DNA from: an uncultured Pseudomonadota bacterium
Lineage (GTDB): Bacteria > Pseudomonadota > Gammaproteobacteria > Methylococcales > Methylomonadaceae
Reading direction: 5' to 3'
NCBI GenBank assembly: GCA_903870545.1
Contig: CAIQDI010000014.1
Span: 1 to 64,000 of the forward strand
DNA: 64,000 nucleotides
The notes beneath the pieces were generated by a model, which was not told the DNA's origin, did not search any database, and was given only the letters and a program-made list of their open reading frames with translations. How positions within the stretch are numbered: position 1 is the stretch's first letter; each line of letters starts with the position of its first letter. Positions 1-64,000 of this stretch are shown here, in pieces. The position numbers and the translations under genes are program-made.

Positions 1-600
1 AGGTAATTCGTAAGTCCATGTTGTACCTTCAACCGTTGCGTCAACTGGGTCAGCACCATTAACAACTACAGCAACCGTAGAACCTTCTTCGGTTGTGCCG
101 GTCACGATAACAGGACTTGTGGCTTCCGTTGCATCGATCTTGTCATCGGTTGCTACTACTTCAATTACGGGTGCTGCGACGACAATAATAGGCGTTAAAT
201 CCACGGTCACGTCTTTCGGTTCAGAAGCGTCGCTTGGGTTACCGTTTGCGTCTGTTGCGGTGGCAGTGATTGATAATGTGCCGTCTACAATTACGTCAGC
301 AGGTAATTCGTAAGACCACGTTGTGCCGACAACCGTTGCTTCAGCTGCGTCAGATTCGCCAACAACAACGAAAACCGTAGAACCGTCTTCAGTTGTACCC
401 GTCACGATAACTGGACTTGCTGCTTCAGTAGCATCGATAGTGTCGTCAGTTGTTACTGAGTCAATCAATGGAGCCGCTGCAGGCGTAGCCTCAGTAGCCA
501 CTGTTAACGGAGTAGCCGCACCATCAGGTAACACACCTAATGCAAAAGGTGCATCAGTCAAATCAATCGCAACAGTACCCGCAGCGACTGAAGACGCAAG
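1..600. repeat. 300-bp direct repeat units encoding Ig-like domains
   Basis: Positions 1-66 and 301-366 match closely (both begin aggtaattcg), and the blocks around 95-200 and 400-470 also match at the same offset. The period is exactly 300 bp, or 100 codons, so the repeat preserves frame. It lies inside the partial minus-strand adhesin and continues off the window. Confidence 0.8.
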
Positions 601-795
601 GTCGGCACCACTAAATGTTAACGTTGCTTGATGTGAATTCCCTGTCGTTACAACCAAATCAGCTTGTAAATTATTACCAACGTTAAGACCAATTGCGTTG
701 TCGTAAAAACTATCGCCAGACAACGTCACCACTGCAACGTACGAATCTGTACCATCTATGTTTTTTGTAATCGGAGAATATTTTATACTAGCCAT
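1..795 (-). CDS. Large repetitive surface or adhesin-like protein, N-terminal part (runs off the window)
   Basis: An open frame of 265 codons on the minus strand runs from ATG at 795 to the window edge without a stop. AAGGA at 803-807 lies 7 nt before the start. After about 110 unique residues the protein enters Ig-like repeats of about 100 residues. The second unit repeats the DNA of the first at an exact 300-bp period, with phrases such as SPVIVTGTTE and TWSYELP in both. There is no N-terminal signal peptide, which fits type I-secreted adhesins of the LapA/Bap kind, where the secretion signal is C-terminal. The composition is rich in T, V, A, D and E, also as in such adhesins. The C-terminus is not visible, so total length, secretion class and ligand are unknown. 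The adhesin assignment is inference from architecture. Confidence 0.72.
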   Translation of the reverse strand, partial: MASIKYSPITKNIDGTDSYVAVVTLSGDSFYDNAIGLNVGNNLQADLVVTTGNSHQATLTFSGADLASSVAAGTVAIDLTDAPFALGVLPDGAATPLTVATEATPAAAPLIDSVTTDDTIDATEAASPVIVTGTTEDGSTVFVVVGESDAAEATVVGTTWSYELPADVIVDGTLSITATATDANGNPSDASEPKDVTVDLTPIIVVAAPVIEVVATDDKIDATEATSPVIVTGTTEEGSTVAVVVNGADPVDATVEGTTWTYELP

Positions 796-876
796 TTTAA
801 AATCCTTAAATTAAGGTGATTATGAATTGAAATCTTACTGGAGAAATCTTACAAGGTCGTGACTTGTTACGACACA

Positions 877-905
877 ATGCTAAACATCCCACCTCTATTT
901 GTCAA
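877..905 (-). promoter_or_regulatory. Candidate sigma70 promoter for the adhesin-like gene
   Basis: On the minus strand a perfect -35 TTGACA (900-905) is followed after 17 nt by TAGCAT (877-882), a 4/6 match to the -10 consensus. Transcription would start near 870, giving a leader of about 75 nt before ATG at 795. It lies just downstream of an inverted repeat and a CRP-like box. Confidence 0.55.
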
Positions 906-911
906 ACCCGT

Positions 912-941
912 TTACCGTAAAACTAAAAAAATTTACGGTAA
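912..941. promoter_or_regulatory. Inverted repeat, possible operator upstream of the adhesin promoter
   Basis: TTACCGTAAA (912-921) and TTTACGGTAA (932-941) are perfect 10-bp inverted arms around a 10-nt A-rich spacer. The repeat lies immediately upstream of the candidate -35 box. No U-tract follows either arm, so an operator is more likely than a terminator. The binding protein is unknown. Confidence 0.5.
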
Positions 942-952
942 CACATGAGATA

Positions 953-968
953 TGTGAACTACGTCACA
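953..968. promoter_or_regulatory. CRP/Vfr-like binding site
   Basis: TGTGA-N6-TCACA is present with both half-sites perfect (953-957 and 964-968). Its centre is about 90 bp upstream of the inferred adhesin transcription start, a distance compatible with class I activation. Whether the organism has a CRP homologue cannot be seen here. Confidence 0.5.
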
Positions 969-1048
969 GTTTTTTATACGATAATACAAATTAGCCACTA
1001 CATCAAACGATTTACGTTTGGCGCATAACAAACCCAGAAGCAAACTGA

Positions 1049-1843
1049 TTATGCTTTCGCCAAAATCAATTCCAAAACAAATTTACTACCAAAGTAACCT
1101 AATAATAGCAGCAAGAATCCCGCCAATATCCAATTTACCGCTACACGTCCACGCCAACCATAACGCATTCGCCCCATTAAAATGGCACAAAAAATTGCCC
1201 ACGCCAATAAAGACAACACCGTTTTATGCACTAAATGCTGGGCAAATAAATCGTGTAAAAATAAAAATCCCGTTCCCAAAGACACTGTCAACGCTAACAC
1301 GCCAGCCGCAATCATTTGAAATAACAGTGTTTCCATCGTTTGTAACGAGGGCAATAATAAAATAAAACGTGTCGGCGGATGTCGTTTTAATTGACTATTT
1401 TGCACCGCCAACAAAATTGCCTGCAATGCCGCCACCGTCAACAAACTAAACGCCAGCACCGAGGTCAAAATATGCACCGCCATCGCACCAGTATGCACCG
1501 GAAACAAGTGTGGCAATGGACGAATGATAGCTTCCAATCCCAAAATAATTGCCGCTAATGGAAATAATACCAAACCTAATTTTTCGACCGGCTTTGTCAT
1601 CGCCGTCAACAACAACACCAACACAACACCTAATATATTCAGTGAGGCGACGCTCAACACGTCAAAACTAAAACCATTTTGTTGCTGACAAAGTAGTCCA
1701 ATATATAGAGTGTGTAAACTTGTTGCTAACCACGCAAATAACAACGATTTACGCGGCGCAACAAAAGCGCGAAGTTGCCACGCCAACCAACCCGCGTTAA
1801 TGCCGTAAGCGAGCATCGCGCTAATTGCAATAAATTTCATCAT
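1049..1843 (-). CDS. ypjD: Inner-membrane protein YpjD, cytochrome c assembly (CcsA-like) family
   Basis: A polytopic membrane protein of 264 residues with about eight hydrophobic segments, close to the usual YpjD length. Histidines in membrane contexts (AVHILTSVLAF near residue 123 and VHKTVLSLLAW near 206) agree with the haem-handling CcsA/HemX superfamily. The strongest support is position: it is divergent from ffh, the standard gammaproteobacterial arrangement. A GAGGTGG sequence precedes two tandem ATG codons at 1843 and 1840, either of which may start. The exact biochemical role of YpjD is unsettled; a part in c-type cytochrome or haem handling is family inference only. Confidence 0.85.
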   Translation of the reverse strand: MMKFIAISAMLAYGINAGWLAWQLRAFVAPRKSLLFAWLATSLHTLYIGLLCQQQNGFSFDVLSVASLNILGVVLVLLLTAMTKPVEKLGLVLFPLAAIILGLEAIIRPLPHLFPVHTGAMAVHILTSVLAFSLLTVAALQAILLAVQNSQLKRHPPTRFILLLPSLQTMETLLFQMIAAGVLALTVSLGTGFLFLHDLFAQHLVHKTVLSLLAWAIFCAILMGRMRYGWRGRVAVNWILAGFLLLLLGYFGSKFVLELILAKA

Positions 1844-1891
1844 AATCCACCTCGATTTTTGTTAATGCTTGCGCGGTTTGTCCTACGCCTT

Positions 1892-1921
1892 TTGCCTTAA
1901 TTAGCCTTGTGTTACTATAAC
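1892..1921 (+). promoter_or_regulatory. Candidate ffh promoter
   Basis: TTGCCT (1892-1897), an 18-nt spacer and TATAAC (1916-1921) lie in the ypjD-ffh divergent region. The predicted start near 1928 falls directly in front of the stem-loop at 1931. Confidence 0.4.
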
Positions 1922-1930
1922 ATTGAACCT

Positions 1931-1959
1931 CGAGCTGACGCTTTTTGTTAGCTCGTTTT
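1931..1959 (+). promoter_or_regulatory. Stem-loop with U-run in the ffh leader
   Basis: CGAGCTGAC (1931-1939) pairs with GTTAGCTCG (1947-1955), with one G-T pair and a 7-nt loop, and TTTT follows. It looks like an intrinsic terminator but begins within a few nucleotides of the predicted transcript start. A 5' protective hairpin or an attenuator are both possible. Confidence 0.5.
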
Positions 1960-1990
1960 ATTATTCGCGTTATTCATTTCGAGTCTCACC

Positions 1991-3346
1991 ATGTTTGATA
2001 ATTTAACCGACCGTTTAAGCAACACGCTCAAGAAACTTAAAGGTCAATCGCGTCTCACTGAAAGCAACATTCAAGAAACGTTACAAGAAGTGCGCGTCGC
2101 GTTATTAGAAGCCGATGTCGCCTTGTCCGTTGTTAATGATTTTCTGGAACGTGTAACCGTTGGCGCATTAGGACAAGATGTCCAAAATAGTTTAACGCCA
2201 GGTCAATCGATGATTAAATTGGTGCAAGCCGAACTCATCAAAGTCATGGGCGAAAAAAACGAAACGTTAAATCTTAACGCTCAACCGCCTGCCGTGATTT
2301 TAATGGCGGGTTTGCAAGGTGCGGGTAAAACAACCACGGTGGCAAAATTAGGACGTTGGCTGCAAGAAAATAACAAAAAGAAAGTCGGTGTAGTGAGTGC
2401 TGACGTATATCGTCCCGCCGCGATTAAACAGTTGGAAATGTTGGCAAATGAAGTCAATTTAGTTTTTTTCGACAGTGACATTACGCAAAAACCGATTGAT
2501 ATTGCGCGGAATGCGATTGAAGCCGCCAAACGCAAATTTTTAGATGTGATTATCATCGACACCGCCGGACGACTGCACATCGATGACGAAATGATGGGCG
2601 AAATTAAAGCGTTGCACGCGGCGATTAAACCAGTCGAAACGCTTTTTGTAGTCGATAGTATGACGGGGCAAGATGCCGCAACTACCGCGAAAGCGTTTAA
2701 TGATGCGCTGCCCTTGACGGGTATTATTTTGACCAAAGCGGACGGCGATGCAAGAGGCGGCGCGGCGTTGTCGATTCGACACATTACGGGCAAACCGATT
2801 AAATTTATCGGCATGGGTGAAAAAACGGATGCGTTAGAGCCGTTCCATCCTGATCGTATGGCTTCACGGATTTTAGACATGGGCGATATGCTCAGTTTAA
2901 TTGAGCAAATCGAACAAAAAGTCGATAAAGAAAAAGCGCAAAAGCTGGTCGATAAACTCAAAAAAGGCAAGAATTTTGACTTGGAAGATTTTCGCGAACA
3001 GCTGATTGAAATGCAGCGCATGGGCGGTGTTGGCGCGATGATGGACAAACTACCTGGCATGAGCGCGATGCCGTTGGAAGTAAAAGAAAAAATGAATGAC
3101 AAATTATTAGCGCGGCAAATTGGCGTAATCAATTCGATGACGATGCAAGAACGTCGATTCCCCGATTTGATTAAAGGCAATCGTAAAAAACGGATTGCAG
3201 ACGGTTGCGCTCAAGAATTAAGCGACGTAAATCGAATGCTGAAACAATTCATGATGATGCAAAAAATGATGAAAAAACTCAAATCTGGCAATATGGCAAA
3301 CATGGTGCGGGGCGTGAAAAGTCAAATGCGTAACTTACGACGCTAA
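1991..3346 (+). CDS. ffh: Signal recognition particle protein Ffh (SRP54 homologue)
   Basis: The GTPase subunit of the bacterial SRP, which with 4.5S RNA and FtsY delivers nascent membrane proteins to the translocon. The 451 residues show an N-terminal four-helix N domain, then a G domain with P-loop GLQGAGKTT near residues 106-114, DTAGR, and TKADGDARGG. The C-terminal methionine-rich M domain ends in MMMQKMMKKL and a basic tail. Length and motif order are normal. It is separated from rpsP by 82 nt and heads the standard ffh-rpsP-rimM-trmD-rplS order. Confidence 0.97.
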   Translation: MFDNLTDRLSNTLKKLKGQSRLTESNIQETLQEVRVALLEADVALSVVNDFLERVTVGALGQDVQNSLTPGQSMIKLVQAELIKVMGEKNETLNLNAQPPAVILMAGLQGAGKTTTVAKLGRWLQENNKKKVGVVSADVYRPAAIKQLEMLANEVNLVFFDSDITQKPIDIARNAIEAAKRKFLDVIIIDTAGRLHIDDEMMGEIKALHAAIKPVETLFVVDSMTGQDAATTAKAFNDALPLTGIILTKADGDARGGAALSIRHITGKPIKFIGMGEKTDALEPFHPDRMASRILDMGDMLSLIEQIEQKVDKEKAQKLVDKLKKGKNFDLEDFREQLIEMQRMGGVGAMMDKLPGMSAMPLEVKEKMNDKLLARQIGVINSMTMQERRFPDLIKGNRKKRIADGCAQELSDVNRMLKQFMMMQKMMKKLKSGNMANMVRGVKSQMRNLRR

Positions 3347-3361
3347 GTTTTGTGTTTTATG

Positions 3362-3389
3362 TTGTTTTATCAATAAAAATGAGTAGAAT
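3362..3389 (+). promoter_or_regulatory. Candidate rpsP promoter
   Basis: TTGTTT (3362-3367), a 16-nt spacer and TAGAAT (3384-3389) lie between ffh and rpsP. The match is moderate and could serve the four-gene translation operon downstream. Confidence 0.3.
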
Positions 3390-3428
3390 AACTCGATTTA
3401 TTTTAGCAAATTATTTTAAGGATTACAG

Positions 3429-3680
3429 ATGGTAACTATTCGACTTTCGAGAGGCGGTTCAAAAAATCGTCCATTTTATCAAATCGTTGTAACAGACAGC
3501 CGTAACAGTCGTGACGGTCGTTACATTGAACGTCTTGGTTTTTTCAACCCGTTAGCGCGTGGCAATGAAGAGCGTTTACGTTTAGACAATGACCGCGTCA
3601 ATCATTGGAAATCAAACGGCGCACAGCCTTCTGATCGCGTCGCGAAATTGATTAAAGATTCGTTAAAAATGGCAGCGTAA
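3429..3680 (+). CDS. rpsP: 30S ribosomal protein S16
   Basis: An 83-residue protein beginning [20 protein letters not shown], the typical S16 N-terminus, followed by the [12 protein letters not shown] segment. S16 binds 16S rRNA early in 30S assembly. A good ribosome binding site (AAGGA at 3417-3422) precedes ATG at 3429. It is first in the rpsP-rimM-trmD-rplS operon, and rimM begins 5 nt after its stop. Confidence 0.97.
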
Positions 3681-3685
3681 TTGAT

Positions 3686-4195
3686 TTGAACCAGGAAAAA
3701 CAACTCCACGTTGGAAAAATATCCGGCGTTTTCGGTATCAAAGGCTGGATAAAAGTGTTTTCGTTTACCGGTCATCGTGAAGATATTTTGAAGTATTCGC
3801 CGTGGTTGTTGAAAAAAAATAATTCCGTCAAAACGGTTGAAGTCATTGTGGGTCAATTGCAAAGTAAAGGTGTTGTCGCGCAATTAAAAGGTGTCAATGA
3901 TCGGAACGAGGCGGAAGCGTTAATCGGCTGGGATATTTTCATTGATTACGCGAAATTACCACCAGCTAAACATGGCGAATATTACTGGTCTGATTTGATT
4001 GGTTTACAGGTCGAAAACACCGAAGGCATTTTGTTGGGCGTGATTGATAGTTTGCTTGAAACAGGCGCAAATGATGTGATTATTGTGCAAGGTGAAGCAC
4101 GCCAACACGCCATTCCGTTTATACGCGAACAAATTATTTTAGAGGTTGATTTAACCGCCCGAAAAATGCGCGTTGATTGGGATGCAGACTTTTAA
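3686..4195 (+). CDS. rimM: Ribosome maturation factor RimM
   Basis: RimM (169 residues) helps 30S assembly by binding S19 and the 16S 3' domain. The N-terminal RimM fold shows VGKISGVFGIKGWIKVFSFT, and the C-terminal PRC-barrel shows YYWSDLIGLQV and GANDVIIV. No ATG lies at the right place. The frame opens with TTG at 3686, and the other nearby TTG (3681) reaches a stop at once, so a TTG start is the only good choice. The ribosome binding site is weak, which suggests coupling to rpsP. Its stop abuts the ATG of trmD with no gap. Confidence 0.95.
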   Translation: MNQEKQLHVGKISGVFGIKGWIKVFSFTGHREDILKYSPWLLKKNNSVKTVEVIVGQLQSKGVVAQLKGVNDRNEAEALIGWDIFIDYAKLPPAKHGEYYWSDLIGLQVENTEGILLGVIDSLLETGANDVIIVQGEARQHAIPFIREQIILEVDLTARKMRVDWDADF

Positions 4196-4933
4196 ATGCG
4201 TTTTGATGTGATTACGCTGTTTCCAGAAATGGTTAAACAAGCGGCAGCTTGTGGTGTGACGGGCAAAGCGATTGAAAATGAAATTGTGACGCTCAACGTT
4301 TGGAATCCACGCGATTACACGCAAGACCGTCACAAAACTGTCGATGATCGTCCTTTCGGGGGCGGACAAGGAATGGTCATGAAATACCAGCCTTTGCACG
4401 ACGCAGTAACCGCCGCGAAAATTGATTCGCAAAACGATTGTAAAGTGGTGTATTTAAGCCCGCAAGGTAAACCACTCACACAAGCGTTACTCAGCGAAGT
4501 CAGCCAATTATCGCAACTGATTTTAGTTGCTGGACGTTACGAAGGCGTAGACGAACGATTTATTCAACGCGATTGCGATGAAGAATGGTCGCTCGGTGAT
4601 TACGTCATCAGCGGCGGTGAGTTAGCCGCATTGATTGTTATTGATGCCGTGACGCGCTTGTTACCGAATGTGTTGGGCAATGAGCAATCCGCGTTACAAG
4701 ATTCGCACAGCGACGGTTTGTTGGATTATCCGCAATTTACACGCCCTGAAATGATTGATGGAAATGCCGTTCCAGATGTTCTGTTAAGTGGGCATCATGC
4801 TGATATTGAACGCTGGCGCATGAAGCAAGCATTAGGGCGAACGTGGCAAAAACGCCCCGATTTATTGAAAAAGAAAACATTAAGTGCCGAGCAAGAACGC
4901 TTATTGGCACAATTTAAAGTTGAAGTAGACTAA
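4196..4933 (+). CDS. trmD: tRNA (guanine-N1)-methyltransferase TrmD
   Basis: A SPOUT-family enzyme that makes m1G37 in tRNAs reading CNN and CGG codons and so prevents +1 frameshifting. The 245 residues show the SAM-binding trefoil knot motifs [10 protein letters not shown] and [13 protein letters not shown], plus the [18 protein letters not shown] segment. The start ATG directly follows the rimM stop (0 nt spacing), so the two are probably translationally coupled. Confidence 0.97.
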
Positions 4934-4942
4934 GGTTTAAGA

Positions 4943-5299
4943 ATGAATATTATTGATGAAATCAACCAAGCACAAATGAAACAAATTCCTGATTTTAAAT
5001 CAGGTGACACCGTCATCGTGCAAGTGCGCGTCAAAGAAGGCGAACGTGAACGTATTCAAGCATTTGAAGGTATCGTTATTGCGATGCGTAACCGTGGTGT
5101 AAATTCTGCGTTTACCGTGCGTAAAATTTCACACGGAACAGGTGTTGAACGTGTTTTTCAAACACACAGCAACATCATCAGCGAAATTATTGTGAAACGT
5201 CGTGGTGCTGTTCGTCGTGCTAAATTGTATTATTTACGCGATTTGACTGGCAGAAAAGCGCGTATCAAAGAAAAATTGGCGGTTAAAGTAGTAGCATAA
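4943..5299 (+). CDS. rplS: 50S ribosomal protein L19
   Basis: L19 (118 residues) lies at the 30S-50S interface. The family signatures [28 protein letters not shown] and the C-terminal [18 protein letters not shown] are present. It is the last gene of the rpsP operon, 9 nt after trmD, and is followed by a clear intrinsic terminator at 5322-5347. Confidence 0.97.
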
Positions 5300-5321
5300 T
5301 CGACAAGTCGTGATTGGTAGG

Positions 5322-5347
5322 AAAGGCAGCGTTGAGCTGCCTTTTTT
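5322..5347 (+). terminator. Intrinsic terminator after rplS
   Basis: AAAGGCAGC (5322-5330) pairs perfectly with GCTGCCTTT (5336-5344) around a 5-nt loop and runs into six Ts (5342-5347). Its position rules out the upstream in-frame start for xerD. Confidence 0.9.
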
Positions 5348-5364
5348 ATTTGTCGCTAAAAATA

Positions 5365-6258
5365 ATGACAACAATCGTAAAATTTGAAAAACTCATTGAC
5401 CAATTCTTAGATGCCGCGTGGGTTGAACAAGGATTAAGCAAAAACACCCTTTCTGCTTATCGCAGCGATTTAATGATTTTTAGTGCGTGGCTAAAAAAAG
5501 ATTTGCTAATCGTCAATCGCGAAGACATTACTGGATTTTTAGCTAATCGGTATGACCTCGGCATGACCAGACGCACAACCGCCCGAATTTTGTCGAGTTT
5601 ACGCCGATTTTACGGCTATTTTTTACGCGAAAATCACATTATTGTTGACCCGACCGCGTTAATGACTTCGCCAAAAAGCACGCCAATTTTGCCGCAAACT
5701 TTAACCGAAAACGATGTAGAATTGTTACTCGCCGCGCCAGAAATCGCCGTACCGCGCGGGCAACGTGATAAAGCCATGCTCGAAATGTTGTACGCCACAG
5801 GTTTGCGCGTGTCAGAATTGGTGGATTTAAAATTTGAACAAATAAATTTAAATCAAGGTGTAGTGCAAATCGTTGGCAAAGGCGGTCGAGAGCGTTTGGT
5901 ACCCGTTGGCGAAGAAGCGTTAATTTGCCTTGAAATATATCTCAATAATGGGCGTGTTTTGCTTTTGAGTGGTCGGCAAAGTGATTATATTTTCGTCACT
6001 CATCGCGGCAGCAATATGACCCGCCAAGCCTTTTGGCATATTATCAAACGTTATGCGTTCAAGGCTGAAATTACCAAACCCCTGTCACCGCACACGTTGC
6101 GTCACGCTTTTGCCACCCATTTATTGAATCACGGCGCGGATTTGCGCGTGGTGCAATTGTTACTCGGTCACGTCGATTTATCGACCACCCAAATTTATAC
6201 CCACGTCGCGCGTGAGCGTTTGCAAACATTACACGCGCAATTTCATCCACGAGGTTAA
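5365..6258 (+). CDS. xerD: Site-specific tyrosine recombinase XerD
   Basis: XerD acts with XerC at dif to resolve chromosome dimers at the septum. The 297 residues match the family size. The N-terminal SAM-like domain (LSKNTLSAYRSDL) is followed by the catalytic domain with ATGLRVSEL, GKGGRERLVPV, HTLRHAFATHLLNHG and LLGHVDLSTTQIYTHV, giving the R, K, H, R, H and Y residues. The frame is open further upstream to 5314, but that stretch contains the rplS terminator, so ATG at 5365 is preferred. xerC is not in this window. Confidence 0.93.
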   Translation: MTTIVKFEKLIDQFLDAAWVEQGLSKNTLSAYRSDLMIFSAWLKKDLLIVNREDITGFLANRYDLGMTRRTTARILSSLRRFYGYFLRENHIIVDPTALMTSPKSTPILPQTLTENDVELLLAAPEIAVPRGQRDKAMLEMLYATGLRVSELVDLKFEQINLNQGVVQIVGKGGRERLVPVGEEALICLEIYLNNGRVLLLSGRQSDYIFVTHRGSNMTRQAFWHIIKRYAFKAEITKPLSPHTLRHAFATHLLNHGADLRVVQLLLGHVDLSTTQIYTHVARERLQTLHAQFHPRG

Positions 6259-6264
6259 TTTTTT

Positions 6265-7032
6265 ATGACACAAAATATTCATCCTTCCGCGTTTATTTCG
6301 CCTGATGCCAAAATGGGCGACAACGTGACGATTGGTGCCTTTGCGGTGATTGAACATCACGTTGAAATCGGCGCAAATTGCATCATTCAAGCGCACGCCG
6401 TCATTCAACCGTTCACCAAAATGGGCGACGGAAATATCGTTCATCCGCACGTTGTGCTGGGTGATTTACCGCAAGATATTCATTTTAAAGCTGACACCGT
6501 GACGTGGTTGGAAATCGGCAACAATAACACCTTCCGCGAAGGTTTCACCGCGCATCGCGCCACCAAAGAAAATGGCGCGACGCGGATTGGTTCCGATTGT
6601 TATTTCATGAACAACAGCCACGTCGCGCACGATTGCAGCATTGGCAATAAAACAATTTTCGCCAACAACGTCGCTATCGGTGGTCACGTCGAAATCGGCA
6701 ACAATGTCTTCATAGGCGGCGCAGTCGTCGTGCATCAATTTTGCCGCGTCGGTTCTTTCGCTATCGTACAAGGCACAACCGGTTTAAATATGGACGCAAT
6801 GCCGTTTATGTTAATTGGCGGACGACCTGCGCGACATTATCGGTTGAACAGCGTTGGTTTACGTCGCGCGGGCATTACTGGCGAGCGTTACGACGTATTA
6901 TCGAAAGCATTTCGATTATTGCGAACGCGCCAATCGATTGACGATTTGCCCGAAACTGACGAATTGAAACAATTAAAAGATTGGTTAGCGGTAAAATCAA
7001 AACGCGGCACGCATGGATTTGTCGAAATCTAA
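6265..7032 (+). CDS. lpxA: LpxA-like acyl-ACP--UDP-N-acetylglucosamine O-acyltransferase
   Basis: A left-handed parallel beta-helix protein (255 residues) with repeated hexapeptides in the first two thirds (VTIGAFAVIEHHVEIGANCII and so on) and a helical C-terminal domain. The catalytic His context NNSHVAHDC matches LpxA His125, and VVVHQFCRVGSFAIVQG matches the active-site loop. LpxA starts lipid A synthesis by O-acylating UDP-GlcNAc. It stands alone after xerD and not in an lpxD-fabZ-lpxA-lpxB operon, so it may be a second copy or a relative with different acyl or sugar specificity. The symbol is therefore tentative. Confidence 0.72.
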   Translation: MTQNIHPSAFISPDAKMGDNVTIGAFAVIEHHVEIGANCIIQAHAVIQPFTKMGDGNIVHPHVVLGDLPQDIHFKADTVTWLEIGNNNTFREGFTAHRATKENGATRIGSDCYFMNNSHVAHDCSIGNKTIFANNVAIGGHVEIGNNVFIGGAVVVHQFCRVGSFAIVQGTTGLNMDAMPFMLIGGRPARHYRLNSVGLRRAGITGERYDVLSKAFRLLRTRQSIDDLPETDELKQLKDWLAVKSKRGTHGFVEI

Positions 7033-7070
7033 ACACAGTTTCACCCTTTCAACTTTACCTAACTTTAAAA

Positions 7071-8972
7071 ATGCCTCTATTACGTTTATCCAATGTTTCA
7101 ATCGCTTACGGTACACACGCGCTGCTCAAACACGCAGATTTTCAACTCGATGCGGGTGAGCGCGTCGGTTTATTAGGACGCAACGGCGAAGGCAAATCGA
7201 CGTTGATGAAAATTATCGCTGGCGACACGCACGCCGATGAAGGCGACGTTTGGCAACAACCTGAACTCAAATTAGCGTGGCTGGCGCAATCGCCCGATTT
7301 GCCTGACGATGCGACGATTTACGATGCCGTTGCCAGCGGTTTGGGTGATTTGGGAGCCATCATCGCGCGTTATCACGATTTATCGTTAACGATGGATTAT
7401 GACGACGAAAAAGCCTTGAACGAATTGGGCGATTTGCAACACGAACTCGAAGCACGCGACGGTTGGGCGTTTCAACAGCGCGTCGAAACCACGTTGAGCA
7501 AATTAAATTTGCCACCGGAGTTGAAAATTCAAGGTTTATCGGGCGGCTGGAAACGGCGCGTGGATTTGGCGCGTTCATTGGTCATGGATCCCGAAGTTTT
7601 GCTGCTCGACGAACCGACCAACCATTTGGATTTTGAAAGTATTGCGTGGCTCGAAGATCAAGTATTGAATTTTCAAGGCGCGGTTTTATTTGTCACGCAT
7701 GATCGGGCTTTTTTGCAAAAATTGGCAACGCGAATTGTGGATTTAGATCGCGGAAATTTGGTGTCGTGGCAAGGCACTTACGACGATTATTTAACGCGGA
7801 AAGCGGCTGCGTTGGAAGACGAAGCCAATCAGAATGCAGAGTTTGATAAAAAACTCGCAGACGAAGAAGTCTGGATTCGCCAAGGCGTGAAAGCGCGTCG
7901 AACCCGAAACGAAGGACGTGTTCGCGCGTTGGAACGGTTGCGTTCGGAACGTTCAGAACGTCGAAACGTGCAAGGCACAGCGAAAATGGGCTTAGACAGC
8001 GGTGAAAAATCGGGTAAAAAAGTGCTGGAAGTCAGCAATATCAGCTTCAAATATGATGACAGAACAATTATCAACGACTTTTCAACGCTGATTCAACGCG
8101 GCGATAAAATTGGTTTAATCGGTGCGAATGGCGCGGGAAAATCGACGTTATTGAAATTATTGCTCAAACAATTAGAACCGACCAGCGGCACGATTGAACA
8201 AGGCACGAAATTAGAAATCGCCTATTTCGACCAGTTGCGCGACCAATTAGATCCTGACATGAGCGTCGTGGATACGATTGCTCACGGCAATGATTTTGTC
8301 GATATTGGCGGTCAGCAACGCCACGTTATTTCGTATTTGGGCGACTTTTTATTCTCGCCAGCTCGCGCTCGTTCACCAGTCAAAAGTTTGTCGGGTGGTG
8401 AAAAAAATCGGTTATTGTTGGCGCGATTATTTACTCGCCCAGCAAATTTAATCGTGATGGATGAACCGACCAACGATTTGGATTTGGAAACGCTGGAATT
8501 ATTAGAAGCGAAATTGTTGGAATTTGATGGCACGTTACTATTGGTCAGCCATGATCGCGCGTTTCTGGATAATGTCGTCACCAACATTTTTGTGTTGGAT
8601 GGTTCGGGTAATGTCGATGAGTTTTTCGGTGGTTATACTGATTGGCTGGAATACAATAAAGCACTGGAAGCCACGGCAGCCTTAGCAGCTAAAAAATCTA
8701 CTGCGCCCAAAGTTGAAAAAATCGCACCCGTTTCGACGGCAACAAAAAAGAAAAAGTTGTCGTTCAAAGAGCAGCAAGAACTTGAAAAATTGCCTGCGTT
8801 GCTCGATGAATTAGAAGCGAAAAAAGTAGCATTAACCGTAGAAATGAACGCGCCCACTTTTTATAAACAAGAACAAACGCTCGTGAATGACGCATTAAAC
8901 GCATTCAAAAATCTTGAAAAAGAATTGGCGAATTGTTACGCACGCTGGAATGAATTAGAAGAAAACGCCTGA
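7071..8972 (+). CDS. uup: ABC-F ATPase Uup
   Basis: A soluble tandem ABC ATPase with no membrane segments. The first P-loop is GRNGEGKSTL and signature LSGGWKRRVDLARSL; the second is GANGAGKSTLL with LSGGEKNRLLLARLF and MDEPTNDLDLETLELLE. The linker contains the charged region near residues 245-300. The end is a lysine-rich stretch and a coiled-coil domain (FKEQQELEKLPALLDELEAK), the mark of Uup. The 633 residues are close to the usual length. ABC-F proteins act on ribosomes; Uup is linked to transposon excision and ribosome assembly. ATG at 7071 fits the family N-terminus (MPLLRLSNVSIAYG), while an upstream in-frame start lies inside lpxA. Confidence 0.92.
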   Translation: MPLLRLSNVSIAYGTHALLKHADFQLDAGERVGLLGRNGEGKSTLMKIIAGDTHADEGDVWQQPELKLAWLAQSPDLPDDATIYDAVASGLGDLGAIIARYHDLSLTMDYDDEKALNELGDLQHELEARDGWAFQQRVETTLSKLNLPPELKIQGLSGGWKRRVDLARSLVMDPEVLLLDEPTNHLDFESIAWLEDQVLNFQGAVLFVTHDRAFLQKLATRIVDLDRGNLVSWQGTYDDYLTRKAAALEDEANQNAEFDKKLADEEVWIRQGVKARRTRNEGRVRALERLRSERSERRNVQGTAKMGLDSGEKSGKKVLEVSNISFKYDDRTIINDFSTLIQRGDKIGLIGANGAGKSTLLKLLLKQLEPTSGTIEQGTKLEIAYFDQLRDQLDPDMSVVDTIAHGNDFVDIGGQQRHVISYLGDFLFSPARARSPVKSLSGGEKNRLLLARLFTRPANLIVMDEPTNDLDLETLELLEAKLLEFDGTLLLVSHDRAFLDNVVTNIFVLDGSGNVDEFFGGYTDWLEYNKALEATAALAAKKSTAPKVEKIAPVSTATKKKKLSFKEQQELEKLPALLDELEAKKVALTVEMNAPTFYKQEQTLVNDALNAFKNLEKELANCYARWNELEENA

Positions 8973-8984
8973 TAATCTTGCAAC

Positions 8985-9015
8985 GGGGCGCGAAGTCGAT
9001 TATTCTTTGCGCCCC
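8985..9015. terminator. Stem-loop after uup, possible terminator
   Basis: GGGGCGCGAAG (8985-8995) pairs with CTTTGCGCCCC (9005-9015), one wobble, 9-nt loop. The stem is strong but the following sequence lacks a U-tract, so termination is uncertain. Confidence 0.45.
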
Positions 9016-9052
9016 TTCAGCAGTAAATCAAAAAGTAGTAAATCAAAAAATT

Positions 9053-9140
9053 GGAGAGTTGGTCGAGTGGCCGATGGCGCATGCTTGGAAAGCATGTGTA
9101 CGGTAACGTACCGAGGGTTCGAATCCCTCACTCTCCGCCA
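9053..9140 (+). tRNA. tRNA-Ser (anticodon GGA)
   Basis: A complete cloverleaf with encoded CCA. The acceptor stem GGAGAGT (9053-9059) pairs with ACTCTCC (9130-9136), followed by discriminator G and CCA (9138-9140). The anticodon stem CATGC/GCATG encloses loop TTGGAAA with anticodon GGA at 9087-9089, reading UCC and UCU. A long variable arm (TGTACGGTAACGTACC) is typical of tRNA-Ser. The T arm contains GGTTCGAATCC. Confidence 0.97.
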
Positions 9141-9200
9141 ATAAAAAATCCCCCGCGTTTAGCTAACCACAAACCGAAAATTCATCGGTAATGCTATCCG

Positions 9201-9231
9201 TTGAAATACCCACATTTTTTTTCAGTATAAT
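9201..9231 (+). promoter_or_regulatory. Possible promoter for the histidine kinase gene
   Basis: A perfect -10 TATAAT (9226-9231) has TTGAAA (9201-9206) upstream, but the 19-nt spacer is long. The start would be near 9238, about 53 nt before ATG at 9291. Confidence 0.35.
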
Positions 9232-9290
9232 CACAGCATCATTCGAGTTTTAACGTTTATCATCAGCGACACCACTTTCGGAATTTTATA

Positions 9291-11390
9291 ATGCACAAAA
9301 CCGTAACGCCTAAAAAATATTCTTTAGTATCGATTACTTACGCATTCTGTGGATTAGTAATATTAGGTATTTTGATTTTAACCATCGTGAGTTCCATCAA
9401 AGTTGATCAATTACTTCGGCATGAATTGCGCGTAAGAATCGCGGATGTCGTTAACATCATGGCTAAAAATATTGACGGTGATTTACATAGCAAAGTGCAA
9501 ACAACGACAGATAATAAAAGTCCAGCCTTCACTAAATTAAAAAATGATTTAGTGGCAATGCGCCAACGCAGCACCAACGTCGCCAATATTTACACGATGC
9601 GAAAGCTGGACAATGGCGCGATTGTCTTTATTGTTGATGGTTCAAAAGAAGGTCAAAATGAAATCGGTGATATTTATCCAAAAGAATCCATTAGCGAGGC
9701 GTTGAAAGACGCATTCAATGCCACCCCAGAAACAACCAAAATTTATGTCGATGCAGAAATTGATCAAGATGATTGGGGAACATGGCTATCGGCTTACGCG
9801 CCAATTTTTACGGCTTCCGGCAAGTTCGACGGTATTATCGGCATCGATGTATCGGCTAAAAGTATTCGAGCGCATGAGCTGGAATATCTTGGCACTTTTG
9901 GCGCGATAGCAGTGGTCGTTATTTTGCTTGTGTTACCGTTCGTGTTTTGGTTGATGAATTTTATCAAAACAATAAATTTAGAATTGCAACAGGTAAACCA
10001 CGAATTAGCTGTTCAAAATAATGAAAAAGAAAAACAGGCTTCAGAACTTAGTATTGCTAACGAAAATCTTGCCGCTGTTAATGAAGAATACGAGGTCACC
10101 AATGAAGAGCTTATTTTTCAAAATAGTGAAAAAGAAAAGCGGGCTGCCGAACTCGCTATTGTGAACCAAGAACTTATTTTTCAAAACAATGAAACAGCCG
10201 CCCGCACCATGGAACTCGCCATTATTAACATTCAAAATGTGGAAAGAGATAAACGCACGGTCGAGCTAACTTTAGCGAACAAAGAATTAGCTTTTCAAAA
10301 TGCGGAAAAAGAAAAGCGTGCTGAAGAATTGGATATTACGAACGATAATCTGATTGCGCTGTACGATGAGAAAGTCGCTCTCGCGGCGAAACTAATTAAG
10401 ACAAACGAAAAACTGGCTTTTCAAAACTCAGAAAAAGAAAAGCGTGCCGAAGAATTGGATATTACGAACGACAATCTTATGTTGCTGTACGATGAGAAAA
10501 TGACTCTCGTCTCTGACCTCATGATTGCGAATGAAGAACTTATTTTTCAAAGTATTGAAACAGAAAAACGCGCCACCGAATTAACCCAATCTTATGATGA
10601 AAACGCGCTCTTAAATGACCAAGTTAATCACATGCAAAAATTGGAAAGTCTTGGACAATTAACAGCGGGAATTGCTCACGATTTCAATAATATTTTAGCG
10701 TGTATATTGGGTTATAACGAACTCAACCAATGCGTCAGCGAAGACATGACCGATGAAGAATTAAAAATAAATCTCGAAAGAAACACGAAACAAATAGATT
10801 TTGCGGGTCAACGAGCGGTGTCACTTATTCAAAAAATGATGACGTATTGCCGTCAAAATGTGAAAACAGCAAACATAAATGTAAAACCCACGTTAGCTAT
10901 TATTGATGAAGTGTTAGCGATGTTGCGCCCAGCGTTAACCAGCAGAATCAAAATTGAATTAGCCTTAAATCCTCAGCCGTGCCACCAAAATATTGAAATT
11001 GATGCGATTGATTTACATCAAATTTTGACTAATTTGGTCGTTAATGCGCGTGATGCGATGAAAGAACGCGGCGGTATTATTACCATTTCGTTGAAAACCG
11101 TAACCCGTTTGAATAAGCACTGTGTGGCGTGTGCTGAAATGGTGGACGGCGATTTTATTGAATTAAGTGTAGCGGACAACGGTACTGGAATTGAACCACA
11201 TATTATCAGCCGAATTTTTGATCCATTTTTCACCACAAAACAAGTCGGCGAAGGCACTGGCTTAGGTTTATCAACGGTAATCGGCATGGTTCATCAGTCG
11301 CACGGTCATGTTTTAATCGATTCCAATCTGATTGAACCGAATCAAGGTACTGTGTTTAAATTGCTGTTTCCAATCCCAGCGACTGCGTAA
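9291..11390 (+). CDS. Membrane-bound sensor histidine kinase with repetitive coiled coil
   Basis: A 699-residue sensor kinase. A first membrane helix (about 17-38), an extracytoplasmic sensor of about 160 residues (Cache-like by shape) and a second helix (about 203-226) lead into a long heptad-rich region (about 230-445). That region holds repeated phrases such as ELIFQNSEKEKRAAEL and RAEELDITNDNL. The kinase core has H-box AGIAHDFNNIL with His463, N-box NLVVNARDAM, G1 DNGTGI, F-box FDPFFTTK and G2 GTGLGLS. There is no receiver domain and no adjacent response regulator, so it is an orphan kinase. The ligand is unknown. Confidence 0.85.
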   Translation: MHKTVTPKKYSLVSITYAFCGLVILGILILTIVSSIKVDQLLRHELRVRIADVVNIMAKNIDGDLHSKVQTTTDNKSPAFTKLKNDLVAMRQRSTNVANIYTMRKLDNGAIVFIVDGSKEGQNEIGDIYPKESISEALKDAFNATPETTKIYVDAEIDQDDWGTWLSAYAPIFTASGKFDGIIGIDVSAKSIRAHELEYLGTFGAIAVVVILLVLPFVFWLMNFIKTINLELQQVNHELAVQNNEKEKQASELSIANENLAAVNEEYEVTNEELIFQNSEKEKRAAELAIVNQELIFQNNETAARTMELAIINIQNVERDKRTVELTLANKELAFQNAEKEKRAEELDITNDNLIALYDEKVALAAKLIKTNEKLAFQNSEKEKRAEELDITNDNLMLLYDEKMTLVSDLMIANEELIFQSIETEKRATELTQSYDENALLNDQVNHMQKLESLGQLTAGIAHDFNNILACILGYNELNQCVSEDMTDEELKINLERNTKQIDFAGQRAVSLIQKMMTYCRQNVKTANINVKPTLAIIDEVLAMLRPALTSRIKIELALNPQPCHQNIEIDAIDLHQILTNLVVNARDAMKERGGIITISLKTVTRLNKHCVACAEMVDGDFIELSVADNGTGIEPHIISRIFDPFFTTKQVGEGTGLGLSTVIGMVHQSHGHVLIDSNLIEPNQGTVFKLLFPIPATA
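10000..10600 (+). repeat. In-frame repeats encoding the kinase signalling helix
   Basis: Imperfect repeats encode variants of (E/N)ELxFQNxEKEKRAxEL. Two longer units are nearly identical at a 126-bp (42-codon) offset, starting at gaaaaagaaa 10305 and 10431 and both continuing through GCGTGCYGAAGAATTGGATA. Confidence 0.75.
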
Positions 11391-11414
11391 AAAATAGGGC
11401 GCGGTGTTGCGGTG

Positions 11415-11852
11415 TTAACGAATGGAATCAACACCTAAATTCGCTAACGCATCGGCGCGGTCATTGCCCATATTGCCCGAATGTCCTTTAACCCAACGCC
11501 AATCAATAGCGTGCGGCTGAATTGCTGAATCTAAACGTTTCCACAAATCTTCATTTTTCACAGGTTGTTTCGCCGCCGTTTTCCAATTCGCTTTTTTCCA
11601 ATTTGGCAGCCATTTTGTAATGCCGTCCAAAACGTATTTTGAATCGATGTACAAATGCACCACGCACGGTTTTTTTAATCCTTCCAACGCCTGAATCGCT
11701 GCCATTAACTCCATGCGATTATTGGTTGTTTCACGTTCGCCACCGTGCAATTCTTTAATTGCGCCTTTATAACGCAAAATTGCTCCCCAGCCGCCCTTCC
11801 CTGGATTGCCACGACACGCGCCATCGGTATAAATAATCACTGGATCAGTCAT
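11415..11852 (-). CDS. rnhA: Ribonuclease HI
   Basis: A 145-residue RNase HI that cleaves the RNA strand of RNA-DNA hybrids. The four acidic metal ligands appear in the usual order: [42 protein letters not shown] and [16 protein letters not shown]. It overlaps the upstream methyltransferase gene by 8 nt, so they are likely co-transcribed. It is convergent with the histidine kinase, with only 24 nt between stops. The dnaQ gene that often neighbours rnhA is not present. Confidence 0.97.
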
Positions 11853-12564
11853 CGTGCTTTACCTTTGCCGCCAAAGGATTGGCGACGACTAAACGTGGCG
11901 AAAAGAGTTTCACCGGTGTCATAGGAATAGGATTAAAACGCCTTTTCATGGCTTTCACGGCGTATGCAGTAGAGGTGAACGAAAAACTATTGAGCGCGTT
12001 CGTGCCGTTTTCGGTTTTAGTCGAACTCAAATAAAACTCCGTTTTGTTCGCTACTTCAAAATTCAATAATTTCAACCAATCAAACAAACGTGAACGTGAA
12101 ATAAAATGCCCGTTCCACGAATCCGCCAACCGTTTATCCCATAAAAATTGATAACGCACCCACAAACTCCACGGATTAAAATTCAGCACCAATAAAATGC
12201 CTTCCGGTTTTAGCACGCGCTCTAATTCTCGAAACGTTTGAAAGCGAGCGGCATCGAATTCCAACAAATGCGGCACAATAATCATATCAATACAATCACT
12301 TTGCAACGGCAGTGCGTACGATTTGGCTTGAATTTTAGGCGCGTCAGGATTGCCCAAAAGTTTGGCATCTAAGACCGAAAAACTTTGATACAACGAACAA
12401 TCAATAAATTCGTTTTCCCAGCCGAGACCGCCGACTTGTAAAATAGTTTGCTGACAACTGACGGTAATTGAACGCTGTAAATAAGCGACCTCAAGCTCTT
12501 TTAATAATTTCCCGCGTGGGGTTTGGTAATAAGCAAATAAAAAATCGCGTTTCATGAATTCCAC
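11845..12564 (-). CDS. SAM-dependent methyltransferase, YafS-like
   Basis: A class I methyltransferase-like protein of 239 residues. The SAM-binding strand is degenerate ([11 protein letters not shown]), followed by the [20 protein letters not shown] and [20 protein letters not shown] segments typical of the methyltransferase_11 fold. Position between rnhA and mltD matches E. coli yafS, although gloB is missing here. The substrate is unknown. ATG at 12564 or the in-frame ATG at 12555 (MKRDF) could start. Confidence 0.75.
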
Positions 12565-12606
12565 TCAATTTAAGACTGTTTTAATAATTCGAGGCTAAAA
12601 AGTCGC

Positions 12607-12612
12607 TATAAT
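12607..12612 (+). promoter_or_regulatory. Candidate -10 box for mltD
   Basis: A perfect TATAAT lies 32 nt upstream of the mltD start. No convincing -35 box is seen at 16-18 nt; TTTTAA at 12578-12583 is the nearest poor match. Confidence 0.3.
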
Positions 12613-12644
12613 CAAACCACTTCATAACTACAAAGGTAAAATGA

Positions 12645-14072
12645 ATGCCGATTAAACTAAACAGACACGTTAATTTATTAGTGTTGCTAATGACTCTCGC
12701 CGCTGCCGGCTGTTCGCAAAATGCAAAAGATGCGTTGACTGTAAATGAACTCACTCCAGATGTCGAACAACAAAATAACGCTTATGTTGATCACTACTAT
12801 CACAATTACGAAGCATTGAACAAAGGTGAGATTAACAAAACAGCCGCCGAACATAAAGATACCGTTTGGGCGCGTTTGATTTCTTTATACTCCTTGCCAA
12901 AAATTGAAAACGAACGTATTGATCGTGAAATCGACTGGTATTTAAACCACCCTAATACGTTAAGCACCATTCAAAAACGCGCTGAACCTTACTTACACCT
13001 CATTCTTGACGAAATTGAAGCCAAGCATATCCCCGGTGAATTAGCATTGTTGCCCGTGGTCGAAAGTGCGTTTGTACCGAATGCCAATTCCCGCGTCGAT
13101 GCGTCGGGCTTGTGGCAATTCATGCCGGCAACCGGTCGGATGTTTGGTCTGCAACAAAATTCTTGGTATGACGGTCGGCGCGATGTTTACGCTTCGACAA
13201 AGGCTGCCACTACTTATTTAAAACAACTCAGCAACAGTTTTGATGGCGATTGGCTGTTAGCACTTGCGTCGTATAATTGGGGCAAAGGCAACGTCAAAAA
13301 GTCCATCGAACGCAATGAAGATCGCAATATGCCGACCGATTATTGGTCGTTGAGAATGCCTAACGAAACCGCAAATTATGTGCCGCGTTTGTTAGCAATT
13401 GCACAAATTTTTTCTCATGCCGACGAATACAAAGTTAATTTACACCACATTCCAAACAAGCCTTATTTTGAAGTGGTGAATTTAGATTCGCAATTAAACT
13501 TGAGCAAAGCCGCTGAAATGGCGGATATGTCGTTGCACGATTTCTTAAAATTGAATCCCGCTTTCAATAAGTCTAAAACTGCGCCCGAAGGTTCGGGGCC
13601 ACGTCGTTTATTGATTCCTGTAGCGAAAGCTGAATCGTTCAAAGAAAATTTGGCGCAATTACCATTTGAACAGTGGATTTCTGAAGGTTTCAATGAAGAC
13701 GAAGACGAAAGTACCGCTATTTATGACACAAAACCAGCTGTAGTGAGTCACAAAGAAAAAACTGAGCCGGTGAAAATTATTGCAAAAGTCGTTGCAAAAC
13801 AAAGCATCAAAGCGTTGTTAACTGCTAAAAAGTCGGACAAAACGGACAAAAAATCGGTGAGTGTGGCTTTAAATAGTAAATCTGAAGCGAAAAATAAATC
13901 GGATAAAACTTCAGCTCATATCGTTGCCACCGTGAAAACGTCTGTGAATAACAAAGAATTGTCAGACAAAAACAAAGCCAGCGCGAAAGATTCTAAAGTT
14001 AAAGCACCCGTTACGGTTGCAGCGGTGAGTAAAAATACACCACATAACAAAAAATCTAAAAACGCGGGTTAA
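12645..14072 (+). CDS. mltD: Membrane-bound lytic murein transglycosylase D
   Basis: A lipoprotein (lipobox LAAAGC, Cys at about residue 23) that cleaves peptidoglycan glycan strands to 1,6-anhydromuropeptides. The SLT domain shows catalytic Glu140 in LLPVVESAFVPNANSR, then ASGLWQFMPATGRMFGL and ALASYNWGKGNV. A region near 280-345 (FEVVNLDSQLNLSKAAEMA to RRLLIPV) looks like one divergent LysM-like module, where family members often have two or more clear ones. The last 110 residues are rich in K, S, T and A and low in complexity. An AAAGG site lies 8 nt before ATG at 12645. It is monocistronic with a terminator at 14081. Confidence 0.9.
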   Translation: MPIKLNRHVNLLVLLMTLAAAGCSQNAKDALTVNELTPDVEQQNNAYVDHYYHNYEALNKGEINKTAAEHKDTVWARLISLYSLPKIENERIDREIDWYLNHPNTLSTIQKRAEPYLHLILDEIEAKHIPGELALLPVVESAFVPNANSRVDASGLWQFMPATGRMFGLQQNSWYDGRRDVYASTKAATTYLKQLSNSFDGDWLLALASYNWGKGNVKKSIERNEDRNMPTDYWSLRMPNETANYVPRLLAIAQIFSHADEYKVNLHHIPNKPYFEVVNLDSQLNLSKAAEMADMSLHDFLKLNPAFNKSKTAPEGSGPRRLLIPVAKAESFKENLAQLPFEQWISEGFNEDEDESTAIYDTKPAVVSHKEKTEPVKIIAKVVAKQSIKALLTAKKSDKTDKKSVSVALNSKSEAKNKSDKTSAHIVATVKTSVNNKELSDKNKASAKDSKVKAPVTVAAVSKNTPHNKKSKNAG

Positions 14073-14080
14073 TTTTATAG

Positions 14081-14102
14081 GGGCGAATAACATTCGCCCT
14101 TT
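14081..14102 (+). terminator. Intrinsic terminator after mltD
   Basis: GGGCGAAT (14081-14088) pairs perfectly with ATTCGCCC (14092-14099) around a 3-nt loop and is followed by TTT. It lies between convergent mltD and yraN. Confidence 0.75.
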
Positions 14103-14143
14103 CCCGTAAACACCCGTTATTTGTTCTATTTCATCGGCACATT

Positions 14144-14509
14144 TCAAAACGCATTTTTAACCCACTGCAAATCGCCATCCCCCAAAATTCCCACCACATC
14201 AAAACGCATTCGCGGCATTTCGCCGGGCAACGTATTCAAATAAAATTCCGTCGTCGCACTTATTTTCGCTTGTTTTGAATAATTGACACTTTCCAACGCA
14301 CTGCCAAATTTCGCATTTTTACGATAACGCACTTCCACAATCACCAACGTTTCACCGTCATTCATAATCAAATCGAGTTCACCGTGAACGCAGCGGAAAT
14401 TACGCGCAATCACCGTTAAACCTTGAGCGATTAAAAAATCACAGGCGTGTTGTTCGGCTTGTTCACCACGCAATAAATGCGCGGCTTTGGGTTTGGTTTG
14501 ATGGCTCAC
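14144..14509 (-). CDS. yraN: YraN/UPF0102 family nuclease-like protein
   Basis: A 121-residue protein with the UPF0102 pattern: RGEQAEQHACDFL, ARNFRCVHGELDLIMNDGETLVIVEVRYR and MRFDVVGI. The GELDLI and VEVRYR stretches are a PD-(D/E)XK-like nuclease core, but the cellular role is not established. In many relatives it lies downstream of rsmI and lpoA; here it is divergent from rsmI and lpoA is absent. Confidence 0.9.
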   Translation of the reverse strand: MSHQTKPKAAHLLRGEQAEQHACDFLIAQGLTVIARNFRCVHGELDLIMNDGETLVIVEVRYRKNAKFGSALESVNYSKQAKISATTEFYLNTLPGEMPRMRFDVVGILGDGDLQWVKNAF

Positions 14510-14596
14510 AAAAAATCCTCAGTTTTATTTTCGCGTCATGCGATTCAAGAAATGCGGTAACATTATGCCCAAATTCCAATTTTTACCGAGATAAAA

Positions 14597-15466
14597 ATGA
14601 TTCAAGAAACCGGCACGTTGTACATTGTCGCCACGCCGATTGGCAATTTAGCCGATATTACATTTCGAGCGATTGAAACGCTAAAAAGTGTCGATTTAAT
14701 TGCCGCCGAAGATACACGCCACGTCAGAATGTTGCTGCAACATTATGGCATTAGCAACAAAGTCATTGCCTTACATCAACATAATGAAGATAAAGCGGCT
14801 GTGGAAATTATTGAAAAATTACGTTCTGGTTTGTCGATTGCGCTGGTATCAGACGCGGGAACGCCGTTAATTAGCGATCCGGGAATGCCTGTTGTCAAAG
14901 CGGTTCATGAAGCAAATTTAACCGTTGTTCCTATCGTTGGTGCGTGTGCGTTAATTGCGGCATTATCGGCAGCGGGCGTGGCAATTACGCCGTTCACATT
15001 TGAAGGTTTTACGCCGCGCACGTCGTCAGCCCGTCGCACTTTTTTTGCAGAACGGGCGGCGATTTCGACAACGTGGGTTTTTTACGAATCGTGCCACCGG
15101 ATTTTAGATTGTTTGCAAGACATGGCGACGGTTTTACCGCCTGAACGTTCGATTGTCATTGCGCGTGAATTAACCAAGTTGCACGAAACGATTGTGAAAT
15201 TACCGCTCGCTGAAATGCTCACGTTGGTGGAAACCGATGCGAATATGCGGCGTGGGGAATTTGTGGTGATTGTCGAAGGCGCGGCGAAAATCGACGTATC
15301 AGAAAATACAATGACAGCTGAACAAGAGCGTATTTTGAGATTATTGCTGACCGAATGCAGCGTTAAAAAAGCCGTGGAATTAGTGGTTGAAATTACCGGC
15401 GGTAAAAAGAAACCGATTTATCAAGCCGCGTTAGCAATCAGCGAAGCAAATAATGTGCTAAACTAA
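14597..15466 (+). CDS. rsmI: 16S rRNA 2'-O-ribose C1402 methyltransferase RsmI
   Basis: RsmI (289 residues) methylates the 2'-OH of C1402 in the decoding centre. It pairs functionally with RsmH, encoded 650 nt downstream, which makes the N4 methyl group on the same base. Family motifs are GTLYIVATPIGNLADIT, IAAEDTRHVRMLL, LVSDAGTPLISDPG and FEGFTPR. The stop lies 8 nt before the RNase P RNA, so the RNA may be transcribed from within or through this gene. Confidence 0.95.
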   Translation: MIQETGTLYIVATPIGNLADITFRAIETLKSVDLIAAEDTRHVRMLLQHYGISNKVIALHQHNEDKAAVEIIEKLRSGLSIALVSDAGTPLISDPGMPVVKAVHEANLTVVPIVGACALIAALSAAGVAITPFTFEGFTPRTSSARRTFFAERAAISTTWVFYESCHRILDCLQDMATVLPPERSIVIARELTKLHETIVKLPLAEMLTLVETDANMRRGEFVVIVEGAAKIDVSENTMTAEQERILRLLLTECSVKKAVELVVEITGGKKKPIYQAALAISEANNVLN

Positions 15467-15474
15467 CAGAGGAA

Positions 15475-15895
15475 GAGTTGGCTGGGCGGTCGCCGTTTTA
15501 TTGTAATGATAGAAGGGAGGAAAGTCCGGACTCCATTGGGCAGAGTGCCAGATAATGACTGGGGGGCGTGAGCCTACGGAAAGTGCAGCAGAAAATACAC
15601 CGCTAAATTTGCTTCGGCAAATCAGTAAGGTTGAAATGGTGCGGTAAGAGCGCACCGCGCAACTGGTAACAGTTGTGGCAGTGAAAACCCCACTCGGAGC
15701 AAGATCAAATAGGGAAGCATTCGTCCGCCCTGGCGGCTTCCGGGTAGATTGCTTGAGCGACAGAGTGATTTGTCGCCTAGATGAATGACCGCCCAAGGAA
15801 ATCTTAGTTTTAATTATTTACTGCTGAACAGGCAGTTTAGAATGAGATAAATGATTGTCCTAGACAAAATCCGGCTTATAGGCTGACTCTTTCAC
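15475..15895 (+). ncRNA. rnpB: RNase P RNA (type A), with an insert between P2 and the 3' P4 strand
   Basis: The catalytic RNA of RNase P. Conserved blocks are GGAGGAAAGTCCGGACTCC (near 15518), GGTGCGGTAAGAGCGCACCG (near 15638), GAGCAAGATCAAATAGGGAA, and the 3' ACAAAATCCGGCTTATAGG (15864-15882). P1 forms between GAGTTGGC (15475-15482) and GGCTGACTC (15881-15889). P2 forms perfectly between GGGCGGTC (15484-15491) and GACCGCCC (15787-15794). Normally about 3 nt separate P2 from the 3' conserved block, as in E. coli; here there are 69 nt (15795-15863). The ends are set by homology and not mapped. rsmI lies 8 nt upstream. Confidence 0.93.
15796..15861 (+). repeat. Palindromic element with a type I-F CRISPR-repeat-like core, inside rnpB
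   Basis: The core at 15816-15843 contains CTGCT-GAACA-GGCAG (15821-15835), a 5-bp hairpin with a 5-nt loop, followed by TTTAGAA. The insert can close on itself: AGGA-AATC (15796-15803) pairs with GATT-G-TCCT (15853-15861), leaving one bulged G. The result is an extra helix where many non-proteobacterial RNase P RNAs carry P19. A sister copy lies in murD at 24078-24120. Confidence 0.75.
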
Positions 15896-16028
15896 CCAAC
15901 AATTGTAAAATTTAAAGTAATCTCTAATAAAATTTAATAACATTTTGATATAACGTAGAATTTACTTTCAACCTCGCAAAAAACATAATCTCTTGTCAAT
16001 ACAGTAAGATTTCAGACTGAAATCACCC

Positions 16029-16057
16029 TTGACTAAGCCTAATTTGAAATCTATAGT
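16029..16057 (+). promoter_or_regulatory. Candidate promoter of the dcw cluster
   Basis: TTGACT (16029-16034), exactly 17 nt, then TATAGT (16052-16057): one mismatch in each box. The start would be near 16064, immediately before the stem-loop at 16072. The preceding stretch from 15896 is very AT-rich and holds no gene, including no mraZ. Confidence 0.6.
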
Positions 16058-16071
16058 GAATAAAATTTAAC

Positions 16072-16089
16072 GCCCAATCGGGCTTTTTT
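16072..16089 (+). promoter_or_regulatory. Stem-loop with U-run in the rsmH leader
   Basis: GCCC (16072-16075), AATC loop, GGGC (16080-16083) and six Ts (16084-16089) form a terminator-like structure 30 nt before the rsmH ATG. It would be at about +8 to +26 of a transcript from the 16029 promoter, too close for standard termination. It could instead terminate read-through from rnpB or form a 5' end hairpin. Confidence 0.5.
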
Positions 16090-16119
16090 ATTGCTTTTTA
16101 ACAATGGAAGAATCTGTTA

Positions 16120-17046
16120 ATGATTCATTTATCCGTAATGCTCGAAGAAGCATTGCACCACTTAGCAATTAAACAAGATGGTGTTTACATAGATGGTACA
16201 TTTGGACGGGGCGGACACAGTCAGCGCATTTTAGAAGCCTTGGGCGAAAATGGACGACTGATTGCTTTTGACCGCGACACGACTGCTATTGAATGTGAAC
16301 GCGCTCAACAATTATCTCAAGATTCGCGTTTTCAGTTAGTTCACATGCCCTTTTCTGAAATGGAACGCTTTGTGACTGATGCCGATTTGAATGGAAAAAT
16401 TGATGGCATTTTGCTCGATTTAGGGGTTTCTTCGCCACAACTCGATGATCAATCACGCGGTTTTAGTTTCATGAATGATGGCGCACTCGATATGCGAATG
16501 GATTGTTCACAAGGTTTATCTGCCGCTGAATGGCTAGCGCAAATTGATGAAAAAACCTTAACACACGTTTTATTTGATTTCGGTGAAGAACGCTTTGCAC
16601 GACGAATTGCCAACGCAATTGTCACGACGCGAACAACGCAACCCATTGAAACCACGCGTCAATTAGCAAAATTGATTGAGGATACCATTCCTTTTCGTGA
16701 AAAACATAAACATCCCGCCACACGCACTTTTCAAGCGATTCGCATTGCCATCAATAACGAATTAGGTGAATTGACTTCGGCTTTAGCGCAATCGGCGAAA
16801 CTGCTCAACTCTCAAGGTCGATTAGTGGTTATTTCGTTCCATTCGCTGGAAGACCGCATTGTTAAACGCTTCATGCGCGATGAATCGGGCGTAAAACGTA
16901 ATGTGGGCAAATTACCAATTAAAGAAATAGACATCGAAAAAGGCGTTTTGAACGTGTTAAGCAAAGCCATCAAACCGAGCGACTCTGAAATTTTGCAAAA
17001 TCCGCGCTCGCGCAGTGCGGTTTTGCGTGTCGCTGAACGAGTTTGA
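16120..17046 (+). CDS. rsmH: 16S rRNA m4C1402 methyltransferase RsmH (MraW)
   Basis: RsmH (308 residues) makes N4-methyl-C1402 in 16S rRNA. Family motifs are [29 protein letters not shown] (SAM site), [36 protein letters not shown] and [14 protein letters not shown]. It is the first gene of the dcw cluster here because mraZ, which usually precedes it, is absent. ftsL begins 4 nt after its stop. Confidence 0.96.
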
Positions 17047-17050
17047 TTTT

Positions 17051-17317
17051 ATGGCGCGTTTTTTCGGCATCGGTGTTTTAATTTCCATGTTGCTGGTATC
17101 GGCACTTATGGTGATTTATAAAAAATATAATTCACGCCTTATTTTTATCGAAATCCAAAAACAAGAAAAAGCCTTAGACCAATACGAAGTCGCGTGGGGA
17201 CAATTACAACTTGAGCTGACTACGCTCGCCGAACAAAATCGTGTTGAACAAATCGCCCGCGAACAGCTGAAATTAGTGCTGCCCTCGCGCGAAAAAATCA
17301 TTTATATCAAACCATGA
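17051..17317 (+). CDS. ftsL: Cell division protein FtsL
   Basis: A small bitopic division protein (88 residues) of the FtsQLB complex. It has one N-terminal membrane helix (GIGVLISMLLVSALMVIY) and a periplasmic leucine-zipper coiled coil (KALDQYEVAWGQLQLELTTL), then the typical ending EQIAREQLKLVLP. The start is ATG at 17051; the upstream extension of the frame overlaps rsmH. Its stop overlaps the ftsI start by 4 nt (ATGA). Confidence 0.9.
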   Translation: MARFFGIGVLISMLLVSALMVIYKKYNSRLIFIEIQKQEKALDQYEVAWGQLQLELTTLAEQNRVEQIAREQLKLVLPSREKIIYIKP

Positions 17318-19035
17318 AGTATCAACGCCATAAAAACGAAGCCACATTATTCACCTATGATTATTCAGCGCGGCGGCGTTGGCTTTTGGGTGTCATTATT
17401 GCTGGAATGCTGATTTTAGTTGGTAAAGCAGTCAGTTTGCAGGTTTTTGACAAAGAATTTTTAAAAGAACAAGGCGATATGCGCCACATCAGCGATGTTC
17501 CCGTGTTTGCGTATCGTGGCATGATTCGAGATAGAAATGGTGCGCCGTTGGCAATTAGTACGCCGGTTGAATCGATTTGGATTAACCCGCAAGAATTCAA
17601 AGTTGCCACACGCCAGCAAATTAAACAGCTCGAACGCTTATTAAATTTAGAAACCGGCAAAGTGGACGATTTATTAACCGATCCGCACAAACAATTTGCG
17701 TATGTGGCGCGACAAGTTAGCCCGAATTTAGCGGAACAAGTGAAAAGTTTAAAATTGTCTGGCGTGTATTCCGAACGCGAATTCAAGCGTTTTTATCCAA
17801 CGGGCGGCGTGGCGGCACATTTAATTGGTTTCACCGATTTAGACGACAAAGGACAAGAAGGTTTAGAAGCCGCCTACGACCATTTACTACGCGGTGTGGC
17901 CGGAAGTAAGCGCGTCATTCGGGACGGAAAACGACAAATTATTGATGATGTTGAAAATATCAAAGAACCCGTCGCCGGTAAAACGTTAGAATTAAGCATT
18001 GATCAACGTATTCAGTATTTGGCGTATCGAGAATTAGCGCACGCGGTCACAATCAATCACGCAAAATCCGCTTCATTGGTGGTTTTAGATGCAAAAAATG
18101 GTGAAATTTTAGCCGCCGTCAATCAACCGTCTTTCAATCCCAATATGCGAAAAAGTTTAAAAGAAAATTTATACCGTAATCGAGCATTGACCGATGTTTT
18201 TGAACCGGGTTCAACAGTCAAACCGTTTGTTGTCGCGGCGGCGTTGGATGGACATTATGTTCGCCCCGACGAAACCTTTGAAACCAACGGCAGTTTTGAA
18301 ATCGGCACGCACGTCGTCAAAGATACGCACAATTATGGCACGTTAGATTTAACGGGTGTAATCAAAAAATCCAGCAATATCGGCGTGAGTCAAATGGCGT
18401 TACGAATGCCGCCCAAGTATTTTTGGGAAGTTTATCACCAACTTGGTTTCGGTGAATCAACTGCTTCAGGCTTTCCAACCGAAGCCAGCGGCAGTCTGTT
18501 GGATTATTCGCAGTGGAAACCGTTTGACAGTGCAACCCTTTCATTTGGTTATGGTTTAAGTACAACTGCATTGCAATTAGCGCGTTCTTATACCGCGCTG
18601 GCGGATAACGGAATTTTACATTCGGTAAGTTTATTTAAACGTGATGAAGATCCGGAACCAAAACGCATTTTCACCAGTCGCACCGCAAAAAGCGTTCGTG
18701 CCATGATGGAAACGGTTATTACCAAAGACGGCACGGCATACGAAGCGCGAGTGGATGGTTACAGCGTGGCGGGAAAAACAGGAACGGTTAAAAAAGCAGG
18801 CGCAGGCGGTTATGTTGAAAACAGTTATTTTTCAGTTTTTGCAGGCATGGCACCGGCGAGTAATCCGCGTTTAATTATTGTCGTGATGATTGACGAACCT
18901 TCGGCTGGTCAGTATTACGGCGGAATTGTGTCCGCACCCGTTTTTTCAAAAGTGATGAGCGGCGCGTTACGAGTTCTCGAAGTTTCGCCCGATCAATCGG
19001 ACAATATGCCAGTTTTGTTAATGGGTAAAAACTAA
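17314..19035 (+). CDS. ftsI: Peptidoglycan D,D-transpeptidase FtsI (PBP3)
   Basis: The septal class B penicillin-binding protein, partner of FtsW. The 573 residues comprise a cytoplasmic tail, a membrane helix (LLGVIIAGMLILVGKAVSLQV), the pedestal or dimerisation domain with RGMIRDRNGAPLA, and the transpeptidase. The transpeptidase has nucleophile Ser300 in EPGSTVKPF, SSNIG and KTGT (Lys488). Its stop overlaps the murE ATG by one base (TAATG), which suggests translational coupling. Confidence 0.96.
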   Translation: MKYQRHKNEATLFTYDYSARRRWLLGVIIAGMLILVGKAVSLQVFDKEFLKEQGDMRHISDVPVFAYRGMIRDRNGAPLAISTPVESIWINPQEFKVATRQQIKQLERLLNLETGKVDDLLTDPHKQFAYVARQVSPNLAEQVKSLKLSGVYSEREFKRFYPTGGVAAHLIGFTDLDDKGQEGLEAAYDHLLRGVAGSKRVIRDGKRQIIDDVENIKEPVAGKTLELSIDQRIQYLAYRELAHAVTINHAKSASLVVLDAKNGEILAAVNQPSFNPNMRKSLKENLYRNRALTDVFEPGSTVKPFVVAAALDGHYVRPDETFETNGSFEIGTHVVKDTHNYGTLDLTGVIKKSSNIGVSQMALRMPPKYFWEVYHQLGFGESTASGFPTEASGSLLDYSQWKPFDSATLSFGYGLSTTALQLARSYTALADNGILHSVSLFKRDEDPEPKRIFTSRTAKSVRAMMETVITKDGTAYEARVDGYSVAGKTGTVKKAGAGGYVENSYFSVFAGMAPASNPRLIIVVMIDEPSAGQYYGGIVSAPVFSKVMSGALRVLEVSPDQSDNMPVLLMGKN

Positions 19036-20489
19036 TGAATATTTCAGATTTTCTCGATTTTGACAGCGATTTAAACGTTTCCGGTTTGACGCTAAACAGC
19101 AATGAATGCGGCGAAGGATTCTTATTTGTTGCGTTGAAAGGCACAAATCACCACGGTTTAAATTACGCAAAATCAGCCATTGCAAAAGGCGCAATTGCCG
19201 TTTTATTCGACAGCGAACAGGCAGAATTAGCGGACGAAATGCTTGCTGATTTAAACGTTTTGAAAATTCCTGTTACTGATTTGGCAGAAAAATTAGGTGA
19301 AATTGCCGCTCGTTTTTATGGTGAACCTTCACACAAAATAAACGTCATCGGCATTACCGGCACAAATGGCAAAACCTCGTGCAGTCAATTTTTAGCGCAA
19401 GCCTTAGAAAATAGTGGCGTAATTGGCACCATCGGTTGGGGAAAAGTTGGCGAATTAAAACAAACCTTAAACACCACGCCCGATGCGTTAGCCGTTCAAA
19501 AAATGTTAGCCACGTTGAAAAATGAAGGCTGTGAAAACGTCGCAATGGAAGTTTCGTCGCACGGTTTAGCGCAAAGTCGTGTCAATGGCGTGCAGTTCAA
19601 AGGCGCGATTTTTACCAATTTTAGCCGCGACCATTTGGATTATCACGGCACGATGGCAGCGTATTTAGAAACCAAATTAAAATTGTTCGACGCGCCACAA
19701 TTGGAATTTGCAGTTATCAATTTAGACGACGAAGTCAGCGAACAAATCATTGCTGCGATTCCTGAAAACGTAGAAGTTATCGGCGTTACCACGACGGGAA
19801 AACAATCGCTGCGCGGTCAAACATTACGCGCGGAAAACATAGAATTAAATTTAAGCGGCATTCAATTTGACGTATTTTGGCAAAATCAAAAATGTGTTTT
19901 ACACGTTCCATTGATTGGGCTTTTTAATTTAGAAAATGTGTTGTGCGTGTTAGCAGTTATGTTGAAATCAGGCGTTGAACTCGAAGAATCCGCAAAACGC
20001 TTAACCCATTTAAAAGCTGTAAATGGACGCATGGAACGTTTTGGCGGCGACAAAAATCAGCCACTCGTTATCGTCGATTACGCCCACACGCCCGACGCGC
20101 TCGAAAAAGTGTTACGCAGTTTGCGCTCGCACACATTGGGAAAATTAGGCGTAGTTTTTGGTTGCGGTGGAAATCGTGACAGCGGCAAACGTTCGCAAAT
20201 GGGACGAGTTGCGGAACAATTTGCCGATTGGGTAATTATCACCGACGACAACCCGCGCTTTGAATTAAGCGAAACTATTGTGCGAGATATTTTAGGCGGT
20301 TTTTCTAACTATTATGAAGCTGACATTATTTACGACCGAGCAAACGCTATTCACAACGCAATCGAAAGAGCCGCTGCGCAAGATTGCGTTTTAATTGCGG
20401 GCAAAGGTCACGAAGATTACCAAGAAATTAACGGCGTGAAATTCCCTTTTAATGACGCAGAATGTGTCCGCGAAATACTAGCGCAATGA
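19035..20489 (+). CDS. murE: UDP-MurNAc-L-Ala-D-Glu:meso-diaminopimelate ligase MurE
   Basis: A cytoplasmic Mur ligase (484 residues) adding the third residue of the stem peptide. ATP site GITGTNGKTSC, central SSHGLAQSRVNGV with TNFSRDHLDYHG, and C-terminal DYAHTPDALE and GCGGNRDSGKR follow family order. The specificity motif is DNPR (TDDNPRFELSE), which marks meso-diaminopimelate over lysine. The stop overlaps the murF ATG (ATGA). Confidence 0.97.
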   Translation: MNISDFLDFDSDLNVSGLTLNSNECGEGFLFVALKGTNHHGLNYAKSAIAKGAIAVLFDSEQAELADEMLADLNVLKIPVTDLAEKLGEIAARFYGEPSHKINVIGITGTNGKTSCSQFLAQALENSGVIGTIGWGKVGELKQTLNTTPDALAVQKMLATLKNEGCENVAMEVSSHGLAQSRVNGVQFKGAIFTNFSRDHLDYHGTMAAYLETKLKLFDAPQLEFAVINLDDEVSEQIIAAIPENVEVIGVTTTGKQSLRGQTLRAENIELNLSGIQFDVFWQNQKCVLHVPLIGLFNLENVLCVLAVMLKSGVELEESAKRLTHLKAVNGRMERFGGDKNQPLVIVDYAHTPDALEKVLRSLRSHTLGKLGVVFGCGGNRDSGKRSQMGRVAEQFADWVIITDDNPRFELSETIVRDILGGFSNYYEADIIYDRANAIHNAIERAAAQDCVLIAGKGHEDYQEINGVKFPFNDAECVREILAQ

Positions 20490-21853
20490 TGATTGAAATG
20501 ACTTTGAGTGAAATCGCCGCTTGCGTGACTGGCACATTGATTGGCGAAGATGTTTTGGTAAATGGCGTAAGTATCGACACGCGCACATTGAAAAATAGAC
20601 AACTTTACATTGCGATTGAAGGTAAAAATTTCGATGGTCACAATTTTATTGAATTAGCCGAACAAGCTGGCGCGAGTGCTGTTTTAACGCATAAAAAATT
20701 AGAAACAAATTTGCCGCAAATTTTAGTCAACGACACGCATTTGGCGTTGGCGAAATTAGCGGGTGCGTGGCGCGAAAAAATGGATTTGAAAATTATCGGC
20801 GTAACGGGCAGTAACGGCAAAACGACTACGAAAGAAATGCTCGCGGCGATTTTGAGCGTTAATAATTCGGTGCTTTTTACGCAAGGTAATTTAAATAACG
20901 ACATCGGCGTGCCATTAACTTTATTGAAATTATCGCCCGAACATCGTTACGCTGTCATTGAAATGGGCGCGAATCACGCGGGCGAAATTGCTTACACCAG
21001 CCGTTTCGTAAAAGCCGATGCGGCGATTATTACCAACGTGGGCGCGGCACATTTAGAAGGTTTTGGTGATGTGAACGGCGTGGCACGAGCAAAAGGCGAA
21101 ATCATTGAAACGCTAAATATCAACGGCGTGGCGGTTTTAAATGTTGACGATGCGTTTTTTGATTATTGGCACAGCGTCGCCGATTCACGCAAAGTTATTA
21201 GCTTTGGAATTGAAAATATCGCCGACGTTTTTGCTAAAAATATCGATGTTAAAATTGAAAATCACGAATTCGTCACGCGCTTTGATTTGAAAACTGCGAA
21301 CGGTGAAATTAGTGTTAATTTACCTTTGGCTGGCAATCACAACGTTTTAAATGCGCTAGCGGCAACAGCGGCAACGTTAGCAATCGGCATTTCACTCGAC
21401 CAAATCAAACAAGGTTTAGAAACGATGTCGCCCGTCAACGGACGATTGCAATTGTTGCGCGGACGTTTAGGAAGTTGGATTATCAACGACACTTACAACG
21501 CTAACACCGCGTCATTAAAAGCGGCATTAGACGTTTTAGCAAAATGCGACGGCGAACTTTGGGTAATTTTGGGCGCGTTTGGTGAATTGGGCGACGACAC
21601 CGAAAAGTTGCATTTTGAAATGGGCGAAACCTTGAAAAATTGCGGCGTGAAACGCTTGTTTGCGGTGGGTGAATTAACCAAACAAACTGTCGCCGCTTTT
21701 GGTGAAAACGCCCAACATTTTGCGTCACAAACTGAATTACTCAACACCATCACACCTTTATTAACAGGCAATGAAACTATTTTAATCAAAGGTTCACGAT
21801 CGCAACGTATGGAAAATATAACAACCGCTTTAGTTGAACCCACAGGATTTTAA
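20486..21853 (+). CDS. murF: UDP-MurNAc-tripeptide:D-Ala-D-Ala ligase MurF
   Basis: The last cytoplasmic Mur ligase (455 residues), adding D-Ala-D-Ala. Motifs are [51 protein letters not shown] and the C-terminal [16 protein letters not shown]. Tandem ATGs at 20486 and 20489 follow the murE stop overlap; 20486 is used. mraY starts 4 nt after the stop. Confidence 0.96.
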
Positions 21854-21857
21854 GCCC

Positions 21858-22940
21858 ATGCTATTTTATTTCGCCGATTACCTAAACAGCTTCGATAGTG
21901 GTTTTCACGTTTTCCATTATTTAACATTTCGCGCCATTTTGGCGGTTCTGACTTCACTGATTATTTCATTTATGATTGGTCCATGGATGATTCGTAAATT
22001 GAGTCGTGAAAAAATTGGGCAAAGCATTCGTGTACTGGGCCCCGAAACGCATTATGAAAAAGCGGGAACGCCGACGATGGGTGGCGCGTTAATTTTAGTG
22101 GCGATTACGATTACGACCTTGTTGTGGGCGGACTTGAGCAATCGTTATATTTGGGTAATTTTGCTAGTGACGCTCGGTTATGGCGTAATCGGTTTTATTG
22201 ACGATTATCGAAAAGTGATTAAAGGTAACAGCGACGGACTTTCAGCACGATCAAAATATTTGTGGCAGTCGATTATTGGTTTTTCCGCCGCGTTATTTTT
22301 GTTTAAAACGGCAACTTTGCCTGCTGAAACACAGTTGATTGTGCCATTTTTCAAAGATGTTGTGTTTGACATGGGCTGGTTTTATGTGGTTTTTGTCTAT
22401 TTCGTGATTGTCGGCACAAGCAACGCGGTTAATCTCACCGATGGGCTAGACGGTTTGGCGATTATGCCAACGGTCATGGTGGCGACGGGGTTAGGTGTGT
22501 TTGCGTATTTGTCGGGACACGCGACATTTTCGCAGTATTTAGCCATTCCATCGTTGCCGCACGCGGGCGAATTAGTGATTTTTTGCGCGGCATTAGTGGG
22601 CGCAGGACTAGGGTTTTTATGGTTTAACACTTATCCCGCGATGGTTTTCATGGGCGACGTGGGCGCATTATCGTTAGGCGCGGCATTAGGCGTGTTGGCG
22701 GTTTTAGTTCGCCAAGAAATCGTTCTCGTCATTATGGGCGGCGTATTTGTGATGGAAACGTTGTCGGTCATGATTCAAGTTTTGTCATTCAAATTAACCG
22801 GAAAACGTGTTTTTAGAATGGCTCCAATTCACCATCATTTTGAACTGAAAGGCTGGCCCGAACCGCGTGTGATTGTGCGTTTTTGGATTATCACCGTGAT
22901 TTTGGTGCTGATTGGTTTAGCTACGTTGAAATTGAGATAA
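21858..22940 (+). CDS. mraY: Phospho-MurNAc-pentapeptide transferase MraY
   Basis: An integral membrane enzyme making lipid I from UDP-MurNAc-pentapeptide and undecaprenyl phosphate. From ATG at 21858 the protein is exactly 360 residues, the E. coli length, with about ten membrane helices. Motifs include [46 protein letters not shown] and the [13 protein letters not shown] loop. The in-frame extension into murF is rejected. Confidence 0.97.
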
Positions 22941-22943
22941 ATC

Positions 22944-24290
22944 ATGAAAAATATCTTAAAAGAAAAATTCGATTTAACCGCCAATTCTAAAATAATCGTC
23001 GTTGGCGAAGGCATTACCGGAACATCCGTTGCAAAATTTTTAGAATCGCTCGCGTTGCCTTTTTCGATTGTCGATAGCCGAAAAGCGGCTTTCACGTTTG
23101 AAACGTTCAAAGGTGCGACACATTTAATCGTCAGCCCAGGCGTTGCGCTTTCTGAACCGACCATTGCCGACGCTTTAAATTCTGGCACGAAGTTAATCAG
23201 CGATATTGATTTATTCGCAGCGGTTGTAAATGTGCCAATCGTTGGAATTACGGGCGCAAACGGCAAAAGTACCGTGACCACCATGCTCGGCGATATGGCG
23301 CGAACTTGTGGCAAAAATGTTGGCGTGGGCGGAAATTTAGGCAAACCCGCTTTAGATTTATTAGACGACACGGCGGAATTGTACGTTTTAGAATTATCGA
23401 GTTTTCAACTTGAACGCTCGCACGTTTTGAACGCGGCAGCGGCAACGGTTTTGAACATTTCCGCCGACCATTTAGATCGTCACGACGATTTGGAAAATTA
23501 CGCAAAAGCCAAACAAGCCATTTTTAGCGGCGACGGCGTGATGATTTTAAATTCGGATGATGAAATGGTTTCAGCAATGTTCAATTCAACGCGCAAAACG
23601 ATTACCTTTTCAATTAAACAAAAAGCGGATTTTTATTTAGCTAACCATAATTTAATGCACGGCGAAAACGTTTTAATGTCGCTTGCGGATTTACCACTCG
23701 AAGGAAAACACAATGCCGCGAATGCGTTGGCAGCGTTGGCATTAGGCACTGCAATCGGTTTAGATTCTGTGTTGTGTGTGACCGCTTTAAAAAATTTCAA
23801 AGCCTTAAATCACCGAATGCAAAAAGTCAGCACCAAAAATGGTATCAACTGGGTGAATGATTCCAAAGCCACGAATATTGGCGCGTGCATTGCCGCGTTG
23901 GAAGGTTACGACGAAAAAGTTATTTTAATCGCGGGCGGTGAAGGCAAAGGGCAAGACATGAACGAACTCGCGCCCGTCATTTTCGCTAAAGCCAAAGCGG
24001 TCATTTTAATCGGCAAAGACGCTCCACAAATTGAAACCGCAATTGAAATGATGTGCGAGGCGATTGCAACGACTTCGTTTAATTTACTGCCGAACAGGCA
24101 GCTTAGAAATGAAATTGTGCCTGCTTATCACGCCCAAGATATGCAAGAAGTCGTTGCAATCGCGTCGCACATTGGCAAATCCGGCGACACGGTTTTATTA
24201 TCGCCAGCCTGTGCTAGCCTTGATCAATATAAAAATTATCAAGACCGTGGCAACCAATTTGCACAAGCGATTGAGGCGTTACCAGCGTGA
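22944..24290 (+). CDS. murD: UDP-MurNAc-L-Ala:D-Glu ligase MurD with an inserted peptide
   Basis: MurD (448 residues) adds D-glutamate to UDP-MurNAc-L-Ala. ATP site GITGANGKSTVTTMLG, LELSSFQLERSH, WVNDSKATNIGA and LSPACASLDQYKNYQDRGNQF are all present. Between IGKDAPQIE and SGDTVLLSPAC there are about 23 more residues than in E. coli MurD. The extra peptide includes FNLLPNRQLRNE, encoded by the CRISPR-repeat-like element at 24078-24120. The frame is intact, so the enzyme is presumably active with a surface loop. The stop overlaps the ftsW GTG start. Confidence 0.95.
   Translation: MKNILKEKFDLTANSKIIVVGEGITGTSVAKFLESLALPFSIVDSRKAAFTFETFKGATHLIVSPGVALSEPTIADALNSGTKLISDIDLFAAVVNVPIVGITGANGKSTVTTMLGDMARTCGKNVGVGGNLGKPALDLLDDTAELYVLELSSFQLERSHVLNAAAATVLNISADHLDRHDDLENYAKAKQAIFSGDGVMILNSDDEMVSAMFNSTRKTITFSIKQKADFYLANHNLMHGENVLMSLADLPLEGKHNAANALAALALGTAIGLDSVLCVTALKNFKALNHRMQKVSTKNGINWVNDSKATNIGACIAALEGYDEKVILIAGGEGKGQDMNELAPVIFAKAKAVILIGKDAPQIETAIEMMCEAIATTSFNLLPNRQLRNEIVPAYHAQDMQEVVAIASHIGKSGDTVLLSPACASLDQYKNYQDRGNQFAQAIEALPA
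24078..24120 (+). repeat. Palindromic element with a type I-F CRISPR-repeat-like core, in frame inside murD
   Basis: CTGCC-GAACA-GGCAG (24087-24101) followed by CTTAGAAA (24102-24109). Over 24082-24109 this matches the common type I-F repeat pattern at about 26 of 28 positions, counting its variable loop bases as free; that comparison is from memory. The flanks resemble those of the rnpB copy (TTTAATT before, TGA then TTGT after). The element adds in-frame codons and no stop. Confidence 0.75.
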
Positions 24291-25456
24291 TAAAACGCGA
24301 AAAATCAACAACATTTCGTTTCAAACTTCACACAGATTCCGTTTTGGTGTTGGTGAGTTTTAGTTTGTTATTGATTGGCTTTGTGATGGTTTCATCTGCG
24401 TCGTTGCATTTGGGCGCGAAAATGAACAGTGATACGCTTTATTATCCCAAACGCCAATTCGCGCACATGGTTTTAGGCTTAATTTCTGCCATTTTTGTGG
24501 CATATCGCCCCATGCACTTTTGGAAAACATACGGCGGACGTGCGTTCATATTTAGCGTATTTTTGTTACTCGTCGTTTTGATTCCAGGTTTAGGCGTAAA
24601 AGTAAACGGCAGTACGCGCTGGTTAAATATCCCCGGTTTTAGGATTCAAGTTTCTGAAATTGTGAAATTTTTCACCGTCATTTTCATGGCGAATTATGTC
24701 ACGCTGCAACAAAAAACCGTGCAAGAATCGCCAATGGCATTGTTACAGCCGCTGGGGATTTTTACCGTCGTCAGTTTTTTGTTGTTGCTGGAACCTGATT
24801 TTGGCTCGTCTGTGGTGATTTTAGTTATCGTGATGGGAGTCATGTTTCTAGCGGGCGCACGACTTTTACAATTTATCGCATTACTGTCCATCGTGGGTGC
24901 ATTGGCGGGCATGCTGGTGTATTTTTCACCCTACCGCTGGCAGCGTGTCACCAGTTTCATGGATCCGTGGGCTGATCCGCTGAAAACAGGTTTTCAATTG
25001 GTGCAAGCCTTGATTTCATTTGGGCGCGGCGAGTGGTTTGGCGTAGGTTTGGGAAATGGTTTACAGAAATTATTTTATTTACCCGAAGCACACACCGACT
25101 TTTTATTCTCGGTGGTTGCTGAAGAATTAGGACTGGTCGGCGTGGTGACAATTATCGGATTATTTGCCACATTTGTTTGGAAAGCCTTTGCAATCGGTGT
25201 GGCGGCTGAAAAAACAGGTGAACGTTTTTCTGCTTTTATCGCTTACGGCATCGGTATTTGGTTTGGCTTTCAGGCATTTGTAAATATGGGCGTAAACATG
25301 GGTTTATTGCCCACGAAAGGATTGACGTTGCCGCTGATGAGTTACGGCGGCGGCAGTATGATGATTATGTGTTGCGCGGTGGCGTTGTTATTTCGGATTC
25401 ATCACGAAATCACCGAACATAACGCAAATTTACCAAAGGGTTATTGGCATGACTAA
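24287..25456 (+). CDS. ftsW: Septal peptidoglycan polymerase FtsW
   Basis: A SEDS-family glycosyltransferase (389 residues) that polymerises lipid II at the septum with FtsI. It has about ten membrane helices, and the family segments YPKRQFAHMVLG, NGSTRWLNIPGFRIQ, LLLEPDFGSSVVI, PEAHTDFLFSVVAEELG and GLLPTKGLTLPLMSYGGGSM. GTG at 24287 overlaps the murD stop as GTGA. It overlaps murG by 8 nt. Confidence 0.96.
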   Translation: MIKREKSTTFRFKLHTDSVLVLVSFSLLLIGFVMVSSASLHLGAKMNSDTLYYPKRQFAHMVLGLISAIFVAYRPMHFWKTYGGRAFIFSVFLLLVVLIPGLGVKVNGSTRWLNIPGFRIQVSEIVKFFTVIFMANYVTLQQKTVQESPMALLQPLGIFTVVSFLLLLEPDFGSSVVILVIVMGVMFLAGARLLQFIALLSIVGALAGMLVYFSPYRWQRVTSFMDPWADPLKTGFQLVQALISFGRGEWFGVGLGNGLQKLFYLPEAHTDFLFSVVAEELGLVGVVTIIGLFATFVWKAFAIGVAAEKTGERFSAFIAYGIGIWFGFQAFVNMGVNMGLLPTKGLTLPLMSYGGGSMMIMCCAVALLFRIHHEITEHNANLPKGYWHD

Positions 25457-26528
25457 ACGCATTGTGATTATGGCGGGCGGCACAGGTGGGCATATTTTCC
25501 CTGCTCTGGCGGTCGCGCAATTTTTACAAAATCAAGGCTGGCAAGTTTCGTGGCTTGGCACAAAAGCAGGTTTAGAAAGTCGCATCATTCCTGAAAATGG
25601 CATTGAAATCGACTGGCTTTCGGTTTCGGGTGTGCGCGGAAAAGGCGTGTTGAGTAAATTCACCGCGATTTTTAAACTCGCTAAATCTTGCGTTGAAGCT
25701 CGACGAATTTTAAAACAACGTAAGCCAAATGTCGTTTTGGGAATGGGTGGATTTGTTGCCGCACCAGGTGGTTTGATGGCGAAAGTGTTAGGAATTCCGT
25801 TAATTATTCACGAACAAAATCGTGTCGTTGGCACAACCAATCGTTTGTTGGCAAAAATTGCCACGAAAGTTTTGCAAGGTTTCCCGAATAGTTTTGCGCC
25901 AAACGTTGAAGCGATTTGTACCGGAAATCCGCTTCGTGAAACATTAAAGCACATCCCCCCTGCCCCCCTTCAAAGGGGGGAAAGCCTGAGAATTTTTGTT
26001 CTGGGTGGAAGTCAAGGGGCGAAAGCCTTAAATGAAAATGTACCGAATGCAATTTCGTTATTTGCTTCTCCCCCCTTTGAAGGGGGGCGGGGGGGTTGTG
26101 CTGTTCGTCATCAAACAGGCGCGGCAATGCAAAATGAAGTTGCCGAAAAATATAAAACGTTAAACTTAAACGCAGAAGCCAGCACGTTTATTGAAGATAT
26201 GGCGGCTGCGTATTCATGGGCGGATTTAATCATTTGCCGCGCAGGTGCAATGACCATCAGCGAAGTTGCCGCAATGGGCATTCCCGCGATTTTCATTCCG
26301 CTGCCGAATGCGATTGACGACCACCAAACCGCCAACGCCAAATATCTAACTGAATCCGGCGCAGGCTTGTTAGTAAAACAAAGCGACTTAACAGCTGAAA
26401 ACTTAGCGCAACAAATTGAAAAATTGTGTGAAAATTTACCCGGACGACGCGCCATTTCTCAATCATTAGCCTATTTAAACGCAACCGAAACCGTTGCTCA
26501 CATTTGTATCGCGGAGGCGAAAGCATGA
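25449..26528 (+). CDS. murG: UDP-GlcNAc:lipid I transferase MurG with two inserted palindromes
   Basis: A GT28 glycosyltransferase (359 residues) forming lipid II at the inner face of the membrane. Motifs are [53 protein letters not shown] and [14 protein letters not shown]. Two stretches are foreign to the family: PPAPLQRGE before the GGSQGA loop, and [11 protein letters not shown] after NAISLF. Each is encoded by a C-run/G-run palindrome, in opposite orientations. The frame is intact. The stop overlaps the murC ATG (ATGA). Confidence 0.94.
25950..25985 (+). repeat. C-run/G-run palindromic element, copy A, in murG
   Basis: CCCCCCTG (25955-25962) precedes the palindrome CCCCCCTT-CA-AAGGGGGG (25963-25980). 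About 32 nt match the reverse complement of copy B at 26063-26099. In this orientation and frame it encodes PPAPLQRGE. Confidence 0.8.
26063..26099 (-). repeat. C-run/G-run palindromic element, copy B (inverted), in murG
   Basis: CCCCCCTTTGAAGGGGGG (26070-26087), then C and seven Gs (26089-26095). It is the near-perfect inverse of copy A and lies 78 nt after it. In this orientation it encodes [11 protein letters not shown]. The two copies could pair into a long hairpin in DNA or mRNA. Confidence 0.8.
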
Positions 26529-27946
26529 ATTTTCCAAACAGTCCTTTAGGCTCGGTGCAACGCATTCATTTCGTTGGCATCGGCGGCACGGGCATGAGCG
26601 GCATCGCCGAAGTGTTATTAAATTTAGGTTATGCGATTTCTGGCTCGGACATCAAAGAAAGCGCGACGACGGAACGCCTTATAAATTTAGGCATCAACGT
26701 CATCATTGGTCATCAACGCGAAAACATCACGCAAGTTGATGTGGTGGTAGTTTCAAGTGCCATTGACCGCAAAAATCCCGAAGTGGACGAAGCGTATCAA
26801 CAACGTATTCCTGTGATTCCACGCGCGGAAATGTTGGCGGAATTGATGCGCTTTCGGTTTGGAATTGCCGTTGCCGGCACACACGGCAAAACCACCACGA
26901 CCAGTTTAACCGCGAGTTTGTTAGCAGAAGGTGGTTTAGATCCGACATTTGTCATTGGCGGAAGGTTGAACAGCGCAGGCACAAACGCTCAACTCGGTTT
27001 AGGAAATTATTTGGTTGCCGAAGCGGACGAAAGCGATGCGTCGTTTTTGTATTTGCAGCCGATGATTGCCATTGTCACCAACATCGATCACGATCACATG
27101 GCGACGTATGAAAATAGTTATTCCCGTTTGAAAGAAACGTTCGTCGAATTTTTGCATCATTTGCCTTTCTACGGATTGGCCGTTTTGTGTTTAGACGATG
27201 AAGGCGTGCGTGAAATTTTGCCATCGCTTTCAAAACCAATGGTGACTTACGGCGTGCATGAAGATGCAGATTTTCGGGCAACGAACATTCGTCAAGATGG
27301 AATGCACACGCATTTTACCGTGAAACGTCGTGGCGATTATTCGCCGCTTGAAGTCACGTTAAATATGCCGGGTTGGCATAACATGTTGAATGCGTTGGCG
27401 GCAATTGCGGTGGCCACAAAATTAGCAGTGGGCGATGCGGCAATTCAACGTAGTTTGAGTGCATTCAAAGGCATCGGTCGCCGCTTTCAAATTCAAGGCG
27501 ATTTGCCCGTTAGAAGTGGTATCATCACATTAGTGGACGATTATGGTCATCATCCGCGAGAAATTGCGGCAACCCTTGAAGCCTTAAAACAAGCCTGGTC
27601 AAATCGTCGTTCAATTATCATTTTTCAGCCGCATCGTTACACCCGAACCCGCGATTTATTTGAAGATTTTGTGCAAGTTTTAGCGGGCGTGGATGTGCTA
27701 ATTTTGATGGACATTTATCCCGCTGGCGAAAGTGTCATTACCGGCGCGGACGGGCGTTCATTAAGTCGGGCTATTCGTTTGCGTGGTCAAGTCGATCCGA
27801 TTTTTGTGGAACGCTGGGAAGATTTACCAAAGTTGCTCGCAGGAATTATTCACGAAAACGATGTGGTTTTGACGATGGGCGCAGGAAATGTGGGGCAATT
27901 TTCAACGCAATTACCGCAGTTACTTTTGCAGGAATTGGCGGGTTAA
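26525..27946 (+). CDS. murC: UDP-MurNAc:L-alanine ligase MurC
   Basis: The first Mur ligase (473 residues), adding L-Ala to UDP-MurNAc. Motifs are [70 protein letters not shown] and [15 protein letters not shown] at 26525 has GGAGG 8 nt upstream and overlaps the murG stop. The fused murB-ddl gene follows 3 nt after its stop. Confidence 0.97.
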
Positions 27947-27949
27947 ATC

Positions 27950-29764
27950 GTGAGCCAACCGACTGGACAAATGCGTTATAACGAACCGCTTGCGAATTAT
28001 ACGAGTTGGCGCGTCGGTGGCGTGGCGGATAAATTTTATCAACCCACTGACAAAACCGATTTGATTCGCTTTGTGCAAAATCTGCCCGAAAACGAACCGC
28101 TATTTTGGATGGGTTTGGGCAGTAATTTGTTGGTGCGTGACGGTGGAATTCGTGGCACGGTAATCAACACTAAAAATCGATTGAAAGTCATGCAATGCTC
28201 TGACGACGAAACTATTTACGTTGAAGCCGGCGTACCGTGTGCGCTCGTGGCAAAATTTTGTGCTGAACAAGGTTTGATTGGCGCAGAATTTTTAGCGGGA
28301 ATTCCTGGCACAATGGGTGGCGCATTGAAAATGAACGCAGGCGCATTCGGCGGCGAAACGTGGAGAATTGTGCAAAACGTTGAAATGTTAAATCGGCGTG
28401 GCGACGTTTTTATAAAATCAGCCGACGAATTTAAAATCAGTTATCGCTATGTTAATTTGAATGTGGACGAGTGGTTTTTAGCGACCACGTTGAAATTACA
28501 AAAAGGCGACACCAGCGAAAGCCAACAAAATATAAAAATGTTGCTGGCAAAACGCGCCAATTCGCAACCTACCAATCAACCGAGTTGCGGTTCGGTGTTT
28601 AAAAATCCAACGGGTGATTATGCAGCGCGTTTAATTGAAGCGGCGGGTTTAAAAGGTTTCAAAATCGCGGGCGCACAGGTTTCTGAAAAACACGCGAATT
28701 TTATTATCAACATCGGCAACGCAACAGCGGCAGATATTGAACAATTGATGGCATTCGTACAGGCGCAAGTCGCGCAAAAACACGGTATAAATTTACAAAC
28801 GGAGGTCTGCATTGTGGGGGAAAAGTTGAATACAAAACGAATCGCACGCGCCGAAGATTTTGGCACGGTCGCCGTCTTAATGGGCGGAAATTCAGCAGAA
28901 CGTGAAGTGTCATTGCGAAGTGGCGCGGCGGTTCATGCCGCTTTAATGGCACGCGGCGTTGAGGCAATTGCGGTTAATATCAAAGGCAATGTGATTGAAT
29001 TTCTGACGGATTTGGATGTTGACCGTGTTTTCAATATTATTCACGGACGCGGCGGTGAAGATGGCGTGTTGCAAGGCGTTTTGGACGTTTTGAATTTGCC
29101 TTACACGGGCAGCGGCGTTTTAGCGTCTGCCCTCGCAATGGATAAATTACGCACAAAATTATGCTGGCGTGGCGCGAATTTACCGACTCCAAATTGGTTT
29201 GTGTTGAAAAATGAAAATGATATTGATGCCTGTATCGACGCATTAAATTTTCCGATTATCGTAAAACCGTCGCTCGAAGGTTCAAGCGTCGGCATGAGCA
29301 AAGCCAAAAATCGCACTGAATTGGTTGCCGCGCTAAACATTGCGCTCGCGTGTCACTGCGAAGTTTATGCCGAAGCGTGGGTGACGGGCGATGAATACAC
29401 CGTCGGAATTTTACAAGGCAAAGCGTTACCCATTATTCGATTGGAAACACCGCGTGACTTTTACGATTACGAAGCAAAATACAATTCAACCACCACGCAA
29501 TACTATTGTCCATCTGGTTTGAACGCCGAACGAGAATTACAGTTGCAACAATTAGCATTGCAAGCAAATGATGTTATCGGCGTGGAAGGTTGGGCGCGAG
29601 TGGATGTATTTATCGACCAAAATGAGCAAGCGCAATTGATTGAAATCAACACCGTTCCTGGTATGACGGATCATAGTTTAGTACCGATGGCGGCAAAACA
29701 GGCAGGCATAGATTTTAATGAACTTGTGTGGCGAATTTTGGAAACGAGCGTTCGGTTGAGCTGA
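27950..29764 (+). CDS. MurB-Ddl fusion: UDP-MurNAc dehydrogenase plus D-Ala-D-Ala ligase
   Basis: One uninterrupted 604-codon frame from GTG at 27950. Residues 1-291 are a complete type II-like MurB: TSWRVGGVAD, GLGSNLLVRDGG, AGIPGTMGGALKMNAGAFGGE, SCGSVFKNP, KHANFIIN, ending with the usual MurB terminus TEVCIVGE. Residues about 297-604 are a complete Ddl: VLMGGNSAEREVSLRSG, IHGRGGEDGVLQGVLD, IVKPSLEGSSVGMSK, EINTVPGMTDHSLVP. The domains act in the same pathway, making UDP-MurNAc and D-Ala-D-Ala. There is no stop at the boundary, but GGAGGT and GTG sit there (see 28801-28816), so a separate Ddl may also be made. It overlaps ftsQ by one base. Confidence 0.88.
   Translation: MSQPTGQMRYNEPLANYTSWRVGGVADKFYQPTDKTDLIRFVQNLPENEPLFWMGLGSNLLVRDGGIRGTVINTKNRLKVMQCSDDETIYVEAGVPCALVAKFCAEQGLIGAEFLAGIPGTMGGALKMNAGAFGGETWRIVQNVEMLNRRGDVFIKSADEFKISYRYVNLNVDEWFLATTLKLQKGDTSESQQNIKMLLAKRANSQPTNQPSCGSVFKNPTGDYAARLIEAAGLKGFKIAGAQVSEKHANFIINIGNATAADIEQLMAFVQAQVAQKHGINLQTEVCIVGEKLNTKRIARAEDFGTVAVLMGGNSAEREVSLRSGAAVHAALMARGVEAIAVNIKGNVIEFLTDLDVDRVFNIIHGRGGEDGVLQGVLDVLNLPYTGSGVLASALAMDKLRTKLCWRGANLPTPNWFVLKNENDIDACIDALNFPIIVKPSLEGSSVGMSKAKNRTELVAALNIALACHCEVYAEAWVTGDEYTVGILQGKALPIIRLETPRDFYDYEAKYNSTTTQYYCPSGLNAERELQLQQLALQANDVIGVEGWARVDVFIDQNEQAQLIEINTVPGMTDHSLVPMAAKQAGIDFNELVWRILETSVRLS
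28801..28816 (+). promoter_or_regulatory. Internal Shine-Dalgarno and GTG start at the MurB/Ddl boundary
   Basis: GGAGGT (28801-28806) is followed, 8 nt after GGAGG, by GTG (28814-28816), which is codon 289 in the frame of the fusion. Initiation here would give a Ddl of about 316 residues starting VGEKLNTKRIARAEDFG. This is the strongest ribosome binding site I see in the cluster apart from murC. Confidence 0.6.
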
Positions 29765-30480
29765 TGGGCTTGGTAAAAATCATCGTGATTATGGCGTTAT
29801 TGACGAGCTTAGTTTATTCTGTGAAAGAATTAGTGCCAATTAAGCATGTACGAATTGAAAGTACATTTCAGTACATTAGCAAAGACGAAATTAAAACGTT
29901 ATTGATACCGCTAGTCGATGTCGGATTTTTTGACGCAAACGTGCAAGCTATACAGGAGCGTTTGGCGCAATTAGTTTGGGTTGAAAGTGCGACCGTCAAT
30001 CGCGTTTGGTCTGATACATTAACGATCAAAATTAAAGAAAAGCGTCCCTTCGTGCGCTGGGGGGAGCAGAATCTAATCAGCGGTCGCGGCGAAATTATTA
30101 AACCCGCCGAAATCGAACCGTTTGTTAATTTACCGGTTTTGAATGGCCCCGAAGGTCAGCAAGTTAAATCATTAGAAATTATGAAAGGTGTGAATACTGC
30201 GCTGGCAGATCAGGCGATGCAAATGGCAGAATTTAGCATTAACAACCGCTGGGCGTGGAAAATTAAATTAACCACGGGATTAGAAATTTTGCTGGGACGA
30301 AATGATCAGTTAAAAAAATTACAGCGTTTTATGAAAACATTGGATGTTTTAGGACAAGAACAACTAAATTCCATGGCGGTAGTTGATTTGCGCTATCCTA
30401 ATGGTTACGCTGTTTCTTGGAAACAAAACGCCCAACCAATCGATTGGAAAAACTTAGCCGCGCAAGCTGCAAATAGATAA
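29764..30480 (+). CDS. ftsQ: Cell division protein FtsQ
   Basis: A bitopic divisome protein (238 residues) linking FtsA/FtsK to FtsL-FtsB. It has one N-terminal membrane helix (LVKIIVIMALLTSLVYSV), a POTRA domain (IKHVRIESTFQYISKDEIKTLL) and the FtsQ beta domain (WVESATVNRVWSDTLTIKIKEKRPFVRWG). ATG at 29764 overlaps the ddl stop (TGATG). The cytoplasmic tail is very short, only a few residues. Confidence 0.92.
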   Translation: MGLVKIIVIMALLTSLVYSVKELVPIKHVRIESTFQYISKDEIKTLLIPLVDVGFFDANVQAIQERLAQLVWVESATVNRVWSDTLTIKIKEKRPFVRWGEQNLISGRGEIIKPAEIEPFVNLPVLNGPEGQQVKSLEIMKGVNTALADQAMQMAEFSINNRWAWKIKLTTGLEILLGRNDQLKKLQRFMKTLDVLGQEQLNSMAVVDLRYPNGYAVSWKQNAQPIDWKNLAAQAANR

Positions 30481-30503
30481 AATAGGCTGCAACAGAGTAA
30501 AAA

Positions 30504-31748
30504 ATGGCAAAAAAAACAGAACGTAATTTAATCGTCGGACTCGATATAGGTACATCAAAAGTCGCGGCTATCGTAGGCGAATTGACAGGAGATGGTCATC
30601 TCGAAGTCATTGGCTTTGGCTCTACACCGTCACGAGGATTGAAAAAAGGTATCGTCGTTAATTTAGAAACTACGGTACAGTCGATTCAACGGGCGATTGA
30701 AGAAGCGGAGTTAATGGCGGGTTGCCAAATCAAATCCGTTTTTGCAGGTATTGCTGGCAGTCATATTCGCAGCCGTAATTCATTAGGCGTGGTGGCGATT
30801 AAAGATAAAGAAGTGTCACAATATGACATTGACCGCGTCATTGATTCTGCGCGAGCTGTGGCAATTTCGGCGGATCAAAAAGTATTACACATTTTGCCGC
30901 AAGAATTCATTATCGACACACAAGAAGGTATTAAAGAACCGATTGGTATGTCAGGCATTCGTTTGGAAGCAAAAGTTCACATTGTGACTAGCAGTGTCAG
31001 CGCGTCACAAAACATTATTAAATGTATTCGCCGCTGTAATTTAGAAGTCGATGACATTGTGCTGGAACAACTCGCTTCATGCCACGCCGTTTTAACGGAA
31101 GATGAAAAAGAATTAGGCGTGTGCTTAATTGATATTGGTGGCGGCACAACCGATATTGCAGTGTATGTTGAAGGAGCCATTAAACACACGGCAGTCATTC
31201 CGATTGCAGGTGATCAAGTTACCAATGATATTGCGGTCGCGTTACGAACGCCAACAGCCAGCGCGGAAGAAATCAAACAGCGTTATGCCTGTGCGATGAC
31301 CAAATTGTTAAGTGACGACGAAGATATTATCGAAGTGCCAAGCATTAGCGACAACAAACCATTTCGTAAAATTTCGCGTCAAACGCTGGCTGATATTATC
31401 GAACCTCGCTACGAGGAATTGATGTTATTAGTCCAATCCGAATTGCGGCGCGTGGGTTATGAAGAACAAATTGCCGCCGGTATTGTCTTAACCGGTGGAA
31501 GTTCCCAAGTCTGGGGTCTCATCGAATTGGCGGAAGAAATTTTTCACATGCCAGTCCGAATGGGAAGTCCACAAAATGTCAGCGGTCTAACCGAAGTCGT
31601 GAAAAACCCGATTCATTCAACGGGTGTAGGTTTATTGATGTATGGACGCGATTATCATCATCAGCAAGGTTTGCATCGCACAACCGATTACGACAGTGGT
31701 TCAACATTATTAACAAAAATAAAAAGTTGGTTTCAAGGTAATTTTTAA
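30504..31748 (+). CDS. ftsA: Cell division protein FtsA
   Basis: An actin-like ATPase (414 residues) that tethers FtsZ to the membrane. The N-terminus NLIVGLDIGTSKVAAIVGE, the nucleotide-binding GVCLIDIGGGTTDIAVY and IVLTGGSSQVWGL are family motifs. The C-terminal amphipathic membrane-targeting helix is visible (LLTKIKSWFQGNF). ftsZ follows after 56 nt. Confidence 0.97.
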   Translation: MAKKTERNLIVGLDIGTSKVAAIVGELTGDGHLEVIGFGSTPSRGLKKGIVVNLETTVQSIQRAIEEAELMAGCQIKSVFAGIAGSHIRSRNSLGVVAIKDKEVSQYDIDRVIDSARAVAISADQKVLHILPQEFIIDTQEGIKEPIGMSGIRLEAKVHIVTSSVSASQNIIKCIRRCNLEVDDIVLEQLASCHAVLTEDEKELGVCLIDIGGGTTDIAVYVEGAIKHTAVIPIAGDQVTNDIAVALRTPTASAEEIKQRYACAMTKLLSDDEDIIEVPSISDNKPFRKISRQTLADIIEPRYEELMLLVQSELRRVGYEEQIAAGIVLTGGSSQVWGLIELAEEIFHMPVRMGSPQNVSGLTEVVKNPIHSTGVGLLMYGRDYHHQQGLHRTTDYDSGSTLLTKIKSWFQGNF

Positions 31749-31804
31749 ACACATACTTTTTATAATAAACATTTTTAAAGAATAAATTTAAAGGATAAAT
31801 AAAC

Positions 31805-32992
31805 ATGAAAGATACATTTGAATTGATTGATACTTATAGCGAAAGCGCAGTAATCAAAGTCATCGGGATTGGTGGTGGTGGTAATAATGCAGTCAGCCAC
31901 ATGGCGGGCAATCATATTGAGGGCGTAGAATTCATTTGTGCCAATACCGATGCACAAGCGTTACGCAAATTGAATTTCGGCACAATTATTCAATTAGGCG
32001 TGGAATTAACCAAAGGGTTAGGCGCAGGCACCAATCCAGAAGTGGGTCGTTTAGCAGCAGAAGAAAATAAAAATCGTATTCGCGAAGTGTTGGAAGGCGC
32101 AGATATGGTATTTTTAACCGCTGGAATGGGCGGTGGTACTGGAACGGGTGCCATTCCCGTGGTGGCGGAAATCGCCCGCAGCATGGGAATTTTAACGGTT
32201 GCCGTTGTCACCAAACCATTTTTGTTTGAAGGCAAGAAAAAACAAGATGCCGCTGAAAAAGGTATTATCGAATTAGAGCGTTTTGTTGATTCGTTAATCA
32301 CGATTCCAAACCAAAAATTATTACCTGTTTTGGGTAATAAAGTGTCACTTATCGATGCGTTTCAAGCGGCAAATAATGTGCTATTGGACGCAGTTCAAGG
32401 TATCACGGATTTAATTGTTCACCCTGGAATGATTAACGTGGATTTTGCAGACGTTCGCACCGTCATGTCAGATATGGGCGCAGCTATTATGGGAACGGGA
32501 ACGGCAACCGGTGAACATCGGGCGCGTGAAGCCGCTGAGAAAGCAATTGCTTGTCCGTTACTGGAAGACATTAACCTGAAAGGCGCACGCGGTATTTTGG
32601 TGAATATCTCAGGATCCAACATGGGGTTAGCGGAATTCAGCGAAGTGGGCGACATCGTGTCACAGTTTGCTGCGGAAGATGCAACCATCAAAATCGGCAT
32701 GTCGATTAACCCCGATTTAGACGACGAAATTAAAGTCACTGTTGTGGCAACGGGAATGGGAATGCCAGCGGTTGAGGTCAAATTACCCACTAAAAATGCA
32801 AATACCGCGCGTCACCTTTCCGGCGGTCAAATGAATTATGATGGTTTGGATACACCTGCTTTCAAACGTCAACATTCAGCACAGCCAACTCGCACGGAAG
32901 GTCGTGAAACTCGTTTTGGCGCACAACCTAAACAAGGCGGTGATATTGAGTATTTAGATATTCCCGCTTTTTTAAGACGACAAGCCGATTAA
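31805..32992 (+). CDS. ftsZ: Cell division protein FtsZ
   Basis: A tubulin-like GTPase (395 residues) forming the Z-ring. GIGGGGNNAVSHM and the tubulin signature GGGTGTGAIPVVAEIA bind GTP; the T7 loop DFADVRTVM contains the catalytic Asp. The linker after residue 320 is short, and the C-terminal peptide LDIPAFLRRQAD binds FtsA and ZipA. AAGGA lies upstream of ATG at 31805. A terminator follows at 33033. Confidence 0.98.
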   Translation: MKDTFELIDTYSESAVIKVIGIGGGGNNAVSHMAGNHIEGVEFICANTDAQALRKLNFGTIIQLGVELTKGLGAGTNPEVGRLAAEENKNRIREVLEGADMVFLTAGMGGGTGTGAIPVVAEIARSMGILTVAVVTKPFLFEGKKKQDAAEKGIIELERFVDSLITIPNQKLLPVLGNKVSLIDAFQAANNVLLDAVQGITDLIVHPGMINVDFADVRTVMSDMGAAIMGTGTATGEHRAREAAEKAIACPLLEDINLKGARGILVNISGSNMGLAEFSEVGDIVSQFAAEDATIKIGMSINPDLDDEIKVTVVATGMGMPAVEVKLPTKNANTARHLSGGQMNYDGLDTPAFKRQHSAQPTRTEGRETRFGAQPKQGGDIEYLDIPAFLRRQAD

Positions 32993-33032
32993 CTTATTTT
33001 TCTGTTGCAGATTTTTCTGCAAACAACCCAAC

Positions 33033-33061
33033 TAACGCGCTCAATTGGGCGCGTTATTTTT
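33033..33061 (+). terminator. Intrinsic terminator after ftsZ
   Basis: TAACGCGC (33033-33040) pairs with GCGCGTTA (33049-33056) around an 8-nt loop and is followed by TTTTT (33057-33061). lpxC starts 18 nt further on, so lpxC may have its own promoter or depend on read-through. Confidence 0.8.
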
Positions 33062-33078
33062 AACGGGCAATTCACATT

Positions 33079-34002
33079 ATGATCAAACAGCGTACTTTAA
33101 AAAACACCATTCGCGCCACGGGTGTTGGCTTGCACACTGGCGAGCAAGTTTATTTAACACTGCATCCCGCCGAACCTAATACCGGTATTTGCTTTCGACG
33201 GGTCGATTTAGAAACACCCGTCACGATTCAAGCTAAACCTGAAAATGTAGGCGAAACTACGCTTTCAACCACGTTAGTTTTAGGTGATGTGAAAATTTCT
33301 ACCGTCGAACATTTGTTGTCCGCCTTTGCCGGTTTAGGAATTGATAATGCCATTATCGATGTTACCGCACCCGAAGTACCGATTATGGATGGCAGCGCAG
33401 GCCCGTTTGTATTTTTGTTGCAAGCCGCCGGCGTACAAGAACAAGATTGCCCTAAACAATATCTACGAATTAAACGTGCCGTGCGCGTCAATGATGGCGA
33501 TAAATGGGCGGCTTTTGAACCGTTTAACGGTTTTAAAGTCACTTTCACGATTGAATTTGAACACCCCGCCTTTGAAAATCATGTCAAAACAGCCACGATG
33601 GATTTTTCGTCCACCACGTTTGTGCGCGAAGTCAGTCGAGCGCGAACGTTTGGCTTTATGAAAGATATTGAATCGTTACAAAAAAATAATTTGGCGTTAG
33701 GCGGCAGTTTAGACAACGCTATTGTGGTTGACGATGACAAAGTGATTAACGAAGACGGATTGCGTTATGCCGATGAATTCGTCAAACATAAAATTCTCGA
33801 CGCAATTGGTGATTTATATTTGCTTGGTCACAGTTTAATCGGTGAATTCACCGGACATAAATCGGGACACGGTTTGAATAATCGCTTATTACGCGCGTTA
33901 TTAGAAGATAAAGAGGCGTGGGAAATGGTCAGTTTTGACAACGAAGACGACGCACCCATTTCATTTATGCGTTCCGCTGAAACACCGCGCCATCCAGAAT
34001 AA
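33079..34002 (+). CDS. lpxC: UDP-3-O-acyl-GlcNAc deacetylase LpxC
   Basis: A zinc deacetylase (307 residues), the committed step of lipid A synthesis. [18 protein letters not shown], the zinc ligand in [18 protein letters not shown], the [10 protein letters not shown] segment and [16 protein letters not shown] carry the family residues. The typical neighbour after ftsZ. Its stop abuts the ATG of sdhA with no gap. Confidence 0.97.
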
Positions 34003-35769
34003 ATGATTATCCACGAATTCGATGTGATTGTTGTCGGTGCAGGCGGCGCAGGTTTACGCGCTACGCTTGGCACGGTTGAAAAAGGCTTAAAAACCGCGTG
34101 TCTCACCAAAGTTTTTCCGACACGAAGTCACACGGTTGCCGCGCAAGGCGGTATCAGTGCGGCATTAGGAAATATGGGCGAGGACGATTGGCGATTTCAT
34201 TTTTACGACACGGTGAAAGGTTCAGATTGGCTCGGCGATCAAGATGCGATTGAATATATGTGCCGTGAAGCGATTCCCGCCGTGATTGAATTAGAACATT
34301 ATGGCGTACCGTTTTCGCGCACCGCCGACGGCAAAATTTATCAACGCGCGTTTGGTGGCATGACGACGCATTATGGCGAAGGTCAAGCGCAACGCACTTG
34401 TGCGGCGGCTGATAAAACGGGTCACGCCATTCTGCATACGCTTTATCAGCAAGCGTTAAAACATCACGCCGAATTTTTCGTTGAATATATTGTCCTCGAT
34501 TTAGTTATGGAAAATGGCGAATGTCGCGGTGTGATTGCGTGGTGTTTAGACGATGGTTCGTTGCATTTATTCAAAGCGCACGCTACGATTTTGGCAACTG
34601 GCGGTTATGGTCGGACGTATTTTTCGTGTACGTCTGCACACACCGTGACGGGCGACGGCAACGCGATGGTTTTACGCGCAGGTTTACCGTTGCAAGATAT
34701 GGAATTTATTCAATTTCACCCAACGGGCATTTACGGCGCGGGCTGTTTAATCACCGAAGGCGCACGCGGCGAAGGCGGTTATTTAACGAATTCCGAAGGC
34801 GAACGTTTTATGGAACGTTACGCGCCCACCGCCAAAGATTTAGCCTCGCGCGACGTGGTCAGTCGCGCCATGACGATGGAAATTCATGCGGGGCGTGGTG
34901 TCGGCGAATTGAAAGACCATCTTTATTTGCACCTTGAACATTTGCCCCCTGCCCTGCTTCACGAACGTTTGCCTGGAATTTCTGAAACGGCACGCATTTT
35001 CGCGGGCGTTGATGTCACCAAGCAACCAATTCCCGTTCTGCCAACCGTTCACTACAACATGGGCGGCATTCCAACCAATTATCACGCCGAAGTTGTGACA
35101 TTGGACGGCGAAAATCCCGATTCTGTTGTCAAAAGTTTAATGGCAATCGGTGAAGCGGCGTGTGTTTCAGTTCACGGCGCAAACCGTTTGGGTTCAAATT
35201 CGTTGTTGGATTTAGTTGTTTTTGGACGTGCGGCGGCGTTGCGGTGCGCCGAATTGATTGCGCCCAATCAACCACATTCCGATTTAAACCCCGAACATTA
35301 TGCCGAAGCGTTGGCGCGATTTGAAAAAATCAGAAATGCGAACGGTGATTCTAAAACCGCTGAAATCCGTTCCGCGATGCAAAAAACCATGCAAAGTAAA
35401 GCCGCTGTTTTTAGAACGCAATCGACGTTAGACGACGGCGTGACTGAAATGAAATCGGTGCGCGAATCATTTGAGAATTTAGGATTAACCGACCGTTCGT
35501 TAATTTGGAATACGGATTTAGTCGAAGCCTTGGAACTCGACAATTTACTTTCTCAAGCGACGGTTGCGATTCATGCCGCCGCCAATCGCCACGAAAGTCG
35601 GGGTGGTCATGCGCGAGAAGATTATCCGTTGCGTGATGATGAAAACTGGCTGAAACACACGCTGACGTGGCTGCAAAAAGACGAGGTGAAGATTGATTAT
35701 CGTCCCGTTCATTTGTACACGCTCACCGATGAAGTTGAAATGATTGCACCGAAAGCGCGAGTTTACTGA
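34003..35769 (+). CDS. sdhA: Succinate dehydrogenase/fumarate reductase flavoprotein subunit
   Basis: A 588-residue SdhA-type flavoprotein. The FAD site [14 protein letters not shown], the covalent-FAD His43 in [12 protein letters not shown], the active-site stretch [22 protein letters not shown], and [12 protein letters not shown] with [20 protein letters not shown] are all present. The length is normal and no catalytic residue is seen to be missing. The genes for the iron-sulfur subunit and membrane anchors (sdhB, C, D) are not in this window, so the gene is separated from its usual operon. It abuts lpxC directly. Confidence 0.92.
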
Positions 35770-35796
35770 TATTTTTTATTTTTTTGAGGCATTTTC

Positions 35797-37002
35797 ATGA
35801 CAATCAAACCCACTGATTTATCCGAATTATTACGCGGCACGCACGAAGTTTTGCTCGAAGCCGAATTGATTAAAAAACTCGCTGAAAATCGTCCGTTACG
35901 CATCAAAGCCGGATTCGATCCCACCGCACCCGATTTGCATTTGGGACACACTGTTTTAATTAACAAACTGAAACAATTCCAAGATGCGGGACACGAAATT
36001 TTATTTTTGATTGGTGATTTCACTGGCATGATTGGCGATCCGACGGGCAAAAATGTCACTCGTAAACCGTTGACGCGCGAAGAAGTGGCGGCAAATGCGG
36101 AAACTTATCAAACGCAAATTTTTAAAATTCTCGATCCTGAAAAAACCACCGTGATGTTCAACTCAACGTGGATGAATGCGATGTCGTCAGCGGAATTGAT
36201 TCAATTAGCCGCAAAAAATACTGTGGCGCGAATGTTAGAACGCGACGATTTTCACAAACGTTTTACCCATAATCAACCGATTGCGATTCATGAATTTTTG
36301 TACCCACTGATTCAAGGTTACGATTCAGTCGCAATGAAAGCGGACGTTGAATTGGGCGGCACCGACCAGAAATTTAACTTGTTAATGGGCAGACAATTAC
36401 AGGAAAGTTTTGGGCAAAAACCCCAAGTTGTGATGACCATGCCGATTTTGGAAGGATTGGACGGCGTACAAAAAATGTCCAAATCGCTCAATAATTACAT
36501 TGGCATTGCCGATACGCCCGATGAAATGTTTGGCAAAATTATGTCGATTAGCGACGAATTGATGTGGCGTTATTTTGAATTATTGAGTTTCCGCCCGATG
36601 CGTGAAATTGCCGCGTGGAATGGTGATTGTCAAAATGGCGCAAATCCGCGTGATTTTAAAGTCAAACTCGCTCAAGAACTTATTACTCGTTTTCACGATG
36701 AAGCCGCTGCGATTAAAGCATTGGACAATTTTGAAGCGCGTTTTCAACGCGGAGCCATTCCGGATGAAATGCCCGAAGTAGCATTAAACATTGAGGGCGC
36801 GTCGTTAGGCATTGCCAATTTATTAAAAGAAGCGGATTTAACCAGCAGCACCTCTGAAGCAATTCGGATGATTAACCAAGGTGCAGTAAAAATTGACGGT
36901 GAAAAAGTAGAGAATGCGAAATTAGAAATTGCCGCTAATTCACAACACGTTTACCAAGTAGGCAAACGCAAATTTGCGCGTGTGAAACTTATCAATACTT
37001 GA
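35797..37002 (+). CDS. tyrS: Tyrosyl-tRNA synthetase (TyrZ-like class)
   Basis: A class I aminoacyl-tRNA synthetase (401 residues). The HIGH-type motif is HLGH in [15 protein letters not shown] and the KMSKS loop is KMSKS in [29 protein letters not shown] is the tyrosine and tRNA-binding stretch. A C-terminal S4 domain ([19 protein letters not shown]) binds tRNA. The length and motif form match the TyrZ subgroup as in Haemophilus and Pseudomonas. Confidence 0.95.
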
Positions 37003-37015
37003 AAGAGGAATGACG

Positions 37016-37552
37016 ATGCAAACCGTTAAAATAAAATTAAAACAAACTATCCATTTGATTTTTTTAGGCGTTTTACTTTCTTCAAATTCTGTCATGGCTG
37101 TTACCGATCAAGAAGCGCGAGAAGGTTTTGCTAAAGCACGAGCGATGAACCATCAAGAAGAATCGGATCGCGCTGCCCATCTAAACCACGTCGATAAAAA
37201 TCAGGAATTCCACGGCGTGTTTTACGGTTTTCTGCCTTGCAATCATTGCAATGGCATGAAAGTGACGTTGTCGTTAAAACAAAATAATCATTATCTGATG
37301 GTCACGCAACCCGCCAAAGAATCTTCACGAGAATTTTTTGAAAAAGGCAAATACAGCTGGGATGACGACATACATGCTGTTATTTTAACGCCGCGTGACA
37401 AGGAAGCAGAAGTGCGCGAATACCTTATTAAAGACGAAGGCACACTGATCCAGCTCGACGGTAATGGCAAACAGATAATTGGGGATTCAGCGGAAAGTTA
37501 CGTTTTACGCAGAAGCGACACCGTAAAATCACGAGAAGTTCATATTCACTAA
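37016..37552 (+). CDS. NlpE N-terminal-like exported protein with CxxC motif
   Basis: A 178-residue exported protein. The signal peptide ends near SSNSVMA; there is no lipobox Cys, unlike classical NlpE. The mature part contains HGVFYGFLPCNHCNGMKVTLSL and KGKYSWDDD, close to the LPCADCEG and YGTW segments of NlpE. In E. coli NlpE senses surface contact and lipoprotein or copper stress via Cpx. Here only the N-terminal domain is present, in a likely soluble periplasmic form. AGAGGA lies 6 nt before ATG at 37016, favouring this over ATG at 37010. Confidence 0.7.
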   Translation: MQTVKIKLKQTIHLIFLGVLLSSNSVMAVTDQEAREGFAKARAMNHQEESDRAAHLNHVDKNQEFHGVFYGFLPCNHCNGMKVTLSLKQNNHYLMVTQPAKESSREFFEKGKYSWDDDIHAVILTPRDKEAEVREYLIKDEGTLIQLDGNGKQIIGDSAESYVLRRSDTVKSREVHIH

Positions 37553-37663
37553 AATAAAAGTCAATTTTAGTAAAGTTGCGTTATAGAATTAAGTTAAACA
37601 GCTGTTATTATCGCAACACGCACGATGGTGCGTAATTTCCCTAAACATACCGAGGATTTCACA

Positions 37664-40648
37664 ATGATTAAAGTAGGTGCTTCAAAAAGTGAAAAAATTA
37701 TAGGTTCAGCAGGCACGGACAGTATTTCTGGCATGGCAGGTAACGACACGTTGCAAGGCATGGCAGGTCAGGATACGTTAGACGGTGGTACGGGTGATGA
37801 CAGTTTAGATGGCGGCAATGATAACGATATTTTAATTGGTGGTGACGGCAATGATAAATTGATTGGCGGCAGTGGAAATGACAAATTAGACGGTGGCAAA
37901 GGTAATGACTTCCTCACCGGTGATTTGGGTAACGATATTCTCAACGGCGGTGCGGGTGTCGATACCCTAGACGGCGGCGCAGGCAACGATTATTACTATG
38001 TCGATAACCGACTTGATGTTGTGAAAGAAACTGATAAAAACGTCAAAATTGGCGGGAACGACACGGTCGAAAGTACGTCTAGTTATGTGTTAGGCGACAA
38101 CGTAGAAAACCTGATTCTTGCCGGTATTAAAGGCACGAGCGGCACAGGTAACGCCGGTAATAATTACATTAAAGGCACCGTCGGCGATAATTTATTAGTC
38201 GGATTAGCGGGTAATGATTGGTTAATCGGTGGCGAGGGTGTCGATACACTGGACGGCGGATTGGGTATCGACACGCTGGACGGTGGAAATGGTTCCGATG
38301 TTTATTTTGTGAATAACAAAGAAGACAAAATTATTGAAACCGCTGACAGTGGCGACGAAGATCAAATTGTTTCCAGTGTGGATTACGATTTAGGCACCAC
38401 ACCAGAAGTTGAATATCTGACTTTATTTGGCAGAGCGACTACCGCCACGGGCAACGATTTAGATAACTTATTGCAAGAACAAAACGGTGGAAAGAACGCA
38501 AACGTCTTCAATGGCGGCAACGGTAATGACACGCTCGACGGACAAGGCGGCAATGACACATTAGAAGGCGGCGAAGGTAACGACACGCTCAACGGCGGCG
38601 ACGATATTGACACGGCTATTTTCAGTGGTTCGCAAGACGATTATCAAATCACCTACAACGCTGATGCAAATGAAATTATTGTGAGCTTTGCGGGTGGCGC
38701 AGATTCAGCCAGTCTCGATGAAGGCACTGATACGTTACTCGACATCGAATTTATTACATTTTCGGACAGCGATATTACGATTCCCGTCGCCGAATTACCC
38801 GCCGTTATTGAAGCGAGTGACATCAAGCCTGTTATCATCATTGAGCCACCACCGGTTGCAGAACTCCCCGCCCTTTTCATTTCTGAACCCAACGTATCCA
38901 TCGTTGAAGGTAATGATGGCAAAAAATTAGCTGCCATTAACGTTTCACTAAATGTAGCGAGCAGCGAAGCAGTCACCGTGAATTATAAAACGAACGATGG
39001 CAGTGCTATGGCAGACAACGATTACACCGGCACAACCGGCACCTTAACGTTTGCGAAAGGGGAAACAACCCAAACGATTAACGTTGAAATCGTGGGTGAC
39101 AATCTGATGGAAGAGGATGAAAATTTCACCGTCACATTAAGTGCGCCAACTAACGCAAAGTTAGCGAATGACCGGGCAACAGTGACCATTATCAGCGACG
39201 ATTTCCCCACTGAAAATGATGACAAATTGATTGCTCCCGCCAGTAACGACAACATCGATGCACTGAATGGCAATGATAATGTTAATGGCGCGGACGGTAA
39301 TGATACGTTGTTAGGTGGCGCGGGCAATGACACGTTAAACGGCGGCAATGGTGATGATTTATTATCGGGTAATGATGACAATGACATACTGATTGATAAC
39401 AGCGGCAAAGATACCTTGAGCGGTGGCACCGGTGACGACGTATTCAAACCCGCTGGCGATAATGGAACCGCGTTTATTGAAGATACCGGTGGCTCCGATA
39501 CGCTTGACGCGAGCAATGCGTCTAAAGGCGTGCAAATCGATTTAAACGCCGGCAAAGAAAGTAATCTCGGTGGACGCATTGTCACCATGAACGACGGTGG
39601 CGAAATCAGCGACCCGTTAGATGTTTTCTTTTTACAAGATTTAACCGGTTCCTTTGGTGACGATTTACCTAATGTGAAAGAAGTCGTTCCGCAAGTGGTG
39701 CTGGCGTTGCACGAATTTCAAAAAAATACCCAAATCGGTTTGGGTTCATTTATGGATAAACCCAATGGCGTGTTTGGCGATGCAAAATCGGATTATGTTT
39801 ATCACACCGATTTAACCATGACAACGGATCCAACTGTATTTTCAATGGCGTTAAGTACATTGAGTTTGGGTTATGGTTACGATTTACCCGAAGCGCAATT
39901 GGAATCACTATTACAAGTTGCACTGCACAGTAATGACATTGGTTTTCGTGACAACGCAGTAAAAACAGTGGTTGTAACAACCGATGCCACTTATCACAAA
40001 GCCGGCGACGCGCTTGGATTACCCGCGAATAATGGTGATGGCGTTTTGGATGGCAAACCAGCCGGAACAGGCGAGGATTATCCGAGCATTTCAATGTTAT
40101 CAAAAGCCTTAACCGACGCGGGCATTGTGCCTATTTTCGCCGTCACCAGTGACGTTGTGCCAGCTTACAACGATTTAGTGGCGCAATTAGGCACGGGATC
40201 GGTCGTCACATTATCAAAAGACAGTTCCGATTTAGTGTCTGTTTTAAAAACGGGGATTAACAAAGTGACTATTGCCACAGTTGAAAATGCGATTGGCTCA
40301 GATTTTGCCGATACGTTAATCGGTGGTGCTGGGGCAAATTCGCTGAATGGCGGCAAAGGGGCTGATAGTTTGACGGGCGGCGCGGGCAAAGATATTTTTG
40401 TTTTCGATACGATTGAAACCGGCGATGTGATTACTGATTTCACTAAAGGTGACAAAATTGATTTAACCGCTTTGGATGTTAGATTCAAATTCGTCACGGC
40501 ATTTAATGCCGCCGACGCGACGGCACAGCTGCGTTTTGATGCGGCAACCAATACGCTGTTCGGCAGTATCGATGCCGGCAATGAAGCCGAATTTTCGGTA
40601 AAACTCAACGGCGTAAAAACGTTAGCGGCTGACGATTTAATGTTGTAA
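37664..40648 (+). CDS. Type I-secreted RTX protein with Calx-beta and integrin-beta-like I domains
   Basis: A 994-residue protein from ATG at 37664, with GAGGA 7 nt upstream. Residues about 15-380 hold glycine-rich RTX nonapeptides (GGDGNDKLI type) in blocks. Residues about 404-514 are a Calx-beta domain (VSIVEGNDGKKLAAINVSL, GDNLMEEDENFTVTL). A second RTX block follows at about 530-600. Residues about 650-868 resemble an integrin beta-chain I domain with a MIDAS-like DLTGS at Asp659. The end is an RTX repeat and a C-terminal secretion region like serralysins (DVITDFTKGDKIDLTALD). There is no N-terminal signal peptide. It probably binds calcium outside the cell and acts in adhesion; no dedicated type I transporter is adjacent. 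Confidence 0.85.
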   Translation: MIKVGASKSEKIIGSAGTDSISGMAGNDTLQGMAGQDTLDGGTGDDSLDGGNDNDILIGGDGNDKLIGGSGNDKLDGGKGNDFLTGDLGNDILNGGAGVDTLDGGAGNDYYYVDNRLDVVKETDKNVKIGGNDTVESTSSYVLGDNVENLILAGIKGTSGTGNAGNNYIKGTVGDNLLVGLAGNDWLIGGEGVDTLDGGLGIDTLDGGNGSDVYFVNNKEDKIIETADSGDEDQIVSSVDYDLGTTPEVEYLTLFGRATTATGNDLDNLLQEQNGGKNANVFNGGNGNDTLDGQGGNDTLEGGEGNDTLNGGDDIDTAIFSGSQDDYQITYNADANEIIVSFAGGADSASLDEGTDTLLDIEFITFSDSDITIPVAELPAVIEASDIKPVIIIEPPPVAELPALFISEPNVSIVEGNDGKKLAAINVSLNVASSEAVTVNYKTNDGSAMADNDYTGTTGTLTFAKGETTQTINVEIVGDNLMEEDENFTVTLSAPTNAKLANDRATVTIISDDFPTENDDKLIAPASNDNIDALNGNDNVNGADGNDTLLGGAGNDTLNGGNGDDLLSGNDDNDILIDNSGKDTLSGGTGDDVFKPAGDNGTAFIEDTGGSDTLDASNASKGVQIDLNAGKESNLGGRIVTMNDGGEISDPLDVFFLQDLTGSFGDDLPNVKEVVPQVVLALHEFQKNTQIGLGSFMDKPNGVFGDAKSDYVYHTDLTMTTDPTVFSMALSTLSLGYGYDLPEAQLESLLQVALHSNDIGFRDNAVKTVVVTTDATYHKAGDALGLPANNGDGVLDGKPAGTGEDYPSISMLSKALTDAGIVPIFAVTSDVVPAYNDLVAQLGTGSVVTLSKDSSDLVSVLKTGINKVTIATVENAIGSDFADTLIGGAGANSLNGGKGADSLTGGAGKDIFVFDTIETGDVITDFTKGDKIDLTALDVRFKFVTAFNAADATAQLRFDAATNTLFGSIDAGNEAEFSVKLNGVKTLAADDLML

Positions 40649-40660
40649 CAATCACGAATA

Positions 40661-40703
40661 ATCAATGGCTGGCAGAAAAATTTTTCTGTCAGCCATTGAT
40701 TTC
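40661..40703. terminator. Long hairpin between the convergent RTX and ABC genes
   Basis: A 40-nt palindrome (40661-40700): ATCAATGGCTGGCAGAAAAA pairs with TTTTTCTGTCAGCCATTGAT, with one G-T pair. It lies 12 nt after the RTX stop and 25 nt from the ABC gene stop. A bidirectional terminator is the simplest reading. Confidence 0.75.
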
Positions 40704-40728
40704 GCTAAGTCTGCGTAATATCCAACCG

Positions 40729-41409
40729 TTAACGCACGTTGACAATATGCCCGTCATCCATTTCAGCAATGCGGTCGGCAAAGCTGAAAATGCGAGCATC
40801 GTGCGACACAATCACCAACGCGCGGTCTTTATGTACCGCAACTTCTTTCAATAAATTCATCACATTTTGCCCGCTGACGTGATCTAACGCGCTGGTCGGT
40901 TCGTCGCACACAATCAAACGTGGACTGTGAATTAACGCGCGAGCAATCGCCACACGCTGTTGTTGTCCGCCCGAAAGTTGGGACGGAAGTGATTTCCAAC
41001 GGTCGCCCAGCCCGACCCGTTCCAACACCTCAATCGCTTTCTTTTTTGCCACATGACGATTTTCACCGTTAATAATCAGCGGCACCGACACATTTTCAGC
41101 GGCATTCAACGACGGCAATAAATTAAACGCTTGAAACACAAAACCAATTTGCGACGCGCGAAACCGCAATTTATCTTTGCTTTTCATGGTCGATAAATTT
41201 TCGCCAAACAATTCACACACGCCTTCGTCCTGGTCGAGAATTCCAGCGATAACGGAAATCAACGTCGTTTTACCACAGCCAGACGGCCCAACAAGCATCA
41301 TCAATTCACCCAACAAGATATTCAAATTCACACTATTTAACGCGATGACTTTCTGTTCACCGGTATCGTAAGTTTTGGTTAAATTTTCACAGCGGACGGC
41401 GATATTCAT
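40729..41409 (-). CDS. ABC transporter ATP-binding protein, DevA/MacB/LolD type
   Basis: A 226-residue ATPase with Walker [11 protein letters not shown]-loop [15 protein letters not shown], signature [16 protein letters not shown] and Walker [13 protein letters not shown]. The small size and sequence style match the DevA/LolD/MacB-N group, which work with FtsX-like permeases in tripartite export. It lies 2 nt after the permease gene and forms an operon with it, behind recB. The substrate is unknown. Confidence 0.88.
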
Positions 41410-41411
41410 AA

Positions 41412-42578
41412 TTAACTTTTAAACACAATGGCAGGCTCTAAACGTATCACTTTGATGATGCTGATTAGCGCGGCAAACATACAAATCAAACTCACGCCAG
41501 TGCCGCTAAACACCAGCAATTGCCACGGAAATTTAAACGCCAAAATCGAATGGCGCATCGCAAAACCAAATAATGCTGTCAACCCAACGCCCATGCCATA
41601 ACCGATACTGCCAGCCACCAACGCTTGCAATAAAATCATTCGCAACAATACGCCATTACTCGCGCCCATCGCTTTTAACACCCCGAATTGACGGATATTA
41701 TCGAGCGTAAAATTGTAAAACGTCTGTCCCGCAATCGCCGCGCCGACAATAAATCCTAGCAAAACCGACACGCCAAAGTTAATCGGAATGCCGGTGTTTT
41801 TCATCAAATACCAAAACGTTAAATCCATAAATTCTTGGCGCGTGTAGGCCGCTAAACCCGTTTGGGCATGAATCCGTTGGGTTAATTCGTGTAAATCTTG
41901 TCCGGATTTTGCTTTCACCAGCACAAACGACAGCAATTTTCGTTCACGCGGCGCAAAACTGATGGCGCGAGAATAGGTCGTGTAAATAATCGGTTGCGAT
42001 TGAAACGTGCGCGTCGCTTTTGCAATGCCCACCACAATTGCGCGGCGATCATTCAGTTCTAAATTATCGCCAATTTTGAGCGGAATTTTTTTGCCACCTG
42101 TGACAAGCGCAGGTTTAGCGAGCTTTTCATTTGCGCCGTCAAAATCAACAATCACGCTGTCGCTACGGCGTAAATCTTCGACTTTACCTTCTAACATAAT
42201 CGGCGGTGCGCCAATCAACGTCGTGTCGTCCAGCCCAATAACGTTGCAGGTTTGAAACGTGCCATCCGTCATGCGTGCTTTCAACATTCCTTTGTACAAC
42301 GGCATCGCCCATTCAATTCCTGAAATGCCGCGCACACGATAAAGCTCGGTATCTTGCAACGGTTTAACATCGTCGATAAATTGCACTTTCGTATCCATTA
42401 CCCAAACATCCGGCAACCCTAAATCGGTAATAAAACTGTAAGAACGCGCGATAAATCCCGTAAAAATCGCTGGTTGCTGCGTCATAATGAGCGACGCAAA
42501 TGTCAGACCTATTACGATGCCGATATATTTGCCGGTGTCGCCCATCAACATTTTTATGGCAATGTAATTCATTTTCAA
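41412..42578 (-). CDS. ABC exporter permease, DevC-like (FtsX/MacB fold)
   Basis: A 388-residue permease with four membrane helices in the FtsX layout: one near residue 20, a large periplasmic domain (about 40-260), then three C-terminal helices (about 270-380). QFGVLKAMGASNGVLLRMIL is the typical FtsX coupling segment. The sequence recalls DevC of DevBCA glycolipid or peptide exporters. Its ATG overlaps the recB stop by two bases (ATGA arrangement), an unusual coupling. A matching adaptor and outer-membrane channel lie 9 kb away at 51450-53830. Confidence 0.85.
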   Translation of the reverse strand: MKMNYIAIKMLMGDTGKYIGIVIGLTFASLIMTQQPAIFTGFIARSYSFITDLGLPDVWVMDTKVQFIDDVKPLQDTELYRVRGISGIEWAMPLYKGMLKARMTDGTFQTCNVIGLDDTTLIGAPPIMLEGKVEDLRRSDSVIVDFDGANEKLAKPALVTGGKKIPLKIGDNLELNDRRAIVVGIAKATRTFQSQPIIYTTYSRAISFAPRERKLLSFVLVKAKSGQDLHELTQRIHAQTGLAAYTRQEFMDLTFWYLMKNTGIPINFGVSVLLGFIVGAAIAGQTFYNFTLDNIRQFGVLKAMGASNGVLLRMILLQALVAGSIGYGMGVGLTALFGFAMRHSILAFKFPWQLLVFSGTGVSLICMFAALISIIKVIRLEPAIVFKS

Positions 42579-45500
42579 ACTCCCTTAAATAAATTCGCCA
42601 ACGCAATCAGTTTGTCACTCGCCGGCTTCGTTTCAAAAATACCACTTAACGGCACATTCGGTTGCATTCCGCGCACAAACAAATAACGCACGCCGCCAAA
42701 ATGTTTGTCGATGTCGTAATTTGGCAAACGATTTTGTAAATATCGATGCAACACCGCGCTATAAAGCCAATACTGCAAACCGTAATTGTGTTCGCGCATC
42801 GATTGCAACAGCGTTTCGGGTTGATAATCTGGCAAGAAATTCGTTTTATAATCTATGACGTAATAACGATTTTCATGCACGCAAATCAAATCGATAAAGC
42901 CGGTCAAATAACCGTTAATCGTTTTGCTGTCCAACGTTTGATAACTCGGTTCATCGGCTAAAATTCGGTTAATCGCGTCGGTGTTAATTTTTTGCGTCGC
43001 CAAATAAAACGGCATTTCTTTCAAATAATCCGATTCCGAAAAATTCATTAAACAAAAATTCGCGTCATTCGACAACGGCGTTTGCACGACCGCTTGCAAT
43101 AATTCATTCAAAACTTCAGGTCGCGCCACTTTCAAACCGTAACGCAAACAGGCTTTATCCCGTGACACGCTTATATCTTTGCCATTCGCTAAATCCGCAA
43201 AACTGTGTTGTTCCAACAAATCATGCACCACGTTTCCGGTGTGCGAACCGCGTGGTAATTCCAGCGTAATCGGCGGCGCATTTTCAAACGGCTCTTGCGC
43301 TTTATCTTCGGGTAAATCTGGCGTAAAAGTGCGGCTTAACGCAGAAAGCGCGGTGTAACTGCTCATTTGCCACGGACTCAAACGCAAATCACGGTGGCGT
43401 GTGTGATGATGGAGAATTTCCGTTTTAATTTCGGGCGAATAATGCCCGTCGGGTTTTTCACCTTCAAACAAACATTGGTAATCAAAACATTCTGGCAGCG
43501 TTCGTTTCAAATCTAAAAACGTATTTTGCTGACTTGCCGCGTCGGAATTCTCAAACTCAAACAAATGCGCGAATGCAGAATTATTGGGTTTGTCTTTCGT
43601 TCGTACATCCGCCCACGCCAAATAACATCGATATTTTGCCCGCGTCACCGCCACATAAAACATGCGGCAATCTTCGGCACGTTGTTCATCTAACGCTAAT
43701 TTTTGATGATTTTTAAAATCTGCCGACCCCAAATCGACACACATTTTGTCATCAATATGACATTCGGCGCGGTCGTCATGCCACAATTCGCTCGACATCC
43801 AAAGCGACATACAAAAAACAATCGGATATTCCAGCCCTTTTGATTTGTGCATCGTGACGATATTCACCGCATCTTCGTCACTTTCAAGACGCAATTGTTG
43901 CGCGTCATTGGCATTAGTTTTTTTCGCTACCGCATTGGTAATGGCAATTCGTAACCAGGCCACTGTTTTTTGCGGCGACAAATGTTCATCGAGTGCGGCT
44001 TGTTGCAACAATTCCAACAAATGATGAATGTTGGTTAATTGCCGTTCAGCGAGAGAATTTTTCGCCAATTGTGACGTGACATTTTCAGCCGCCAAAAATG
44101 TGTGCATCATCGCCATCAAACCGATTTTTTGCCATTGCTCGTGATAATTCAAACACTTCGCCAGCCACGAATCTAAAGCGGTTTCATCGTTTATCAATTT
44201 GTAAAACGCTTGTCCGTGCGGAATGTTGGCGAACCAATTCAACGTCAGCGCGTGTTTCAAGGCTTCAATATCGGTCGGATTCACCAGCGCGTTTAAAAGC
44301 GTGTGCAAATCGGTGGCTTCGCCCGAGGTGAAAACCGATTCGGTGCTATTCAAAACAGAGGGAATGCCGGCATCGCGCAACGCAGTTTGAACCGCTTTAG
44401 CTTGTTTATTTTTACGAACCAAAATCGCAATATCTTTCGGTTTTAAAGCGCGTCCTTCATTTTTTTGAATCAAAAAATAATTATCTTGCAACAGTTTCAA
44501 AATTTCTTCGACCACGGCAAAACACAGTTGTGCCTCAACTTTTTTATTCGTTCCTTTATTCGCCGTCCAAGAATCGCCAGAATTCGGTAGTGCATGCCAC
44601 AACATCAATGGCGGCAACGGATTTTTTTCCAAATAAATCGCACCTTTTTCGTGTGCATTGGCGGCAGAAACAGCGTTGAATTCCAACTCGTCAATCAAAA
44701 AAGCCTGATCACGTTTGAACGTGTGATTCACCGCTTGAACTAAATTCGGATGCGAACGCCAATTTTGCGCGAGCGTAAAAGACGCATTTGCGCTGTGTTT
44801 TGCGTCCAAATACGAGTAAATATCCGCGCCACGGAATTTGTAAATCGCTTGTTTCGGGTCGCCAATTAAATACAAATGCTGACTTTCAGCGGCGAAAAGC
44901 GTTTTGAAAATAAACCATTGGCTGTCGTCGGTATCTTGAAATTCGTCAATTAACGCCACTGAAAAACGCGCTCGTAATTCTTCAACTAATTGTTCTGATT
45001 TATTTTCGCCACGCAACGCTTCATCGAGGCGAATAATTAAATGGTCGAATGTTAAAACGTTGCGTTGTAGTAAGCGTTGGTCGATTTCACGGCGTAACGA
45101 TTCCAGTAATTCCCGTCTCAATGAAACGCCGCATTGGTCGAATGCTATTTTTAAATCGTCAAAAATTTGAGTATTTAAATCTAATTCGCTAAAAAAAAGC
45201 GGCTGTTTTTTGATCGAAACTTTTTGTTTATTTAACGCTTTCAAAATGCCGATTGTCGTTAAAAATTCCAACGCATTTTTATCAATTTGAAAACTTTGCG
45301 CGTTTAACCATGCGTCAAGCGCGGTGAAATTTTTATCTGCGCCCTTGTTAAATTTATCCAATTCATTTTCTAATTTTTCGCGGCAACGATTAAATTCAGC
45401 CTTCGCCACCTCGAATAATGTTTTGAGTTCAATTAAAAGCGCGTTAATTTCTTTTATTTCAGTCGGAAAAATCGTGACGTGATGCCCTATTCTGTCAACG

Positions 45501-46054
45501 CTTTTAAGCAATTCATCAGGCGTTTTGTAACGCGCCGTTAAAATCGCTGCTTTCCACGCACTTCGTTCATAAAGTTGTTTTCGCCAAAAATCATCGGCGC
45601 AACTTTGGGTAATTTGCGCTAAATCGTCCGTCAATTCAGCGTTAAAAAGTTGCCCACTTTCAAGCGCGTGTTCACGCAATACTTTTTGGCAAAAGCTGTG
45701 AATCGTAAAAATGCTGGCTTGGTCAATTGAAAGTAACGCAATTTGCAAACGGCGTTCGATTTCGCTGTTTTCAATCGGCAACGCATCGAGCCAGTCGAAA
45801 AGCTCATTTTCTCGCAACTTCAAAGCCCGTTTCGCTTCCGTTAATCGTAAACGCACGCGCTCTTTCAGTTCTTCGGTCGCGGCTTTGGTAAAGGTGACGA
45901 CGAGAATTTTTTCAATCGGTAAATTTTGCTCCACTACAAAACGTAACACCAACATCGCTAACGTGTACGTTTTGCCTGTGCCTGCGCTGGCTTCAATTAA
46001 ATTTACACCATTCACCAGTGGCGTATTGAGCGCGTCGAAACAATTTTTTTTCAT
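42575..46054 (-). CDS. recB: Exodeoxyribonuclease V beta subunit RecB
   Basis: A UvrD-like 3'-5' helicase fused to a nuclease (1159 residues), part of RecBCD double-strand-break repair and degradation of foreign DNA. Walker A is LIEASAGTGKTYT; motif II is ALIDEFQDTDDSQW; NWRSHPNLV and VNIVTMHKSKGLEYPIVF follow. The C-terminal nuclease has YYVIDYKTNFL. recC and recD are not adjacent. ATG at 46054 (MKKNCFDALNTP) fits the family; an in-frame ATG at 46099 is possible. Neither has a good ribosome binding site. Confidence 0.93.
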   Translation of the reverse strand: MKKNCFDALNTPLVNGVNLIEASAGTGKTYTLAMLVLRFVVEQNLPIEKILVVTFTKAATEELKERVRLRLTEAKRALKLRENELFDWLDALPIENSEIERRLQIALLSIDQASIFTIHSFCQKVLREHALESGQLFNAELTDDLAQITQSCADDFWRKQLYERSAWKAAILTARYKTPDELLKSVDRIGHHVTIFPTEIKEINALLIELKTLFEVAKAEFNRCREKLENELDKFNKGADKNFTALDAWLNAQSFQIDKNALEFLTTIGILKALNKQKVSIKKQPLFFSELDLNTQIFDDLKIAFDQCGVSLRRELLESLRREIDQRLLQRNVLTFDHLIIRLDEALRGENKSEQLVEELRARFSVALIDEFQDTDDSQWFIFKTLFAAESQHLYLIGDPKQAIYKFRGADIYSYLDAKHSANASFTLAQNWRSHPNLVQAVNHTFKRDQAFLIDELEFNAVSAANAHEKGAIYLEKNPLPPLMLWHALPNSGDSWTANKGTNKKVEAQLCFAVVEEILKLLQDNYFLIQKNEGRALKPKDIAILVRKNKQAKAVQTALRDAGIPSVLNSTESVFTSGEATDLHTLLNALVNPTDIEALKHALTLNWFANIPHGQAFYKLINDETALDSWLAKCLNYHEQWQKIGLMAMMHTFLAAENVTSQLAKNSLAERQLTNIHHLLELLQQAALDEHLSPQKTVAWLRIAITNAVAKKTNANDAQQLRLESDEDAVNIVTMHKSKGLEYPIVFCMSLWMSSELWHDDRAECHIDDKMCVDLGSADFKNHQKLALDEQRAEDCRMFYVAVTRAKYRCYLAWADVRTKDKPNNSAFAHLFEFENSDAASQQNTFLDLKRTLPECFDYQCLFEGEKPDGHYSPEIKTEILHHHTRHRDLRLSPWQMSSYTALSALSRTFTPDLPEDKAQEPFENAPPITLELPRGSHTGNVVHDLLEQHSFADLANGKDISVSRDKACLRYGLKVARPEVLNELLQAVVQTPLSNDANFCLMNFSESDYLKEMPFYLATQKINTDAINRILADEPSYQTLDSKTINGYLTGFIDLICVHENRYYVIDYKTNFLPDYQPETLLQSMREHNYGLQYWLYSAVLHRYLQNRLPNYDIDKHFGGVRYLFVRGMQPNVPLSGIFETKPASDKLIALANLFKGV

Positions 46055-46123
46055 TTTTTTGTGAGGGTATGGTTGAACAAAATAAAATGACAGTGCCATG
46101 ACAGTTTCATCAAAAAGTCACAA

Positions 46124-46163
46124 ATTGATTGTTAGAATGATTTATTGATTGTTAGAATGATTT
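46124..46163. repeat. Perfect 2 x 20-bp tandem repeat upstream of the chemoreceptor gene
   Basis: ATTGATTGTTAGAATGATTT at 46124-46143 is repeated exactly at 46144-46163. It lies in the divergent recB/chemoreceptor region, 45 bp before the chemoreceptor ATG. It could bind a regulator or be a simple slippage duplication. Confidence 0.85.
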
Positions 46164-46207
46164 ATAGCAATTGCATCAATGTTAACAAGTCCAACGGATA
46201 ATAAGGC

Positions 46208-48412
46208 ATGAAAAATAACACGGTGAGTTTTAAAACAAAAATCACGTTAGGATTTTTTTCTATCATTGGTCTAATGGGCGTATTGATTATTTCTACGCTG
46301 ATTAACTATGCACGCACCGAACAAGATTTGCAAAAAATTAAAGATGTTTTTTTACCAAACGCTTTGCTGTCTGGGCAAATGGCGCGTGACACTGTGCAGG
46401 TTCAACAATTTTTAAATAATGTGTCCGCGACACGCAATAAAGCCGGTTATGTTGACGCAGAACGGTCACGAAACGATTTTAAAAATGGGCTTGAACAATA
46501 TCGGCAACACACCATCGACGATGCCAACAAATTAAAAGCGATTGATACGTTAGAATTAGGCTTTGATGCGTTTTATATCGATGGAAAACGCATGACAGAA
46601 GCCTATTTGAATGAAGGTGAAGAAGTTGGCAATCAAATCATGGGCGATTTCGATCACGCCGCGAGTAAATTATCGTCTCAAATGATTCGGCTTAGAAACA
46701 GTGAATCGAATGGTGCAAAAACCAGTATTCAAAACATTTTTGACGACACGCAAAAAATGCGGCGTACCTTGTGGATGATGGCTTCGGTGATTATTGGTTT
46801 AGCGGTTTCGATTGCGTTGTTACTCAGTTATTATTTGAGCAAACAATTGGGTATTGATCCGTATCACGCCAAAGGCATTGCCAAAGAAATCGCCGACGGG
46901 CATTTGTCGCGTGAAATTACGCTCAACAAAGGTGATGATGACAGTTTGTTGCATTCGATAAAAAATATGCAGGAACATTTATTGATTCGTCGCACGGAGG
47001 AACGACAAGCCGCTAGCGAAATTTTACGCATTAAATTGGGCTTGGACAACGCCAGCAAAGGCATCATGATGGCGGATAACAATCGGAATCTTGTCTATTT
47101 GAATAATGCGGCGAAAAAGATATTGCAACAGTACGAATCTGAAATCGAAGATTCATCTGCCCATTTTGATATTGAAAATTTGATTGGTTTAAATATCGAC
47201 CGGTTTCACCAAAATTCGGCGCATCAAATGGAAGTGCTGAATTCATTGACCGAAAGTATGTTTTCGTACGCTAAATTAGGCAATCGAACCATGACAGTCG
47301 TGGCAAGTCCGATATTAAATGAAAGTGGGGAACGCTTGGGAACGGTTGCAGAATGGTATGATTGCACCGCTGAAACCGTCGTTGAGAAAGAAGTGGCTAG
47401 CATTGTAAAAGCCGCCAGTCGCGGCGATTTTTCACAACGGTTTAATCTGGAAGGAAAAGAAGACTTTTTACTCGATTTAACGCAAGGTTTGAATCAGCTA
47501 TTAAACACCTGCGAAATGGGCTTGAAAGATATTTCTCAAGTGTTATTTTCGATTTCACAGGGCGATTTAACACAAAAAATCGAAACGGAATATGAAGGCA
47601 CGTTTGGCAAACTTAAAATCGATACCAATATGACGGTCGAAAAACTCAAGGTGATGATTGAGCAAATCCGAAGCGCGACCGACAGCATTTATAGCGGTTC
47701 AAAAGAAATTGCAGCGGGTAATAATGATTTATCGCATCGAACTGAAATGCAATCTGCACGCTTGCAAGAAACCGCCGCAAGTATGGAACAACTCACGCAA
47801 TCGGTGAAAAATAACGTCCAGAACGCCCATCAAGCGAACGGATTGGTGACAGATTCCGTGAACATTGCACTGGAAGGCGGCAAAGTGGTCAAGAATGTAA
47901 TCGAAATGATGGCGGGCATCAATCAATCGTCACGTCGAATTGAAGATATTGTTGCGGTAATTGACGATATTGCGTTTCAAACTAACATTTTAGCGTTGAA
48001 TGCTGCTGTGGAAGCTGCCCGAGCGGGTGAACAAGGCAACGGTTTTGCGGTGGTGGCAGTCGAAGTTCGCAATTTAGCCCAGCGTTCTGCGTTGGCAGCA
48101 GCGGAAATTAAAAAACTCATTGCCGATTCGGTTAAGCAGGTGAATGGCGGTGGTCAATTAGTCGAAGAAGCAGGGCAAACCATGAATAAAATCATCGATG
48201 CCATTCAAGGTGTGACGCAAATTATGGGCGAAATTAGTGGTGCGTCCGCTGAACAAAACGCCGATATTATTCAAGTCAATCAAGCGATTAACCAAATAGA
48301 TAATACTACACAACAAAATGCCGCATTAGTTGAACAATCAGCGGCGGCGGCTGAATCACTCGAAGAACAATCGCAAAATTTAGCGGTTGTCATACGCAAT
48401 TTCAAAATATAG
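46208..48412 (+). CDS. Methyl-accepting chemotaxis protein with PAS and HAMP modules
   Basis: A 734-residue chemoreceptor. A first membrane helix (about 14-33), a four-helix-bundle-like periplasmic sensor, and a second helix (about 188-207) lead to a HAMP. A PAS-like domain follows at about 270-395 ([18 protein letters not shown] and [11 protein letters not shown]). Two more HAMP-like stretches ([11 protein letters not shown] and [12 protein letters not shown]) precede the signalling domain with the conserved tip [20 protein letters not shown]. No C-terminal CheR-binding pentapeptide is seen. There are no che genes nearby, so it is an orphan receptor. The ligand is unknown. Confidence 0.93.
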
Positions 48413-48457
48413 AAAAACGTTTTGAAATTTTCATTTTTTAACTTTTAATTTTTAACT

Positions 48458-49159
48458 ATGCCTAATTTTATTATTCTCGTTGTTGAAGACGAAGACGCAA
48501 TCCGCGAAATGTTGATCGTTGTGTTAGAACAAGCTGGCTTCAATGTCCACGCGGTTTCCACAGCAGAAGAAGGACAACATTTTTTAAATGATACCTTACC
48601 CGATTTAATTTTATTAGATTGGATGTTACCGAATATCAGCGGCATAGAATGGGCGCGTCGCTTACGCAAAGAGCCAATTTATCAAGAATTGCCGATTATT
48701 TTATTGACTGCTCGCGGCGAAGAAGAAGATAAAATGCGCGGTTTCGGCTGTGGCATTGATGATTACATGACGAAGCCTTTTTCGCCGCGCGAATTAGTGG
48801 CGCGATTGCGTGCCGTGTTACGTCGTAGCAGCAAACATCAATGGTTGCCGCAAATTACGGCGGGCGATTTAACGATTGATACGGAACAACATCGACTAAC
48901 AATTGGTGATCAAGTGGTTGAAGTCAGTCCGACTGAATTTCGCTTGATGCAATTTTTTATGACGCATCCTGACAAAGTGTTCAATCGCACACAATTACTC
49001 GATCAAGTTTGGGGGCGCAGCGTATATATTGAAGAGCGGACGGTTGATGTTCACATTCGCCGGTTACGCAAAATTTTAGAAATTTATAACCGTGAAGATG
49101 TCGTGCAAACCGTACGAGGTTTTGGCTATCGGTTTTCAACTAAAAAAATAAACGAGTAA
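48458..49159 (+). CDS. phoB: Phosphate regulon response regulator PhoB
   Basis: An OmpR/PhoB-family regulator (233 residues). The receiver has the acidic pair VVEDEDAIREM, Asp54 in LILLDWMLPN, and the PhoB-like LLTARGEEEDKMRG and DDYMTKPFSPRELVAR. The winged helix ends VWGRSVYIEERTVDVHIRRLRK and VQTVRGFGYRFS. These stretches are very close to E. coli PhoB. phoR follows after 4 nt, so the pair is an operon. pst and phoU genes are not in view. Confidence 0.93.
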   Translation: MPNFIILVVEDEDAIREMLIVVLEQAGFNVHAVSTAEEGQHFLNDTLPDLILLDWMLPNISGIEWARRLRKEPIYQELPIILLTARGEEEDKMRGFGCGIDDYMTKPFSPRELVARLRAVLRRSSKHQWLPQITAGDLTIDTEQHRLTIGDQVVEVSPTEFRLMQFFMTHPDKVFNRTQLLDQVWGRSVYIEERTVDVHIRRLRKILEIYNREDVVQTVRGFGYRFSTKKINE

Positions 49160-49163
49160 CATC

Positions 49164-50444
49164 ATGGGCATTTGGAAACGTGAATTCATTATTTTTCTAC
49201 TGCTTTTTTTAGTCGTTTGCATCATTGGTTCGTTGACGAAATTATTTGAACCGCTTTTATTAGCCTTGACCTTATTTTCATTATTGCATCATTTGTATCA
49301 AATCAATCGTTTTGAAAAATGGTTGCGTACTGGCGGGGAATCGAGTTATCCCAAGACCACTGGCGTGTGGGAAGAAATTTATTATCATGTTTACCGTATC
49401 AAAAAAAATAATAAACGCCGTAAAAAGAAACTCAGCAAAATGGTTAATCAATTTCGTCAATCAACCGAAGCCTTACCCGATGCTGCTGTGGTTTTAAACG
49501 CGAGTGACGAAATTGAGTGGTCAAATAAGGCGGCTAGCGATGTGTTGGGATTAAAACGTTCTGACAAAGGGCAGCGCATTCCGAATTTAATTCGTTTTCC
49601 CGAATTCATTCAGTATTTAAAATCCAAGCAATACAATGACCCTGTCATTTTGCCGTCACCGTTAAATCATGAAATCATGTTAGCCGTGCGGATTACCAAT
49701 TACGGTGCGGGTTTGCGGCTACTTTTAGCGCAAGATGTGACACAATTAAAACAAATGGAACGAATGCGAAAGGATTTTGTGGCGAATGTGTCACACGAAT
49801 TACGCACGCCGTTGACGGTGATAAAAGGCTATTTAGAAACACTGGAAGATTTGGATGATGGAGCATCGCCTCTGTTAACGACCTCGTTAAAAAATATGCA
49901 GGGACAAGCCAAACGCATGCAGCATTTGATTGATGACTTGCTATTACTCGCGCATTTAGAAACAAAAAGTAAAAAACACGACATCATCAACATTCCCGCA
50001 TTACTCACGGAAATTTGCCATGAACATGAAGCGGCACTCGACATTGGACGAATTGAATTAACGTTAGATTCGGACGCAATGTTGGTGGGTGAAGAACATG
50101 AAATACGCAGCGCGTTTACGAATTTGCTGGGAAATGCGTTGAAGTATTCGCCCGACGATACGCCAGTGAAAATTCGCTGGCATCAAACTGAAAAGGCGTT
50201 GTTACTCGATGTGATTGATCAAGGTGAAGGTATTGCGACAGGCGATGTTGCGCGGATTACGGAACGTTTTTATCGTGTGGAAGCAAAACGCGCCAAAAAA
50301 ATAAATGGAACAGGCTTAGGATTAGCGATTGTGAAACACGTTTTAATGCGGCATGATGCACAACTCATTATTCGCAGTGAATGGGGCAAAGGAAGTTGTT
50401 TTCAGTGTGCTTTTCCACTGAATCGTTTGGCCACAAAAGACTAA
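49164..50444 (+). CDS. phoR: Phosphate regulon sensor kinase PhoR
   Basis: A 426-residue kinase. Two N-terminal membrane segments form a short hairpin with almost no periplasmic loop, as in PhoR. A PAS domain (ALPDAAVVLNASDEIEWSN) and the kinase core follow: His211 in NVSHELRTPLTVIKGYLET, N-box TNLLGNALKYS, DQGEGI and GTGLGLAIVKH. Adjacency to phoB and the layout support PhoR over other kinases. Confidence 0.92.
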   Translation: MGIWKREFIIFLLLFLVVCIIGSLTKLFEPLLLALTLFSLLHHLYQINRFEKWLRTGGESSYPKTTGVWEEIYYHVYRIKKNNKRRKKKLSKMVNQFRQSTEALPDAAVVLNASDEIEWSNKAASDVLGLKRSDKGQRIPNLIRFPEFIQYLKSKQYNDPVILPSPLNHEIMLAVRITNYGAGLRLLLAQDVTQLKQMERMRKDFVANVSHELRTPLTVIKGYLETLEDLDDGASPLLTTSLKNMQGQAKRMQHLIDDLLLLAHLETKSKKHDIINIPALLTEICHEHEAALDIGRIELTLDSDAMLVGEEHEIRSAFTNLLGNALKYSPDDTPVKIRWHQTEKALLLDVIDQGEGIATGDVARITERFYRVEAKRAKKINGTGLGLAIVKHVLMRHDAQLIIRSEWGKGSCFQCAFPLNRLATKD

Positions 50445-50498
50445 TTTTTTTCACGCGAAAATGTTTAATTATCGTTATTTTTGAGAAAGGATGGCACC

Positions 50499-51089
50499 AT
50501 GAAAGAAAAAATAAAAAAGCTCTTAAACCATTTTTTAATCGGTATTTTTGCGGTTATTCCGATTGCACTGGTGATTCAAATTCTATTTTTCGTGAAAGAT
50601 TTACTCGCCGATATGGTTCGTTTTGTTTATAGCTACGCTGATAATACGATTTACACGATTTTATTTTTGACCTTGAGTTTTGTGGTTTTAGTGTCGATTG
50701 GACACAAATTAGCGGCTGAAGGTCGAGTTTGGTTTATTACGTTGATTGATACTGCGATTGAAAAAATTCCTTTTTTGAACACGATTTACCGCGTTCTGAA
50801 AAAAGTAATTAGTATGTTTTCAAGTAGCGACAAACAATTTGCGAAAGAGGTGGTTTATGTTGAATATCCTAAAGAAGGCATTTGGGTTCCCGCATACGTC
50901 ACCAACCGTTTTGAGAATAAATATGTGTTGTTTATTCCTACCTCGCCCAATCCAACGTCAGGTTTTACGGTAGTTGTAGATAAAAACAAAGTGGTGAAAT
51001 CGCAAATGAACATCGAAGAAGCAAGCAGCTTTATTGTCAGTATCGGTGTGGATTATGACAAAGTTTCTGAACTAAAAAATTTACCTTAA
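50499..51089 (+). CDS. DUF502 family membrane protein
   Basis: A 196-residue protein with two N-terminal membrane helices (about 10-32 and 47-70) and a soluble C-terminal domain containing PFLNTIYRVLKKVISMFS, GIWVPAYVTNR and FIPTSPNPTSGF, the DUF502 pattern. Function is not established. AAAGG lies 8 nt before ATG at 50499, favouring it over the longer frame from 50481. It follows phoR by 54 nt and may be co-transcribed. Confidence 0.85.
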   Translation: MKEKIKKLLNHFLIGIFAVIPIALVIQILFFVKDLLADMVRFVYSYADNTIYTILFLTLSFVVLVSIGHKLAAEGRVWFITLIDTAIEKIPFLNTIYRVLKKVISMFSSSDKQFAKEVVYVEYPKEGIWVPAYVTNRFENKYVLFIPTSPNPTSGFTVVVDKNKVVKSQMNIEEASSFIVSIGVDYDKVSELKNLP

Positions 51090-51092
51090 ACA

Positions 51093-51130
51093 AAAAACGG
51101 GGGGACTGAAAATTTCAATTCACCCGTTTC
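51093..51130 (-). terminator. Intrinsic terminator of the small peptide unit
   Basis: On the minus strand AAACGGG (51130-51124) pairs with CCCGTTT (51102-51096) and the U-tract continues to 51093, giving six or more Ts. The loop contains a second small palindrome. On the plus strand the U-tract is much weaker, so the element is oriented for the minus-strand gene, though it may also help end the phoBR unit. Confidence 0.7.
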
Positions 51131-51154
51131 TGTGCCAATCTATCGTCTTTTATT

Positions 51155-51352
51155 TCAAGCGTAAGTATCGATAGACCCGCCACACGATGTTCCAACGCTC
51201 GGTGCGCTCGAGCTTGCATCGCTTTGAACACAAGAAATGTTAGCTGCACACGCTTCAAGATTCGCGGTACCGATACTAAAATTGATTTGCTGCGGATTAT
51301 TCAACGACAAAATCATTTGTGAAATGGTGGGGCTTGCAGCTGCATTTATCAT
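51155..51352 (-). CDS. Small 65-residue Ser/Thr/Cys-containing peptide, uncharacterised
   Basis: I do not recognise a family. From ATG at 51352 (AAGG 8 nt upstream at 51361-51364) the product is 65 residues. The N-terminal half is MINAAASPTISQMILSLNN; the C-terminal half is rich in S, A, G and T with three cysteines (35, 41, 57) and ends TSCGGSIDTYA. It has no Sec signal peptide or membrane helix. It forms a self-contained unit: TTGACC-N17-TATATC promoter at 51403-51431, ribosome binding site, frame and U-rich terminator. It lies just downstream of an outer-membrane channel and HlyD-type adaptor. A secreted or modified peptide is possible but speculative; no modification enzyme is adjacent. 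In-frame starts at 51358 and 51388 are also possible. Confidence 0.5.
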   Translation of the reverse strand: MINAAASPTISQMILSLNNPQQINFSIGTANLEACAANISCVQSDASSSAPSVGTSCGGSIDTYA

Positions 51353-51402
51353 TTTCATCACCTTCAATGTAGTATTTTTAGGATTCAAATTCTGGCTTAT
51401 CG

Positions 51403-51431
51403 GATATAAACCCAGTTACGTTAACGGTCAA
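51403..51431 (-). promoter_or_regulatory. Candidate promoter of the small peptide gene
   Basis: On the minus strand TTGACC (51426-51431), 17 nt, TATATC (51403-51408). Start near 51396, about 44 nt before the ATG at 51352. It lies in the gap after the channel gene stop, so the peptide gene need not depend on that operon. Confidence 0.5.
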
Positions 51432-51449
51432 ATTATCCGACTTTTAAAT

Positions 51450-52892
51450 TTATAATTTTGGTGGCTTCAATATCGATTCCAGCACCGTTTGCTTTTCAGG
51501 TTCCGCGACACGCGCTTCATTTTGCCATCCACCGCCCAACGCTTTCTGCAACGCCACAAATTGTTGTGCAACGGTTGCTAAACTTTCGACTTGCGCGGTT
51601 TGCGTTTGATACAACGCTTGTTGCACCTGCAAAACGTCAATAAATCCCGTTAATCCTTTTTCATAACGTGTGTTTGCCAACGCCAATGCCGTTTGATTTG
51701 CCGTCACCGCTTGCGATAAAGCGTCATAACGTTGCGATTCATTGTGTTGCGCGACCAGCGCATTTTCGACTTCTTGAAACGCCGTCAACACAACCGATTG
51801 ATACGTTAAAAACGCTTGTTCATATTGCGCGTCTTTCACTTTGATATTGGCTTGCAACTTTCCCCAATTAAACAACGGCATCGTAATCGTAGACGCGCTC
51901 GACCACGATTTTCCCATCGGCGTAAAGTCGGTCATTTTCAAATTTTGCAGCCCAATAAACGCCGCTAAATTCACTTTCGGATACAGTTCCGCCGTAGCAA
52001 TACCGACGTAAGCATTGGCAATTGCCATTTGCCGTTCAGCGTGGCGAATATCAGGGCGACGTTGCAATAATTCAGACGGTAAATTAGTCATCGATACTTT
52101 CGCGTTGGGAATCGGTTTTGAAATAGTAAAACGCGGCATCAACGCATTCGGTTCGCGTCCCAACAATACGCTCAACGCATGAATTGCCTGTTTGATTTCC
52201 GTTTCATAACGCGGAGAATTCGCCGCCGTGTTGTCGAATTGCGCTTGTGCTTGCGCGACTTCTAACGCATTTGCCAGCCCACTTTGTTGGCGAATTTGCG
52301 TCAATTTCACCGTTTCTAATTGTGCGGCAAGTAACGCTTGATGCGTGATTAACAACTGCTGATTTGCCCGCAACGTAATGTATTCACGCGCCACGTCGCC
52401 TTGTAAAGTCAGCAATACATCGCGACTATTTTCTATTTCAGCATCAATTGCCGCGTCCGACGCTTCAACCGCACGTTGAATACCGCCGAACAAATCCAAT
52501 TCCCACGTTGCATCAAAACCCAATTGAAAAATGTTAATCGCTTGACTGCCAACGGGACTGCCGCCGCCTGTCGATGAATTATTAAACCGCCGACTCGCTG
52601 TATTTTTGCCGCTCAAACTCGGTAAACCGGTCGCAATCGTTTGACTGCGTAAAATTCGTGCTTCTTTTACTCGCGCCAAGGCTTGTTTTAAATTCAAATT
52701 CGCAGCAATCGCTTCGTCAATCAAACCGTTCAATGTCGCGTCATTAAAAGATTGCCACCATTTATCCGACGTTTTTTGTGCGGCGATATTTTCGCTCCAT
52801 TTTGCCGGCACCGCTATTTCAGGCGGTTGATAATCTCGCCCCACCACGCAAGCGGCTAATGCTAACGGCAACGTCAAAATGAAACGTTTCAT
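51450..52892 (-). CDS. Outer-membrane efflux channel lipoprotein, NodT/TolC family
   Basis: A 480-residue RND/ABC-type outer-membrane factor with lipobox LALAAC (Cys15) and the family start GRDYQPPEIAVPAKW. Two repeats of the TolC fold are visible, with LPSELLQRRPDIRHAERQM and FQEVENALVAQHNE. It forms the exit duct of a tripartite exporter. Its ATG overlaps the adaptor stop by 4 nt. No inner-membrane pump lies in this operon; the DevA/DevC pair at 40729-42578 is the nearest candidate. Confidence 0.92.
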   Translation of the reverse strand: MKRFILTLPLALAACVVGRDYQPPEIAVPAKWSENIAAQKTSDKWWQSFNDATLNGLIDEAIAANLNLKQALARVKEARILRSQTIATGLPSLSGKNTASRRFNNSSTGGGSPVGSQAINIFQLGFDATWELDLFGGIQRAVEASDAAIDAEIENSRDVLLTLQGDVAREYITLRANQQLLITHQALLAAQLETVKLTQIRQQSGLANALEVAQAQAQFDNTAANSPRYETEIKQAIHALSVLLGREPNALMPRFTISKPIPNAKVSMTNLPSELLQRRPDIRHAERQMAIANAYVGIATAELYPKVNLAAFIGLQNLKMTDFTPMGKSWSSASTITMPLFNWGKLQANIKVKDAQYEQAFLTYQSVVLTAFQEVENALVAQHNESQRYDALSQAVTANQTALALANTRYEKGLTGFIDVLQVQQALYQTQTAQVESLATVAQQFVALQKALGGGWQNEARVAEPEKQTVLESILKPPKL

Positions 52893-53830
52893 GACCCCGC
52901 ACTCGCGTCGCTGGCTTCAATAAATATATCCATTTGCTGCCCAACGTAAGCGGGTAATTGTTGCGGATTAAATTGATACAATGCCTGCAAAACCCGTGTA
53001 TCAACTCGTTCCGTGCTGTCGCCGGTCAACGATTTTTTCGGCACCACCAGCGGCTCAACATACGCGAGTTGTAAATCGATTTTAAACCGCCGATTGCCGC
53101 GCAAATACGCCACCGCTTTGGCATTTTTATCGAATCGCCACGCATCATTTTCATCAATATCCACCCGAACATGAAAATGGCTTAAATCGCCAATAATCAA
53201 CAACGGCGAGGCTAACACGCCCGCGCTGGCAAATTCACCCGCTCGAATGTTGACTTGCAACACGTCGCCATCAATGGGCGCACGCACAATCAAGCGTTCC
53301 AACGTGGTTTCGGTGTTGATAATCGCCGCTTGCGCCTGTTGAACAAACGCTAACGCACTTTCTAATTTCGCTTTGGCAATCGCCAACGTGTTGCGACGTT
53401 TTAAAATTTCTTCGCCGCTAATCGCCCGCGAATCGGCAATCGAATTCGCCAAATCAAACAACGATTGTGCGTCCGATAAAGTGGCTTTGGCGACCAAAAC
53501 ATCGGCTTGCGCTTTGGCGAAATCCGCGCGACGCGACGTTAATTCAGCTCGATTTTCGCGGTCGTCCAAATAAAATAACGGCGTACCTGCGCTGACTTTA
53601 TCGCCAACTTTTACTGCGACTTTGCTGACTAATCGCGCCAATGGTGAACCGATGGCGATATTTTCATTTTTCGCTTCGATAATTCCCGCGCCGGCAATGA
53701 AATTCGTAAACGGCGCGGATGCGGGTTCAACTAACGCCGGCGCAATGGGAACGGGTTGATTGCTGCTCACAACCGTGTAAGAAGCAAATAAAAATCCGGC
53801 AGCGGCAAGTAATGGAAGTGTATATTTCAT
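52889..53830 (-). CDS. Periplasmic adaptor, HlyD/DevB-like membrane fusion protein
   Basis: A 313-residue adaptor with an N-terminal membrane anchor (YTLPLLAAAGFLFASYTVV), lipoyl halves around VSKVAVKVGDKVSAGTPLFYLDD and RAPIDGDVLQVNIRAGEF, and a coiled-coil hairpin between them (about 100-170). The beta-barrel segment HVRVDIDENDAWRF and VPKKSLTGDSTERVDTRVLQ is the style seen in adaptors of DevBCA-like ABC exporters. This is the reason to link it to the distant DevC-like permease. Confidence 0.87.
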   Translation of the reverse strand: MKYTLPLLAAAGFLFASYTVVSSNQPVPIAPALVEPASAPFTNFIAGAGIIEAKNENIAIGSPLARLVSKVAVKVGDKVSAGTPLFYLDDRENRAELTSRRADFAKAQADVLVAKATLSDAQSLFDLANSIADSRAISGEEILKRRNTLAIAKAKLESALAFVQQAQAAIINTETTLERLIVRAPIDGDVLQVNIRAGEFASAGVLASPLLIIGDLSHFHVRVDIDENDAWRFDKNAKAVAYLRGNRRFKIDLQLAYVEPLVVPKKSLTGDSTERVDTRVLQALYQFNPQQLPAYVGQQMDIFIEASDASAGS

Positions 53831-53928
53831 GGTGTTTTATTTATCAAAACAGTTAAAATCGGTGGTCTTACTTTATGACATTTCAGCAAATTTTGTTGAA
53901 ATTTTCCACAATCTAACCGCTGATAATC

Positions 53929-55149
53929 ATGGCTTCTTCAACAAGTGTTTTACGACACAAAAATTTTACGTTTTTCATCACTGCCCGATTTCTCGCGACG
54001 ATTGCAGTGCAAATACAAAGCGTGGCGGTCGGCTGGCAAATTTATCAGCAAACGGGAAATCCATTGGATTTAGGTTTGATTGGCTTGGCGCAGTTTTTAC
54101 CGTTTGCGTGTTTGATTCTGATTGCCGGTCATTTTGCCGACCAATGGAATCGCCGTTGGATTGTGTTGGTGTGTTTTTTTATCGAATTAGTGTGCGGTTT
54201 ATTATTACTTTTATTTGCGCGGCACGGACTCGATTCGATTCTGCCCATTTTCGCGGTTATGGCGTTATACGGGGCGGCACGAGCGTTTATGATGCCGGCG
54301 AGTCAGGCAATTTTGGTGAATTTAGTTCCCACCGAAAGTTTAGCGGGTGCGGTGGCGTTGAATTCGTCATTGTTTCACATTGCTGTTATCGCCGCGCCAC
54401 CGTTGGGCGGCATGTTATATTTATTCGGCACCGAAACGGTTTACAGCGTCGTCACGGTTTTATTATCGTTGGCGGTTTTGTTGATGTTGCCGATTCGCGT
54501 CAACGTTTCGCCGAACAAACGCACGCCGATTTCGTGGCACGGCGTATTGGAAGGTTTACGTTTTGTGCGTTCCCGTCCGATTATTTTGGGCGCGTTGTCG
54601 TTGGATTTATTGGCGGTCTTATTCGGTGGCGCGACGGCGTTATTACCGGCTTATGCGAACGATGTGTTGCACGTTGATTCGGTTGGTTTAGGTTTGTTAC
54701 GCGGCGCACCCGCATTAGGCGCAGCACTCACCGCGATTACGCTGAGTTTTTCCCCAATAACTCGCCGTGTGGGCGCGTGGATGTTTGCGGGCGTGTTACT
54801 TTTCGGAGGCGCGACGGTGTTATTTGGCGTGTCGGAAAATTTGTATTTGTCACTTTTCGCATTATTTTTAATCGGCACCGGCGACATGGTGAGCGTGTAT
54901 ATTCGGCATATTTTGGTGCAATTGGAAACGCCTGACGATATTCGTGGGCGCGTCAGTGCGGTGAATTCGGTATTTATTGGCGCGTCGAATGAATTGGGCG
55001 AATTTGAATCGGGCATCAGCGCGGCATTTTTGGGCGTGGTGCCAGCGGTGATTATCGGCGGCGGCATTACGATTGGCGTGACGTTATTGTGTATTGCGGC
55101 GTTTCCGGTTTTACGCAAAATGGATCGTTTCCCGCGTGTGACGACGTGA
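53929..55149 (+). CDS. MFS transporter, EntS-like (MFS_3) family
   Basis: A 406-residue major facilitator with about 12 membrane segments. It starts HKNFTFFITARFLATIAVQIQSVAVGWQIY, typical of the EntS/MFS_3 exporter group, and shows the loop 2-3 motif GHFADQWNRRWIV. A later segment, DIRGRVSAVNSVFIGASNELGEFESG, is also characteristic of this group. Substrates in the family include siderophores and drugs; nothing here fixes the substrate. It is divergent from the adaptor gene with about 98 nt between starts. Confidence 0.87.
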   Translation: MASSTSVLRHKNFTFFITARFLATIAVQIQSVAVGWQIYQQTGNPLDLGLIGLAQFLPFACLILIAGHFADQWNRRWIVLVCFFIELVCGLLLLLFARHGLDSILPIFAVMALYGAARAFMMPASQAILVNLVPTESLAGAVALNSSLFHIAVIAAPPLGGMLYLFGTETVYSVVTVLLSLAVLLMLPIRVNVSPNKRTPISWHGVLEGLRFVRSRPIILGALSLDLLAVLFGGATALLPAYANDVLHVDSVGLGLLRGAPALGAALTAITLSFSPITRRVGAWMFAGVLLFGGATVLFGVSENLYLSLFALFLIGTGDMVSVYIRHILVQLETPDDIRGRVSAVNSVFIGASNELGEFESGISAAFLGVVPAVIIGGGITIGVTLLCIAAFPVLRKMDRFPRVTT

Positions 55150-55230
55150 ACCGTTGACGAAAAAACTCCTTTAGAAATTCCACCGTTCGGTTATGCTAAA
55201 CGCATTACTTTTATTCATCGAGAAAATATT

Positions 55231-55638
55231 ATGATTACCGAAATTCAACTGTCACGCGAACTGACCACGCAATTATTACATTTGGCGCAAATTTCACCCG
55301 ATGCTGAAATTTGTGGTTTGGTGAGCAGTCAAAATAATATGCCGGTGCGTTGTTATCCGATTGAAAATATCGCTGAACAACCGCACGCGCGTTTTTTACT
55401 CGACCCAAAAGAACAGGTTGCCGCAATGAAACAAATGCGCGAACGCGGTGAAGAATTGTTTGCGATTTACCATTCACATCCTAGCGCACCGGCGATTCCT
55501 TCGGCGATTGATTTACAAGAAGCGACTTATCCCGAAGCGTTGATATTCATTATTTCGTTAAACACGAAAGGCATTTTGGAATTACGCGCTTTTCAAATCG
55601 CGAACCAAAACGCCACCGAAGTTCGCATCACGCTGTAA
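55231..55638 (+). CDS. JAMM/Mov34 (M67) metalloprotease-like protein
   Basis: A 135-residue stand-alone JAB domain. The zinc and catalytic residues are in place: Glu in DAEICGLVS, HSHPSAPAIPSAID with the HxH, Ser and Asp of the JAMM motif. Bacterial relatives cleave isopeptides or C-terminal extensions of ThiS/MoaD-like sulfur carriers, or act near ubiquitin-like systems. No sulfur carrier, E1-like or CysM gene is adjacent, so the substrate is unknown. Confidence 0.88.
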   Translation: MITEIQLSRELTTQLLHLAQISPDAEICGLVSSQNNMPVRCYPIENIAEQPHARFLLDPKEQVAAMKQMRERGEELFAIYHSHPSAPAIPSAIDLQEATYPEALIFIISLNTKGILELRAFQIANQNATEVRITL

Positions 55639-55680
55639 GCAAACCACATTTTTAACTCACTGGAAAACACGTTTTACATT

Positions 55681-56085
55681 ATGAAAAAACTTTTATTACT
55701 TTCGCTCGCGGCGTTATTGCTTTCGGGCTGTGCCGACAAAAATAATTACGAAGCGGCGATTATCGCTAACCTTGAAAGCGATCAAAAAAATCAAAGCACC
55801 AAAGATTACAAAGTACCCGCAGATAAAATGGCGGCGTGTATCGTAGACGCTTCATCAAAAAATATGGCGGGAATTTTTCCATTAGATCCCGCGCGATTAA
55901 CGGCGTATCGCAACTACACTAAAATGCTTACGCTGACCCAATCTGCCGATCCTAAAAAAACGTTGGAAGAATTGCGTAACGAATTTGGTTCAGCTAAAGA
56001 ATTGATGGAAGCGCGAAGTAATTACACAGAAAGTGAGTTGGAATGTTTGGCGTTATTTGTGGCAAATACCGAATCAGAAAAATAA
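55681..56085 (+). CDS. Hypothetical lipoprotein (134 aa)
   Basis: I do not recognise a family. The lipoprotein signal is clear (LAALLLSGCADK, Cys17). The mature part is helical and charged, with two further cysteines (KMAACIVDAS and ESELECLALF) that could form a disulfide, which fits a periplasmic location. It lies 42 nt after the JAMM gene and 25 nt before the next small lipoprotein. Confidence 0.7.
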   Translation: MKKLLLLSLAALLLSGCADKNNYEAAIIANLESDQKNQSTKDYKVPADKMAACIVDASSKNMAGIFPLDPARLTAYRNYTKMLTLTQSADPKKTLEELRNEFGSAKELMEARSNYTESELECLALFVANTESEK

Positions 56086-56110
56086 TTCGATGTGACAAAA
56101 GAGGTGGAAA

Positions 56111-56326
56111 ATGAAACGATTACTGCTCATGAGTGTTGGTGCGTTATGTTTGACAGGCTGCGTCTATCCTAGTCCGTACGGTTATTCGCGTTACACCACC
56201 GTTACGCCCCTCTATCGGCAATCGCCACATTATAGCCGTGATTATTATGTGCCACAGCCGCGTTTTCATTACTACGAACACGAAGGGCATCGTCCGTATT
56301 TTCGAGATTCTCATCGACATTGGTAA
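56111..56326 (+). CDS. Small Tyr/His/Arg-rich lipoprotein (71 aa)
   Basis: A short lipoprotein with signal SVGALCLTGCVYP (Cys17) and a mature region made largely of Y, H, P and R, ending HRPYFRDSHRHW. No family is recognised. GAGGTGG lies just upstream of ATG at 56111. The composition suggests an unstructured, possibly metal-binding or surface-interacting tail. A strong terminator follows. Confidence 0.7.
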   Translation: MKRLLLMSVGALCLTGCVYPSPYGYSRYTTVTPLYRQSPHYSRDYYVPQPRFHYYEHEGHRPYFRDSHRHW

Positions 56327-56331
56327 ATACA

Positions 56332-56368
56332 AAAAGGGTCGATTGCTTAACCAGCAATTGACCCTTTT
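56332..56368. terminator. Bidirectional terminator between the small lipoprotein and sspB
   Basis: AAAAGGGTC-G-ATTGCT (56332-56347) pairs with AGCAAT-T-GACCCTTTT (56353-56368), 16 bp with one G-T pair and a 5-nt loop. A and T runs at both ends suit both convergent genes. Confidence 0.85.
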
Positions 56369-56388
56369 CTGTAGTCACAATGTGTACT

Positions 56389-56772
56389 TTATTTCAATAC
56401 ACGCAGTGACGGTTTCGCTTTTTTCACGGGTTCAGGTGGCGGTAGCGGTTCATTGGGTTCAGATTTCTCTGCATCAAACACCATACCTTGACCGTTTTCT
56501 TTCGCGTAAATCGCTAATACCGCTGTGACTGGCACATAAATATAGGTCGATTTGCCACTAAAACGGGTATTAAACTCAATCGCCTCATCGCCTAACGATA
56601 AGGCTTCAATGGCAGCGGGACGAATGTTCAAAACCAATCGCCCATCCTGCACAAACTGCATCGGCAACATCGCGTTTGGATTATTGGCATCGACCAGTAA
56701 ATGCGGCGTGAGATTATTATCCAAAACCCATTCGTAAATTGCACGAATTAAATATGGCTTCAACGGTGTCAT
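56389..56772 (-). CDS. sspB: ClpXP protease specificity-enhancing factor SspB
   Basis: SspB (127 residues) delivers ssrA-tagged proteins to ClpXP. The dimeric core is recognisable: PYLIRAIYEWVLDNNLTPHLLV, MQFVQDGRLVLNI and ALSLGDEAIEFNTRFSGK. A flexible acidic/proline linker (EKSEPNEPLPPPEPVKK) leads to the C-terminal ClpX-binding peptide PSLRVLK. It overlaps sspA by 4 nt as a coupled pair. Confidence 0.94.
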   Translation of the reverse strand: MTPLKPYLIRAIYEWVLDNNLTPHLLVDANNPNAMLPMQFVQDGRLVLNIRPAAIEALSLGDEAIEFNTRFSGKSTYIYVPVTAVLAIYAKENGQGMVFDAEKSEPNEPLPPPEPVKKAKPSLRVLK

Positions 56773-57407
56773 TTTGGTAAATCCGCCATGTCTTTTTCAG
56801 CTTCGCTGAGGCTACGTCTAAAAGCAGAACGATTAAACATTCGTTGAGCATAATTGTTAATCACGTCATCAGGCGCGGCAGTTAAATCAATGCCAACACT
56901 CGGCATCCGCCATAATAACGGCGCAACGACGCAATCAATTAACGAAAATTCATCACTCATGAAGTAAGGACGCGCTGCAAAAATAGACGCCGCGTTTAAC
57001 AAACTCTCACGCAATTGTTTTTTCGCTTTAGCAGATTTTTTTTCACCCGTGTGCAACACATCATCCAGCAATACATACCACTCTTGATCAATGCGTTTAA
57101 TCACCATGCGTGCGCTGGCACGCGAAACGGGATCCATTTGATGCAACGGCGGATGCGGAAAACGCTCATCCAGATATTCCATAATGATGCGTGAATCATA
57201 AAGCACTAAATCACGCTCAATTAACGTCGGCGAAACGCCGCTCGGATTGTCTTCTAATAAATCTTTCGGCGGATTTTCGGGGTCATAATATTCGATTTCG
57301 GCAGCGATGCCTTTTTCTTGTAATACAAAACGAGCGCAATGGCTCATCACGCAAGTCGGCGAAGAATAGAGAGTCATAACGGATTTACGAGCAGCGATAT
57401 TTGTCAA
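56769..57407 (-). CDS. sspA: Stringent starvation protein A
   Basis: A GST-like RNA-polymerase-associated protein. From TTG at 57407 the length is 212 residues, as in E. coli, and the N-terminus (TNIAARKSVMTLYSSP) lines up with the E. coli one. AAGG lies 8 nt before this TTG. Starts further upstream are open but would add a hydrophobic leader not seen in the family. It probably regulates acid or starvation responses together with sspB. Confidence 0.9.
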   Translation of the reverse strand: MTNIAARKSVMTLYSSPTCVMSHCARFVLQEKGIAAEIEYYDPENPPKDLLEDNPSGVSPTLIERDLVLYDSRIIMEYLDERFPHPPLHQMDPVSRASARMVIKRIDQEWYVLLDDVLHTGEKKSAKAKKQLRESLLNAASIFAARPYFMSDEFSLIDCVVAPLLWRMPSVGIDLTAAPDDVINNYAQRMFNRSAFRRSLSEAEKDMADLPK

Positions 57408-57527
57408 AATAACAACCTTAAATTTAAGAAAATAAAAAACCATGAAAACGTAGTCGCAGTATACACGATTGCATTGTATTCGTGGCGAATGACGAAAAAC
57501 ATCCTTGTTTTTCAATTCGATACGGTG

Positions 57528-58247
57528 TTAATGCACGTCTTTCCAGTATTCTTTTTTCAGCAAATACGCAACAACTAAGAAAATTAACAGGTAAAAAATC
57601 ACATATTTACCCATTTGCTGACGTTCCAATTGCACCGGTTCACCGACGTAAACTAAAAAATTAACCAAATCGTTAACTGTTTTGTCGAAATCTTCAGGCG
57701 ATTGCGACCCCGCGCTCGAACTCACCAATTTTTCAAGCACCCGTCGTTCACCGTCTATTTCATAAACCGGTTGTTGTTCGCCTTGCAATTGCCACAACGG
57801 ATTGGGCATTCCTACGTCTTCAAAAATCGCGTTATTCACACCGAACGGACGATTTTTGTCCGCGTAAAAACCCTTCAAATAACTGTAAAGCCAATCTGCG
57901 CCGCGTGAACGGGCAATCAATGATAAATCAGGCGGTTGCGTGCCGAACCATTTTTCCGCGTCGTGTTTATTCATCGCCGAATGCAATTGTTCATAAATTC
58001 CCGCGCCTTCTGGGGCAATGTCTTTTAAAACGTGCTTTTCGTCCAAACCCAAATCGTTGGCAATGCGTAAATACCGAATTTGTTTTGCCGAATGACAACC
58101 CAAACAATAGGTTACAAAGTTTTTCGCGCCACGTTGTAATGACACTTTATCGGTCAAATCAATATCCGCCGATTGCAAATCCGCCCCGCCCGATGCAAAC
58201 ACATTGAGCGAGAGTGAAAATAAAAGAAGTGAAAGTAATTTTTTCAT
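57528..58247 (-). CDS. petC: Cytochrome c1 subunit of the bc1 complex
   Basis: A 239-residue membrane-anchored c-type cytochrome. A Sec signal (LLSLLLFSLSLNVFASG), haem motif CLGCH (Cys48, Cys51, His52) and C-terminal anchor (VIFYLLIFLVVAYLLKKEYW) are visible. It accepts electrons from the Rieske protein. The gene is third in petA-petB-petC, one base after petB. Confidence 0.95.
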   Translation of the reverse strand: MKKLLSLLLFSLSLNVFASGGADLQSADIDLTDKVSLQRGAKNFVTYCLGCHSAKQIRYLRIANDLGLDEKHVLKDIAPEGAGIYEQLHSAMNKHDAEKWFGTQPPDLSLIARSRGADWLYSYLKGFYADKNRPFGVNNAIFEDVGMPNPLWQLQGEQQPVYEIDGERRVLEKLVSSSAGSQSPEDFDKTVNDLVNFLVYVGEPVQLERQQMGKYVIFYLLIFLVVAYLLKKEYWKDVH

Positions 58248-58248
58248 A

Positions 58249-59637
58249 TCAGTCTAAGCTCTCTTTCAAATTTTTTGCCGTGCGAACTAACACATTTTTC
58301 GCGCCTGTTGGATTGAAACCGCGTTTTGCATTTTCGCCTTCTGTGACCAATGTTACTTCATCAAATACGGCTTTTAATTCTGGAATACGTTCTTCCAAAG
58401 TCGGTTGCATCGTAATGTGACTTGGAACAGGTTTGAGTTTTTCCCAGCGTGTGTAAATTGGCATCAATAAGAAAAATCCAAAATAAATCGCGGTGAAAAT
58501 ACGCGCCATATTGGTCGCCAAAGGTGTGACAGGTTGCGTGCCTAAATAACCTAACGCAATGAAACTAATCACGAATAACATCAACGCTTTTTTGTAAATG
58601 CCACCACGATAACGGATTGATTTCACTTTGCCACGATCCAACCACGGCAATAAAAACAACACCACAATTGAACCGCCCATGCCAATTACGCCGGCAAATT
58701 TATCAGGAATCGCCCGCAAAATGGAATAAAACGGGGTGAAATACCAAACTGGCGCAATGTGTTCCGGTGTTTTCATCGGATCAGCCGGAATGAAATTCGC
58801 GTGTTCTAAAAAGTAACCGCCCATTTCTGGCATATAAAAAATCACTGTCGCAAAAAATAGCAAGAATACCGCCACGCCAACCACGTCTTTCACCGTGTAA
58901 TAAGGGTGAAAAGGAATTCCATCAACAGGATGTCCCCAGGGATCTTTTGATTTTTTGATGTCTACGCCGTCTGGATTGTTTGAACCCACTTCGTGCAACG
59001 CGACAATGTGCATAAATACCAATAACACTAAAACCAATGGCACCGCGATAACGTGAAACGCAAAAAAGCGGTTCAACGTTGCATCAGAAATAACGTAATC
59101 GCCGCGAATCCATAACGCCAAATCGTCGCCAATAACGGGGATTGCGCTGAATAATGAAATGATAACTTGTGCGCCCCAATACGACATTTGTCCCCAAGGC
59201 AATAAATAGCCCATGAACGCTTCTGCCATTAACGCGACAAATAACAACATACCGAAAATCCAAATCAATTCGCGTGGCTGTTTGAATGAGCCGTAAAGTA
59301 AACCTCGGAACATGTGCAAATAAATCACAATGAAAAACGCCGATGCGCCCGTCGAGTGCATATATCGCACCAGCCAGCCCCAATTCACGTCGCGCATAAT
59401 GTATTCAACCGAATCAAACGCCAATTTCGCGTCGGGTTTGTAATTCATCGTCAACAAAATGCCCGTTACGAATTGATTTACCAAAACCAATAACGCGAGC
59501 GAACCAAAGAAATACCAAAAGTTAAAGTTTTTCGGCGCGTAATAATGCGCCATGTGTTCATTCCAAACTTGTGCCAACGGGAAACGGTCTAACACCCAAT
59601 TGCCGCACATTCTTAAACGAGTCGGTTTTAAATTCAT
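58249..59637 (-). CDS. petB: Cytochrome b subunit of the bc1 complex
   Basis: A 462-residue integral protein with the eight-helix core. Haem-binding histidines lie in RYMHSTGASAFFIVIYLHMFRG and FFAFHVIAVPLVLVLLVFMH. The Qo-site segments GYLLPWGQMSYWG and the PEW-like PVWYFTPFYSILRAIPDK are present. After the last helix there is a hydrophilic tail of about 60 residues (ERIPELKAVFDEVTLVTEG). Its ATG overlaps the petA stop by 4 nt. Confidence 0.96.
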   Translation of the reverse strand: MNLKPTRLRMCGNWVLDRFPLAQVWNEHMAHYYAPKNFNFWYFFGSLALLVLVNQFVTGILLTMNYKPDAKLAFDSVEYIMRDVNWGWLVRYMHSTGASAFFIVIYLHMFRGLLYGSFKQPRELIWIFGMLLFVALMAEAFMGYLLPWGQMSYWGAQVIISLFSAIPVIGDDLALWIRGDYVISDATLNRFFAFHVIAVPLVLVLLVFMHIVALHEVGSNNPDGVDIKKSKDPWGHPVDGIPFHPYYTVKDVVGVAVFLLFFATVIFYMPEMGGYFLEHANFIPADPMKTPEHIAPVWYFTPFYSILRAIPDKFAGVIGMGGSIVVLFLLPWLDRGKVKSIRYRGGIYKKALMLFVISFIALGYLGTQPVTPLATNMARIFTAIYFGFFLLMPIYTRWEKLKPVPSHITMQPTLEERIPELKAVFDEVTLVTEGENAKRGFNPTGAKNVLVRTAKNLKESLD

Positions 59638-60233
59638 GCCGATTTCTCCTCAGCCGCTTCGCCGATGATAATCTGCGTGTCGGTGATATAACGATAAGGG
59701 GGAACTTCTAAATTGGTGGGCGCGGGAACGCCTTTATAAACCCGACCCGCTAAATCAAACCATGAGCCGTGACACGGACAGAAAAAACCGCCTTTCCAAT
59801 CTGAGCCTAAATCATGTGGCGCAACTTCCGGTCTAAACGTGGGCGAACAGCCTAAATGCGTACACAAACCCACAGCGATAAAAATTTCCGGTTTCATTGA
59901 CCGGGCGGGATTTTTACTCGATTCGGGTTGGCTTGATTCATTCGATTGTGGATCACGCAATTGACCGTCTAATGTTGTTAATGTCGCTAACACTTCTGGC
60001 GTGCGTTGCAACACCCAAACGGGTTTACCGCGCCACGCCACACGAATCAATTGCCCCGCTTCTATTTTGCTAATATCTACTTCAACCGGTGCGCCCGCTG
60101 CCATTGCTTTGACGCTCGGTTGCATTTGCGATAAAAAAGGAACGGCTAAATAGCCTGTACCGACCGCCCCGACTACGGTTAATGCCGTCGTAAGAAACTG
60201 TCGCTTCGACTTATCAACGCTTTGATCAATCAT
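59634..60233 (-). CDS. petA: Rieske iron-sulfur subunit of the bc1 complex
   Basis: A 199-residue Rieske protein. The N-terminus has a KRQFL signal and a membrane anchor, resembling a weak Tat signal. The 2Fe-2S ligands are in CTHLGC (Cys124, His126) and CPCHGSW (Cys152, His155), with the disulfide cysteines 129 and 154. It is the first gene of the pet operon, with GAGGAG upstream of ATG at 60233. Confidence 0.96.
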   Translation of the reverse strand: MIDQSVDKSKRQFLTTALTVVGAVGTGYLAVPFLSQMQPSVKAMAAGAPVEVDISKIEAGQLIRVAWRGKPVWVLQRTPEVLATLTTLDGQLRDPQSNESSQPESSKNPARSMKPEIFIAVGLCTHLGCSPTFRPEVAPHDLGSDWKGGFFCPCHGSWFDLAGRVYKGVPAPTNLEVPPYRYITDTQIIIGEAAEEKSA

Positions 60234-60430
60234 TAAAAACTCTCCTCTTTAATTTGGTATTTTTATTGTTTTTGTTCACCGTCAATATACCACTAGAACA
60301 CCGTCTATTTGAAGCGTTCACATGGATTTATGTCGAAAATCTAACAATTATTTAATTCTTTGCTTCAATGTATTTGGAAATGACACAACCTGTCATCGTT
60401 CTGTTTTATACTGCTAAATCAATAAAACTA
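60234..60430. other. Intergenic region upstream of petA
   Basis: About 200 nt of AT-rich sequence without a gene. On the minus strand TATATT (near 60281-60286) with a poor TTCAAA 18 nt upstream is the only promoter-like pair seen for the pet operon. Confidence 0.35.
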
Positions 60431-60579
60431 ACGAAGAATTTTCAAATGGCGATTTCACTGAAATAAAGGTGGGAATGGCGCGTTATGATTTAAGCGAAGA
60501 ATGGAAGTTTAAAGCAGTTGGGCAGGGTTACGCGGGTGGATTAGCTCCGTTGGCGCGTCAATTTGGTATTGATGTTTAA
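60431..60579 (+). pseudogene. TerD-family remnant (C-terminal fragment with internal deletion)
   Basis: The frame ending at 60579 reads ARYDLSE directly into [15 protein letters not shown] and ends RQFGIDV. TerD proteins have ARYDLSE, then about 20 residues, then [15 protein letters not shown], so an internal stretch and the whole N-terminal part appear lost. A short 34-codon frame from ATG 60475 remains. A terminator follows at 60592. Confidence 0.7.
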
Positions 60580-60591
60580 AACACTTTTGAG

Positions 60592-60619
60592 GCGGATTTG
60601 AATTATTGAATCCGCTTTT
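60592..60619 (+). terminator. Intrinsic terminator after the terD remnant
   Basis: GCGGATT (60592-60598) pairs with AATCCGC (60609-60615), 10-nt loop, then TTTT. Probably the original terminator of the lost tellurium-resistance-type gene. Confidence 0.7.
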
Positions 60620-60673
60620 GTATTGGTACCGTTATAATCAGCGCAATTCTAAATCGAACTAACTAAAAAAATA

Positions 60674-60775
60674 ATGATAAAACTAAACACCCTGCTCAAA
60701 GATTCCGCTTACAAACTGACGCAATTTAGCCTCGCGCAAATTGAAGCGTTAGAAAATCGCATTTTTGAAAAATGA
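60674..60775 (+). pseudogene. N-terminal fragment of a restriction-system protein (HsdR_N-like)
   Basis: A 33-codon frame: it starts MIKLNTLLKDSAYKLTQFS and stops after LENRIFEK. I recall this opening from proteins with an HsdR N-terminal-like domain encoded beside DNA methylases. Here everything beyond the first helix is missing. It overlaps the start of the chimeric frame at 60765. Confidence 0.5.
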
Positions 60776-61253
60776 ACAATCAATCAATCAACCTACCTTC
60801 ATTGATTTATTTTCAGGAATTGGCGGCTTTAGAATCGGCTTTGAAAAAGCAGCTGAAATCATTTGTGATCGCGCCGATGTTAAACAACCAAATATGGGAT
60901 TACAAACTTGGAAAAAAGCACCTGACGGTAAAATTTTGAAAAGTGATGTTTCGGTGGCAAAAAATTATTTGATTGAGCTTGAAATTAAAGAATTGGAGCG
61001 AATTGTATCGATGTATCTCGATTATGCAGAGAATCATGCGGCACGACACATTCCGATGAAAATGGCGGATTGGATAGAAAAATTAGATGCTTTTTTGAAA
61101 TTTAATGAGTACGACATATTGCAAGATGCAGGAAAAGTTCGTCATTCAGTTGCTGTTGCTTTAGCGGTTAAAGAATATGAAAAATTTCGTGTTATACAAG
61201 ACAGAAATTTTGAAAGTGATTTTGATAAAAACGTCAAAAAAATAGTTAACTAA
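60765..61253 (+). pseudogene. Chimeric remnant: cytosine methyltransferase N-terminus joined to RhuM C-terminus
   Basis: A 162-residue frame from TTG. The first 30 residues contain FIDLFSGIGGFRIGFE, motif I of C5-cytosine methyltransferases. From about residue 30 the sequence changes to RAD-x4-PNMGLQTW, SVAKNYLIELEIKELERIV, MYLDYAENHAARHIPMKM and KLDAFLKFNEYDILQDAGKV, the C-terminal part of the RhuM virulence-protein family. Both parents are truncated, so neither activity is likely. The junction lies near 60850. The frame is open, so a protein could still be made. Confidence 0.7.
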
Positions 61254-61468
61254 AAAAAGAAATGCGGCGTTAAATGAATTAGATAACGATGGTTTTAACT
61301 TGAATTCACTATTTGAATCCGCCAAATGATTAAAGATACATTCAAAACAGTGCAATTCTCACTTACCCGCTGAATTCGCCTATTCCTTTTACACATTTCT
61401 TACGCAATGTTAGACTTACCCGCATAATTTACCGCCCCTTTTTCACTTTAATTTTAAATCAAACCTAC
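61254..61468. other. Intergenic region between the remnant island and mlaF
   Basis: No gene is supported. A short frame ending NDGFNLNSLFESAK at about 61329 could be the tail of another lost gene, but I cannot assign it. Confidence 0.3.
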
Positions 61469-62350
61469 ATGGACAATGTCGATTCCACAGAAAACAATTT
61501 AGTTAGCGTTCACAACTTAACGTTTTCACGCGGCGAAAAGAAAATTTTTGATGATATTTCACTCGAATTCGAGCGCGGCAAAATCACCGCAATTATGGGG
61601 CCCAGCGGCACCGGTAAAACTACGCTGTTAAAATTGATTGGCGGACAACTTTTCCCAGAACGTGGCAACGTCATGGTGAACGGACGAAATGTGCATCATT
61701 TGAAACGTGCCGAACTTTATGCCTTGCGAAAACGAATGGGAATGTTGTTTCAAAGTGGCGCGTTGCTGACCGATATGACGGTTTACAACAATGTGGCATT
61801 TCCGTTGCGCGAACACACGACATTACCAGAATCGATGATTCGCTCGTTGGTGTTAATGAAATTAGAAGCTGTTGGTTTGCGCGGCGCACGCGATTTAATG
61901 CCGAATGAATTATCAGGCGGAATGGCGCGACGGGTGGCACTAGCGCGGGCGATTGCATTAGACCCGATGATGATTTTGTACGACGAACCGTTCACCGGAC
62001 AAGATCCGATTTCAATGGGGGCATTGGTATTGTTAATTAAATCATTGAATGCCACATTGGGTTTGACTAGCATTATTGTTTCTCACGATGTTCACGAAAC
62101 GTCCGCGATTGCCGATTATATTTATGTGCTGGCGGACGGTAAAATAGTCGGACAAGGCACGCCGCAAGAAATTACACAATCGTCCTCCGAATGGGTTCAA
62201 CAATTCATGAACGGTGCTGCTGATGGCCCGGTACATTTTCACTATCCGGCAAAAGAATATATGGATGATTTGTTACACAGCGAAAAACCGTTATTTCCAC
62301 GCAGTCGGCTTCCTGATGACAGAACTGCAAAACGTAAACGGTATTCATAA
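61469..62350 (+). CDS. mlaF: Mla phospholipid transport ATPase MlaF
   Basis: The ABC ATPase (293 residues) of the MlaFEDB complex, which moves phospholipids between the membranes to keep outer-membrane asymmetry. Walker [13 protein letters not shown], signature [16 protein letters not shown] and Walker [15 protein letters not shown] are as in the family. The C-terminal tail after the core ([15 protein letters not shown] to RKRYS) is longer than the usual 270 residues. Its last base is the first base of the mlaE ATG. Confidence 0.94.
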
Positions 62351-63129
62351 TGGAGTTTTTTCGTTATTTAGGCGCAAGCACTCGCGCCAGTTTTACCAAA
62401 TTAGGACGCGCCAGTTATTTTCTGATTGAAATTCTTTCAGGGCTTGCCAGCGTTATCGTGCGTCCGCGTTTGTTGTTGAAACAATTGCATTCCGTTGGCG
62501 TGCTGTCATTTTTGATTATCGTTATTTCAGGCTTATTTGTCGGCATGGTTTTGGGCTTGCAAGGTTTCTATATTTTGTCACGCTTCGGCGCAGAAGAAAC
62601 GTTGGGAGTCATGGTTGCCGCTTCGTTAGTGCGTGAACTCGGTCCCGTGGTGGCTGCGTTATTATTTGCCGGGCGTGCTGGTTCAGCTTTAACGGCTGAA
62701 ATCGGTTTAATGAAAGCCACCGAACAATTGTCCGGCATGGAAATGATGGCAATTGACCCTATAAAACGCATTATTTCGCCCCGCTTTTTAGCAGGTTTTT
62801 TATCCATGCCATTACTTGCCTCATTATTTAGCGCGGTCGGAATTATCGGCGGACAGCTTGTTGGATCGGGCTTATTGGGCGTTGATGACGGCGCGTATTG
62901 GTCACAAATGCAAGCCACACTCGATTTCAAAGATGACATTATCAATGGCATCATCAAAAGCGTGGTGTTTGGTTTTGTCACCTCGTGGATTGCGTTATTT
63001 GAAGGTTACGACGCAATTCCCACCGCTGAAGGCGTAAGTCGCGCCACCACGCGAACTGTCGTCAATTCGGCATTTAGTATTTTAGGATTGGATTTTATTT
63101 TGACCGCGCTTATGTTTGGAGAACATTGA
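62350..63129 (+). CDS. mlaE: Mla phospholipid transport permease MlaE
   Basis: A 259-residue MlaE permease with about five membrane helices. Family segments are [43 protein letters not shown] and the motif [21 protein letters not shown]. It follows mlaF with a one-base overlap and is 3 nt before mlaD. Confidence 0.95.
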
Positions 63130-63132
63130 TTT

Positions 63133-63633
63133 ATGCCGTACACCCACACGCAAGACACGTTAGTCGGGTTATTTGTCGCCACTGGAATTGCCAGTTTATT
63201 TTTTCTTGGTTTACAAGTGAGTAATTTAAGTTCGCTTTCGCACGGTGACACTTACGAAATCACCGCGCGTTTTTCAAATTCGGGTGGCTTAAAAGTGAAA
63301 TCGTCCGTTTCGGCGGCGGGCGTGAAAATTGGCAACGTGAAAGCCATTACCTTTGACCCGAAAACGTATGAATCCGTTGTCAAAATGGATATTGATGCCC
63401 AATATAAAACGTTACCCGACGACAGTTCAGCAAGCGTTTACACCGCTGGTTTATTGGGCGAACAATATGTGAGTTTAGACGGCGGCGGTTCAAGTGAATT
63501 TTTGAAAAACGGCAGTAAAATCGAAATCACCAATTCCGCGCTGGTTTTAGAAAAAGCCTTGGGGCAATTCTTATTCAAATCTGCCGAAGAAAAGAAAGCC
63601 GCGCCCGTTGACGATAAAAAAGGTAAAAAATGA
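63133..63633 (+). CDS. mlaD: Mla periplasmic MCE-domain protein MlaD
   Basis: A 166-residue MCE protein with one N-terminal membrane helix (LVGLFVATGIASLFFLGLQV) and one MCE domain (YEITARFSNSGGLKVKSSV, GVKIGNVKAITFD, YTAGLLGEQYVSLDGG). It forms the hexameric lipid channel on MlaFE. The C-terminus is lysine-rich. It overlaps mlaB by 4 nt, leaving no room for mlaC. Confidence 0.95.
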   Translation: MPYTHTQDTLVGLFVATGIASLFFLGLQVSNLSSLSHGDTYEITARFSNSGGLKVKSSVSAAGVKIGNVKAITFDPKTYESVVKMDIDAQYKTLPDDSSASVYTAGLLGEQYVSLDGGGSSEFLKNGSKIEITNSALVLEKALGQFLFKSAEEKKAAPVDDKKGKK

Positions 63634-63953
63634 ACAGTAAATTAAACATCGTTTTCAAAGGCAGCGGACGGTGGTTAATTCACGGTGAACTCACGTTTGC
63701 CAGCGTTCACGGTAAATTAGTCGAATCACCGCCTTTTTTGCGCGGCGGCAAAGATATTATTTTGGACTTAGCGCAAGTTACCAACACAGACAGCGCGGGA
63801 CTTGCGTTGATGATTGAATGGATAAAACTCACGCGCCATCAACGGATGCAATTACATTTTAAAAATGTGCCAAAACAATTGCTCAATTTAGCCAAACTCA
63901 GCGGGTTAGACAAAACCCATTATTTTTCACTCAAACTAAATAAAACGACTTAA
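63630..63953 (+). CDS. mlaB: STAS-domain protein MlaB
   Basis: A 107-residue STAS protein that stabilises MlaF. The conserved turn is DLAQVTNTDSAGLALMIEW, with the Thr-Asp-Ser element, and the protein ends in the typical NLAKLSGLDKTHYF. It lies directly after mlaD and 3 nt before murA; mlaC is absent from its usual place between mlaD and mlaB. Confidence 0.88.
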   Translation: MNSKLNIVFKGSGRWLIHGELTFASVHGKLVESPPFLRGGKDIILDLAQVTNTDSAGLALMIEWIKLTRHQRMQLHFKNVPKQLLNLAKLSGLDKTHYFSLKLNKTT

Positions 63954-63956
63954 TTC

Positions 63957-64000
63957 ATGGATAAATTGATTATTACAGGCGGCGCACGACTGGACGGCGA
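63957..64000 (+). CDS. murA: UDP-GlcNAc enolpyruvyl transferase MurA, N-terminal fragment (runs off the window)
   Basis: ATG at 63957 opens a frame reading MDKLIITGGARLDGE to the edge of the window. That is the family start (MDKLxIxGGxxLxGE), and murA commonly follows mlaB in gammaproteobacteria. Only 14 full codons are visible. Confidence 0.85.
   Translation, partial: MDKLIITGGARLDG

Follow-up and report, generated by a model that had tools for sequence, protein, structure and literature searches.

A type I-F CRISPR repeat and a second copy of the interrupted segment within the RNase P RNA gene of a Methylomonadaceae bacterium

The gene for RNase P RNA (rnpB, class A) of an uncultured Methylomonadaceae bacterium is located on the forward strand at positions 15474..15894 of the window, i.e. 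the whole stretch of 64,000 nucleotides that was analyzed, and is the only rnpB match in this genome (G000). The match to the Rfam model RNaseP_bact_a (RF00010, 317 bits, model 1-367) covers all model positions and contains a 54-nt insertion after model position 335. The gene is 421 nt long versus 350-357 nt in the 13 insert-free full-length rnpBs of the genus, and the extra piece lies between the 3′ strand of helix P2 and the conserved 3′ block. P2 is intact, its 5′ strand GGGCGGTC (15484..15491, forward strand) pairing with GACCGCCC (15787-15794), as is the 3′ block, which begins at 15864. A sequence-only reading had proposed that a self-folding insert separates these two elements. The covariance model, matched over its full length, and the lengths of the relatives' genes confirm the insertion, together with the coordinates and helices assigned to it; the proposed outer pairing of 15796-15803 with 15853-15861 is part of the predicted fold of the insert (-16.0 kcal/mol). 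That the RNA might end before the insert is countered by the Rfam alignment, in which the 3′ strands of P4 and P1 lie downstream of it.

The same reading had noticed that the inner hairpin recurs in murD. Indeed, both genes contain an exact match to TTTACTGCYGAACAGGCAGYTTAGAA: they are the only two in the window, none appeared in 100 shuffles, and no further match was found in the window with up to 3 mismatches. Absent from that reading were the nature of the hairpin, which is a CRISPR repeat, and the presence in the insert of a second copy of flanking rnpB sequence. The murD copy (24082..24109, forward strand) is recognized by Rfam as CRISPR-DR4 (42.2 bits), while the 28-nt copy in rnpB (15816..15843, forward strand) is assigned to type I-F through its match to the murD copy and to the array of its own genome and through its fold. 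It is a diverged copy, as its stem reads CTGCT/GGCAG instead of CTGCC/GGCAG and its 3′ part carries changes; the C6-G20 pair is kept. Based on described Cas6f processing, Csy4 is predicted to cut this repeat after position 15835.

The type I-F system of G000 is of the I-F1 type, with cas1. On contig C29, an array of 25 repeats and 24 spacers of 32-33 nt adjoins cas1, cas2/3 and csy1-4, which are all above NCBIfam cut-offs, and Csy4 aligns full length with solved Csy4 chains. Scanning the genome with up to 3 mismatches located stray repeats in murD, in rnpB, at the end of glnA (C7) and, as two copies 58 bp apart, at suhB (C18), with three additional rows at 3 mismatches, to be read against a reversed-pattern control that gave 4 and 3 matches. 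The rnpB repeat is single and does not form an array of two repeats with ~32-nt spacers. Similarly, no second repeat was found downstream of the repeat in rnpB, glnA, murD or guaB, and no ordinary crRNA is therefore expected from these units.

Alignment with insert-free relatives gives the order CC-S-x-R-S′-3′ block, in which R is the repeat. The left copy S (15778..15803, forward strand), a copy of the segment TAGATGAATGACTGTCC..., includes the P2 3′ strand at 15787-15794 and follows a CC (15776..15777, forward strand), the position of a type I-F PAM. A short diverged stretch x (15804..15815, forward strand), partly common to the two other carriers of the insert, G001 and G024, joins it to the repeat. 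The right copy S′ (15844..15880, forward strand) starts directly after the repeat and runs into the conserved block, which makes up its 3′ part from 15864. S′ has nearly the sequence of the relatives' rnpB, with 2 differences in 34 positions aligned to G008, whereas the alignment of S to the relatives needs a gap and shows more changes. Taken from G000 by itself, the two copies have a modest likeness, which 2% of shuffles and 4% of window pairs equal, and the duplication therefore rests on the relatives. As judged by this alignment, the rnpB gene carries a CRISPR repeat together with a second copy of the gene stretch that the repeat interrupts. While S′ starts directly after the repeat, the single copy of the relatives starts directly after CC. 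This dinucleotide precedes the segment in 10/13 insert-free rnpBs of the genus and in the left copies of all three carriers, with CG in its place in G002, G021 and G025. The left copy, behind its CC, matches the guide (the 32 nt after the repeat) at 18/32 positions ungapped, which by itself is not above shuffles.

In all three carriers, the left copy can pair with the 5′ strand of P2, and in G000 both strands, GGGCGGTC/GACCGCCC, have changed with respect to the commonest pair in the genus, GGGCAGTC/GACTGTCC. In the right copy, the alignment and fold read together indicate that the P2-like stretch has lost full pairing in G001 and G024. Given this difference between the copies, the working P2 most likely derives from the left copy, with the 3′ block most likely coming from the right one. 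The predicted fold of the insert, located where P19 would lie, is an extended hairpin for G000 and G024 and a weaker one for G001; the outer helix shows a shifted register in the three-carrier alignment, and the C6-G20 pair is absent from the repeats of G001 and G024.

The genus set of 16 full-length rnpBs was obtained from 21 genomes (18 full-length matches) plus 7 genomes (5 full-length); G006 gave no rnpB match and G009 fragments only. The insert, of 66-69 nt, is present in three of the 16 genes (421-424 nt; G000, G001 and, decayed, G024); all 7 full-length rnpBs belonging to other genera within the order lack it. On this distribution, an inherited P19 helix is rejected, and with it the order-wide conserved helix which the sequence-only reading had named as the alternative to an insertion. 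In a tree of murD, glnA and ilvC (11 genomes, 3645 columns), the carriers fall in three clades, and G010, the sister of G000, has an rnpB without insert. Changes shared left of the repeat suggest a single origin, followed by losses or transfer. Scanning genome contigs with the exact insert pattern, which the decayed G024 form would not match, retrieved one record, a Methylococcales MAG (isolate STB_102), from a collection in which the window's own genome may be left out.

Directly upstream of rnpB and on its strand, G012, G022 and G023 have csy4 and nine repeat-like units that form a degenerate array, the last unit being ~100 nt ahead of the gene. None of the 27 spacer-like stretches of these arrays matches rnpB above shuffles, and the neighbouring array was thus rejected as source of an rnpB spacer. 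Their spacers are alike across the three species, conserved spacers being unusual for an array. Among the 18 genus genomes surveyed, Csy4 was found in nine (in G022 as two pieces), while G003, G021 and G024, draft genomes of 90-96% completeness, have stray repeats and no Csy4 match.

Pattern scans of these 18 genomes, 13 of which gave a match, combined with reading of the flanks, located ~20 off-array sites, not counting a unit between cas2/3 and csy1 in G008 and G010. From their translations, we take the neighbouring genes to include, besides rnpB, murD, glnA, suhB, ilvC, nifU/nifS, sulfide:quinone reductase (SQR), guaB, rpsO, fliR, mreB/mreC, dnaG and rplI. Thirteen of the 20 sites were compared with empty or ortholog sites. 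At eight of them, rnpB, glnA, suhB, ilvC, nifU, SQR, guaB and rpsO, a clear rule applies: the sequence that follows the repeat has its counterpart in a part of the gene lying directly behind a CC. At rnpB, glnA, suhB, guaB and rpsO the repeat stands beside a duplicated target, whereas ilvC, nifU and SQR have mini-arrays with a guide matching the neighbouring gene. Two sites follow the rule in part (murD, with CC in 5/9 empty orthologs, and fliR, with CC in 1/4), and at mreB, dnaG and rplI neither CC nor duplication was found, these being bare repeat insertions. With the two partial sites omitted and rpsO and guaB recognized by eye, 8/11 sites with CC corresponds to p 1.3e-9 at the CC/GG rate of 0.04 in the window. 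The lengths of the inserts vary (54, 62, 66 and 69 bp) and are not a constant 60; the 62-bp insertion at glnA can be divided into ~30 bp of duplicated target and 32 bp holding the repeat.

A local search was also performed with the 32 nt following 43 repeats (33 loci), hits being ranked on identity alone and compared with 40 shuffles each. Nine hits reached at least 22/32, behind CC (8) or AC (1), some of them representing one site in two genomes and two the cas locus. Eleven best hits were above their own shuffles (8 CC, 1 AC, 1 TG and 1 AA), a count in which glnA, ilvC and the cas-locus unit each enter from two genomes; the TG and AA hits exceed their shuffles by one letter only. The rnpB (18/32) and suhB (21/32) guides were not above their own shuffles in this search, and both cases rest on relatives. 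As a viral control, among 26 I-F repeats on 22 contigs, the best local match was CC-flanked once, at 19/32, within the shuffle range of the local search.

Bare I-F repeats precede rplI and dnaG, and one lies between mreB and mreC; they are possible Csy4 cut sites in operon mRNAs. In G022, G023 and G012, a TATAAT-like promoter is followed by a shared mini-array, composed of two repeats 30-33 nt apart, with a similar spacer start in the three genomes; in G022 it lies upstream of a DEAD-box helicase gene.

In the window itself, the repeat in the murD ORF (22944-24290) is part of a 54-bp in-frame insertion; of the 11 genomes aligned, G000 and G010 alone have it. The insertion (at ~24042-24109) adds 18 aa and includes an intact I-F repeat, which would place a candidate Csy4 site on the murD mRNA within a conserved ORF. 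Further downstream, the murG ORF harbours, at 25954-26096, an inverted pair of another palindromic element (PPAPLQRGE / PPFEGGRGG), and similar peptides occur at one place in csy4 of G000, G001, G008 and G010.

The 32 nt after the repeat were compared with the self allele and with orthologs for nine guides away from the cas locus. The glnA guide matches self at 23 positions and orthologs at 26-30, the ilvC guide of G010 at 22 versus 25-27, the rnpB guide at 18 versus 26-29, and the nifU S1 guide at 23 versus 25-28. Self is thus worse than 12/12, 12/12, 9/9 scored and 6/6 orthologs, respectively, four insert-free rnpBs found later being outside the nine. For nifU S2, identities are similar (27 versus 27-29) and the difference lies in the PAM position, AC in self where 6/6 orthologs have CC. 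Other guides give a mixed picture: better fits than self are seen in 6/12 orthologs for the ilvC guide of G008 (4 equal, 2 worse), in 4/8 for SQR (1 equal, 3 worse) and in 7/9 for suhB, where the 2 worse carry relics. At guaB, the likeness stops after 19 nt, over which self differs at 2 positions, a self site that the guide-scoring script missed. By identity, guides beside stray repeats thus appear often, not always, to fit relatives' alleles better than self. At rnpB, glnA, suhB and guaB such a fit is expected, since S′ is simply native sequence; independent cases are provided by the mini-arrays of nifU and ilvC. At ilvC, those of G010 and G008 occupy the same site with different spacers, both of which match the gene behind CC. 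Comparison of window divergence gave no clear evidence that the self copies are recoded as outliers of local divergence: windows at least as diverged amount to 26% for glnA, 5% for ilvC of G010 and 0.7% for ilvC of G008, the latter divergence being alike in G007 and G009. The units between cas2/3 and csy1 of G008 and G010 fit their own CC-flanked targets (23 and 22 of 32), and their best hits in other genomes lack CC.

The main array of G000 was considered as a store of guides against kin genes and rejected, 2/24 of its spacers matching any of the 18 genus genomes outside the array. The contrast with the stray guides is limited, because the spacer search found nothing weaker than ~29/32 identities and would miss matches as weak as those of most stray guides.

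We propose, with moderate confidence, that the CRISPR system targeted own or kin alleles and that a repeat-spacer unit was then copied into the target during repair. A spacer against rnpB would have led to targeting by the I-F system, and repair would have copied the unit from an array into the gene. The right copy would thereby have lost its PAM, the repeat taking the place of CC, and the left copy would either have drifted or, jointly with its P2 partner, have been recoded. The transcript is predicted to fold the unit into an additional hairpin where P19 would lie, and to tolerate it; in cells that produce Csy4, this hairpin may serve as a Csy4 site releasing a 3′ fragment that would start like a crRNA. 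Targeting and repair would account for the repeat and the duplication, for a right edge set by CC and a loose left one, and for genes that still work. In support of this proposal are the identity of the repeat, the duplication seen against relatives, CC at the right junction, a complete I-F system, the pairing of the left copy in P2, the right copy's 3′ block and similar anatomy at other genes of the genus. Against it are the CG in place of CC in 3/13 insert-free rnpBs, the three compared sites with bare repeats and the lack of an array spacer against rnpB among the 27 stretches beside rnpB in G012, G022 and G023. The modest likeness of the two copies within G000, the rnpB and suhB guides that stay within their shuffles, the hits behind TG and AA, the single repeats at rnpB, glnA, murD and guaB, the varying insert lengths and the self copies' lack of clearly outlying divergence also count against it. 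For other systems, escape from self-targeting through the PAM or the seed has been described, as has repair that uses recombination or microhomology (PMC6990116; PMC7521656). Collectively, the ~20 stray repeats of the genus, many by housekeeping genes, were likely left when the CRISPR machinery acted on the cell's own genes.

A different account, which we regard as rather unlikely, is a linked, gene-drive-like exclusion of alleles, in which the repeat with its right copy, or the mini-arrays at nifU, ilvC, suhB and SQR, would provide a guide against the unmodified allele of kin. The neighbouring self allele would mismatch this guide, and transfer of the locus would replace the resident allele. 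The poorer fit of self at glnA (12/12), ilvC of G010 (12/12), rnpB (9/9 scored) and nifU S1 (6/6) speaks for it, as do the AC of self against CC in 6/6 orthologs at nifU S2, the different ilvC-matching spacers behind CC at one ilvC site in G010 and G008, and the scatter of rnpB carriers over three clades. However, fits are mixed at ilvC of G008, SQR and suhB, a fit to relatives is expected wherever S′ is native sequence, the 3′ repeat is missing at single-repeat sites and the local divergence of self is not decisive. We find it fairly doubtful, in the same vein, that units at essential genes, RNase P RNA included, use the old sequence as guide against relatives' unmodified alleles while a mismatching working copy takes the place of the own gene end, making the locus self-protecting and able to spread like a gene drive. 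Binding of the guide to its own gene by partial match, with repression as by CreA of creT in Acinetobacter I-F loci, seems less plausible still and decidedly unlikely. CreA itself was recognized by its partial match to a CC-flanked target close by (PMC10097628); the guides of the cas2/3-csy1 unit in G008 and G010 fit their own CC-flanked targets (23 and 22 of 32; without CC elsewhere), and positions 2-5 and 7-11 of the rnpB guide agree with self. Yet the targets at rnpB, glnA, guaB, suhB, ilvC, nifU and SQR are inside genes, not promoters, and positions 2-5 or 7-9, which CreA needed in that study, contain mismatches to self in the glnA, suhB and nifU guides as well as in the two from ilvC.

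Integration off target, by Cas1-Cas2/3, of a prespacer derived from the repeat, with target duplication, comes nearest to the 62-bp glnA insertion, whose ~30 bp of target and 32 bp with the repeat approach I-F geometry. We judge it unlikely, as the compared inserts hold a whole repeat, mostly with the 3′ edge at CC, vary in length and include bare repeats; the survey searched for repeats, and inserts without a whole one would have been missed. For rnpB, local rearrangement from an array formerly beside the gene draws on the csy4 and nine-unit degenerate array directly upstream of it in G012, G022 and G023. It is very improbable, given the similar anatomy at other genes (glnA, guaB), the 0/27 spacer-like stretches matching rnpB above shuffles and the edge at CC, which a simple rearrangement would not set. 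Dispersed palindromic elements are known, those of Rickettsia being of this type, and an ordinary element of this kind could resemble an I-F repeat by chance. Insertion both in frame in an ORF (murD) and in an RNA gene would be in keeping with this, as would the other palindrome in murG and csy4, but the likeness to the genome's own array repeats and the CC positions leave it scant probability. Little credence is likewise given to a decoy, in which an abundant RNA with an I-F repeat would titrate Cas6f/Cas7f. A solitary phage I-F repeat (Racr) binds Cas6f and inhibits immunity, and Cas6f needs the C6-G20 pair (PMC10651486), which the G000 repeat keeps; however, the rnpB unit is host-borne and one of many sites with duplication and CC edge, C6-G20 is lost in G001 and G024, and the insert has no phage match. 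Two readings were rejected: a transposon, as the flanks inspected share no sequence apart from the repeat and lack constant element ends, and a virus-borne origin, as the insert has no match in phage and plasmid collections and viral solitary repeats lack the target pattern. Of the mobile-element insertion inferred from sequence alone, the insertion at the P19 position and its relation to murD thus stand, while the transposon gives way to an I-F repeat with a CC edge and flanks copied from rnpB.

The locus places a CRISPR repeat inside a conserved catalytic RNA and connects it to ~20 similar sites in the genus, most of those compared having an edge or a guide set by CC. If the proposed origin is right, a defence system can write its own repeats into genes mistaken for targets, and RNase P RNA as well as conserved ORFs (MurD, GlnA) would have survived such writing. 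Whether CRISPR-Cas shapes core genes, limiting or driving the exchange of alleles between related species, thereby becomes a testable question. Among the titles and abstract openings retrieved from an open-access library, which mostly lacks subscription papers and preprints, none reported CRISPR repeats in rnpB or repeat units at PAM sites of housekeeping genes.

In RNase P RNA, P19 is a hairpin between the 3′ strand of P2 and the 3′ conserved block. The rnpB insert fits this position, but is absent from 13/16 rnpBs of the genus and derives from a CRISPR repeat. Off-target spacer integration is known to give rise to CRISPR units away from arrays, as neo-CRISPR loci with target duplication. In contrast, the inserted part is here the repeat itself, with an edge set by CC; instead of a repeat-length target duplication around a ~32-nt spacer, the inserts are repeat-centred and of 54-69 bp, glnA coming near. 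Tn7-like I-F3 transposons insert about 50 bp from the protospacer. Unlike these, the rnpB repeat abuts the protospacer, the insert is 66-69 nt long and the cas locus is I-F1 with cas1. In haloarchaea, Turgeman-Grott and colleagues reportedly (2019) described CRISPR memory from inter-species mating, with array guides fitting chromosomal genes of relatives; there the guides are in arrays, here at the gene.

Self-targeting spacers likewise match genes of the cell itself, the target having changed in PAM or seed, but sit in arrays (PMC6990116), whereas the present repeat units are in or beside the matching gene. Racr (PMC10651486) and the rnpB unit both hold a single I-F repeat that lies away from any array and is transcribed as part of another RNA; unlike phage Racr, the rnpB repeat is chromosomal, with a duplicated target and a CC edge, neither of which accompanies the scanned viral repeats. 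CreTA of type I-F Acinetobacter loci has a mini repeat unit with a spacer that matches, in part, a CC-flanked site close by (PMC10097628). The two flanking repeats of CreTA yield a crRNA-like RNA, CreA, which represses a toxin gene, while rnpB has a single repeat. The units between cas2/3 and csy1 of G008 and G010 resemble CreA and behave as expected of it, whereas at rnpB and the housekeeping genes the target is in the gene itself, which, or whose transcript, also contains the repeat, and relatives often offer a better fit than self.
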